IMG/VR virus record: IMGVR_UViG_3300009149_000110 | Span: 1-38,679 of that record | Length of the DNA stretch: 38,679 bases | Origin: a virus | Strand: one strand, 5' to 3' | Shown here: positions 1 to 38,679 of the stretch, in pieces | Layout of the letters: the number at the start of each line of letters is the position of its first letter | Numbering within the stretch: position 1 is the first letter of the stretch | Notes under the pieces: model-generated | Databases searched by the model: none | What the model saw: the letters and a program-made list of their open reading frames with translations, nothing else | What the model was told of the DNA's origin: nothing | Program-made: the position numbers and the translations under genes

Positions 1-501
1 ACTAACAAATGTTTGACCTTTAAAATAATCAAAGTTGGTTTCATCCCAATTATAATCAAGTTCCCAAGGAATCATCCACGTATTATTATCTATTTGAACT
101 GCTTCTCCAAGTTTTTTAATTAATGTTTTAATACTATCATTTAATACTTTTTCATTTTGTCTCAATCTAATAACAGTTCTATTAAGTGATATAATATTAC
201 CATCTTGTTCTTTTATTTGTTTATAGAGATCAGAATTTTCAGCTTTTAATTCTTTTTCTGATTTAATGAAGATTTCCTTTTCAGCTTGTAATGCACCTGA
301 TTTAGTCTTATATAAATCAATTGTGTCATTAGCTGCGGATACATTCTGTTCTAATCTTGTATTATCTATTTTAAGGTCTTTCATATTACTACATTTGGAT
401 AATCCAAACATAAAAAGTAATACAATAACACCTAATAAAAATATTCTACTATTTAGTACAACCCATACCCCTTTTAAGAATTTCTTTAGTTTTTCGTTCA
501 T
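1..501 (-). CDS. Membrane-anchored coiled-coil protein, 3' end outside window
   Basis: An open frame runs from ATG at 501 (minus strand) to the window edge without a stop, giving at least 167 residues. A short basic N-terminus (MNEKLKKFLKG) is followed by one hydrophobic segment at about residues 17-36. A long Lys/Glu/Asn-rich stretch at about 40-135 then looks like a coiled coil. The visible end is Trp/Tyr-rich (IPWELDYNW, about 145-152). One membrane helix plus a coiled coil would suit an inner-membrane protein reaching into the periplasm. A spanin-like role is one option, but no family is recognised. It is divergent from the secreted protein at 631. Coding sense is strong because the whole 501 bases are open with an ordinary start; function is unknown. 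Confidence 0.75.
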   Translation of the reverse strand, partial: MNEKLKKFLKGVWVVLNSRIFLLGVIVLLFMFGLSKCSNMKDLKIDNTRLEQNVSAANDTIDLYKTKSGALQAEKEIFIKSEKELKAENSDLYKQIKEQDGNIISLNRTVIRLRQNEKVLNDSIKTLIKKLGEAVQIDNNTWMIPWELDYNWDETNFDYFKGQTFVS

Positions 502-569
502 TTTTACGCTTTTTTGTTTATTTTATATATTAAATTATTGTGTATTAGTTTATTTTATATGTAAAATAT

Positions 570-600
570 TTGGAAATGTCATTTATTTTTTATACTTTTG
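570..600 (+). promoter_or_regulatory. Bacteroidota-type promoter for the first T9SS-cargo gene
   Basis: TTG at 570-572, a 20-bp spacer, and TACTTTTG at 593-600 match the known Bacteroidota housekeeping pattern (TTG at -33, TAnnTTTG at -7). The ATG follows 30 bases later at 631. The sequence around TTG is nearly repeated at the promoter of the next gene (1550-1580). Confidence 0.65.
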
Positions 601-630
601 TATCATTAAATTTAATTAAAACGAACAATT

Positions 631-1548
631 ATGAAAAAATTATTTGGACTTTTAGCAATTATGTTCACATTTGTAATGACTTCTTTTAGTCAGAATCAAA
701 TAAATGAAACAAATTTTAATCTAATTGTAGATGGTATATCGTCTACAGAATTCTTAGTTACTTATAATCCACAAGATCAGTTCAACCCAATGGGTGCTGG
801 TGTTCTTCTTGTTCATTTTGATAATCCATTAGAAAGTATTGATTTTCAATGTGATGGTATAATCGGTGTAAATAATATGCTAGACTATTATACTGAACCA
901 AAATTAGGGGTTGGTATTAATATGATTAGAATAGATTATCATATGATGGGTGCAGGTGAAGTTAATATAATTGCAACAAGTTTTGATGAAGATATTTATC
1001 TTGCTACTAAATTTAATGCACAAGACACTTTAAATTCGTGGAATGATGCAATGATAATAGGTATAGAATATGGGTTAAAAGAAGGTATTGCATCAGTTGA
1101 TACAGATTCTATTTATCTTGCGGGTGTTAATTCAGTAGATACAACAATGTATATTAATAAAGGAATTAATTCGGTTATTATACCTGAATGTAATTTGGAT
1201 GCTGCTTATTTAGAAGGTCAGATGTCTGTTAATATGGATTCTATTGATATATTTTATAATGTTGGGTTTGCTGATGGTCAGCTTAAATCAGCACAAACTA
1301 CAAGTATGAAATCAACTACACTGGATATTGGACTTAGTGCATATCCTAATCCAGTAGATAATGGAACTGATGTAACTATTGATTGTTTTGATTTCTTAAA
1401 AGTAGATGTCTATAACATATCAGGTGTGAAAATGTTTACTACTGAATCACATTATGTTTCCACCAATAATTTAACTAAAGGTGTATATGTTTTTGTAGTA
1501 TGGGATCGTAACAATAATACAGATATAACTAAAATAATAGTTAAATAA
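631..1548 (+). CDS. Secreted protein with T9SS type A sorting domain (paralogue 1)
   Basis: This 305-residue protein has a Sec signal peptide (about 1-20, ending TSFSQ) and a C-terminal domain at about 232-305. That domain has the hallmarks of the type IX secretion sorting signal (Por_Secre_tail family): the YPNPV motif at 238-242, a central VDVYNISG, then LTKGVYVF and a final KIIVK. In Bacteroidota such domains send proteins across the outer membrane for release or attachment at the cell surface. The middle is beta-rich and low in Lys, with short repeats around SVDT and a few Gly/Asn turns at about 150-200. It is a paralogue of the next gene, with similar signal, length and end. The function of the middle part is not recognised. 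A T9SS signal on a phage gene suggests a protein displayed by or shed from the infected host. Confidence 0.85.
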   Translation: MKKLFGLLAIMFTFVMTSFSQNQINETNFNLIVDGISSTEFLVTYNPQDQFNPMGAGVLLVHFDNPLESIDFQCDGIIGVNNMLDYYTEPKLGVGINMIRIDYHMMGAGEVNIIATSFDEDIYLATKFNAQDTLNSWNDAMIIGIEYGLKEGIASVDTDSIYLAGVNSVDTTMYINKGINSVIIPECNLDAAYLEGQMSVNMDSIDIFYNVGFADGQLKSAQTTSMKSTTLDIGLSAYPNPVDNGTDVTIDCFDFLKVDVYNISGVKMFTTESHYVSTNNLTKGVYVFVVWDRNNNTDITKIIVK

Positions 1549-1549
1549 T

Positions 1550-1580
1550 TTGGAATTGTCAATTATTATGCATATCTTTG
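1550..1580 (+). promoter_or_regulatory. Bacteroidota-type promoter for the second T9SS-cargo gene
   Basis: TTG at 1550-1552, a 20-bp spacer and TATCTTTG at 1573-1580. The TTG lies just after the stop codon of the upstream paralogue. The -33 region closely resembles that at 569-585, so the promoter was probably duplicated along with the gene. Confidence 0.65.
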
Positions 1581-1626
1581 TTAAACAATTAGAAATAAAC
1601 TTAGTATTAATTTAAAAATTACAATT

Positions 1627-2514
1627 ATGAAAAAATTAATGATTCTTTTAGTCGTATTGTTTGCATTTACATTGACTTCTTTTAGTCAAAAAACCGTGAA
1701 TACTGCAAATTGGTATCTTTTTGTAGATAATGTTTTATCAAGTGATACTTTATTTGATGTGACATTTAATCCTACTAATCCTGCTACTCCATCGAGTGAA
1801 GGTTTTGTTATTGTTGTTTTTAATAACAAATTATATGATAATGTTTCCGTAAGTGCTTCTATGGTTTATTATGGAATTGATATTACACCATCGTATATTG
1901 ATCCAGTTAATATGAAAGGTATTGGTTGGTTTAAGATGAATTATACTGCACAAAATCCTGGTTCAGCATATATTTATGTAAATACTACATCCTATGTAGC
2001 ACCTAAATATACTGCTGCTGATACTCTTTCAGCATTTAATAATGGTGAATCTTCAGTTGATATTGATTATTACTTTAATAATGGATATGATGCTGGTGTT
2101 AATGTTGGGGTTGCTTCAGTTGATACCACAATATATTTTAATAATGGCGTTGCTTCAGTAGATACATTAATATATTTTTATAATGGTCAACTTTCAATTA
2201 ATATTGATTCTATTTTTGAAGTTGGATTCCTTTATGGTAAATCAACTGATGTTGTAAATATTATAGAAGATGCAACATTTAGTGTATTCCCTAATCCTGT
2301 AAACCAAGGTGATAATGTAACTGTTTCTACATCTTCTTTCACCGTTAATGTGGATGTATATAATACTATTGGACAGTTGGTACACAAGGAAAATGGTAAT
2401 ATTTTTTCTACTAATGGATTTGAAAAAGGACTTTATGTACTAGTTATTACTGATGATGATGGAAATGTAATTACTGATACAAATAGAAAGACTGCAAAAA
2501 TTATAGTACGATAA
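1627..2514 (+). CDS. Secreted protein with T9SS type A sorting domain (paralogue 2)
   Basis: This 295-residue protein starts with a Sec signal peptide (about 1-20, again ending TSFSQ). It ends in a sorting domain at about 215-295: FPNPV at 221-225, VDVYNTIGQ at 242-250, FEKGLYVL at about 265-272, and a terminal KIIVR. The middle holds short repeats such as GVASVDT followed by IYFNNG, at about 140-195, which look like a small beta solenoid or stalk. It parallels the gene just upstream along its whole length, but the two have diverged well beyond a recent copy. The start follows an A-rich leader and no strong Shine-Dalgarno site, as is usual for Bacteroidota. The role is unknown; surface display or secretion from the infected cell is inferred from the signal. 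Confidence 0.85.
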   Translation: MKKLMILLVVLFAFTLTSFSQKTVNTANWYLFVDNVLSSDTLFDVTFNPTNPATPSSEGFVIVVFNNKLYDNVSVSASMVYYGIDITPSYIDPVNMKGIGWFKMNYTAQNPGSAYIYVNTTSYVAPKYTAADTLSAFNNGESSVDIDYYFNNGYDAGVNVGVASVDTTIYFNNGVASVDTLIYFYNGQLSINIDSIFEVGFLYGKSTDVVNIIEDATFSVFPNPVNQGDNVTVSTSSFTVNVDVYNTIGQLVHKENGNIFSTNGFEKGLYVLVITDDDGNVITDTNRKTAKIIVR

Positions 2515-2533
2515 TAAATATCACATATAAAAC

Positions 2534-2566
2534 AAAGGGTGTTCAAAATGGACACCCTTTTTTATT
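2534..2566. terminator. Intrinsic terminator between convergent genes
   Basis: A stem of AAAGGGTGT (2534-2542) with ACACCCTTT (2552-2560) runs into a T-rich stretch on the plus strand. It sits between the plus gene ending at 2514 and the minus gene ending at 2567, so it may serve both. Confidence 0.75.
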
Positions 2567-4342
2567 TTAATATCTTCTTCGTCTAGGATATCTTCTTCGT
2601 CTATAATTTTTACTAAAAATACCAAATTCTTTAAAAGGTTTAAAAGGTTTATTTGTTTTAAATTTTGGATTAATATAAGTAGTAACTGCACCTGTATAAA
2701 ATGTTCCATTTTTCCAATCATCACCAGAAAATGTACCATAATAAAATTTACCATCCTGCCATTCAGAATTACCCCAACCACCGAAAGTTCCACTATTAAA
2801 AGAACCATTACGCCATATGATAGATACTGAACTTGTGTTTCCGAATTGACTTTCATTAGCTATACCATTATACCAATCAATATTAGCTACTGATACATTA
2901 TTCATTGTACCATTATACCATATACCATCTAACCACCCTCTACCATTCATTATAAATGATGACATATCAATAAATACACCATAATAAACACTACCATATT
3001 GCCACCAAGAATTTTTCATTATACCATTATAAAAATCACCATTATACCATTTAGAATCTTCAAATTCACCATTATACCATTTTCCATCAGTCCAAATTGA
3101 ACCACCTGTAAATTTCCCATCATAAAAATCTCCTGTTGACCAAGTACAACCTGATACTGTTCCATCATTGAATGTACCATTAAGCCAATTCATATTTGTT
3201 ATTATACCACTATTAAAAGTACCATTATTCCAATTATATTTGGTAGATGTAGAATATATAGCACCATTATTAAATATACCATTATTCCAGGTAGTATCAT
3301 ACATAACACCACCATTAAATATACCATTATCCCAATATGAATTATATATTATTCCATTATTAAATATACCATTATTCCAAGTTGTTCCAGATATTTCCCC
3401 ATCAAGAAATTCGCCATCATTCCAAGACAACCCATTAAATATACCATTTTTAAAACGTCCATTTACCCAAGTAGAATCACTAGGGAAAATTCCATATTCC
3501 CATGTACCATTATTCCAAGTAAGGGGTTTAAATGGGTTATTTGTAGTTCCTGTATATTCACTTCCCCATGATCCAGCATTCCAGGTAGCATTTGATGATT
3601 CAAATTCACAATTAATAAGTTTACCACCATTTATAATATATGAATCCCCTATATAGCAATTATATAATTCACCACCTGATATGATATTATTATTTCCTTT
3701 TATAACACAATTATTAAATACACCTGCTGTTATATTACATTCCCCTAATTGAAATATATTATCTGATAAATTTATTATAGTTAAACCTACACCATAATTA
3801 TTATAAGTATAAAAAGATTCTACTTGACCTTTTGAATTAATAATAGTTTTTAATATTAATTTTGTATTTTCTGATTTAGAATTAAAATCAATATTAGTAA
3901 TTGATCCTAATGTATCAAAAAGAATTCCTTGTTTCCATTCAATATTTGCTTTACTTAATGGTTGTGTAGATGTATCTTTTATAAGACACCCATTAATAAT
4001 ACCTCTATTTATTGTTGAATTTGTAATATAAACTCTTCCTATGAAACAAGTTTCCGGTGTTAAACTATTTAACGATGTTATAAATGTATCATATTTTATA
4101 TCTAAAACAATTCTATTTCCTTCTTTTTTTAATAATTCATATCCAATGTTAGCATCAGTAGAACCTGTATTAACTAAACTATCTAATAATGTATATTCTG
4201 TTATTCCTGTGTTATTAACAGCAATATACAATTTATCACCTACTTCAAACTCACCATCAAACTCTGTATAAAATGTTACTTTGTTATCGGTATTTTCTAT
4301 AATTGGTAATAATTTTACTGAACTTTTATTGAAGTCACTCAT
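2567..4342 (-). CDS. W-N-G repeat beta-solenoid protein, probable fibre or adhesin
   Basis: This 591-residue protein has an ordinary N-terminal part (about 1-200). It then has some twenty repeats (about 205-565) built on W-[NDY]-[ND]-G-x-F followed by a second x-x-G, with a period near 17-18 residues. Trp, Asn, Gly and Phe dominate. Such regular aromatic/Gly/Asn repeats usually form a beta solenoid with stacked aromatic side chains. The protein ends in an Arg/Tyr tail (RRRRYPRRRRY). There is no signal peptide. In a phage this suits an elongated tail fibre or a decoration protein, but no family name can be given. It converges on the second T9SS-cargo gene and diverges from the lipoprotein at 4453. 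Confidence 0.7.
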   Translation of the reverse strand: MSDFNKSSVKLLPIIENTDNKVTFYTEFDGEFEVGDKLYIAVNNTGITEYTLLDSLVNTGSTDANIGYELLKKEGNRIVLDIKYDTFITSLNSLTPETCFIGRVYITNSTINRGIINGCLIKDTSTQPLSKANIEWKQGILFDTLGSITNIDFNSKSENTKLILKTIINSKGQVESFYTYNNYGVGLTIINLSDNIFQLGECNITAGVFNNCVIKGNNNIISGGELYNCYIGDSYIINGGKLINCEFESSNATWNAGSWGSEYTGTTNNPFKPLTWNNGTWEYGIFPSDSTWVNGRFKNGIFNGLSWNDGEFLDGEISGTTWNNGIFNNGIIYNSYWDNGIFNGGVMYDTTWNNGIFNNGAIYSTSTKYNWNNGTFNSGIITNMNWLNGTFNDGTVSGCTWSTGDFYDGKFTGGSIWTDGKWYNGEFEDSKWYNGDFYNGIMKNSWWQYGSVYYGVFIDMSSFIMNGRGWLDGIWYNGTMNNVSVANIDWYNGIANESQFGNTSSVSIIWRNGSFNSGTFGGWGNSEWQDGKFYYGTFSGDDWKNGTFYTGAVTTYINPKFKTNKPFKPFKEFGIFSKNYRRRRYPRRRRY

Positions 4343-4452
4343 TTATTATAAAATAATTTTTAAACTTTTTTATTTCTTTATTATATATTAAAATGTTATA
4401 TTCAATAAGATTGGATAGTATAAAAATAGTATAAACAAAAAAAAGCAAAATT

Positions 4453-4899
4453 ATGAAAAAATTTTTAATGTATTTAACAGTTATTGTATTTAGTATGTTC
4501 GTATTTACTTCTTGTGTTAAACCACCTGAATGTGAAACATATAATACAGGTGATGTAATCTTTCACGACAATGGACCATCTTGGGCATGGGATGGATGTT
4601 ATATTGAAGTTGATTGGAATGACGGTAGTTATAATTCAGTAACATTTTATAATACTAAATCCTATTATGATAAAGCAGCAGGTAGGGCTGAAGTTTATAT
4701 GGAATGGGAAGATGCAGATAATTATTATTGGAATTATGGGTATATCAATTTAATACAATGTGGTACAGTTGATGCTTATTGTAATTGGAGTAAAAAGAAA
4801 TCAACTGAAGTTTCTGGATTTATAATTGAAAAAAGTGGGTCAGTATTAAAAACTGATATTACATCAAAAGAAGAATTTAGAAAAACAATCATAGAATAA
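4453..4899 (+). CDS. Small predicted lipoprotein
   Basis: The 148-residue product starts with a lipoprotein signal: basic start, hydrophobic core and a lipobox ending at Cys21 (FTSC). The mature part is rich in Trp, Tyr and Asp (for example WDGCYIEVDWNDG) and looks beta-stranded, with a short charged tail. Three more cysteines at about 27, 54 and 110 could pair in the periplasm. It has an A-rich leader and its own terminator just downstream. Lipid anchoring to the host envelope is inferred. A role such as superinfection exclusion is possible but not shown by the sequence. Confidence 0.8.
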   Translation: MKKFLMYLTVIVFSMFVFTSCVKPPECETYNTGDVIFHDNGPSWAWDGCYIEVDWNDGSYNSVTFYNTKSYYDKAAGRAEVYMEWEDADNYYWNYGYINLIQCGTVDAYCNWSKKKSTEVSGFIIEKSGSVLKTDITSKEEFRKTIIE

Positions 4900-4920
4900 A
4901 AATTGGGATTATTTTTAGGA

Positions 4921-4952
4921 AAGGGTAAACAATTTTGTTTATCCTTTTTTTT
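4921..4952 (+). terminator. Intrinsic terminator after the lipoprotein gene
   Basis: A ten-pair stem, AAGGGTAAAC (4921-4930) with GTTTATCCTT (4937-4946) including one G-T pair, is followed by a run of T. Confidence 0.75.
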
Positions 4953-4990
4953 GTCTAAAACAAATCATACAATTTATTATATATAATAAT

Positions 4991-5368
4991 ATGAATACGA
5001 AGGAAGAATTATTAGAAACATTAACTAATCGTCTAAAAGAATTATTTGTTGATAATTATGATATGGTAAATCATTCTAAAGATGATATCAATACATATTT
5101 GGAATCTATTAATGTAAATAATAAATATGAATATAATGAATTTTGTGCTGATTTTCTAAAAGTATCAGATAAACTTATTCATTCACTTTCTTTAAATGAT
5201 ATACAAAATGTTGATGCAACATTTATTATGGCAGAAATAATGTCTATTATGGTTAAATATAAAATAATGGATAGTGAACCAGATGAAAGTAAAAGATTAC
5301 ATAAATTAATACAACACGAATTGAGAACAAAAGTAGTGAAAAATAACATTGATATAGATAGTAGTTAG
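4991..5368 (+). CDS. Small acidic alpha-helical protein, unknown
   Basis: The 125-residue protein is acidic and appears all-helical, with no signal or membrane segment and no cysteine cluster. The start codon MNTKEELLE follows an AT-rich leader directly after the terminator at 4921. The stop lies at 5368, the first base of a hairpin that touches the next start codon. I recognise no family. Codon use is AT-rich like most neighbours, and the reading frame is convincing from the amino-acid composition. Confidence 0.65.
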   Translation: MNTKEELLETLTNRLKELFVDNYDMVNHSKDDINTYLESINVNNKYEYNEFCADFLKVSDKLIHSLSLNDIQNVDATFIMAEIMSIMVKYKIMDSEPDESKRLHKLIQHELRTKVVKNNIDIDSS

Positions 5369-5387
5369 ATCAGTTAGTTAACTGATC
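5368..5387. promoter_or_regulatory. Perfect 8-bp inverted repeat directly before a start codon
   Basis: GATCAGTT (5368-5375), loop AGTT, AACTGATC (5380-5387); the ATG of the next gene begins at 5388. In RNA the stem would cover the ribosome binding region; in DNA it could be an operator. Confidence 0.5.
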
Positions 5388-5672
5388 ATGAATACACATA
5401 GAAAACTATGGAAGGTAGTGCAAACTCATAAGATGGGAGCACAAGCCCCAAAGTATTTCGTTGAAACGGAATATTTTATCGTGAAATCCAAGTCTACCAG
5501 GGAAAATAAAGAGGTAGAAGAATTAATGGCTTTGAAAAAAGCAAAACAACTAACAAGACTTTCCGATTTTCCGGATGTCTGGACCATCAGAGTAGAACAT
5601 CAATCCAATAAATATTGGAATGCTAAAAGAGGAAAATGGTGGAACATAGAGGAAGGGGGGAAAGAAAAGTAA
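5388..5672 (+). CDS. Small basic protein with atypical base composition
   Basis: This 94-residue basic protein (VQTHKMGAQAPKYFVET, then KAKQLTRLSDFPDVWTIRVEH) has no recognised domain. It combines Lys/Arg-rich stretches with Trp, especially near the end (NAKRGKWWNIEEGGKEK), which could suit nucleic-acid binding. Its codons are clearly richer in G and C than those of the flanking genes, which suggests recent transfer or strong expression. The start at 5388 sits immediately after a perfect inverted repeat; no better upstream start is seen. A terminator follows within a few bases of the stop. Confidence 0.65.
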   Translation: MNTHRKLWKVVQTHKMGAQAPKYFVETEYFIVKSKSTRENKEVEELMALKKAKQLTRLSDFPDVWTIRVEHQSNKYWNAKRGKWWNIEEGGKEK

Positions 5673-5675
5673 ACA

Positions 5676-5704
5676 AAAAAGGGTGGATTTTTCCACCTTT
5701 TTTA
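5676..5704 (+). terminator. Intrinsic terminator
   Basis: GGGTGG (5681-5686) pairs with CCACC (5693-5697) plus flanking A-T pairs, and is followed by T-rich sequence. It closes the small gene ending at 5672. Confidence 0.7.
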
Positions 5705-5714
5705 TTAAAAATAC

Positions 5715-5745
5715 TTGTAGAATTAAATCTTTTTTCGTATATTTG
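5715..5745 (+). promoter_or_regulatory. Bacteroidota-type promoter
   Basis: TTG at 5715-5717, a 20-bp spacer and TATATTTG at 5738-5745, right after a terminator and 23 bases before the ATG at 5769. This is a clean unit start. Confidence 0.7.
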
Positions 5746-5768
5746 TATATAACAAAAACAGTAATTAT

Positions 5769-6182
5769 ATGATAGATTTGACTTCAGAATATAGGGTTTT
5801 ACCAGAACACATTAGATTTTCTAAAGGAATAAAAAGTGTATGTGTATCTACTTGTTTAAATTACTTTGGTATTACTCCTAATACATATAATTATACATCT
5901 TCTTCTAAAAATAGAACAGCTTATATTAATATATTGAGGAATAGAAGTTATTCAGTTAGAAGTAGAGTAACTGAATTTAAAGTAAAAAAGTTTAAAACTA
6001 CATTAACAGAATTACGATATAATATGAGAAAATCAAATTATCAACAAAATGATTATTTCATAGTATATGTAGCTAATAAAGGTGCAGCTCATTTAATAGT
6101 TTTAAACGGTAATGGTGAAACAGTTATTGATACTGCACCAAAATGTCGATGGAGAGTGGCACAAATACACAAAGTTTTTTAG
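5769..6182 (+). CDS. Small protein, possible papain-like (Cys/His/Asp) fold
   Basis: This 137-residue protein has a Cys pair near the N-terminus (SVCVSTCLNYFG, about 23-34) and, after about 80 residues, AAHLIVLNGNGETVIDTAP. The order Cys on a helix, His on a strand, then Asp is that of papain-like peptidase and transglutaminase folds. Phages often carry small proteins of this layout. No firm family match can be made by eye, so enzyme activity is only a suggestion. It is the first gene after a clear promoter and terminator pair. The next frame starts three bases after its stop. Confidence 0.65.
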   Translation: MIDLTSEYRVLPEHIRFSKGIKSVCVSTCLNYFGITPNTYNYTSSSKNRTAYINILRNRSYSVRSRVTEFKVKKFKTTLTELRYNMRKSNYQQNDYFIVYVANKGAAHLIVLNGNGETVIDTAPKCRWRVAQIHKVF

Positions 6183-6184
6183 AT

Positions 6185-6592
6185 ATGGATGTAAGAGAAA
6201 TAAAAGAAATTTATAATAGAATCGTTATAAGAATTGATAAGACTGATGATGAATTATTGTTTCATTTAGATGATGGTTCACGATGGAAAATGTATCATAG
6301 ACAAGATTGTTGTGAATATGTAACACTTGATGATGTGTGTGGTGATCTTAATGATTTACTTGATAGTCCTATACTTAAATTTGAAGAAGTTTATCAATAT
6401 AGTAATAAAAATGATTCTAATTCTTTTACCTGGACATTCTATAAAATAGCAACAATAAAAGGACAAGTTGATTTAAAATGGTATGGTACAAGTAATGGGT
6501 ATTATTCTGAATCAGTTAATATAGAACAAATAAAAGACCCTGACCCAATAGAAATCCAAAGAAGTAAAAAAATTAAAAATTTATTAAAATAA
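6185..6592 (+). CDS. Acidic hypothetical protein
   Basis: A 135-residue protein beginning MDVREIKEIYNRI. The frame is also open upstream to an ATG at 6143, but that start would overlap the preceding gene by 40 bases. ATG at 6185, three bases after the upstream stop, is the better choice. The protein is mixed alpha/beta with Asp-rich stretches (DKTDDELLFHLDDGSRW) and Cys residues at about 36 and 48. It has no signal or membrane segment. I do not recognise a family. It is probably co-transcribed with the gene at 5769. Confidence 0.65.
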   Translation: MDVREIKEIYNRIVIRIDKTDDELLFHLDDGSRWKMYHRQDCCEYVTLDDVCGDLNDLLDSPILKFEEVYQYSNKNDSNSFTWTFYKIATIKGQVDLKWYGTSNGYYSESVNIEQIKDPDPIEIQRSKKIKNLLK

Positions 6593-6647
6593 TTTAAACT
6601 TTTCACCCAAAACACCATATATGATTTAGTATATTTAATATATACTT

Positions 6648-6737
6648 ATGTGATAATTCACATTATTACATTTAAGGATTTAAAAAGATTAAAAGGTTAA
6701 AAGGATTTAAAGGTTTTGTAAGGATTATAAGGATTTT
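6648..6737 (+). promoter_or_regulatory. Purine-rich repeat leader of gp32, candidate autoregulatory operator
   Basis: A small hairpin (ATGTGA 6648-6653, TCACAT 6658-6663) is followed at 6674-6737 by about seven irregular units of about nine bases. Each is a variant of AAGGATTTA or AAAAGGTTA, almost free of self-pairing. The gp32 start is at 6818. In T4, gp32 represses its own mRNA by cooperative binding to an unpaired A/U-rich leader next to a folded element. By analogy this may be the operator here. Confidence 0.45.
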
Positions 6738-6817
6738 AGTATTGAAGATAAACCCCCTCCAAATTAACAAGCATCCCACAATTTTCTTAAATGTCAAAAA
6801 ATCATCCATAAATTAAT

Positions 6818-7789
6818 ATGAGTGAAAAAGAAAATGTTGTCAACTTATTTGACATGGAAGCAGATGATTCTACAATGGATTTTCTGAACAAACGCAATGC
6901 AGCTGCAGATGGTATCTACAGAGCAAACCTAAAAGACGCTACAGATAAAAACAAAGGTTATGTAGCAACAATCCGTTTCTTACCTAATGTAATGGAAGAT
7001 GGTACACTTGGACAATCAGCGATTGAAAAACATGTACATTATGCAAACTTACCAGACCATTCAGACTTACAGGGATATTATGATTCCTTAATCAATTTTG
7101 GTGAAAAATGTCCACTTACTACTTTGTATTGGAAACTTAAAAATTCCAAAAATCAAGCAGAAGTTGAAAGAGCTGAATTAATTGGTCGTACTACTAAGTA
7201 TTATTCTTATATCTTAGTTATTGAGGACGAACAGCATCCTGAATTTGAAGGCAAAATTATGATTTTCCCTTATGGTTATAAAATTAAGGAAAAGATTAAT
7301 AACGAAAGAACCGGGGAAAATGCTGATAATAAGAAATGTAATGTTTTTGATCCAGCTAATGGTAAAGATTTCCGTCTTATCGTGAAAAAAGTTGGTGATT
7401 GGCCTAACTATGATTCTTCACAGTTTCGTTCAGTATCTCCACTTAAAATCTGGAATGAAGATAAAGGTGTTTTCGTTGAAACCCCTACTGAATGGGATGA
7501 CGATAAAGAAAAATTCTTAATCAAGAGTGCAAAAGTTCAACAAAAAGTTATGACTTATCTCCAAACTAAAGATGTAAATCTTGAAGATAATGCAGCTAAA
7601 CCTTGGACTGAAGAAGAAAAAGTTAAAGTAGAAAAAATCATTGAAATCCTTTCGGGTCAAGATTTTAGCTTTGCTAAACAAAGTATTGATAATGCTGGAA
7701 CATCTACTTCTTCAAATGAATCACTTGATGATACTTCATTAGATGAATCTGATACAGATGATTTAGATGAATTCTTCGGTGATGACTAA
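6818..7789 (+). CDS. 32: T4 gp32-like single-stranded DNA-binding protein
   Basis: This 323-residue protein aligns by eye with T4 gp32 through the OB-fold core. GYVATIRFLPN (about 47-57) corresponds to the T4 segment ending VIRFLPS. Also shared are SYILVIEDEQHPEFEGK, YKIKEKIN and FRLIVKKVGDWPNYDSSQF. The T4 zinc cluster is not intact: GEKCPL keeps one Cys (Cys98), while nearby His72, His74 and His81 could be partial ligands. The C-terminus is a strongly acidic tail (about 295-323, ending DLDEFFGDD) like the T4 partner-recruiting tail. It coats single-stranded DNA during replication, recombination and repair. Codons are less AT-rich than those of many neighbours, in line with high expression. 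A terminator follows the gene. Confidence 0.93.
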   Translation: MSEKENVVNLFDMEADDSTMDFLNKRNAAADGIYRANLKDATDKNKGYVATIRFLPNVMEDGTLGQSAIEKHVHYANLPDHSDLQGYYDSLINFGEKCPLTTLYWKLKNSKNQAEVERAELIGRTTKYYSYILVIEDEQHPEFEGKIMIFPYGYKIKEKINNERTGENADNKKCNVFDPANGKDFRLIVKKVGDWPNYDSSQFRSVSPLKIWNEDKGVFVETPTEWDDDKEKFLIKSAKVQQKVMTYLQTKDVNLEDNAAKPWTEEEKVKVEKIIEILSGQDFSFAKQSIDNAGTSTSSNESLDDTSLDESDTDDLDEFFGDD

Positions 7790-7811
7790 GAATTAAATTC
7801 TATTAAAAATT

Positions 7812-7843
7812 AAAGGAGATTATTTATTTAATCTCCTTTTTTT
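7812..7843 (+). terminator. Strong intrinsic terminator after gp32
   Basis: An eleven-pair perfect stem, AAAGGAGATTA (7812-7822) and TAATCTCCTTT (7829-7839), is followed by T-rich sequence. Confidence 0.85.
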
Positions 7844-7855
7844 ATATATACAACT

Positions 7856-8371
7856 ATGATAACTAATTTTAATGAATATAATTTATTACAAGAAAGTTTA
7901 TTACTTGAAAAAAGTAGTCTTACTAAACTTGGTGTACCCAGGGAAGTTATGCAACCTATGCAAACTGATTTAGCATTATCACCTGATGCTGAATGGGAAA
8001 AGATGAATCATAAAAAAGATGTTGCTAATTATTTAAGAAAAGGTGATAAAAACTTATTTATCCAGGTAGCACTTGATTCAATTAAAGTATTCGGATCATA
8101 CCCATCTATAAAAGGTGTAACATATTTTATTGATAATTATATCTACAGGGATACTGGATGGTCTGGTGAATTTGAAAAATTGAAAAGAGAACATAAAACA
8201 ATAACACAATTATTAATAGATGTAGACCCTAAGACTAATATTTATAAATTGAAAGGTGATTTTGAAATTAATAGACGACCAAAAAGAAGAATGATCAAAA
8301 AAGAAAAATCATTTATTGAATTTTCAGAAAGATTTAAGAAAGATTTTTTACAACAATTGATAAAATATTAA
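7856..8371 (+). CDS. Putative capsid-targeted protein, first frame of a shifted gene
   Basis: This 171-residue frame starts MITNFNEYNLLQESLLLEKSS, close to the N-terminal propeptide type of T4 internal head proteins. Possible prohead-protease sites of the [LI]-x-E type are LQE (11-13) and LLE (about 16-18). The rest is basic and mixed alpha/beta, with no known domain. The stop at 8369 comes just after a T TTT TTA heptamer (8344-8350). The minus-one frame from that point continues to 8658, giving a 267-residue product if the ribosome slips. One extra T in the run would also join the frames. No Shine-Dalgarno site is evident. Function unknown. Confidence 0.7.
   Translation: MITNFNEYNLLQESLLLEKSSLTKLGVPREVMQPMQTDLALSPDAEWEKMNHKKDVANYLRKGDKNLFIQVALDSIKVFGSYPSIKGVTYFIDNYIYRDTGWSGEFEKLKREHKTITQLLIDVDPKTNIYKLKGDFEINRRPKRRMIKKEKSFIEFSERFKKDFLQQLIKY
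8344..8350 (+). other. Candidate -1 frameshift heptamer T TTT TTA
   Basis: In the zero frame the codons read GAT TTT TTA, so the heptamer fits X XXY YYZ exactly. It is followed seven codons later by the zero-frame stop. I see no strong stem just downstream, which weakens the case for programmed recoding. Confidence 0.45.
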
Positions 8372-8658
8372 AAAGAATAACAGGTACAAATTTCAAAAAA
8401 GCAAAAGAAAAAATATCAGATAAAGCTAAAAAGATAGCTATAGAAAATAACTTACTTATTAAAAGTTTAGATAATCCCCTTAATGGACCAAATGGGTTAT
8501 CTATATTAGATGAATTTTTATATAAATTCGAAGATGTATATTCAGAATACTTCGGAGAAAGAATTGATATACAAGAATTAGCTGAATATTTTACTTACGA
8601 AAAAATCATGACAATGTTTATGTATTATATCTATACTGGTAAAATACTAAATAATTAA
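8350..8658 (+). CDS. Minus-one frame continuation of the gene at 7856
   Basis: From the heptamer the minus-one frame is open for 102 codons, beginning TTIDKILKRITGTNF and ending YIYTGKILNN. It has no plausible start codon of its own near the 5' end. The composition is that of a real protein: amphipathic Lys/Glu helices, then LDEFLYKFEDVYSEYF. Without it, this stretch of more than 300 bases would be empty in an otherwise tightly packed region. It is best read as the C-terminal half of the upstream gene, joined either by frameshifting or by correcting one missing T in the six-T run. Confidence 0.6.
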   Translation, partial: TTIDKILKRITGTNFKKAKEKISDKAKKIAIENNLLIKSLDNPLNGPNGLSILDEFLYKFEDVYSEYFGERIDIQELAEYFTYEKIMTMFMYYIYTGKILNN

Positions 8659-8710
8659 TTAAACAAAAGTAGAATATTACGATATATTATATTAAATATT
8701 AATTTATTAT

Positions 8711-9115
8711 ATGCAATATGATATAAGACATATCGGAGATTTTATATTTAAACAGAAAGATAAATATAAAGACCTTAGTGATGAAGATAAGGAAAAGTTC
8801 TTTTTTATAATGAACCGAAAGTTTGCTAGAAAATTCCCAAAGCATGCACAGTTCTTTAATAATAAAAATATGAACAAATCTAGTGCATTAGATATTTGGT
8901 ATTATTTTTTTATAAAACAAAGAACAATGGATGTACCACAGTGGTATTGGTTTAAGATGAATAGAAAAAAAGAAGCTGGACCATTGAAAAAAGAAGAAGT
9001 AGAATTCTTAATGGATTTTTATGAAATTAAAAATGAAGATGTAGAATTTCTAATTAAGTATTATCCGGAAGAAGTAAATGAAGAAGTGAAAAAATTTAAG
9101 AAGTTCGGAAAATGA
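8711..9115 (+). CDS. Possible clamp-loader small subunit (gp62-like)
   Basis: This 134-residue protein contains FFFIMNRKFARKFPKHAQFF (about 36-55), then SSALDIWYYFF and PQWYWFKMNRKK. This arrangement, an N-R-x-[FS] segment followed by aromatic helices and a W-F/K-rich stretch, reminds me of phage clamp-loader subunit A (T4 gp62). It is shorter than the T4 protein (187 residues). Its place just after gp32 fits a replication role. The match is by memory of the family only and could be wrong; a plain hypothetical protein is the alternative. It overlaps the next gene by four bases (ATGA), so the two are translationally coupled. Confidence 0.55.
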   Translation: MQYDIRHIGDFIFKQKDKYKDLSDEDKEKFFFIMNRKFARKFPKHAQFFNNKNMNKSSALDIWYYFFIKQRTMDVPQWYWFKMNRKKEAGPLKKEEVEFLMDFYEIKNEDVEFLIKYYPEEVNEEVKKFKKFGK

Positions 9116-9387
9116 ACAAATTAAAAGATTTATATAATTTTATGCGGATTAACGATTGTTGTAAGTTCAAACCAGTTGTTGATGTTGAAATAAATTATTT
9201 ATATCTAAAAGATAATAAAGGAACTAAAATTTTTTATGAAGAAGAAGAAGATTGTTTTAAAGTTAAATGTAGAATTAAATGCATTAAAGACGATAATTCT
9301 ATAACATTCTTAGATGAACCTATTTATATGGACTTATTCGCAAAAGAAAAAACAGATGTAATTTCAATCCTTAAAAGCAAATACTAA
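9112..9387 (+). CDS. Hypothetical protein, coupled to the gene upstream
   Basis: A 91-residue protein beginning MNKLKDLYNFMRINDCCKF. Its ATG overlaps the stop of the preceding gene (ATGA). It appears beta-rich, with charged hairpins (LKDNKGTKIFYEEEEDCF) and four cysteines that do not form a standard zinc motif. No family is recognised. The stop overlaps the next start (TAATG), continuing the chain of coupled small genes. Confidence 0.7.
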   Translation: MNKLKDLYNFMRINDCCKFKPVVDVEINYLYLKDNKGTKIFYEEEEDCFKVKCRIKCIKDDNSITFLDEPIYMDLFAKEKTDVISILKSKY

Positions 9388-9548
9388 TGTATAACTTTCC
9401 ACCATCAGGAAAAGAAATTGAAAAATTAACTAATGATGATTTAAGAAATATTGAATTATCATTTGGTCATGAATTTTATTGGGAAATTAAAAAACACAGA
9501 GATTTAATTTTACGTAATAAAAAGTTAAATAAAATTTTGAATCGTTGA
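9387..9548 (+). CDS. Very small helical protein
   Basis: A 53-residue frame, MYNFPPSGKEIEKLTNDDL onwards, ends IKKHRDLILRNKKLNKILNR. Its start overlaps the upstream stop as TAATG, typical of coupled genes in this phage. The sequence is basic and helical at the C-terminus. No family can be named. The -33 part of the next promoter lies inside its last codons. Confidence 0.6.
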   Translation: MYNFPPSGKEIEKLTNDDLRNIELSFGHEFYWEIKKHRDLILRNKKLNKILNR

Positions 9549-9566
9549 TAATTATAACTATATTTG
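9537..9566 (+). promoter_or_regulatory. Bacteroidota-type promoter
   Basis: TTG at 9537-9539, a 19-bp spacer and TATATTTG at 9559-9566, 24 bases before the ATG at 9590. Confidence 0.55.
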
Positions 9567-9589
9567 TAAATTAACTAATAAAGTTTATT

Positions 9590-10003
9590 ATGGAAGATTA
9601 TAAAGTTGAACGAGAAGTTAGACAAAAAGTAAATAAACTTCGTCAAGAATTTAGGGATGATAGTATTCTTTGTGGGTATAAAGCAATGAATGCAACTGAA
9701 GAATATTGGAATAGACATAGACAAGAAGTAGAAAAGCACGATGATATTGATTTTATTGATATTGAAAAACCAATATATTTTAAAGTAACTGATAAACAAT
9801 ATTTCTTTGATCCAAAGAATGCAGGTCAATTAAAGAAACATCTGGAATATGGATTAACTGAATTGTTAGAAGGTGCAGAAGCATTAATTGATGCTATAAA
9901 TGAGCTCAACATAAAGACAGCTAATACAGATGGGGAAAGACTTTTTGTTGAAAGAAAAATAAAAATAAGAGAATTAATGGTTAAATCTGGAAAAATAGAT
10001 TAA
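9590..10003 (+). CDS. Hypothetical helical protein
   Basis: This 137-residue protein (MEDYKVEREVRQKVNKLRQ) has a charged helical N-terminus, a short beta-like middle (KPIYFKVTDKQYFFDPK) and two more helices. There are no membrane segments or metal motifs. The gene follows a recognisable promoter and lies 28 bases ahead of the receiver-domain gene, probably in the same transcript. No function can be assigned. Confidence 0.65.
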   Translation: MEDYKVEREVRQKVNKLRQEFRDDSILCGYKAMNATEEYWNRHRQEVEKHDDIDFIDIEKPIYFKVTDKQYFFDPKNAGQLKKHLEYGLTELLEGAEALIDAINELNIKTANTDGERLFVERKIKIRELMVKSGKID

Positions 10004-10031
10004 TATATAAACACAAAATAAAAACTTTATT

Positions 10032-10385
10032 ATGAATGTATTAGTTGTAGATGATAATCCCACAAATAGACTTCTTTTAAAATATATGATTACAAATGAA
10101 GGTCACAATGTGGAAGAAGCTGAAGATGGTATTTATGCAGTTGAAATGGTTAAAGAAAAAGAATACGATTTAATTTTTATGGATATGATGATGCCAAAAA
10201 TGAATGGTTATTTAGCAACTAAACATATTAAAGAAATAAATCCCGATATCCCGGTGTATGTTGTTTCAGCATATAAAAAAGAAGATTTTCCTGCTGATTG
10301 GCAGAGTGTTGAATATGAAGATGTATTATCTAAACCAGTATCAATAGGTATAATTTCAAATATATTAAATAAACACAATATATAA
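10032..10385 (+). CDS. Stand-alone response-regulator receiver domain
   Basis: The 117 residues form one complete receiver domain with no output domain. All key residues are present: acidic pair Asp7-Asp8 (VVDDN), phospho-acceptor Asp51 (FMDMMMPKMNG), switch Ser79 (VVSAYK) and Lys101 (LSKPV). Such domains accept phosphate from a histidine kinase. A single-domain type acts by docking on a partner or by draining phosphate from a host phosphorelay. No kinase gene is visible in the window. The short spacing (28 bases) to the gene before it suggests one operon. The call is firm; the role in infection is inferred. Confidence 0.93.
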   Translation: MNVLVVDDNPTNRLLLKYMITNEGHNVEEAEDGIYAVEMVKEKEYDLIFMDMMMPKMNGYLATKHIKEINPDIPVYVVSAYKKEDFPADWQSVEYEDVLSKPVSIGIISNILNKHNI

Positions 10386-10415
10386 TTTTTTATTAACTTT
10401 TTAAAACTCTAATTA

Positions 10416-11189
10416 ATGTCAGACTTATTTTTAAAATTAGAATCAGGACAACAATTACGAATACTACCATTTAATAAAGATTCATTTTATAATGAAAATA
10501 TAGTGTGGTATTGTAACCCTTTACAAAAATACTTTATATATAATGATTCAAGATTTATAGACTTCACACACAGAGAAAAAGTATATAGAACTGTAAAATA
10601 TAATTTACCAGTAGAATATAATGATGAAATATATTTTATTAAAATTGGTAGGAAAATAAAAGATATATTAGATAGATTAATTTCTGATAATGATTTTAAA
10701 CCCAACGATTTTTTAATAAATGAAATTTTATTAGATGTTAAGATTAAAGATGTTCAAATTAGTGCAGGGTTTATTGTACCTAATTATGATGAATGCTCCA
10801 TTAGTATAAAAGGTGAAAATGATTATTGGGAATTTTTTAAAACACCACAATATACAACTATTAGAAAAATGTATGATAGTTATGTAGATAATATGCAATT
10901 AGTAAAATCAAAAGAGATATTAAATTATCTAAATGATAATAATTTACTAGAACCACAATATCAATTTTTAATGAGGTCATCTAAAATAAATGATATAAGA
11001 AGTCGTAAAATAAATACAACCAAAACTAAACTTTGGAACCAGGTAATTAAAATGGTTGGTGAAACAGCACACGGAAATGATAACATAGAAGATATTGGGT
11101 ATTTAGATAAAAATGAAGATGGTGAAAATGTTCATCAATTTATGGTAAATGGATATTTATTTGAAATTAAATTAATTGATAAAATATAA
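10416..11189 (+). CDS. Hypothetical protein, 257 residues
   Basis: MSDLFLKLESGQQLRILPF opens a beta-rich N-terminal half containing two aromatic stretches. A helical segment follows (about 150-215), then a short beta-rich end (HQFMVNGYLFEIKLIDKI). There is no signal, membrane segment or clear motif. The start follows an AT-rich 30-base gap after the receiver gene. It may be a phage-specific regulator or structural accessory, but nothing in the sequence decides this. Confidence 0.65.
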   Translation: MSDLFLKLESGQQLRILPFNKDSFYNENIVWYCNPLQKYFIYNDSRFIDFTHREKVYRTVKYNLPVEYNDEIYFIKIGRKIKDILDRLISDNDFKPNDFLINEILLDVKIKDVQISAGFIVPNYDECSISIKGENDYWEFFKTPQYTTIRKMYDSYVDNMQLVKSKEILNYLNDNNLLEPQYQFLMRSSKINDIRSRKINTTKTKLWNQVIKMVGETAHGNDNIEDIGYLDKNEDGENVHQFMVNGYLFEIKLIDKI

Positions 11190-11193
11190 TATT

Positions 11194-11406
11194 ATGGAAA
11201 TAGATACTAAACACGGAATATTAAAAGACACTATTATTAGTCTTTCTAAGATGGGTGCTACCTATCATAAATGTGATGGTATAGATATCTTTTTTATGAT
11301 AGAAAAAGATTCTGAACTAACCCCGGGATGTGATAAACTAAAAAACATCCGTGATTTTATTATGAAAGAATTTGGATATACATTAAAAGTATATTTTAAA
11401 AAATAA
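11194..11406 (+). CDS. Small hypothetical protein
   Basis: A 70-residue protein from ATG at 11194. An in-frame TTG at 11176 would overlap the preceding gene and is less likely. It reads MEIDTKHGILKDTIISLSK and ends GYTLKVYFKK, mixed alpha/beta, with two cysteines (about 27 and 46). Its stop overlaps the next start (TAATG). No family is recognised. Confidence 0.6.
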   Translation: MEIDTKHGILKDTIISLSKMGATYHKCDGIDIFFMIEKDSELTPGCDKLKNIRDFIMKEFGYTLKVYFKK

Positions 11407-11594
11407 TGGGATTAATATCAAATATATGTAATCATACATATGCATTTTACTTTCACGAAAATGCACCACTATATTGTCCTGAATGTGGTAGTTACATTGA
11501 TGGTGGTATGATAATTTCAAAAGGTGAAAAATATATGTTAAAAGAAAGAAAAGTGAAAATGGATAAAATAATTAGGAAATTAAATAATATATAG
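11406..11594 (+). CDS. Zinc-ribbon miniprotein
   Basis: The 62-residue protein has CNHTYAFYFH at about 8-17 and CPECGSYI at about 24-31. Cys8, His10 or His17, Cys24 and Cys27 could bind one zinc ion. The rest is a basic helix (MLKERKVKMDKIIRKL). It is coupled to the gene before by TAATG. Such tiny zinc proteins are common in phages and usually act by binding a host protein or nucleic acid; the target is unknown. Confidence 0.6.
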   Translation: MGLISNICNHTYAFYFHENAPLYCPECGSYIDGGMIISKGEKYMLKERKVKMDKIIRKLNNI

Positions 11595-11595
11595 T

Positions 11596-11603
11596 TATCT
11601 TTG
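11596..11603 (+). promoter_or_regulatory. Weak Bacteroidota-type -7 element with near-leaderless start
   Basis: TATCTTTG at 11596-11603 lies four bases before the ATG at 11608. There is no TTG at the expected -33 place. If active, the mRNA would begin at or next to the start codon. Confidence 0.35.
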
Positions 11604-11607
11604 TAAA

Positions 11608-11778
11608 ATGAAAAGACAAATAAAATGTGATCACTGTGGTACAAGAAATCCAGAAACCTTTCCAGGTGGAAGATTAACAAAATGTTGTGCAGTCACAGAA
11701 CGTGAAAGTGGTTGTTATGCTGTTAAAGATGAAAATGGTAAACAATTTTATGTACTAGGTAAAACTTGGGAAATATAA
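11608..11778 (+). CDS. Zinc-ribbon miniprotein, 56 residues
   Basis: MKRQIKCDHCGTRNPETF opens a short protein with Cys7-x2-Cys10, then a Cys-Cys pair at about 27-28 and a further Cys at about 36, consistent with a small zinc ribbon. It ends 12 bases before RtcB and may share its transcript. A TAnnTTTG element directly before the ATG suggests a near-leaderless message. No specific family is recognised. Confidence 0.6.
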   Translation: MKRQIKCDHCGTRNPETFPGGRLTKCCAVTERESGCYAVKDENGKQFYVLGKTWEI

Positions 11779-11790
11779 TAAATAAAAATA

Positions 11791-13188
11791 ATGATAGAAT
11801 TAAAAGGAAAATATAACAAAGATTGTAAAATTTTTATTGATGATGTAGAAACTGAAGCTATTTCATTAATACAATCTATCTTAGATCAACCCGCATCTGA
11901 AGATGTTCCGGTTAGAATAATGTGTGATACACACACAGGAAAAGGGATCGTTATAGGATTCACTATGCCATTAACACATTTATTAGACCCTGCGTGGATT
12001 GGTGTTGATATAGGTTGTGGTGTTCTAATGGCTTCATTTCCAACTACTTATAAAATGGATTTGGAAAAAATTGATATCGCTATTCGTGAAAGAGTTCCTA
12101 TGGGATTCAATATTCACGAATCAAGAATATTTTCCAATATTCCTTTTGAAGAAGTTCAAAAAATAGCAGATGAATTTACTAAAAATTTCAATGAAAAATT
12201 TGGTACTTCTTATGTTGCACCAACTTATAATGAAAAGTGGTTAGATAAAAAATTAAAAGATGTGAAGATCGACCCTTCTAAATTTTGGAATGCTATCGGT
12301 ACTATGGGTGGTGGTAATCACATGATTGAAGTAGGTAAATCAGATACTTATAACAAATATTGGGTAACTATTCATTCTGGTTCAAGAAACTTCGGTTTAA
12401 AAATTGCTGATTATTGGACAAATGTTGCTAATGGTAAAATTAAAAATGTACCAACTGAATATAATATTGAATTAGATAATATAATTCAAAATACTATTCC
12501 TAAATCAGACATCCCTAAAAAGATGAAAGAATTAAAAGAAAAGTATGGATTTGGTGTAGATAAAAAATATCTTGAAGGTGATAATCTTATTGGATATCTT
12601 TGGGATATGATTTTTGCACAACAATATGCTATGTGGAATCGTCAAACTATGTTAGAACAAGTTAAAAAAGCACTTAAAATTAAAAATTTTGATGAAGTAT
12701 TTGATACGACACATAATTATGTTAACTTTAGAGATTTTATGATTAGGAAAGGTGCTATATCATCTTATATAGGTGAAAAAATGGCTATTCCACTTAATAT
12801 GCGTGATGATGTAATGATATGTGAAGGAAAATCAAATTCTGACTTTAATTTTTCAGCACCACACGGTGCAGGTCGTTTGATGTCTAGGTCTAAAGCTAAA
12901 GAATCAGTTGATTTAAAAGACTTTCAAAAAACTATGAAGGGGGTTTACTCTACTTCTGTTTGTAAGTCCACTTTAGATGAAGCTCCATTCGCTTACAAGT
13001 CGTCAGAAATGATTGAACAAGCGATTGAACCAACTGCTACTGTTTTGGAAAAGATTAAACCAGTTCTGAATATCAAAGATAAATCAGAAGGTATGTCTTG
13101 GAAAGAAAGAAAAGCTAAAAAGAAAAAAGACCAAGATCGTAAAAAAGAACGAAGAGATAAATCTTTTAGAAATATGAAAAGGATGTAA
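11791..13188 (+). CDS. rtcB: RNA-splicing ligase RtcB
   Basis: The 465-residue protein shows the full RtcB signature: VDIGCG (Asp73, Cys76), GTMGGGNH (His177), HSGSR (His195), TTHN (His308) and the guanylylated histidine in SAPHGAGR (His358), followed by DEAPFAYKS. These residues bind two Mn ions and carry GMP. RtcB joins RNA 2',3'-cyclic phosphate or 3'-phosphate ends to 5'-OH ends, the products of many toxin and anticodon nucleases. Length is typical. A highly basic, Lys/Arg-rich tail (about 435-465) is added. In a phage the likely job is repair of tRNAs cut by host defence. The terminator begins inside its last codons. Confidence 0.96.
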   Translation: MIELKGKYNKDCKIFIDDVETEAISLIQSILDQPASEDVPVRIMCDTHTGKGIVIGFTMPLTHLLDPAWIGVDIGCGVLMASFPTTYKMDLEKIDIAIRERVPMGFNIHESRIFSNIPFEEVQKIADEFTKNFNEKFGTSYVAPTYNEKWLDKKLKDVKIDPSKFWNAIGTMGGGNHMIEVGKSDTYNKYWVTIHSGSRNFGLKIADYWTNVANGKIKNVPTEYNIELDNIIQNTIPKSDIPKKMKELKEKYGFGVDKKYLEGDNLIGYLWDMIFAQQYAMWNRQTMLEQVKKALKIKNFDEVFDTTHNYVNFRDFMIRKGAISSYIGEKMAIPLNMRDDVMICEGKSNSDFNFSAPHGAGRLMSRSKAKESVDLKDFQKTMKGVYSTSVCKSTLDEAPFAYKSSEMIEQAIEPTATVLEKIKPVLNIKDKSEGMSWKERKAKKKKDQDRKKERRDKSFRNMKRM

Positions 13189-13208
13189 AATTTACATCCT
13201 TTTTTTAT
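13177..13208 (+). terminator. Intrinsic terminator overlapping the end of rtcB
   Basis: AAAAGGATGTAAA (13177-13189) pairs with TTTACATCCTTTT (13191-13203), with T-rich sequence after it. The 5' arm includes the last codons and stop of rtcB. Confidence 0.8.
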
Positions 13209-13224
13209 TTTAATATATAAATAT

Positions 13225-14322
13225 ATGAAAAAGATATTATATATTTTAGTATTATTAATTTTTACATATAGTTGTTCAAGTAAGAAAGCTGCAATTAAAG
13301 AAGAAAAAAGTATGGATTATACTTTAGAAGAAATTATTTCAGATCAAAGAAGAGATGATATTGGGTTTGGTTCAGAAGAACCCCATATGGAAGATTTAAA
13401 TACTTCAACTACTAAAGATGAATCAAACGGTATGAAAGATGTAGAAATGCAATTATCTGGACCATATAGACCATTAGGAACATTAGTATATAAAGTGGAT
13501 TCAATTTTAACTATTGGTGTTGTATCCAGGGTTGAAGCAAGAATAATTAAACAAGTAAGTGATGAAACTACAGAACAATTAATTTCATTAACAGCACATA
13601 CTTCAACTGGTATTATTTATGAAGAAAGAATAGAAGTTGGTAATATAATGGATATGGAATTAAAATCATTAGAATTAGACGCTTTTACAATAAATAAGAT
13701 AACAGATGATGAACAATTAGTTGACGAAAATGATATTACATTTTGGTTATGGAGTGTTACAGCAAATAAAGTAGGTGATTATAATTTAATAATGACAGCA
13801 AAAATAAAAGATTATGGTCCAAGTAGAAATGTAATTATATTTGATAAACAAATAAATGTGAAAAATAAACCTAAGAAAAAATATACTGTAATATTCACAC
13901 CCCCTGACAATATAAAAAGATATAATGAAATTGAAATTGAATTAGATTTAGTTGAAATGAATCCATATGTTTATAATTTTGAATGGGGTGGTGAAGGTAA
14001 AGTTGTAATAAATTTCGGTGGTAATGTTATTGTAACATCAGATGAAAATATTATTAATGATAATAAATCAGCTTTCCATTATAAATGGATTATAAAACCA
14101 GAAGGTAAAGAAAAAGTAATACCCTTTAATATTAAAATAATAGGTGATTACGAAGATTTAATTATATTAGATGGTAATTTAATTATTGAAAAAAATATCA
14201 AAGAATCATTTAATAGATTTATAGATGGCGCAGTTAAAAGATGGTATTGGTTGTTTACAGCATTATTAATTCCACTTTTCGGATATATCAGAAAAAAATA
14301 TTTCAAGAAGAAATCCGACTAA
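13225..14322 (+). CDS. Large lipoprotein with C-terminal membrane helix
   Basis: This 365-residue protein begins with a lipoprotein signal (lipobox FTYSC, Cys17). It ends with a membrane helix (about 342-358, WYWLFTALLIPLFGYI) and a basic stop-transfer tail (RKKYFKKKSD). Between them lie an acidic linker (about 25-70) and two or three beta-rich domains, the second starting near YTVIFTPPDNIKRY. A lipid at one end and a helix at the other would hold the middle in the periplasm, possibly close to the inner membrane. No family is recognised. Its transcription start is unclear because a terminator lies just upstream and no TAnnTTTG box is seen. Confidence 0.75.
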   Translation: MKKILYILVLLIFTYSCSSKKAAIKEEKSMDYTLEEIISDQRRDDIGFGSEEPHMEDLNTSTTKDESNGMKDVEMQLSGPYRPLGTLVYKVDSILTIGVVSRVEARIIKQVSDETTEQLISLTAHTSTGIIYEERIEVGNIMDMELKSLELDAFTINKITDDEQLVDENDITFWLWSVTANKVGDYNLIMTAKIKDYGPSRNVIIFDKQINVKNKPKKKYTVIFTPPDNIKRYNEIEIELDLVEMNPYVYNFEWGGEGKVVINFGGNVIVTSDENIINDNKSAFHYKWIIKPEGKEKVIPFNIKIIGDYEDLIILDGNLIIEKNIKESFNRFIDGAVKRWYWLFTALLIPLFGYIRKKYFKKKSD

Positions 14323-14337
14323 TCCATATTTTTTTAC

Positions 14338-14345
14338 TATATTTG
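14338..14345 (+). promoter_or_regulatory. Bacteroidota-type -7 element with near-leaderless start
   Basis: TATATTTG at 14338-14345 is followed after four bases by the ATG at 14350. No TTG lies 20 bp upstream. The spacing matches that at 11596, so both messages would start at or beside their start codon. Confidence 0.4.
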
Positions 14346-14349
14346 TAGT

Positions 14350-15078
14350 ATGAAAGATCATAAACCTTTACGATTTGGTAAAAAGAAAAATTTCAAATTA
14401 GAAATTTATCCTTCCTGGGGTTTTTATATCAAATATCTAACTGAAGGATATGGTGATTATGGATACCCATTATTTATATTCCAATTTATTTTTGGGAGTT
14501 TTTATTTAACACTTCCCTGGAAACATAATATTAAAGTTGATGGTGGTCAAGATGCACCTTCTTATGGTATTACTTATCATATGTCTGCTTTTCAAATTTA
14601 TTATGGTAAAAAGATAAAATTTATACATATGCCATATGAATATACCTGGATAAGAACTAGTTTACTTTTAAAAGATGGAATTTGGGAACACGAAACTAAA
14701 GGAAATCGTAAAACATTTTACGAAGAACCTTGGTTATCGAAACAATGGCAAATAACTATCCCATATAAGCATAGGACTTCAAATAAAGAGATTATAGAGC
14801 TTGATATAACTTGTCATATCACAGAAAGGGAATGGCGACAAAAGTGGTTAAAATGGACTAAATGGGGTGCTAAAATAAGAAGAACAGTAGATGTTGAATT
14901 TAGTGAAGAAGTTGGACCAGGAAGGGGATCGTGGAAAGGTGGTGTATTGGGTACAGGGTTTGATATTACAAAAACTGGTAATATTGAAGATGGTCTAAAA
15001 ATAATGGAAAAACAATATGATATGTTTTCTATTGAATGGGAAAGACATAAAAAAATTAAACAAATTATTAAAAAATAA
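14350..15078 (+). CDS. Conserved-looking phage protein of unknown function
   Basis: The 242-residue protein is rich in Trp, Tyr and Lys, without signal or metal motif. The second half contains DITCHITEREWRQKWLKWT and then SEEVGPGRGSWKGGVLG. I believe I have seen a related Gly-rich segment in other phage proteins of unknown function, but I cannot name a family. An aromatic, partly hydrophobic N-terminal stretch (about 30-55) is too polar to be a confident membrane helix. The start is supported by the -7 box just upstream and by the absence of another ATG. Confidence 0.75.
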   Translation: MKDHKPLRFGKKKNFKLEIYPSWGFYIKYLTEGYGDYGYPLFIFQFIFGSFYLTLPWKHNIKVDGGQDAPSYGITYHMSAFQIYYGKKIKFIHMPYEYTWIRTSLLLKDGIWEHETKGNRKTFYEEPWLSKQWQITIPYKHRTSNKEIIELDITCHITEREWRQKWLKWTKWGAKIRRTVDVEFSEEVGPGRGSWKGGVLGTGFDITKTGNIEDGLKIMEKQYDMFSIEWERHKKIKQIIKK

Positions 15079-15110
15079 CTATACAAAGTAACACTATTTT
15101 TATTAAGAAT

Positions 15111-15419
15111 ATGACACAAGCAATGAAAATATCAGGAATCAAATGTGATACACCACATTGTAATTATAGAGATGATACTATACAATTTGAAGATTATCCA
15201 AAATGGATTAATAAACCATGTCCTGTGTGTAGTAGAAATCTATTAACACAATCTGAATACGATCAATGTATTCGTCTATTTGAAATAGAAGATAAATTAA
15301 ATAAATTTATGCATAAATGTAGATGGTTAAATCCTATGTTTTATTATAATAGAATTACTGGAAGAATACCTAAAGTTTATGAAACAACATATAATTTTCC
15401 TAAAAGAAAAATACAATGA
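15111..15419 (+). CDS. Zinc-ribbon protein
   Basis: A 102-residue protein with CDTPHC (about 10-15) and CPVC (about 36-39), an x-C-x4-C / C-x2-C layout that should bind zinc, followed by NLLTQSEYDQC. This pattern (a zinc knuckle, then PCPVCxxNLLT) recurs in small phage proteins I have seen, all of unknown function. An alternative start lies at the second Met (MKISGIKC). It overlaps the next gene by four bases (ATGA) and heads a chain of overlapping small genes. Confidence 0.75.
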   Translation: MTQAMKISGIKCDTPHCNYRDDTIQFEDYPKWINKPCPVCSRNLLTQSEYDQCIRLFEIEDKLNKFMHKCRWLNPMFYYNRITGRIPKVYETTYNFPKRKIQ

Positions 15420-15700
15420 AAATAAAAAGAAGATATCCGAATTTTTTCACAGGATTTGAAGAAACTGAACACGAAGTTTCTACAAAAGAAGAATTAATGA
15501 ATATTGATTGGATAAAGAACTATAATAAAATTCCTAATCATATGGGTGTATTTTATTCACCTAAAAGTTTTGATGATTCCCCTGATATGTTAATGTCATT
15601 AGCTAAAGATAATAATGGAAAAGTAATATACTTTGTTGTAGGATATATTTATGGTGATGCTAAAGAATTAGGATTAGAAGATTATAAAAATTATGTGTAA
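15416..15700 (+). CDS. Small hypothetical protein in overlapping gene chain
   Basis: The 94-residue protein (MKIKRRYPNFFTGFEETEH) has no metal motif or membrane segment and seems to be an alpha/beta domain (GVFYSPKSF, then VIYFVVGYIYG). Its ATG overlaps the stop before it (ATGA), and its own end overlaps the next gene by eight bases. No known family. Confidence 0.7.
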   Translation: MKIKRRYPNFFTGFEETEHEVSTKEELMNIDWIKNYNKIPNHMGVFYSPKSFDDSPDMLMSLAKDNNGKVIYFVVGYIYGDAKELGLEDYKNYV

Positions 15701-15893
15701 AGAAAAACCTTATATAAGAAAATTAGAAGTTAAAACAATTATAACAGAAGAATATAATCCCAAATATGGTGATAATAGAATTTGTGTTTGTGGTCATCCA
15801 TATTATAGACATTTTGATTCATATAAAGAAATGGAACCATGTGGATGTAAATATTGTGAATGTTATATTTTTGAAGAAAAACAAGATGACTGA
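15693..15893 (+). CDS. Cys/His-rich zinc miniprotein
   Basis: The 66-residue protein has CVCGHPYYRH (about 32-41), then CGCKYCECYIF (about 50-60). This dense C-x-C-G-H ... C-x-C-x2-C-x-C pattern is frequent in small phage proteins and must bind zinc, perhaps two ions. The role is unknown. It overlaps both neighbours by eight bases, so expression is coupled. Confidence 0.75.
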   Translation: MCKEKPYIRKLEVKTIITEEYNPKYGDNRICVCGHPYYRHFDSYKEMEPCGCKYCECYIFEEKQDD

Positions 15894-16023
15894 TTGGGAA
15901 AAATTTTGGAATGAAAGACTTGAAAAAAATTCAAAATCTTTAGAAAAGCAATTTAAGATTCTTAATCGTAAAAAGAAAATAGAAAATTTAAAAGGAAAAA
16001 TAAATGACCGATTACAAGATTAA
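15886..16023 (+). CDS. Very small basic coiled-coil-like protein
   Basis: The 45 residues, MTDWEKFWNERLEKNSKSL onwards, form one basic amphipathic helix. The chosen ATG at 15886 overlaps the preceding stop, like its neighbours. The frame stays open further upstream, but only as the out-of-frame shadow of the zinc protein. No family. Confidence 0.6.
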   Translation: MTDWEKFWNERLEKNSKSLEKQFKILNRKKKIENLKGKINDRLQD

Positions 16024-16477
16024 AATTATAAAAAAAGATACGACTAAAAAGGATCATGGTTTTTCAAACGAACCAAGAAGTTATCGTGTTTCTATTGAAT
16101 ATGATAAAACATTAGAAGAAATTATAATAACCAGGGAATTTTATAGAGTTGGTTTTAGAGATGGTGAACGATGGGATGAAATATTTATGGATTATGATAT
16201 GAAATGGAAAGATATGCTAGGTGTTCATTATGCATCTATAATGACAAGAAATTTAGATAAAAATTATCTAATAGAAATTGAAAAGAAATTAATTAAAACA
16301 TATTATGAAAATTGTTTTCAAAGTGTTAATAATATTGATAAAGAAATAAAGAAGAAAATAAAATCATTAAAGAATCAAAAACAAAATTACATAGATGTTA
16401 TTGGTGCATTAGATAAAACATTCCGGAAAGAAAAAATTAACAACATTTTAAGTGGACAGAAAGAGTATAGTGAATAA
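16004..16477 (+). CDS. Hypothetical protein in overlapping gene chain
   Basis: A 157-residue protein starting MTDYKIKIIKKDTTKKD. The first half is beta-like (YRVSIEYDKTLEEIIITREF) and the second half is helical and Lys-rich. No motif is recognised. It overlaps the gene before it by 20 bases and the one after it by 8 or 26, depending on the start chosen there. Confidence 0.7.
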   Translation: MTDYKIKIIKKDTTKKDHGFSNEPRSYRVSIEYDKTLEEIIITREFYRVGFRDGERWDEIFMDYDMKWKDMLGVHYASIMTRNLDKNYLIEIEKKLIKTYYENCFQSVNNIDKEIKKKIKSLKNQKQNYIDVIGALDKTFRKEKINNILSGQKEYSE

Positions 16478-16871
16478 AATCAAAAGATTTAAACTTGTAT
16501 CATTTTTATTCAGAATAATATCACCTGGGTATAGTACATGTGATTGTTGTGGACTTCCTTGGAAATATTGTATTCCTAAATCAGTACCTACAAGTTATGG
16601 AAGTGCTACATTTGCAACTTGTCAATATTGTTGGGATAATTCTACTTTAAACGAACTTAAAATATATTATACCGATACATACCATATGCAAAAAAATAGT
16701 CTATATAATACAAAATATAGTATGGGTCACACCTTAAAACAATTATTAGATTCAGTTGAAATAGAATATAATAATGAAAAACTTAAAAGACGAAAACAAA
16801 AAGTTCTTTATATTAAAAGAACTTTAAAAAAGAATCGTAAGAAGAATGTCACATTATTTAGACAAAATTAA
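16470..16871 (+). CDS. Zinc-finger protein, GTG start
   Basis: The 133-residue protein has CDCCGLPWKYC (about 22-32) and CQYCW (about 51-55), giving a C-x2-C / C-x2-C zinc site with an extra Cys. A strongly basic helical tail follows (about 100-128). GTG at 16470 overlaps the previous stop and is the preferred start; another GTG at 16452 would add six residues. The basic tail hints at nucleic-acid binding. The gene overlaps the phosphodiesterase start by 26 bases. Confidence 0.65.
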   Translation: MNKIKRFKLVSFLFRIISPGYSTCDCCGLPWKYCIPKSVPTSYGSATFATCQYCWDNSTLNELKIYYTDTYHMQKNSLYNTKYSMGHTLKQLLDSVEIEYNNEKLKRRKQKVLYIKRTLKKNRKKNVTLFRQN

Positions 16872-17463
16872 AAGATTTCCAATTTGGACAAAAGCATTTA
16901 CTTATTTAATACAAAATAACATAGCATCACACCCTTATCACAATACAAGACATTGTATAAATGTTTTTGATACAGCTATTAATATACTTGATACATTAGA
17001 AGATATAGATATTAATGATATGATTAATTTAGGATTAGCTTGTTTATTCCATGATTTTAATCATAGTGGTGGAAAATTAAAAGATAGAGAAAATATAGAA
17101 ATTGCATTAGATGAATTTGATAAATTTGTAGAATTGAATGTACACGATTTTAGTGTATATACAGTAAGAGAAATTATTAGTATGATACTTAGTACTGAAT
17201 TTCCAAAAGTTAAAGAACCAGAAAATTATCTTCAGGAAATAATAATGGATGCTGATTTATTACAATGTTATGATCACGATTGGTTTATATTTGCTATCAA
17301 GGGTTTAGCTGATGAAAGGGGTGTATCAGTATCACAAGCTTTATCGGATCAGACAAATTTTATAAATAATGTAACATATTATACGGAATACGCACAAAAA
17401 TTACACAGGGAACAAAAAGAAGATTATTTGAAAAGATTGGAAAGTCTTAAAACACTATTTTAA
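16846..17463 (+). CDS. HD-domain phosphodiesterase, class I cyclic-nucleotide PDE type
   Basis: This 205-residue protein has the metal-binding pattern of HD phosphohydrolases in the arrangement of class I cyclic-nucleotide phosphodiesterases. HNTRH (His32, His36) follows a Tyr as in the YHN-x2-H signature. LFHDFNHSGG (His69-Asp70, His73) is next, with Asn83 in RENIEIAL and a late metal Asp135 in MDADLLQ. It is shorter than cellular PDE catalytic domains (about 300 residues) and has no regulatory domain. The expected reaction is cleavage of a cyclic nucleotide 3'-phosphoester; other HD enzymes act on dNTPs or (p)ppGpp. In a phage, removal of a defence signal (CBASS or Pycsar type) is an attractive idea, not proven. 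Confidence 0.85.
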   Translation: MSHYLDKIKRFPIWTKAFTYLIQNNIASHPYHNTRHCINVFDTAINILDTLEDIDINDMINLGLACLFHDFNHSGGKLKDRENIEIALDEFDKFVELNVHDFSVYTVREIISMILSTEFPKVKEPENYLQEIIMDADLLQCYDHDWFIFAIKGLADERGVSVSQALSDQTNFINNVTYYTEYAQKLHREQKEDYLKRLESLKTLF

Positions 17464-17472
17464 AAAATTCTT

Positions 17473-18246
17473 ATGGAGAATACTACAGATCGAGCTACAA
17501 AAAGCTTGGTTATTATAGGTGACAATTTTATTGCTCAATCGTTGTATAATGATTACAAACGATATGGTAAATTTAAATTAAATATATCAAGGGATATAAC
17601 CAATGTAAGGTATAAGGTTGATTATATCATTGATTGTTCTTTTAATGAAAGAACACAAAATTTATCATTATCTTTTTGTAGAATGAATAATATTGAAAAA
17701 ATATTATTAATAAATCATTGGGAAAGAAAAAACCTACCAACAATTGATACCACCATATTACAATCTATTCTTTATGATGTATATGGTGTAGATCACAATA
17801 GTTTTTATCGACCAGGTGCAGGAAATAATTATGAAACTGATATAAATTATTGCACATTAATAGCTGAATCTATCAGAAGAATACATGAAGCTAAAATAGG
17901 TGGTATTCCAGTTGTTTATATTCCATATGGTGAAACTAAAGTAAGAATTATTCATATTGAACAAATATATGAACCTATCAATCATATGTTAACTACATTA
18001 AAAAAGAATTCAGTATATGCTGTTTATAGTGAAGAAAAATATGTTAGTGCTATCTTAAATTCTGTACAAAAAATTATAGAATATCAAGGTACTGTTATAT
18101 TTAATAATAATAATTCAATTTATACTAGACCAGTAGATACTTTAAAGGTTCATATTAAAAGATATAATTTTGAACAATCAATAAGAAGGATTTATGGGTA
18201 TTTGAAAAATAATAATCCCCGGTTTGATATTTTTATAAGTTTCTAA
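17473..18246 (+). CDS. Possible Rossmann-fold (epimerase-like) protein
   Basis: This 257-residue protein opens with TKSLVIIGDNFIAQSLYNDY, a strand-loop-helix like the dinucleotide site of NAD-dependent epimerases and RmlD-type reductases. The Gly pattern is incomplete (G-x-N-x-I-A). KVDYIIDCSF and KILLINHWE fit the following strands. A plausible catalytic Tyr-x3-Lys is not obvious, so it may be a non-catalytic relative. It ends convergently with the 938-residue gene, overlapping it by 14 bases. Confidence in coding is high and in fold moderate. Confidence 0.6.
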   Translation: MENTTDRATKSLVIIGDNFIAQSLYNDYKRYGKFKLNISRDITNVRYKVDYIIDCSFNERTQNLSLSFCRMNNIEKILLINHWERKNLPTIDTTILQSILYDVYGVDHNSFYRPGAGNNYETDINYCTLIAESIRRIHEAKIGGIPVVYIPYGETKVRIIHIEQIYEPINHMLTTLKKNSVYAVYSEEKYVSAILNSVQKIIEYQGTVIFNNNNSIYTRPVDTLKVHIKRYNFEQSIRRIYGYLKNNNPRFDIFISF

Positions 18247-21049
18247 AAGCTTCATTATATGATTTTTTATCAGGTGATTCATAGGAAGCATTTTCAAGTT
18301 TATATTCCATATCAGTTGGGGAATTTAATTCTTTTGCAACATATGATACAAGATTTCCCCAATCATATTTTTGACCATAATTATAATTTAAATCATAATA
18401 GTTATCTATAGGTTGTACTAAATTTGAAATATCAATTGTAAATAATAATTTACTATCAACGAATTTGTATATACTATCACCCGATACTTTAGGGGTTTCT
18501 TCATCATTATTAGGCCAATTACTACCACCTAAATATTCACCTATAGTATCTATTAAAGCATTCCACATATAATCATATTGTACACTTTCTTGTGCATACA
18601 TTAGAGCTCTATATATCATTTCTTTTTTTATATCTTCTTCAATAAAATCCATATCATAATCTTCATAATTAAAATCTACTACATCTGTATCTTCATAATT
18701 AAATATTATATTATCTAATATTTTTTTAATTTCTTTTAATTTTTCCGTTGAACCATATTGATATTCTAATCCTTTTAATGGTACTTTTACTTTCTTACCA
18801 TTCACTACCATATTTTCAGAATCAGTAATATATTCATTTACTAATTTAGATGGTAATAATTTTTCAAATTCTGGACTTTCTATTAAAATATGTTTTGCTA
18901 TATCAATAATATTATAATCATCTAGATCATCAAAGTAACTTTCTAATGTATAATCATCAACATCATACCAGTCAAAGTGCTGGAAATCTTCTAACATATT
19001 AAAGTATTCTTCTTTAAATATTAAATCATCAAAAGAAGTAAAATCTGAAACTTCAACATAATCTACACCATTTTCATCTGTATATACATCAATGCGTTCT
19101 TTAAATATTTTATTATATTTATTATCTAATTCATTATAAGCATATAAACCAAAAATATCATCAGTTTTAACTAAATCTGTCACATCTATGTTTACACCTT
19201 TTATTAAATCTGTTAAAAATTGATTTGTGCTTGAATCATCTAAACAAGAATAGTCATCACCATTACCACCTGCATCATCAAGTATTAAACCAACAGTATC
19301 TAATAATATTTTTTTATCATTTTTCCTTAAATTTAATTGTTCAGATATAAATTCAAAAAATTCTTTTTCATCGGAAAATCTTTTTGATAATCTACCCACA
19401 ACTTCAAAATAAGTAAACATTGCATCGTATGGTCCAGTATCATCTTTTATATCTATAGGTAATTGAAATTTATCATAAATCTTTTTATAACCATCAAATG
19501 TACCAAAGAGATCGTGATTAGTATCTAATTCTAATATTAATCTAATACTTTCTTTTTTAGTTTTATTCATAAAATCAAAATATTTTATAATAGATTCATC
19601 ATCAACTATAATATTTAATTTAGATAATAATGTTTTTATAGTATCTTTTGTTATATCAATGTTCTCTAAAAATTTAATCACTTCATCATTTCCAGGGGGG
19701 AATATTGAATCTGTATATTGATCAACTTTCACCATTTGTCTTTGTAATCTATCGGGGTTAAGTAAATGAAAAAAGTATAGGATTATCATCTGTGATACTA
19801 ATTTATCTGAAAGTATTAGTGCAATTGGTAATAAATTAGATAATTCATAATGTGATAATATTTTATCAACATATTTAGTTTTTAATATTATTACAGTTTC
19901 ATCTAATGTTTTATCTTTAAAAGTATTATTAAATCTTAAATTACTTTCACCTGTTGGTGTCCTAGTACTACTTATAGATTCTAATACCTGGTTTATGTAT
20001 ATTTCATCATCTTCTTCTGGAAATTCTTTTAACATTTCATTTATAAATGAAATATATGTTGTATCAGGTTTTACAAAAAATTGTAATAAATTATGCATTT
20101 TTAATTTAGCACCTGCTATTTTGGGATCAGGTACTAATATACCATCAGGAATTCCTGTATATTCTTTTATTTGTTCAAGTGACACACCTTGATTAGTTTT
20201 ATTCTGACAACCACCATATTTAGTTTTACCATCATATTCCATTGTTATACCAAACATAGAATTAGATAAAGAAGATGGTAAATTAAAATTATATACAATA
20301 AATTGTGTATTAGCTGATTCTGGATTATAATATGAATAATAATTATCCGGTGAATATACAATACACCAACTTTGCGATCCTAAATCACAAACTGTTTCTT
20401 TATCATTCGTTTGAATAACTAAAACATTATCCTGATTATATTTTATTTTATATTTTCCTTTATGGTTTTCTAATTTTTTTAATATACTTTCTTTATCATT
20501 ATTTACTGTTTCATTTTCTATAAAATTATGAAGAACTTCCATAAATTGTTGAATGGAAATATGATTCATTTTAAAATATTTTAATGGTGTAAATTGTTTC
20601 TTTGTTTCTTCTGGTAGTTCAGTAAAAGCTAATGCTAAATCATCAAATTTATTTCGGTTCACTTTATCTAATTGATCTACGGATTTCCTCATTGAACCAT
20701 ATAAACTTTTATAAAATTTATTTGTTTTTATTTTTCTTTCCAGGTCTTTAACATCATCTTCTAATTCTTCTATTGTTTGGTATTCTAAAACATTTTTTGG
20801 TAACTGACCAACCTTATCTCTATTTGCATTAATCCAATCTATTACTTCTTCTATTCCACCCATAGAACCAGATGGTTCTTCGTGTGCTAATTTAACAAAA
20901 TGACCAATTAGATTAGGGGTAGATTTTAATAAATCTTTTATAATAATAAACATTGTATCATCTTTTGGGTCTATCCCCTTTTCCTTTAAATATTTCTTAG
21001 CTTGTTGTATATTTTCTAATAAAAGAAATTGGTTTATATTAGTTATCAT
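18233..21049 (-). CDS. Giant putative internal (head-packaged) protein, 938 residues
   Basis: The N-terminus MITNINQFLLLENIQQAKKYL resembles the capsid-targeting propeptide, with a possible prohead-protease site LLE (10-12). A basic helical region follows (about 20-190). Then comes an unusual segment at about 215-300: DLGSQSWCIVY, a Tyr-rich run, then QFIVYNF and GGCQNKTNQ. The order G-x3-WC, Tyr/Asn-rich loop, then a strand recalls a domain seen in other phage proteins with a WCTAA-type motif. The rest is highly acidic and helical, with many Asp/Tyr runs. There is no membrane segment. Size and acidity fit a large protein stored in the head and injected, but this is inferred from the N-terminus alone. 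It is a single gene on the minus strand between plus-strand operons. Confidence 0.75.
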   Translation of the reverse strand: MITNINQFLLLENIQQAKKYLKEKGIDPKDDTMFIIIKDLLKSTPNLIGHFVKLAHEEPSGSMGGIEEVIDWINANRDKVGQLPKNVLEYQTIEELEDDVKDLERKIKTNKFYKSLYGSMRKSVDQLDKVNRNKFDDLALAFTELPEETKKQFTPLKYFKMNHISIQQFMEVLHNFIENETVNNDKESILKKLENHKGKYKIKYNQDNVLVIQTNDKETVCDLGSQSWCIVYSPDNYYSYYNPESANTQFIVYNFNLPSSLSNSMFGITMEYDGKTKYGGCQNKTNQGVSLEQIKEYTGIPDGILVPDPKIAGAKLKMHNLLQFFVKPDTTYISFINEMLKEFPEEDDEIYINQVLESISSTRTPTGESNLRFNNTFKDKTLDETVIILKTKYVDKILSHYELSNLLPIALILSDKLVSQMIILYFFHLLNPDRLQRQMVKVDQYTDSIFPPGNDEVIKFLENIDITKDTIKTLLSKLNIIVDDESIIKYFDFMNKTKKESIRLILELDTNHDLFGTFDGYKKIYDKFQLPIDIKDDTGPYDAMFTYFEVVGRLSKRFSDEKEFFEFISEQLNLRKNDKKILLDTVGLILDDAGGNGDDYSCLDDSSTNQFLTDLIKGVNIDVTDLVKTDDIFGLYAYNELDNKYNKIFKERIDVYTDENGVDYVEVSDFTSFDDLIFKEEYFNMLEDFQHFDWYDVDDYTLESYFDDLDDYNIIDIAKHILIESPEFEKLLPSKLVNEYITDSENMVVNGKKVKVPLKGLEYQYGSTEKLKEIKKILDNIIFNYEDTDVVDFNYEDYDMDFIEEDIKKEMIYRALMYAQESVQYDYMWNALIDTIGEYLGGSNWPNNDEETPKVSGDSIYKFVDSKLLFTIDISNLVQPIDNYYDLNYNYGQKYDWGNLVSYVAKELNSPTDMEYKLENASYESPDKKSYNEAFRNL

Positions 21050-21069
21050 TAAAAATAAATATAATTTAT

Positions 21070-21100
21070 TTGTATATATTAATTTTTGTTTGTATATTTG
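21070..21100 (+). promoter_or_regulatory. Bacteroidota-type promoter giving a near-leaderless mRNA
   Basis: TTG at 21070-21072, a 20-bp spacer and TATATTTG at 21093-21100. The ATG at 21108 is only seven bases beyond, about where transcription should start. A TTG start codon at 21090 falls inside the promoter and can be dismissed. Confidence 0.65.
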
Positions 21101-21107
21101 TGGTTCA

Positions 21108-21398
21108 ATGATTAGGAAATATAAATATAGAATAAAAACAAAAGGTGAATTCCTTCTAGAATTTGGTTATACTTGGAGAAATCAAGTTAGTTGTACTTTT
21201 GTACATCAAATGGATTTTTTATTTGGATTAAAATTAGACAAAAAATTCTATGATAAAATAGATTATATTTTTAATAATGATGATGGAATAGATTATTTTA
21301 ATTATATTAACGATGGGGTAAGTTGTAATATATCAAAAGATATGATTAAAAGAATAGATATGATACCACAATATGAACCCAAAAAATTTATTTACTAA
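21108..21398 (+). CDS. Small hypothetical protein
   Basis: A 96-residue protein from ATG at 21108 (MIRKYKYRIKTKGEF). The start is set by the promoter directly upstream. The N-terminal third is basic and beta-like, the middle is aromatic (FVHQMDFLFGL), and the rest is Asp/Asn-rich. No motif or membrane segment is seen. It lies 14 bases before a membrane-protein gene and is probably co-transcribed with it. Confidence 0.65.
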   Translation: MIRKYKYRIKTKGEFLLEFGYTWRNQVSCTFVHQMDFLFGLKLDKKFYDKIDYIFNNDDGIDYFNYINDGVSCNISKDMIKRIDMIPQYEPKKFIY

Positions 21399-21412
21399 TT
21401 AAAATTAAAAAT

Positions 21413-21925
21413 ATGAATGAATTATCAATTTATAATCGTCTAAAGATAACATACACAAAAATTCAAAAAAGAATTAATTTGATGTTTATAATTTTAGGTG
21501 GATGGGTGTTTTATACAATAATACTATTTGCTATACTTAAAGGTTCAATTTGGACATTGATTACAATTTTTACACCTTTAATTCCTATAGCATTTTTTAC
21601 AATTTTATATATATCAAAGAAGTATAAATTTGCTAAAAAATATACAATCTTTTATAATAATTGGACTGACCAGGATTATTTTATAAATGAATTAAAATCA
21701 AGGATACGAAATAGAGTTCAGGATAATCCATCCACAATTAAAATTAAAAATGCTGCTGGAAAATATATTGATGAACTAATTGATAATTATAGTGATAATA
21801 AAATGAAATTATCTGATGCTTTGTATAATGCTATTATTGAAACTAACTTAGTTACTGAAATGAATTATTATGAAAAATTTAAAAGGTTTAAGAATCAGAT
21901 GAATGTTTATAGAAATCAAGTTTAA
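21413..21925 (+). CDS. Two-helix membrane protein with cytoplasmic tail
   Basis: The 170-residue protein has two hydrophobic segments (about 23-45 and 50-66) separated by a very short turn, in an N-in, C-in hairpin. A basic YISKKYKFAKKY then leads to a soluble helical tail of about 100 residues. Such hairpin membrane proteins in phages include holins and exclusion proteins, but the long tail is not typical of a holin. No family is named. A bidirectional terminator follows. Confidence 0.7.
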   Translation: MNELSIYNRLKITYTKIQKRINLMFIILGGWVFYTIILFAILKGSIWTLITIFTPLIPIAFFTILYISKKYKFAKKYTIFYNNWTDQDYFINELKSRIRNRVQDNPSTIKIKNAAGKYIDELIDNYSDNKMKLSDALYNAIIETNLVTEMNYYEKFKRFKNQMNVYRNQV

Positions 21926-21946
21926 GTTTATATTCTAATTGTAATG

Positions 21947-21982
21947 AGAAACCCTGCGTTATTTTAATGTGGGGTTTTTCTT
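21947..21982. terminator. Terminator between convergent genes
   Basis: AAACCC (21949-21954) pairs with GGGTTT (21972-21977), extended by weaker pairs, with T-rich sequence after it. It lies between the plus gene ending at 21925 and the minus gene ending at 21982. Confidence 0.65.
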
Positions 21983-22425
21983 TAATCTTCTACCTTATTT
22001 CTAATCTTATTAATCTTATTGATTTCACTATCCATCATTAATCCATTTATGATGTGTTTTCTTGTCTCTAATAGATTTTCTGCTACTGTGTATAGTGCAA
22101 CATACCTATAAAAATTTTCTTTATTATATTCAATAGAATCACCAAAATTAGTGATATAATAATTAGATGTATTATGTTTATCATTATATTCCAATACATA
22201 ATGTAACATTTCAAGGTTAGCTGTATCATAATAACATACTGATAAATTTTCTATAGAATCAATTGCTTCGGGTAAATTTGAATACTTAGATATTAATTCT
22301 TCAGTATCAGTAAATGTTTCTGTTTTTTTAGTGTCTTTATTAATTAAAGAATTTGACATAAATCCTAATAAGAACACTACAAAAAGTATTAATCCTAAAA
22401 CTAATTTGCTTTTTTTATTTTTCAT
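21982..22425 (-). CDS. Small single-pass membrane protein
   Basis: A 147-residue protein with a basic start (MKNKKSKL), one hydrophobic segment (about 8-28) and an acidic soluble domain rich in Tyr and Asn. It could be an uncleaved membrane anchor or a signal peptide; no lipobox is present. The soluble part should face the periplasm. It ends an apparent minus-strand run of genes from 25015 down. Function unknown. Confidence 0.7.
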   Translation of the reverse strand: MKNKKSKLVLGLILFVVFLLGFMSNSLINKDTKKTETFTDTEELISKYSNLPEAIDSIENLSVCYYDTANLEMLHYVLEYNDKHNTSNYYITNFGDSIEYNKENFYRYVALYTVAENLLETRKHIINGLMMDSEINKINKIRNKVED

Positions 22426-22432
22426 AATAAAT

Positions 22433-23284
22433 TTATATTTTTAACTGTTTTTTATATTCCAAATCTTTAATTGGGAAAACATATTTTTGTTCTATTTTAC
22501 CATTGTTTTTATTTTCCTGTTCTCTAACTTCTACATTTTTATTTTTGAATAAAAATAATTCTTTATTTCTAGTTGAAAAACTCATATAATCTACATCATA
22601 CACTTGAATACCAGCTACTCGATAAACATGGTAATATCCTTTTCCTTTAAATACAGAATAACAAGTTTTATGTTGCACAGTTTCCACTACCCCCCGGTTG
22701 GTAAATTTGATATCAATACCTTTTTTAATATCATCTTTATTTCCATCACCACCAGTTTCTATATCTCTTATATAAGGTTTACACGATTTAATAAATTCCA
22801 ATATTTGTTTTTCTGATATTTTTCCAGTTTCACCCAACTTTCTTAGATGTTCTATTAATATATCAAAAAATTCTTTATCACCATTTTCATCTATTATATC
22901 ATAAATTAATTCAGGAAGAATTTGAAGAAATCTATTAAATTCTTTATTTAAATTTTCTGTATTATTAAAATCAAGTTGTTTATTTGATATTAATTGTCCT
23001 TTTTGTGCTGCTTCTACAATTCGTTTATTAGTATAATTAATTAATAATGCAACACCCTGTCTATTTCCAGGTAAATAATTTAATTTAGAATATGGTGTAG
23101 GATCACCTGGTATATTAATAAAATTACCATTCTCATTTTTTAAATCTGGGTATCTATTATCTAATGCTCTACTGATAATTCTATTATAGAATGTTAAACT
23201 TTTAGGTTCATCATAAAAAAATATATATTTATATTCTAATATTTCTTGATCTTCAAGATTAATGTTATCGGTTAATATATCCAT
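22433..23284 (-). CDS. Hypothetical protein with a possible PD-(D/E)xK-like motif
   Basis: This 283-residue soluble protein is mostly helical in its first two thirds. Near residue 190-210 it has KGIDIKFTNRGVVETVQHKTC, which resembles the D-x(n)-[EQ]-x-K core of restriction-type nucleases (Asp, then Gln-His-Lys on the next strand). A Tyr/Phe-rich stretch (SVFKGKGYYHVYRVAG) follows. Without structure prediction the nuclease idea is only a lead. Its ATG lies three bases after the corrected stop of the upstream frameshifted gene, so the two are probably coupled. Confidence 0.6.
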   Translation of the reverse strand: MDILTDNINLEDQEILEYKYIFFYDEPKSLTFYNRIISRALDNRYPDLKNENGNFINIPGDPTPYSKLNYLPGNRQGVALLINYTNKRIVEAAQKGQLISNKQLDFNNTENLNKEFNRFLQILPELIYDIIDENGDKEFFDILIEHLRKLGETGKISEKQILEFIKSCKPYIRDIETGGDGNKDDIKKGIDIKFTNRGVVETVQHKTCYSVFKGKGYYHVYRVAGIQVYDVDYMSFSTRNKELFLFKNKNVEVREQENKNNGKIEQKYVFPIKDLEYKKQLKI

Positions 23285-23287
23285 ATA

Positions 23288-23766
23288 TTATTTCTTTTTG
23301 GTTATTATTAAAGTATCACCAAATAAAGCTTTTTTATATTTGTAATTATCTGGTAACAATTTTTCAATATATCTAATATATATATGTTCTTTCGTCTTTT
23401 GTCCTTTTTAAAATTAGAAACTGGATTAATTTTTAATAATTTTGGATCATATTCTTTTACAAATTCTTTAATAATATTAACAACAGTTGACATCACCTTA
23501 TAGAATCTTCCTTTATTTACAACAATTCTATCACCTTCATTTTCATCATCCCCTGTTGTTACAAATTCTACTTGATAATGACCCATCCATTTTTCTTTAT
23601 GTTGAAATTCCCCTATATGAAAAAACCTAACTATATATTTATCATTATCTTCTGTTGTGAATGTGTAATATGTTGCTAATTCATAATCTATTTCTTTTTT
23701 ATATTCATATGAGTCAACCATTGATTGTCCTACTTCTTCGTTTATGAATTCTACAAAATTTTTCAT
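23288..23766 (-). CDS. Putative capsid-targeted protein with a C-terminal frameshift
   Basis: MKNFVEFINEEVGQSM closely matches the T4 propeptide type, with INE at 8-10 as a prohead-protease site. The uninterrupted frame stops at 23308 (152 residues), but its last 20 or so residues look out of frame. At an (AT)5 tract (23376-23385) a move to the minus-one frame gives RYIEKLLPDNYKYKKALFG and ends at 23288. That tail is more natural, and its stop is three bases before the next start. One surplus AT unit would explain the break. The body is beta-rich and acidic. The coordinates given include the corrected tail. Confidence 0.6.
23376..23385. repeat. (AT)5 dinucleotide tract at the frame break
   Basis: Five AT units lie exactly where the reading frame of the minus-strand gene at 23766 appears to break. 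Four units would restore the frame. Such tracts slip during replication and are also prone to assembly error. Confidence 0.6.
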
Positions 23767-23770
23767 TTTA

Positions 23771-25015
23771 TTATTTCATTTTAAATATATCAAATGATTC
23801 TATTATAATAGATTCTTTAAGAAGTTCTTTAAATTTTTTAGCTTCTCTTTTTCTGATTTCATTTCCAACACCAATTCCTTTAAACCCATCAGCCATAACA
23901 TCCTTACCAGAAGTGGATGGTTCATAGTCTAAGAAGGTCATATATGACTTATCTGTTAAACCCATAACCTTTATCCACTCTTCTAAGATATCTCTCCTAA
24001 CGTTCTTATTTCGCACTTGTTTGTACAATTCGTACACATCTTCAGGTGCGATTGCTTTCATTTGCCACATTTTAATTAAAATTGATATAATTTCTACAAA
24101 ATCGGTAGGAATTCTAGCATCAATAAGAAGTTTTTTGAAATCATCATTAACTTCGTTATCCCTTAAAACTTGTGCAATAGCGACAGTTAAATATGTTGTA
24201 GGTTTGATTGCTTTTTCTTTTGTAATAACAGGAAAGATTTGATCCATTATATCATACTTGATTAAATCATCAACAAATCTTTTTATGATTTTAGGGTCAT
24301 TGTTTTTTCTTGCTTTTTCTTTTACTTTTTTGAATTCTAAGAAAATTCTTTCCCTGGATACATCATCAACATCTGATATACCAAATAATCTACTATCCTT
24401 TTTAATAGCATCTTCTGTTTCTTCATCTAATTTACTATCAGTAGTAGCTACAAACCTTAATGCTCTAAGAATTCTTAATCTATCTTCATCAAATCTTTTT
24501 TGTGGAACACCCACAGCTCTAATGATTCTATTTTTAATATCTTTCTGACCTCCTACAATATCTACAATTTCACCTGTACCAATATCATAAAAAAGTGCAT
24601 TTATAGAAATATCACGCCTCATAACATCATCGTTAATTGTAATATGATCTCCGATATCAACTTTTTTATCAGTTCCTTTATTATCCCTACCTTTAGATAT
24701 ATCTTTTCTATAAGAAGCGATTTCATATCCTTCAGGTTCATCTTTAGTAAATACCCTAACAACACCAAACTGGACACCCTGTAAATCTGTCTTATAATCT
24801 TTAAGAATTTCCATTGATTTTTCAGATGTTGCGTTAGTAACCAGATCAAAGTCGTGTGGGTCTTTCCCCATTAAAAAATCTCGCACTGCACCACCAACTA
24901 TATATAAATTATATCCTTTTTTATGGAATAAGTTATAAAAGTCAATAACATCATTAGGGATATCCATATCAACTTTTTTACGTTTATTTATCATATCATC
25001 AAACTTTTTAATCAT
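23771..25015 (-). CDS. cca: CCA-adding tRNA nucleotidyltransferase (class II)
   Basis: The 414-residue protein has all class II signatures: GGAVRD (41-46), catalytic HDFDL (Asp55, Asp57), RRD (133-135, in MRRDISINALFYD) and the base-choosing EDRLRILRALRF (177-188). A helical C-terminal domain follows. The enzyme adds or repairs the CCA end of tRNA with CTP and ATP; poly(A) polymerases share the fold, but the EDRLR-type motif favours CCA addition. With RtcB it could rebuild tRNAs damaged by host nucleases. The N-terminus MIKKFDDMIN resembles the capsid-targeting motif but lacks the Glu. The C-terminus holds LKES and IIES, which look like cleavage sites. No tRNA gene is seen in the window. Confidence 0.93.
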   Translation of the reverse strand: MIKKFDDMINKRKKVDMDIPNDVIDFYNLFHKKGYNLYIVGGAVRDFLMGKDPHDFDLVTNATSEKSMEILKDYKTDLQGVQFGVVRVFTKDEPEGYEIASYRKDISKGRDNKGTDKKVDIGDHITINDDVMRRDISINALFYDIGTGEIVDIVGGQKDIKNRIIRAVGVPQKRFDEDRLRILRALRFVATTDSKLDEETEDAIKKDSRLFGISDVDDVSRERIFLEFKKVKEKARKNNDPKIIKRFVDDLIKYDIMDQIFPVITKEKAIKPTTYLTVAIAQVLRDNEVNDDFKKLLIDARIPTDFVEIISILIKMWQMKAIAPEDVYELYKQVRNKNVRRDILEEWIKVMGLTDKSYMTFLDYEPSTSGKDVMADGFKGIGVGNEIRKREAKKFKELLKESIIIESFDIFKMK

Positions 25016-25030
25016 AATATAAACACTTTT

Positions 25031-25046
25031 TATTTATATATAAATA
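25031..25046. promoter_or_regulatory. Perfect 16-bp palindrome holding TATAAATA on both strands
   Basis: The palindrome TATTTATATATAAATA lies 16 bases upstream of the CCA-enzyme start. It contains the T4 late-promoter box TATAAATA in both directions. In such AT-rich DNA this may be chance. Confidence 0.3.
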
Positions 25047-25054
25047 TAATTTTT

Positions 25055-25873
25055 TTAATTTAAAATTTCATTATTTTTTCTAAGTCTTTGTATAACACAT
25101 CTGATACTAGAATTTGGTATTTTTAATTTATTCGCAATTTCATATTGTTTATTTCCACTAATGTATAATTTTTTGATTTCATTAATTGTGTTTTGTGGTA
25201 TATTTCTTCTATTTATTTTTTTTAATTGTGTAATGAATTCAACGAATAAATTATTTTTTCTTTCTAAATAACAAGTTGTTTTATTATTATATAAAAAGTT
25301 ATACATTTTTTCTATATTTATATTTCCCCTAATTTCTAACATACAAGATATATCATTATTATATCGTTTTCTTATTTCACATGATGATATATTATAATCA
25401 ATTATTAATTCTTTAATTTCTAATAATATAGATTGATTACATGCAAAACAAATACCATATTCTGTAATATTTTTTGATTTATTAAATGATTTATAAATTG
25501 ATCCATCACCATCAAAAAACCCCAATAAAAAAGGACTAAATCTATTATTAAAAAATGGTAATGTTTTTGATGTATATGTTTTATTTTCTAATATACCTTT
25601 TTTAACCAAGGTATAACTTAATTTTTTAGAACATATAGTTAATCTATTATATTTATTATTTTTAATATTATATTCCGAAATTGGACCATTATATTCTAAT
25701 TCATCTTTTATAAATTCTAATATTTTTTTATCTTTGTTTGATAAAGAAATTTCTAATCTATTATTAGAAATACACCCATCAGCATATATAAATCCCAATA
25801 AATATGCTTTATTATCTGTATCTATTTCATCAAAATATTTTTCATTCAATGTATAAAGTCTCGGTCTTGCCAT
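25055..25873 (-). CDS. Free-standing LAGLIDADG homing endonuclease
   Basis: This 272-residue protein carries two LAGLIDADG motifs, AYLLGFIYADG (23-33) and PFLLGFFDGDG (114-124). Both acidic catalytic residues are present, so one chain should form the full pseudo-dimer. The C-terminus (about 228-265) has a helix-turn-helix segment (NKQYEIANKLKIPNSSIRC) for extra DNA binding. It is not inside a visible intron or intein and lies between the CCA enzyme and a capsid-targeted gene, so it is a mobile intruder. Base composition is as AT-rich as the surroundings. Confidence 0.92.
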   Translation of the reverse strand: MARPRLYTLNEKYFDEIDTDNKAYLLGFIYADGCISNNRLEISLSNKDKKILEFIKDELEYNGPISEYNIKNNKYNRLTICSKKLSYTLVKKGILENKTYTSKTLPFFNNRFSPFLLGFFDGDGSIYKSFNKSKNITEYGICFACNQSILLEIKELIIDYNISSCEIRKRYNNDISCMLEIRGNINIEKMYNFLYNNKTTCYLERKNNLFVEFITQLKKINRRNIPQNTINEIKKLYISGNKQYEIANKLKIPNSSIRCVIQRLRKNNEILN

Positions 25874-25980
25874 AAATTTATATATTAAAAGTAAATAGTC
25901 TACTTCTTACATCCTTCTTCACTTTTTTGTTAATTGGTAAAGATACATTAAAATTTTGATATTTCCTTATATTTTTCATA

Positions 25981-26271
25981 TTATTGCATCCATTCATCAG
26001 TTTTTGCTAAATCACTATCTATATATTGTGTTAAGTAGTGACTACGTAACATACCTTGAAATATTTCTAATGTTTCAGTTTCGATAAATTTATTTTCAAT
26101 TCGTTTTCTAGTTTCTTTATTTGCTAACACCCATAAATCTGCAATATCTGCATATGATATCTTTGAAAAATCTTTAAGTTTAGCATCAATTTTATCATTA
26201 ACTTCTTTTTCATCTTTAGGTATCATCTTATCCCTGAGTGATTCATTAAAATCTTTATACTTCTTAATCAT
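25981..26271 (-). CDS. Putative capsid-targeted small protein
   Basis: The 96-residue protein begins MIKKYKDFNESLRDKMIPKD, the same block (x-N-E-S-L-R-D-K-M) as the plus-strand genes at 26325, 26789 and 27642. A candidate prohead-protease site is FNE (8-10). The mature part would be a small acidic helical domain (EVNDKIDAKLKDFSK to the end). It is divergent from the related gene at 26325, with 53 bases between the two starts. No other family match. Confidence 0.7.
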   Translation of the reverse strand: MIKKYKDFNESLRDKMIPKDEKEVNDKIDAKLKDFSKISYADIADLWVLANKETRKRIENKFIETETLEIFQGMLRSHYLTQYIDSDLAKTDEWMQ

Positions 26272-26296
26272 TATAAAAGAATATATTTATTTTATA

Positions 26297-26304
26297 TATA
26301 AATA
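26297..26304 (+). promoter_or_regulatory. Possible T4-type late promoter box TATAAATA
   Basis: TATAAATA lies 20 bases before the ATG of the capsid-targeted gene at 26325, in the divergent 53-base gap. It matches the T4 late box, but low sequence complexity makes it weak evidence. Confidence 0.35.
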
Positions 26305-26324
26305 TTGAAAAATTATAACTAATA

Positions 26325-26789
26325 ATGATTACAAAATTTAATGATTACATAAACGAATCTTTAAGAGATAAAATGGTAGGTGTACCATTAGAAGAAGTTC
26401 AGAAAAAAATAGATAATATTTTAGATGGAACTAATGAAGAAATTACAGATAATTTATATCATTTTTTTGTGAAAATATACGATGGTTATTCTTATGCTGA
26501 TGTATATGAAGATTTATCAATTAGATTTGATTTCGATTTTACAAAAAAAACAGTTATAAATTTTATCAAAGATATAATGGATGAAACATATTATAAAGCT
26601 GCATTAAAAATAGACCAAAAAAATACAGAAAGATTTTTAAATGATATAAATGATCTTTTGGAAGTTCAAGATGATTATATGTATATGGAAATGATGGAAG
26701 ATTTAATAAATCTTTATGATCCTGAAGAATTTAAAGAAATTGCATTAGAAATATTAAAAAAGGAATTAAAAATAAACGATTATATATAA
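26325..26789 (+). CDS. Putative capsid-targeted protein
   Basis: The 154-residue protein starts MITKFNDYINESLRDKMVG. The first 11 residues parallel the T4 internal-protein propeptide, and INE (9-11) would be the prohead-protease cut site. The remainder is acidic and helical, with many Asp/Tyr/Met (DDYMYMEMMEDLINLYD). It is not a recognised enzyme. It is the first of three consecutive plus-strand genes sharing the start block; its stop overlaps the next ATG by one base (TAATG). Confidence 0.75.
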   Translation: MITKFNDYINESLRDKMVGVPLEEVQKKIDNILDGTNEEITDNLYHFFVKIYDGYSYADVYEDLSIRFDFDFTKKTVINFIKDIMDETYYKAALKIDQKNTERFLNDINDLLEVQDDYMYMEMMEDLINLYDPEEFKEIALEILKKELKINDYI

Positions 26790-27664
26790 TGGTTCAAAAA
26801 TTTAACGAATATATAAACGAATCTTTAAGAGATAAAATGTCATCTAAACCAGACGAAGAAATATTAAAGAATTTGGAAAAAATGAAAGCATCTGAAGCTT
26901 TAACCAAATCTATTGAATTAGGTTTCCTTGATGGTGTAAAAAAAGCATTTAAAAGATTAAATGTTACCCAGGATTGGTTAAATTATGGTGAAAGAAAAGC
27001 TGCAGAAGATGGTTTTGTAGATATAATTAAATTTTTTATTGATAAAGGTGCGAATAATAATGATGTTTCTTTGAACACAGCATTTTTAAATGGTCATTAT
27101 GATGCATTTAAATATCTATTAGAACAAGGTGCTGATATAAAAACATTACCAGGTACAAGATTTGATGTCTATTTACCACCAAATAAAAAAGAAAAATTCC
27201 GTGAATTATTTAAAAAATATGGTGCATTAGAAGAATCTTTAAGAGATCATATGAAACCGAAATCTGAAGAAGAATTTAATATTGCTTTAAAAAATATTCT
27301 TAAAGGGGATGATAATTTAAAAATATTAGGACAATTATACGATGTTATTCATAAAGGTAATCCTAATTATTCTTGGGTAACTTTAGTTGATGAAACAATA
27401 TGGGAATTTGATAATCAATGGTTAATAAATACAATATTAGATAAAACAAATTTTGGTGATAATTTAGAAAATGAAATAAAAGATGAAAAGATTAATACTG
27501 AAGTACTAGCTGCTGTATGGGATGAAATTGTAGAATTTAATGATGATTTAACAGAAGAAAATTATTATTCACTTATGCAAGAAATAGTAAAATCATATGA
27601 TAAAGAAGAATTTAAAAAAATTATAAAAGACCATATTTTTTATGAAATATATGCAAACATATAA
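26789..27664 (+). CDS. Putative capsid-targeted ankyrin-repeat fusion protein
   Basis: This 291-residue protein starts MVQKFNEYINESLRDKM (INE at 9-11). Residues about 45-120 form ankyrin-like repeats (ERKAAEDGFVDIIKFFIDKG, then LNGHYDAFKYLLEQGAD). At 147-165 the start block recurs inside the chain as LEESLRDHMKPKSEEEF, then a second acidic helical domain like that of neighbouring genes. So it looks like two family members fused, with a second possible cleavage site (LEE, 147-149) between them. Ankyrin repeats bind proteins and are common in effectors. An injected two-part precursor is inferred. Confidence 0.75.
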   Translation: MVQKFNEYINESLRDKMSSKPDEEILKNLEKMKASEALTKSIELGFLDGVKKAFKRLNVTQDWLNYGERKAAEDGFVDIIKFFIDKGANNNDVSLNTAFLNGHYDAFKYLLEQGADIKTLPGTRFDVYLPPNKKEKFRELFKKYGALEESLRDHMKPKSEEEFNIALKNILKGDDNLKILGQLYDVIHKGNPNYSWVTLVDETIWEFDNQWLINTILDKTNFGDNLENEIKDEKINTEVLAAVWDEIVEFNDDLTEENYYSLMQEIVKSYDKEEFKKIIKDHIFYEIYANI

Positions 27665-28118
27665 TGAATCTTTAAGGGATAAAATGGTAGCTAAATCAGA
27701 TGAAGATATATTTAATGCTATTATTAACAAAGATATATCTGAAGTAACTGATATGCTTTATGATGTTTATAAGAAAAACCCACCAAAAGATTTAATAGTT
27801 AAAATAGCAGATAAATTTGGAATACCAAATGATTTTAATAAAGTTACTATAATTGATATATTAGATGCTATAAATTTTATTAAAAATTATAAAAAACCAA
27901 ATGATAAATTAGAAGTTGAAAATAGAGTTGAATCTGTTAAATCACATAGCTTAAATAGTATAGATAATAAATACACATATGTAACTAGAGTTAATCTAGG
28001 AAGTGGGTATGATGGAACTTGGACTAATATAAGGGTGTTACCTGAAGAAGAAGATAAATTATACAAATATTTAAACGATACAATATTTGACATTGAACCA
28101 ATTAAAGAATGGTGGTAA
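27642..28118 (+). CDS. Putative capsid-targeted protein
   Basis: The 158-residue protein begins MKYMQTYNESLRDKMVAKSD; a second Met at codon 4 (27651) is an alternative start. The Y-N-E-S-L-R-D-K-M block is kept, although the residue before N is Tyr rather than Ile or Leu, so cleavage is less certain. After a helical domain (about 20-90) comes a beta-rich end (YTYVTRVNLGSGYDGTW). It overlaps the upstream gene by 23 bases. A strong terminator follows. Confidence 0.7.
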   Translation: MKYMQTYNESLRDKMVAKSDEDIFNAIINKDISEVTDMLYDVYKKNPPKDLIVKIADKFGIPNDFNKVTIIDILDAINFIKNYKKPNDKLEVENRVESVKSHSLNSIDNKYTYVTRVNLGSGYDGTWTNIRVLPEEEDKLYKYLNDTIFDIEPIKEWW

Positions 28119-28123
28119 AATAA

Positions 28124-28160
28124 AAAAGGGAACCAAATATTGATTCCCTTTCCTTTTTTA
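28124..28160 (+). terminator. Intrinsic terminator after the capsid-targeted gene run
   Basis: AAAGGGAA (28126-28133) pairs with TTCCCTTT (28144-28151), followed by T-rich sequence. The rest of the gap up to 28328 is AT-rich and shows no gene that I can support. Confidence 0.75.
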
Positions 28161-28328
28161 ATTATTTTCTATATTTACAATTATACATATTATATATTTA
28201 TCTATAATTCTATTTAGGGTCCTGCTCGTATGTAGCTCATTTTCCGGATGTTTAAAAGTTAATAATAAATCTATCTATAACTAATCTATAATTCAAAGAT
28301 ATTAATAATATTTTAAACTTCCAAATTT

Positions 28329-29078
28329 TTAATCATATTTTTCAATTATTTTATTTATTATTGGGTTTCTAACACTACTACCTTCAGGAAATTCATAAAT
28401 ACCAACACCATCTATTCCAGTTAATTTTTCCATAGCATAATGTAATCCACTTTCTTCAATAGTTCTAAATCTATCTACTTGTTGTAAATCACCTGATATG
28501 ATAAATTTAGCATTATATCCAATTCTTGTTAATAAGCGTTTCATTTGTTTAACTGATGAGTTTTGTGCTTCTTCAAATATTAATATTCCATTATCTATAT
28601 TAACACCTGTTAAGAATGATAATGCCATTGGTTGAATTGTTTGATCTATGACCATTTTTTCCCTTGATTCTTTTCCTATTATTTTATCAATTAAATAATA
28701 ACTTGAAAATAGAAACGGATGTAATTTTTCTAAAAGACTACCTGGTAGAGCTCCTAATTTTTCTTCAAGTTCAACAGCAGGTGTCATTATAAATAATCTT
28801 TTATATGAATTGTCTGATCGCTGTATATAATCTAATGCTTTTAATAAAGAAAGATATGATTTACCTGCACCAGCCATCCCGTTACATAATGTTATTTCAT
28901 TATCATCTATTGTTCTTATAAATTCTTTCTGTTCTGGATTTTTACATTTAATTCTAGGTTTTCTTCCATATGTTCCATCATAATCTTTAAAATTTTTAGA
29001 ATTTTCATTTGGTAATAATTCTATCGTTCCATTCGTGCTACCATTACTACCGTTACGTTTACCATTAGTTTTAGCCAT
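28329..29078 (-). CDS. phoH: PhoH-like ATPase
   Basis: The 249-residue protein contains Walker A GMAGAGKS (67-74), Walker B GILIFEEAQN (about 164-173), SGDLQQVDR (about 195-203) and the late SSVRNPII. These are the PhoH family marks. A low-complexity Gly/Asn/Ser start (about 1-20) precedes the core. PhoH proteins are common in phages and are linked to RNA metabolism or helicase-like activity; the exact role is unsettled. It sits alone on the minus strand between capsid-targeted genes. Confidence 0.93.
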   Translation of the reverse strand: MAKTNGKRNGSNGSTNGTIELLPNENSKNFKDYDGTYGRKPRIKCKNPEQKEFIRTIDDNEITLCNGMAGAGKSYLSLLKALDYIQRSDNSYKRLFIMTPAVELEEKLGALPGSLLEKLHPFLFSSYYLIDKIIGKESREKMVIDQTIQPMALSFLTGVNIDNGILIFEEAQNSSVKQMKRLLTRIGYNAKFIISGDLQQVDRFRTIEESGLHYAMEKLTGIDGVGIYEFPEGSSVRNPIINKIIEKYD

Positions 29079-29237
29079 ATATTTTCATATCGGATTGTTT
29101 TTTAAAACACAAAACCCCATAATAATTCTTATGAACTATTATAGGGAATTGAATTTTTGTACTTATCATATGATTATATATTATTTAACATATAATGTTA
29201 TTTTGCTAATTTAATATATAGATAAAAATAAAGAATA

Positions 29238-29477
29238 ATGATGAAAACAAGATTTAATGATTTTTTAAACGAATCTAAATTACAGGATGACTATAGAGAA
29301 TTTTTTACTCATCTTCTAAAATTATATAATGTAACATCACCTATACAATTTAAAGGTAAAGAAGAACTAAGTAAAAAGTTTTATGATGATATTAAAAAAG
29401 GTTGGAACAAAGGTGAAGGATTATCACAATATGGTGAAAAACTTATGAAATGTGAAGATATTAATGAATGTAAATAA
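29238..29477 (+). CDS. Putative capsid-targeted small protein
   Basis: The 79-residue protein begins MMKTRFNDFLNESKLQDDY, with LNE (about 10-12) as possible prohead-protease site. The second Met could be the true start. After the motif lies a short helical domain ending in GEKLMKCEDINECK. It is followed after eight bases by another gene with the same N-terminal block. Function unknown. Confidence 0.65.
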   Translation: MMKTRFNDFLNESKLQDDYREFFTHLLKLYNVTSPIQFKGKEELSKKFYDDIKKGWNKGEGLSQYGEKLMKCEDINECK

Positions 29478-29485
29478 GAACCAAT

Positions 29486-30373
29486 ATGAAAACTTTTAAC
29501 GAATTTATAAATGAAAGTATTAGGGATGCAATGGTACCTAAATCTGATGATTTTATAAAAAGTGCTATTTTAAAACAATTAAGTTTAAATAAAGATATTA
29601 CTAATATGTTTTCCAAATATGGTATTGATATTAAAAAATATACCCCTATTATAAACACATATAATAAACTTAATCTATTATCTTCAAAAATAAGATGGGA
29701 TCGTATTAAACATTTATCAGAAAAAGAAATTAAATCTATAAAAGAAGAAATTCATAAAATCTTATCAAATTTCCCAATTAATGATAAAATATCATTACTT
29801 AAATCAAATAACTTATATATTGAAGAATATTTATCAAAAGATGAAATAGATAGCTACTTATCTAAACTTAGTTTCAAGAAAAAAATGGAAAAGATAGAAA
29901 AAGATTGTTTATATTCTGAAAAACATATATCAAAAGACAATTTAATAGAATATATTAACAATGAAAATAATTTTGATGATATTTTAATGGTTACAGTATT
30001 ATATTATTTAAATTTATCTATGGAAGAAAAAAGAAAGATATTCGATATTGTAGACTATCCAGATCAATTATATTTTCCTATATTAAATAAATTTGGATTA
30101 GATTTTATTAAAACACATATAGATGATGTACTTAATTATATGCCAAATCATATGAATTATTTTAGAAATGATATCTTTGATGAATTTAAAGCAAAAACTA
30201 AAGATATAAAAACATTTAAAGATTTTCAAAATCTTATTTTTGAATTGGGTGATAAAGCTGGTGATGTAGGGTATCGAGATGAAACACTAAAAGAATTAAT
30301 TAAAAAACAAGATTTAAAAGAAATTAAAAAGATAATTATTGATTTAATTAAGAATGAAAAAATAAATAATTAG
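29486..30373 (+). CDS. Putative capsid-targeted protein, 295 residues
   Basis: MKTFNEFINESIRDAMVPKSD is the closest match in the window to the T4 propeptide MKTYQEFIAE: same length, aromatic at 4, Glu at 6, Phe at 7, Ile at 8 and Glu at 10. Cleavage after INE would leave a Lys/Glu-rich, largely helical protein (about 285 residues) without recognised motif. The PKSDDFI stretch after the block is shared with other members (PKSEEEF, AKSDEDI). The terminator at 30378 is shared with the convergent gene downstream. Confidence 0.75.
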   Translation: MKTFNEFINESIRDAMVPKSDDFIKSAILKQLSLNKDITNMFSKYGIDIKKYTPIINTYNKLNLLSSKIRWDRIKHLSEKEIKSIKEEIHKILSNFPINDKISLLKSNNLYIEEYLSKDEIDSYLSKLSFKKKMEKIEKDCLYSEKHISKDNLIEYINNENNFDDILMVTVLYYLNLSMEEKRKIFDIVDYPDQLYFPILNKFGLDFIKTHIDDVLNYMPNHMNYFRNDIFDEFKAKTKDIKTFKDFQNLIFELGDKAGDVGYRDETLKELIKKQDLKEIKKIIIDLIKNEKINN

Positions 30374-30377
30374 AATG

Positions 30378-30410
30378 AAAAAGGGAAGATTAACTTCCCT
30401 TTTTTTATTT
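30378..30410. terminator. Bidirectional terminator between convergent genes
   Basis: AAAAAGGGAAG (30378-30388) pairs with CTTCCCTTTTT (30394-30404), with A-rich and T-rich flanks. Confidence 0.8.
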
Positions 30411-30959
30411 AACTAAATAGTCAGCAGCACAGGATGCAGCATAAGCTATTGGTTTAGCTCTAACACTAAATCCACTACCACATAACATACCCATTACAGC
30501 ATTATAAGCTACATTAGATTTATTTTGTTTTCCTTCACCTTCATCTGGGTTTACATCAACATGAATTTCAACCCTTCTTGTAGGAATTGATCTATCATAT
30601 TCATTAGGTCCAAATTTAGGAACAAGATACATATCTTCTAATTGTTCATCTAACCATAATGAAAGATTAAGGGAATAAACGGCTTCGTTCATCATACGTG
30701 AAAATATATCCCTTTCTTTTGGGGTTCTGATACGCATATAAACAACATGAGCTCCTTTATGAAGTTCTGCATCATAAAGAACAATTACTAATGAATAAAG
30801 TGTTATTTTTCTTTTTTGTTTAGAATCACAACCTACCATTACTCTAACATCCATTCCTTCACTAACAAAGTTTTTAATATAAGGAATTATATCGGGGATT
30901 TCTTCTCCACCCATTTTCCTGAATTTCCGTTTGTCAAAATCAATTGTACTCTTAATCAT
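30405..30959 (-). CDS. RNase H-like nuclease, DUF458/YkuK type
   Basis: The 184-residue protein has VMVGCDSKQ (about 40-48) on the first strand, followed by LYSLVIVLYD. Later come EIHVDVNPDEGEGKQNKSN and a Gly/Ala-rich end (YAASCAADYLVK). This matches the predicted RNase H-like family of B. subtilis YkuK (DUF458). The acidic residues Asp45, Asp134 or Asp138 could bind metal. The substrate is not known. It lies downstream of the S1-domain gene on the same strand, separated by a terminator. Codons are less AT-rich than in most neighbours. Confidence 0.75.
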   Translation of the reverse strand: MIKSTIDFDKRKFRKMGGEEIPDIIPYIKNFVSEGMDVRVMVGCDSKQKRKITLYSLVIVLYDAELHKGAHVVYMRIRTPKERDIFSRMMNEAVYSLNLSLWLDEQLEDMYLVPKFGPNEYDRSIPTRRVEIHVDVNPDEGEGKQNKSNVAYNAVMGMLCGSGFSVRAKPIAYAASCAADYLVK

Positions 30960-30994
30960 AATTTTTAATTTTAAATTTTAATTTGTTGTTTAAT

Positions 30995-31031
30995 AAAAAA
31001 CCCCAAATAAATCAGCTTTATTTGGGGTTAG
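30995..31031 (-). terminator. Terminator after the S1-domain gene
   Basis: A 13-pair stem, AACCCCAAATAAA (30999-31011) with TTTATTTGGGGTT (31017-31029); on the minus strand it runs into six T. Confidence 0.85.
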
Positions 31032-31047
31032 TTCGTATTAGTATATA

Positions 31048-32313
31048 TTAATCTTTAGAGTTGAATTTTTTCTTTAATTTATCAATCTCTGTGGATTTTT
31101 CTTTTAGCTTATCTACCATTTCTAAATCATCAGCAAATGTTAGATAAATTTTTCGATCATCCCTAATAATACTAATAACAATCACATCCACTTTTTCACC
31201 TGATTTAAGGCTTTTGTTATTCTTATTTATATAAGTTGTTTGAATTAAACCATTAGTTTCATAATCTAAAGCGATTAATGCACCAAATGGTTTCACTGTG
31301 ATTATTTTCCCAGACAACTTATCACCAACTCTTACAGTATCCCAAAGACTTTCTTCTAATGTTTGGGTTAATATTATTTGGTTCCCACCTTTAATAATAT
31401 CCTTAACATAAAAGTCTATCTCTGTTCCTGGTTTAATTTCATCTAGCTTATCCCTAAAAACTTCATTGATATTTGCTTTATGAATCATACCAGTAAGACA
31501 CTCTTCAAATTGTACAAAAACACCAAAATCTCTAGTACCAGTAACAAAACCAGTGTAAACTTTGTCTTTTGGATGTGTACTTAACGCTTTAACCTTTTCA
31601 GGAATAAGTGTTTTCAGATATCGCTTTCTACTTACAACATATATCCCTTTGTCTTGTTGAAGTGTTTCTAACATAACATTTATGTTTTTTCCTAGAAGGA
31701 TTTCAGGATTATACAACTTGTTAACATCTGCTAAAGTGTTCGGCATAAACGCATCAATTAAAATGCTATCTAAATCAATACTTAACATATAACCTGCTGG
31801 TATAATTTCCCTTACAAGTGCATTAATAGGAACTTTGTTTTCAAAGAATTCTTTCATCTTAGTATCTACCTTTCTTCTAACAAGATCAGATATTGATCCT
31901 TTTATCATAAAGGGTTGTTCAGATACCGCATTAATCAATACATCCATTACTTGACCTACGACTAATTGCTTACAAATTCTTTCTTCTGAACCTTTCCTAT
32001 CAATAATAACATTGTCTTTATTATTAATATCCAATGTTACATCTTTTTCGGTAATTTTAATTACCTTCCCTTCTATAGTCGCACCTACTTCGACCTGGGT
32101 TAAATTGTCCAAACCCTCATAGAGTCCGAACTTTCTTAGAGTATCAAAATCAAATCGACCTATTGGGGCTTCTATTTCTTCGGCAATATCCCTATGTTTA
32201 GGTACATAATTGTCGTTTTTTAATAAATCCCAATTAAAATTCACATCTCCGCAATTTTCGGGTGAATTAATTTCAATTTTAGCTCTTCTACTCTCCTTCG
32301 TTTTTACAGTCAT
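31048..32313 (-). CDS. Multi-domain S1 RNA-binding protein (ribosomal protein S1-like)
   Basis: This 421-residue protein contains at least three clear S1 domains: VGATIEGKVIKITEKDVTL (about 75 on), DKVYTGFVTGTRDFGVFVQF (about 250 on) and VGDKLSGKIITVKPFGALI (about 327 on). A degenerate one lies at about 160-230. A charged helical tail ends it. Ribosomal S1 brings mRNAs without strong Shine-Dalgarno sites to the 30S subunit, and the order of domains is like a shortened S1. In Bacteroidota such mRNAs are the rule, and the leaders here are A-rich. A phage copy could bias ribosomes to phage messages. Another RNA role (degradosome, protection) is possible. Confidence 0.88.
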   Translation of the reverse strand: MTVKTKESRRAKIEINSPENCGDVNFNWDLLKNDNYVPKHRDIAEEIEAPIGRFDFDTLRKFGLYEGLDNLTQVEVGATIEGKVIKITEKDVTLDINNKDNVIIDRKGSEERICKQLVVGQVMDVLINAVSEQPFMIKGSISDLVRRKVDTKMKEFFENKVPINALVREIIPAGYMLSIDLDSILIDAFMPNTLADVNKLYNPEILLGKNINVMLETLQQDKGIYVVSRKRYLKTLIPEKVKALSTHPKDKVYTGFVTGTRDFGVFVQFEECLTGMIHKANINEVFRDKLDEIKPGTEIDFYVKDIIKGGNQIILTQTLEESLWDTVRVGDKLSGKIITVKPFGALIALDYETNGLIQTTYINKNNKSLKSGEKVDVIVISIIRDDRKIYLTFADDLEMVDKLKEKSTEIDKLKKKFNSKD

Positions 32314-32358
32314 AATTTTTTGTTTTTATAAGTTAATATTAAAAAAAATATACAAAAC

Positions 32359-32398
32359 ATTTGTCAGTTTAATTTTTATTTCGTATATTTGTCAGTTT
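32359..32398. repeat. Two 12-bp direct repeats upstream of the S1-domain gene
   Basis: ATTTGTCAGTTT occurs at 32359-32370 and 32387-32398, 28 bp apart (start to start). They overlap the plus-strand promoter and lie 46-85 bases upstream of the S1 gene start, so they could be operator sites. Confidence 0.5.
32361..32391 (+). promoter_or_regulatory. Bacteroidota-type promoter pointing against both flanking genes
   Basis: TTG at 32361-32363, a 20-bp spacer and TATATTTG at 32384-32391 on the plus strand. Both neighbours are on the minus strand and no plus-strand gene follows, so the transcript would be antisense to the gene ending at 32459. Confidence 0.5.
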
Positions 32399-32458
32399 GT
32401 TAAATTTATAGGATTGATAAATTGAAAAGTTTGAAATTATTTTGAAAATATTTTAAAA

Positions 32459-33130
32459 TTATTTATCATTTATTCTATCTTCACTTTCCTTCTTTCTTAT
32501 AATCATCTCTGCTTCAAGTCCTGAGACATCCCTTGGATCATTTGTTTGTGGTAAATCAAAAATTGATTCTTCTTTTAATTCTTCTCTATCTATTGACCAA
32601 AGTATATCTATATAGTTATATGTTAATGTTAATGAAAAAGTTTGTTCTGCAAAATCAGTTTGATAATATGCTAATCTTAATTCCGATAATGCTGATACAA
32701 TAACATCTTTTAATAGGATAACATAGATAATATCACCATCTTTATCTAATATCTTTATATCTAAAGTTGGTAAATAGTTTGGGTTATCTTGTAAATAAAA
32801 TCTATTACATATTTCTAATAATAAAAAATAGTTTAAATGTGAATCAACAGAACGATATGTAATATCTATCTGACCCTGGAATTTATCAGCAACGTTTCCA
32901 GCTTCTCTCCATTGAATCTTTTTACCGTGATATTTTGTTTGTGATACAGTTTCATATGCTATACTAGGAAACACCATATCTTTAATAGTACTATTGAGAT
33001 AATCCATAACATCATTATATTGCACAAAATTTTTATCCATAAGTATTTGAAATTTTTCTTCAATATCTTTGGTAATATAAGCTTGTGGTAAATGAAATAC
33101 AAACTGATTATTTTGTGAATTAATTCTCAT
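32459..33130 (-). CDS. Probable virion protein, possibly tail tube
   Basis: The 223-residue protein is beta-rich and lacks a signal. It contains LNYFLLLEICNRFY (about 95-108), LDIKILDKDGDIIYVILLKD and TFSLTLTYNYIDILW (about 165-180). Alternating strands ending in a long strand with the pattern T-F-x-L-T-x-x-Y-x-Y resemble phage tail-tube proteins (T4 gp19 type). The similarity is structural impression only. It follows the 767-residue structural gene on the same strand after 16 bases, in keeping with a late virion operon. Confidence 0.6.
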   Translation of the reverse strand: MRINSQNNQFVFHLPQAYITKDIEEKFQILMDKNFVQYNDVMDYLNSTIKDMVFPSIAYETVSQTKYHGKKIQWREAGNVADKFQGQIDITYRSVDSHLNYFLLLEICNRFYLQDNPNYLPTLDIKILDKDGDIIYVILLKDVIVSALSELRLAYYQTDFAEQTFSLTLTYNYIDILWSIDREELKEESIFDLPQTNDPRDVSGLEAEMIIRKKESEDRINDK

Positions 33131-33146
33131 TATTTATTATTAAATT

Positions 33147-35450
33147 TTATCTTGTATTTCTTCTATCATCATATTGTTTTGCTTCTCTTGATGCCGATGT
33201 TCTTGAAAATGTATTATCAAAATCTTGTTTTAATACCTTATTACTAACAACTCTTTCTAATACAACATTAGGTGAAGGTGGGGTATAAGGTTTAACGGGT
33301 GTAGTATCTTTTACTTCTGCTGTTCTATAAACCCTTTTAGATTTATTTTCAGTTTGAGTTAATGAACTTAATTTTTTAACTTCTTTAGGTGCTTGACCTG
33401 CAGTTAATTTCATATCAAATACTTGTTCAACATAATCTAATTTTTTAATTTCTTGTACTTTTGTTGCATATACTCTTTCTAAGTAATACATATTAGCATA
33501 TTTTATCTTGGGTGTAATACCTTCAGTATCAAGATATGCATCTAATTTATCCATATTTGTTTGGAATCTCACATATATTATTACATTAAAATAATTTTTA
33601 TCTGATGCAGTATTTTCAGAATATGCATCCATATTACTTTGGTTAAAAGCATTATTCTGTTGTACCACCTTTTCCATTTGATATGATGGTTCATCAATAG
33701 TTTCAGTATTAACAGTTTCTTGATCCGTTACGGATTCTGATTTTGATGTAGCTGTTGTTACACCAGATGTATTTACAGTACCCGTTGATGGGTTTGATAC
33801 AACTTCATTAACAAATGTTAAATCTTCATAAAATACATATTTACCTGAATATAATTGTGTATTTGAACTATCAGCATTAACAATTAAATAAAAATTATCA
33901 TAACCTTTATCATACATTTTTCTAATTGTTATATAATCTTGTTCTTCGATTTTAAAATAAATATTCCCAATTTCAAATGCATTATCCGCTTCATAATATA
34001 TTTCTTTTTCTACTTTTTCTGTATCTGATTTAAATGTTAGTAATATTTTCGAATTATTATTTAATTCAGTTAAATTATATGGCATTGGTTCACCTTTAGA
34101 ATTAATATCTTGTGACACATGGAAATTAATGATAGTATCAAATGATGTTATAACAATTTCTAATAACCCATTAGGTACATAATCATTTGTTCCTGGTGAA
34201 GCATTACTACTTTTAGTAAGTATCCTATATTTATCAATCATTACTGGATATGGAATTTTTACTAAATCAAGTGTATTATCAACACCAGCACCACCATTGT
34301 TCATTATATTTTTAAATTTAACATTGAAAATTTCAGAATTAACAACACCTGTTTCCATATTCAATCTTGTTAAAGTTCTACCATATTTATTTATACTATT
34401 AGTAATACCTACTGAACCATACTTTGATGTATAACTACCATCTACTCTATTTACAATTCTCATTTCAACATCAATTGCTGCTGTCGTATTAGAAAATTGT
34501 ATAATCGGTCTATATAGTATTTTTTGTGAAAAATTTTCAGCTACTTCATATGTTTGATTTGTTGTTAATATATTTTCTTCATATAATTGAACTACATATT
34601 CTAATTCTATTGAATTACCTTTAACACCTTCGTTATAAGCAAATTCGTCCATATTTTCACTAGAACCCATATATGTACCATATATTTCAAAATAATCACC
34701 TTGTGTTGATTCTTTAACTACTACACCAACTTCATTATATTCTGGTGATTGTGGTAAAGAAAAAGATGCTAAATCACTCATATAATAATAATCAACATTA
34801 AGAACACTTTCAGTTGATGATATAAACCCAAAATCAACAAATATAGGACTATTTGTACCTAAACCTTCACCATATGTTAAACTACTATTCATAGTATTCG
34901 GTGATGGTTCGTTTAATATATTAGTAATAATTCTTTGATTAGATACATCAAATAATGAAGGTATATCTATTTCAATAGACCTTACCCAATATTTACTATC
35001 AAATAAAAATGGTCTTGGTAAATCAAATATGTTTATAGCATTTGTATTATTCTTAGTATAGAAAAAATTCGTAAATGAATATTTTTTATTATTATCATAA
35101 CCATGTGCATATACATTTATATAAAAACCTAAATAATCTTCATAAAAATCAAAACCACTCGGAAAATACAATTTAATAGTATCATAAAGAATAGGTGCTG
35201 ATGAATAAGATTGTAATCTTAAATAATTGAAATTAGTAGTGTTTACTACAGAATATTTATCTAATACACTATCAATTAAGAATAAACTATTTTCTTCGGT
35301 ATTCAATCCGGTCATAGCTTGATAACTTTTAGATGATTCTTTTAAGTTTGTTAAAACTTTATAATCACCTGCTTGATAATTCGTGTCATCATATACATAT
35401 TCTAATAATACATCTGTGTTTATCTTAATTCTTTTCGAAAAAGTTGACAT
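33147..35450 (-). CDS. Large probable virion structural protein
   Basis: This 767-residue protein has no signal peptide and starts MSTFSKRIKINTDVLLEYVYD. Residues 1-560 are beta-rich with many Asn, Tyr and Thr, as in baseplate or tail proteins. A Ser/Thr/Gly linker (about 560-610) follows. About 620-690 is a compact alpha/beta unit (FNVIIYVRFQTNMDKLDAYL, then YVEQVFDMKLTAG) that recalls the inhibitor-I9/subtilisin-propeptide fold. The tail is basic and disordered. The combination suggests a virion protein with a small assembly or binding domain. No family is certain. It heads a two-gene minus-strand unit. Confidence 0.65.
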   Translation of the reverse strand: MSTFSKRIKINTDVLLEYVYDDTNYQAGDYKVLTNLKESSKSYQAMTGLNTEENSLFLIDSVLDKYSVVNTTNFNYLRLQSYSSAPILYDTIKLYFPSGFDFYEDYLGFYINVYAHGYDNNKKYSFTNFFYTKNNTNAINIFDLPRPFLFDSKYWVRSIEIDIPSLFDVSNQRIITNILNEPSPNTMNSSLTYGEGLGTNSPIFVDFGFISSTESVLNVDYYYMSDLASFSLPQSPEYNEVGVVVKESTQGDYFEIYGTYMGSSENMDEFAYNEGVKGNSIELEYVVQLYEENILTTNQTYEVAENFSQKILYRPIIQFSNTTAAIDVEMRIVNRVDGSYTSKYGSVGITNSINKYGRTLTRLNMETGVVNSEIFNVKFKNIMNNGGAGVDNTLDLVKIPYPVMIDKYRILTKSSNASPGTNDYVPNGLLEIVITSFDTIINFHVSQDINSKGEPMPYNLTELNNNSKILLTFKSDTEKVEKEIYYEADNAFEIGNIYFKIEEQDYITIRKMYDKGYDNFYLIVNADSSNTQLYSGKYVFYEDLTFVNEVVSNPSTGTVNTSGVTTATSKSESVTDQETVNTETIDEPSYQMEKVVQQNNAFNQSNMDAYSENTASDKNYFNVIIYVRFQTNMDKLDAYLDTEGITPKIKYANMYYLERVYATKVQEIKKLDYVEQVFDMKLTAGQAPKEVKKLSSLTQTENKSKRVYRTAEVKDTTPVKPYTPPSPNVVLERVVSNKVLKQDFDNTFSRTSASREAKQYDDRRNTR

Positions 35451-35607
35451 TAAATAAAGATTTGATTTTTTTCTTATATATAAAATTCCCTATGGGTTAT
35501 AAATGTTTAATCTATATATTAATTTATTAATATCACTATATATTTCTTCTATGAAACCTAAACAAATAGATATATAAAGACTATAAAAATAAAACTAAAA
35601 TAATAAT

Positions 35608-36801
35608 ATGTCTAAAATAAAAGTATTAGTATTATCACTTGATAACGATGGTGTTGGTTATTACCGGATGAATGCACCATATTTAACATTAAATGATCCG
35701 GATATAGAAGTAAAGTTCTTATCAAGTAGTGATTTTACATTTAGATTTACTGAAGATGCATTAAAAGAATTTAATGTTATTGTTTATCATAAAGGTATTC
35801 CTTTTAGAGATCAAGTAAACGCTGTTAATTTCCCTAATATTGTTAAAAAATATGGAATTAAAATAATTTATGATATTGATGACCATTGGGAACTTGATCA
35901 TTCACATATAAATTATAAAAATTGGAAAAAGAATAATTCTAAAGAAGTAACATTAAATCATATTAGAAGTGCTAATTATGTTACTACAACTACTCCTATT
36001 TTTGCGGATGAAATAAGACAAGTAAATCCTAATGTTGTTGTATTAGAAAATGCAGTAAATCCTGATGAAGTACAATGGACATCAAATAAAGTGGAATCGG
36101 ATAAAGTTAGATTTATTTGGGGTGGTGGTATTTCACATAGACCAGATTTAGCATTATTAGAAGATTCATTTAATATATTTGATAAAGATTTTTTAAGTAA
36201 AACACAAATGTATATGTGTGGATTCGATTTAAGAATGAAAAATCAAAATGGTGGTATTTCAATGGATAATCCACAAAGAAGTATGTGGACTATATTTGAA
36301 AGCATATTTACAAACCGTAATAGATGGATAGGTGATGTAGATTATATGTCCTGGTTAAGAAAATATACTGATATTGAAAGAGATATTTATGGATATAATG
36401 AAGAATATAAAGATATGTTTTATCAAAGAAGATGGACTAAACCTATTTTCTTATATGGTACAATGTATAATGAAGCTGATGTAGCTCTTGCACCATTAAA
36501 ATCATTTAGATTTAATGCTGTCAAAAGTCAATTAAAAGTTATTGAAGCTGGTGTTCATCAGATGCCTGTTATTGCAAGTAATTTTGGACCATATACACTT
36601 GATGTAATTGATGGTAAAAATGGTTTCCTTATTGATGAAAATGATAAAAAAGGGTGGTATGAAAAAATGAAGTTCTTTGCTGATAATCCTAATGCTGTTA
36701 AAGAAATGGGAATGGCACTTAACGAATTAGTTTTAGAAAAATATACATTACAGGTAGTAAATAAGAAAAGAGCTGAATTTTTAAAATCAATTGTTAAATA
36801 A
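35608..36801 (+). CDS. GT-B fold glycosyltransferase (GT4-like)
   Basis: The 397-residue protein has the two-domain layout of GT4-type enzymes. The N-terminal part starts KIKVLVLSLDNDGVGYYRM and includes IIYDIDDHWELDHSH. The C-terminal part has RFIWGGGISHRPD, then ADVALAPLKSFRFNAVKSQLKVIEAGVHQMPVIAS, holding the E-A-G motif typical of nucleotide-sugar binding. It may decorate the phage particle, phage DNA or host envelope glycans; the substrate cannot be read from sequence. It lies between virion genes, and its stop overlaps a tiny downstream gene (TAATG). Confidence 0.85.
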   Translation: MSKIKVLVLSLDNDGVGYYRMNAPYLTLNDPDIEVKFLSSSDFTFRFTEDALKEFNVIVYHKGIPFRDQVNAVNFPNIVKKYGIKIIYDIDDHWELDHSHINYKNWKKNNSKEVTLNHIRSANYVTTTTPIFADEIRQVNPNVVVLENAVNPDEVQWTSNKVESDKVRFIWGGGISHRPDLALLEDSFNIFDKDFLSKTQMYMCGFDLRMKNQNGGISMDNPQRSMWTIFESIFTNRNRWIGDVDYMSWLRKYTDIERDIYGYNEEYKDMFYQRRWTKPIFLYGTMYNEADVALAPLKSFRFNAVKSQLKVIEAGVHQMPVIASNFGPYTLDVIDGKNGFLIDENDKKGWYEKMKFFADNPNAVKEMGMALNELVLEKYTLQVVNKKRAEFLKSIVK

Positions 36802-36968
36802 TGAAACCACTATTACCATTTTCTAAAAAAGTTAGTGGAGAATTACTTGGTGATAATATAATTGGTATGAGACCTGGTGAAACCTGGGATAATGCAGTAA
36901 AAAGATTTACATTAGAACAAAGAATGAAAAAAATTATTAAAATAAAGAAGAAAAATAAAGGGAAGTGA
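36801..36968 (+). CDS. Very small basic protein coupled to the glycosyltransferase
   Basis: The 55-residue frame begins MKPLLPFSKKVSGELLGDN. It ends in a strongly basic helix (RMKKIIKIKKKNKGK). The TAATG overlap with the glycosyltransferase and the terminator that begins at its last codons support it as a real coupled gene. No known family. Confidence 0.6.
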   Translation: MKPLLPFSKKVSGELLGDNIIGMRPGETWDNAVKRFTLEQRMKKIIKIKKKNKGK

Positions 36969-36986
36969 TTAGCTTCCCTTTTTTAT
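36957..36986. terminator. Terminator between convergent genes
   Basis: AAAGGGAAG (36957-36965) pairs with CTTCCCTTT (36973-36981), followed by T-rich sequence; it overlaps the end of the small plus-strand gene. Confidence 0.8.
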
Positions 36987-36993
36987 TTGATTG

Positions 36994-38325
36994 TTATTTT
37001 TTCCCACCATTTCGTGATCCACTACTTCTACTTACTGAACCTGAACTTCTAGATGAACTACCTGAACTTCTACTTACACTTGAACTACTTCTTGAAGGTG
37101 TACTATAACTTCTACTTGAACTAGAACTTGATGGTCTACTATAACTTCTACTTGAACTAGAACTTGATGGTCTACTATATGTAGAACTTGATCTCGTAGT
37201 TGTTGAAGGTCTTGTATAAGAATTTGAACTTCTACTTGTACTTGAACTACTTGGTCTATTATAAGTTGCACTTCTACTAGGTTGTGTACTTCTTGTAACA
37301 GTTGTTGTTCTTTGTTGTGTTCTTGTAGCTTTATTATATGTTGGTTTACTACTCATTCTTGGTTTACTATAAGTAGGTGTATAAGACCTATTAGATTTTG
37401 AACCATCTTGTAATACTCTTGTATATGGTGATTTAGTTACTGTCCTATTAGCTGTACTTACATTTGACCTTGATACACTACTAGAACGAACTGTCATTGT
37501 ATTCTTTTTAGAATAAGTATTAGGTGTAACAAAACCACTTCTATATGTTTTAGTATATGGACTATTATAATATCTTCTTGAACCTAATGAACTAGATGCA
37601 TAATACCTACCATTACTTCTATAATTAGGATAGTGATTATAATAATTATAGTTTCTATAGTAAGGATAATAATTATAACTATAGTATCCATTATAATAAG
37701 GGTAATAATTATATCCATAATATCCACCATAATAATATGAATCATAATACCAAGGATCATAATGTGAATAATAATATGAGTGACCAAAATATAATCTTCT
37801 ATTTATTCTAAATTGCCATTCATAATCGTTATTATCTATGTAATAATTATTAACTACAGTTGTTTGTGCAGTTTCTTCTTGTAGAACAAAATTAATAGGA
37901 AATGTAAATTGAACATTTACTGCAACACCATTTTGCTTACCTGGTGTCCATTTTGGTGAATTCATTACAACTCTAATTGCTTCTGCATCTAAATTTGCTT
38001 GAACACTTTCTTCTACTTTAGCGTTTATTACTTCACCATTTTTATTCACAATAAAAGAAACAACCACTTTTCCTTGAATGTTGTTTTCTATTGCATATTT
38101 AGGATATATCACACTTTCTGCAATATATTGACGAAATTCTTTTGCATCTTTACCTTTAAAAGTTGGCATATCTTCTACAACCATAAAAACTTCTTCATCT
38201 TGTCCATATTGAATTCTTTCTTGTTCTATTCTATACTTCTCATAATCAGATAATTCCCTTTCTTGTGAATAAGAAAATGATATGAATAGAAAAGTACTTA
38301 ATAGTATTGCTAAAAACTTTTTCAT
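36994..38325 (-). CDS. Secreted protein with TonB C-terminal domain and Ser/Arg-rich tail
   Basis: This 443-residue protein has a Sec signal peptide (about 1-20, ending SFSYSQ). A TonB C-terminal domain covers about 55-150: FRQYIAESVIYPKYAIENNI, then GKVVVSFIVNKNGEV, then a conserved-looking WTPGKQNGVAVNVQFTFPI. A Tyr/Asn-rich region (about 165-245) and a Ser/Arg/Thr-rich repeat tail follow. Cellular TonB has its domain at the C-terminus and an N-terminal membrane anchor that contacts ExbB/ExbD. Here the anchor is replaced by a cleavable signal and the domain comes first. So it cannot drive transport in the usual way and may bind TonB boxes of outer-membrane receptors as a decoy. Attachment through the basic tail is possible. 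Confidence 0.85.
   Translation of the reverse strand: MKKFLAILLSTFLFISFSYSQERELSDYEKYRIEQERIQYGQDEEVFMVVEDMPTFKGKDAKEFRQYIAESVIYPKYAIENNIQGKVVVSFIVNKNGEVINAKVEESVQANLDAEAIRVVMNSPKWTPGKQNGVAVNVQFTFPINFVLQEETAQTTVVNNYYIDNNDYEWQFRINRRLYFGHSYYYSHYDPWYYDSYYYGGYYGYNYYPYYNGYYSYNYYPYYRNYNYYNHYPNYRSNGRYYASSSLGSRRYYNSPYTKTYRSGFVTPNTYSKKNTMTVRSSSVSRSNVSTANRTVTKSPYTRVLQDGSKSNRSYTPTYSKPRMSSKPTYNKATRTQQRTTTVTRSTQPSRSATYNRPSSSSTSRSSNSYTRPSTTTRSSSTYSRPSSSSSSRSYSRPSSSSSSRSYSTPSRSSSSVSRSSGSSSRSSGSVSRSSGSRNGGKK
37105..37176. repeat. Two exact tandem 36-bp repeats in the Ser-rich tail
   Basis: The 36-bp unit at 37105-37140 is repeated exactly at 37141-37176, coding for 12-residue units of Ser, Arg, Tyr and Pro. 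Copy number may vary by slippage without breaking the frame. Confidence 0.75.
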
Positions 38326-38373
38326 AATATTTAATTTATTTTATAATATAAGTGCAAATTTGATGCCGCAAAT

Positions 38374-38404
38374 AAAAAAAAAATCCAGTATTAAACTGGA
38401 TTTT
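38374..38404 (-). terminator. Terminator at the end of the fibre gene
   Basis: AATCCAGT (38382-38389) pairs with ACTGGATT (38395-38402). On the minus strand it is followed by a long T run; it includes the stop codon. Confidence 0.7.
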
Positions 38405-38679
38405 CTAATTCACTTATTCTTTGTTCTAATTCTGTAATTTTTGCACTTAATTGTTGAATAGATTTATGAAAATAAGGATACAATGTAGATGGCATAATTG
38501 TTAAATATGGATTATCTGGATCATCATCAGGAACTTCACCCGATTCTATAACCATATTAGGGATTAATGGTTGTACTTCTTGTGCAATCCATCCTGTTGT
38601 TTTTTCGGTTTTTTCTAAATCATCAATATAATAAAAAGACTTAACTGGTAAATTATTTAATATATCTAATGCATCTTCT
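38391..38679 (-). CDS. C-terminal S74-type intramolecular chaperone domain of a fibre protein, 5' part outside window
   Basis: The last 95 residues of a minus-strand gene are visible. They include LPVKSFYYIDD, GWIAQEVQPLIPNMV (a G-x-I-A-Q-E-V-Q core) and a final coiled coil (IQQLSAKITELEQRISELE). This is the end of a peptidase S74 (endosialidase chaperone) domain, which trimerises fibre proteins and then cuts itself off. The catalytic Ser would lie outside the window, so activity cannot be judged. It suggests that a tail fibre or similar trimeric protein is coded beyond the right edge. Confidence 0.85.
   Translation of the reverse strand, partial: EDALDILNNLPVKSFYYIDDLEKTEKTTGWIAQEVQPLIPNMVIESGEVPDDDPDNPYLTIMPSTLYPYFHKSIQQLSAKITELEQRISELENPV

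What the first reader, a model, noticed from the sequence alone, without database searches (positions are those of the whole stretch)
36994..38325. Secreted TonB C-terminal domain without membrane anchor: possible receptor decoy
A TonB domain directly after a cleavable signal peptide cannot connect to ExbB/ExbD, yet should still bind TonB boxes. It could block TonB-dependent receptors, stopping later phages or altering uptake. The long Tyr-rich and Ser/Arg-rich tail with exact 36-bp repeats may hold it to the wall or membrane.
Basis: inference. Interest (0 to 1): 0.75.

Follow-up and report, generated by a model that had tools for sequence, protein, structure and literature searches.

The report
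Phage envelope protein with optional TonB-domain
A large phage of Bacteroidota carries a gene for an exported protein that has a TonB receptor-binding domain but no membrane anchor; related phages carry the same protein with or without that domain, and it resembles a little-studied family of host outer-envelope lipoproteins down to its promoter, so it probably alters the host's outer membrane during infection rather than being just a TonB decoy.

Summary
ORF 36994-38325(-), 443 aa, has a signal-peptidase-I-type signal, a true TonB C-terminal domain (Pfam 1e-20; AlphaFold pLDDT 87; best PDB matches are TonB CTDs), no anchor, and a disordered Tyr-rich then Ser/Arg-rich tail with two exact 36-bp copies. 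It is a real, conserved phage gene: three other viral contigs encode the full architecture. But the TonB domain is an optional insert. Three further family members, two of them at the same syntenic locus as TonB-bearing ones, keep the signal peptide, an invariant QERELSDYEKYR motif and the tail, and lack TonB_C. The constant part resembles a Bacteroidota "GCYTQ" lipoprotein family encoded next to an OMPP1/FadL-type outer-membrane protein gene. Both carry a sigma-54-like -24/-12 promoter just upstream (phage 5/7; host 16/25 and, in a replication, 18/26; control ORFs 0/855). Some phages also carry the lipoprotein form. Best reading: an exported phage version of a host envelope protein, to which some phages added a TonB_C module that can dock on TonB-dependent receptors. 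Receptor jamming is possible (T5 Llp and periplasmic TonB fragments are precedents) but unshown. Phage-host homology of the low-complexity tail is not proven by sequence alone.

The parts
36994..38325 (-). whole gene, 443 aa exported TonB_C protein
   Evidence: full-length relatives
38353..38368 (-). sigma-54-like -24/-12 promoter element CGGCATCAAATTTGCA, ends 27 bp before the ATG
   Evidence: same element in 5 of 7 family members, 0 of 76 control phage ORFs
38266..38325 (-). signal peptide, residues 1-20 (predicted signal-peptidase-I cleavage SYS|QE; no lipobox)
   Evidence: sequence, alignment of 7 members
38218..38265 (-). residues 21-36, family signature; QERELSDYEKYR (21-32) identical in all 7 members; helix 27-40 in the model
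37876..38193 (-). TonB C-terminal domain (about residues 45-150; Pfam match 73-148); optional module in the family
37540..37848 (-). Tyr-rich region, residues 160-262, predicted disordered
36997..37539 (-). Ser/Arg-rich basic tail, residues 263-443, pI 12, predicted disordered
37102..37173 (-). two exact tandem copies of a 36-bp unit within the tail
38391..38678 (-). 3' end of an upstream gene with a Peptidase_S74 (tail-fibre chaperone) domain, 65 bp upstream on the same strand; runs off the window

Best explanation
The gene is a phage accessory ('moron'-type) gene for a protein exported to the host envelope. Its constant core (signal peptide, QERELSDYEKYR motif, disordered Tyr-rich and Ser/Arg-rich tail) is a phage counterpart of a Bacteroidota family of GCYTQ lipoproteins that are encoded directly next to an OMPP1/FadL-type outer-membrane protein gene and carry a sigma-54-like promoter; the phage gene has the same promoter type, so the host's RpoN polymerase would transcribe it. 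In the window and three other phages a Bacteroidota TonB C-terminal domain sits between the N-terminal motif and the tail. I infer that the protein works in the periplasm at the inner face of the outer membrane, the core supplying envelope localisation and the TonB_C module docking it onto TonB-dependent receptors (or other TonB_C partners), so that it modifies outer-membrane function during infection; blocking of receptors against later phages is one plausible outcome. Shown by sequence: export signal, TonB_C fold, domain optionality, single origin of the phage TonB_C domains, shared promoter element, host operon context. Inferred: homology of the core to the host family, RpoN dependence, location, receptor binding, physiological effect.
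For: TonB_C identity. Full-length phage relatives. TonB_C-less members with the same signature and tail; same syntenic locus with and without TonB_C (L091 and L093 with, L133 and L097 without; shared flanking genes). The four phage TonB_C domains form one clade (100/96) inside Bacteroidota TonB_C. After the N-terminal motif (88%), TonB_C is the best conserved region (67-71%, against 41-48% Tyr-rich and 49-58% tail). Host GCYTQ Tyr/Ser-Arg lipoproteins: 22 of 296 Bacteroidota genomes and 68 of 164 in one order; an OMPP1-like gene beside 23 of 26 and then 26 of 26 loci (PF03349). Sigma-54-like element: phage 5/7, host 16/25, controls 0/76 and 0/705; replication with the unchanged pattern on new host loci 18/26 against 0/74; Fisher p 7e-7, 8e-27, 5e-14. 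Phage contigs L190-L192 encode the GCYTQ lipoprotein form beside large, apparently virion genes.
Against: The phage-core profile scores host lipoproteins no better than locally shuffled copies in most cases, so the core-to-host link rests on shared layout and promoter and could be convergent. The phage proteins have no lipobox and no OMPP1 partner in the stretches held. Two of seven phage members lack the strict promoter pattern (L089 near-match, L094 not). The pattern was settled after seeing the first sequences; only the second host set is an independent test, its genomes are related, and several candidate start codons were allowed for family genes against one for controls. rpoN is present in every genome checked (46 of 46), so it does not discriminate. 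No binding or location data exist.
Confidence: 0.5

Rival explanations
1. Receptor decoy for superinfection exclusion: soluble TonB_C occupies TonB boxes of TonB-dependent receptors, jams them, and prevents adsorption or DNA entry of later phages that use them.
For: Export without anchor; TonB-type fold; precedents: T5 Llp jams FhuA from the periplasm and its gene lies next to the receptor-binding protein gene (PMC9586334), and here the gene lies 65 bp downstream of an S74 tail-fibre-type gene; periplasmic TonB fragments inhibit FhuA/FecA (Howard et al. 2001, cited in PMC11308372).
Against: TonB_C is missing from 3 of 7 family members; relatives are not next to tail-fibre genes; unanchored TonB_C proteins are common host proteins without known decoy function.
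Confidence: 0.22
2. Signalling or regulation: TonB_C acts as a periplasmic sensor partner, as in Bacteroidota M56/BlaR1 proteins that end in TonB_C, tuning a host envelope-stress response.
For: Many host TonB_C matches are in M56/BlaR1-like multi-pass proteins; sigma-54 promoters need activator ATPases tied to such signals (general knowledge); sigma-54 has been linked to control of the bacterial exterior (PMC3162934).
Against: No BlaR1/M56 partner gene seen next to the phage gene.
Confidence: 0.1
3. Virion component, for example a tail-tip or capsid decoration protein that reaches TonB-dependent receptors on adsorption.
For: Same strand as and next to tail genes in the window.
Against: Sec signal peptide in all members; no PHROG match; relatives sit outside structural modules.
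Confidence: 0.05
4. Lysis helper: the strongly cationic Ser/Arg tail (pI 12) destabilises the outer membrane at the end of infection.
For: Charge and disorder of the tail.
Against: Host proteins with similar tails are stably encoded by living cells; no lysis genes next to it.
Confidence: 0.05

Closest known systems
Bacteroidota GCYTQ Tyr-rich/Ser-Arg-rich lipoproteins encoded beside OMPP1/FadL-type (PF03349) outer-membrane proteins (no Pfam or NCBIfam model matched the example tested)
   Same: N-terminal export signal, Tyr-rich middle (both with an NNYY stretch), long Ser/Arg-rich basic tail, sigma-54-like promoter 20-50 bp upstream
   Different: Host proteins carry a lipobox and an OMPP1 neighbour; the phage protein has a signal-peptidase-I site, the RELSDYEKYR motif and sometimes TonB_C; sequence homology above composition not shown
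TonB energy transducers (PF03544/TIGR01352)
   Same: C-terminal domain sequence and fold
   Different: No N-terminal membrane anchor, no Pro-rich spacer; the domain lies mid-protein followed by 290 residues
Short signal-peptide + TonB_C proteins of Bacteroidota (annotated energy transducer TonB)
   Same: Exported, unanchored TonB_C
   Different: No Tyr/Ser-Arg tail; chromosomal
T5 Llp and T1-type Cor superinfection-exclusion lipoproteins
   Same: Phage-encoded, periplasmic (predicted), possible target is a TonB-dependent receptor
   Different: Llp is a small lipoprotein without TonB domain; no lipobox here
Anchored TonB encoded by the 735-kb phage LR756501 (L002) and contig L196
   Same: Phage-encoded Bacteroidota TonB_C
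   Different: Those have the anchor and a spacer, so could engage ExbB/ExbD

Membership tests
TonB energy transducer | TonB C-terminal domain | tested here: met
TonB energy transducer | N-terminal transmembrane anchor that engages ExbB/ExbD | tested here: not met
   only a signal peptide with a signal-peptidase-I-type site in all 7 members; by sequence inspection
TonB energy transducer | Periplasm-spanning Pro-rich spacer before the domain | tested here: not met
   about 25 residues between cleavage site and domain, no Pro-rich stretch
Host GCYTQ Tyr/Ser-Arg lipoprotein family | Tyr-rich region followed by Ser/Arg-rich basic tail after an export signal | tested here: met
Host GCYTQ Tyr/Ser-Arg lipoprotein family | Lipobox GCYTQ | tested here: not met
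   no Cys in the mature protein; phage contigs L190-L192 do have it
Host GCYTQ Tyr/Ser-Arg lipoprotein family | Sigma-54-like promoter just upstream | tested here: met
Host GCYTQ Tyr/Ser-Arg lipoprotein family | Adjacent OMPP1/FadL-type gene | tested here: not met
   none in the phage stretches held
Host GCYTQ Tyr/Ser-Arg lipoprotein family | Sequence similarity beyond composition | tested here: inconclusive
   E 8e-16 for one genome, but mostly within the range of local shuffles
T5 Llp/Cor superinfection-exclusion lipoproteins | Lipoprotein signal | tested here: not met
T5 Llp/Cor superinfection-exclusion lipoproteins | Binds a TonB-dependent receptor plug and blocks infection | not testable with these tools
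   needs binding and adsorption assays
Phage virion structural protein | Present in virions | not testable with these tools
   no PHROG match

The most novel reading that the evidence does not exclude
Phages of Bacteroidota repeatedly carry a sigma-54-driven copy of a host outer-envelope lipoprotein, and one lineage has adapted it by inserting an unanchored TonB domain that jams the host's TonB-dependent receptors as a class: a broad-spectrum superinfection-exclusion device switched on by a host stress regulator.
Probability: 0.15. Interest if true: 0.8.

Novelty: new variant of a known kind. Interest (0 to 1): 0.55.

Why it matters
TonB-dependent receptors dominate the Bacteroidota surface and serve as phage receptors in many bacteria. 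A phage gene family that pairs a host-like envelope protein and a sigma-54-like promoter with an optional TonB_C module gives a testable handle on how these phages alter the host envelope, and it points to an uncharacterised host operon (GCYTQ lipoprotein + OMPP1 protein) that phages have copied more than once.

Tried and rejected
Full-length protein search of viral contigs found nothing because of poor pattern choice; searching with the TonB_C domain alone found the relatives. A search with the Tyr-rich part alone found nothing. A six-sequence alignment was too diverse to search with. Idea that the gene is simply a host TonB picked up whole: rejected, no host protein with TonB_C plus this tail in 198 and 395 Bacteroidota genomes. 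Idea that TonB_C is the point of the gene: rejected for the family. Claim of sequence homology of the core to host lipoproteins: withdrawn to inconclusive after the shuffle control. T4-type late promoter TATAAATA: none upstream of this gene. rpoN presence as a discriminator: uninformative. No match in BFVD below E 0.001. Contig L159, which shares a protein with the window at 100% identity, did not match the window's right end, so the tail-fibre gene could not be extended. Literature: searches for phage-encoded TonB or TonB_C in Bacteroidota phages found no report.

Full report
1. The object. The window is a 38,679-bp virus record, GC 26%, with gp32-like, RtcB, tail-tube and Peptidase_S74 genes, that is, a fragment of a large tailed phage. 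The ORF 36994-38325(-) encodes 443 aa. Residues 1-20 are a signal peptide ending SYS|QE; there is no lipobox and no Cys. Residues 73-148 match TonB_C at 1e-20. A model from a 31-sequence alignment has mean pLDDT 87, and its significant PDB matches are all TonB-family CTDs, ahead of TolA domain III. In the full-length model residues 149-437 are disordered (only 7 sequences). Residues 160-262 are 37% Tyr; 263-443 are 36% Ser, 13% Arg, pI 12. Two exact 36-bp copies lie at 37102-37173.

2. An unanchored TonB_C is not rare. Bacteroidota genomes are full of TonB_C proteins, including short exported ones with nothing else (L007, L035, L051, L078, L086 and others). What is unusual is the long tail.

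3. The family. Searching viral contigs with the TonB_C domain gave three full-length relatives (L088, L089, L090; 67-71% identity in TonB_C, 54-58% overall). Searching with their alignment gave further contigs whose protein has the same signal peptide, the invariant QERELSDYEKYR, the Tyr-rich and the Ser/Arg-rich tail, but no TonB_C (L094/L095, L096, L097). Four contigs share flanking genes around it (L091, L093, L133, L097): two have TonB_C, two do not. So TonB_C is a module inserted or lost at one locus. The four phage TonB_C domains form one clade (100/96) within Bacteroidota sequences, which argues for one acquisition; the tree of the remaining protein cannot tell gain from loss. TonB_C is conserved better than the tail, as expected of a working domain.

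4. Host counterpart. A profile of the TonB_C-less phage proteins found a Bacteroidota lipoprotein with the same layout (L128). This host family (GCYTQ lipobox, Tyr-rich, Ser/Arg-rich tail) occurs in 22 of 296 Bacteroidota genomes and 68 of 164 genomes of one order, beside an OMPP1/FadL/TodX-type gene (PF03349) in 23 of 26 and 26 of 26 loci. The control matters: with locally shuffled host sequences the phage profile scores about as high, so sequence alone does not prove homology. No host protein combining TonB_C with such a tail was found in 198 and 395 genomes.

5. The promoter. Reading the upstream regions showed a -24/-12 sigma-54-like element. Scored against the textbook consensus it stands 20-35 bp before the ATG in six of seven phage members. 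With a strict pattern (GG[CT]A[CTA]N5TTG, 12-60 bp before the start) it is in 5 of 7 phage members and 16 of 25 host lipoprotein genes, against 0 of 76 and 0 of 705 control ORFs. On newly fetched host loci with the unchanged pattern it is in 18 of 26, against 0 of 74; Fisher p 7e-7, 8e-27 and 5e-14. This link does not depend on amino-acid composition and is the strongest evidence that phage and host genes belong together; it also predicts RpoN control. All 46 genomes checked have rpoN. Sigma-54 has been proposed as a controller of the bacterial exterior (PMC3162934), and a recent survey reports sigma-54 enrichment of the TonB group COG0810 in Flavobacteriia, unconfirmed (PMC12316311).

6. Phages carry the lipoprotein form too. 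A DNA pattern for GCYTQLA found three viral contigs (L190-L192) that encode the lipoprotein next to large, apparently virion genes, in an operon with another small exported protein and without the sigma-54 element.

7. Mechanism. Best supported: an exported envelope protein of phage origin whose core mimics a host outer-envelope protein and whose TonB_C module, where present, docks it at TonB-dependent receptors. Precedents for an effect: T5 Llp jams FhuA from the periplasm (PMC9586334), and periplasmic TonB fragments inhibit FhuA and FecA transport (Howard et al. 2001, cited in PMC11308372). Whether the result is receptor blockade, altered uptake or something else is open; I give the pure decoy model 0.22. 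A virion role is unlikely: signal peptides in all members, relatives outside structural modules, no PHROG match.

8. Novelty. TonB_C, phage superinfection-exclusion proteins and host envelope lipoproteins are each known kinds; the combination, the optional module and the shared sigma-54-like promoter are, as far as searched, undescribed. I rate it a new variant of a known kind.

Noticed in passing
window 631-1548 (+) and 1627-2514 (+): Two phage proteins with signal peptides and type IX secretion C-terminal sorting domains (PF18962, 8e-7 and 2e-7), each behind a Bacteroidota-type TTTG...TAnnTTTG promoter: the phage seems to use the host's type IX system to display or release proteins. The first recurs 100% identical in another viral contig (L159).
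   Followed up: partly
window 7856, 18233, 23308, 25981, 26325, 26789, 27642, 29486: Many genes, several in tandem, share an N-terminal M(I/K)xKFNEYxNES / INESLRDKM-type stretch, reminiscent (from memory, untested) of T4 capsid-targeting sequences of internal proteins; similar starts occur in L002 and L088.
   Followed up: no
L002 about 5587-6324; L196 about 898-1407: The 735-kb phage LR756501 and contig L196 encode an apparently complete membrane-anchored TonB beside large genes that look structural.
   Followed up: partly
L190, L191, L192: Phage contigs with a GCYTQ Tyr-rich lipoprotein in an operon with a small exported protein downstream of large, apparently virion genes.
   Followed up: partly
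L128, L134-L156, L162-L189: Host operon: sigma-54-like promoter, GCYTQ Tyr/Ser-Arg lipoprotein, OMPP1/FadL-type protein; the example lipoprotein matched no Pfam or NCBIfam model. Function unknown.
   Followed up: yes
window 10032-10385 (+): Stand-alone response-regulator receiver domain; a relative (33% identity) lies in L097, a contig of the TonB_C-less family member, and L089 has a receiver/phosphatase protein downstream of the family gene.
   Followed up: no
window 4453-4899 (+), 13225-14322 (+): Two further predicted phage lipoproteins.
   Followed up: no
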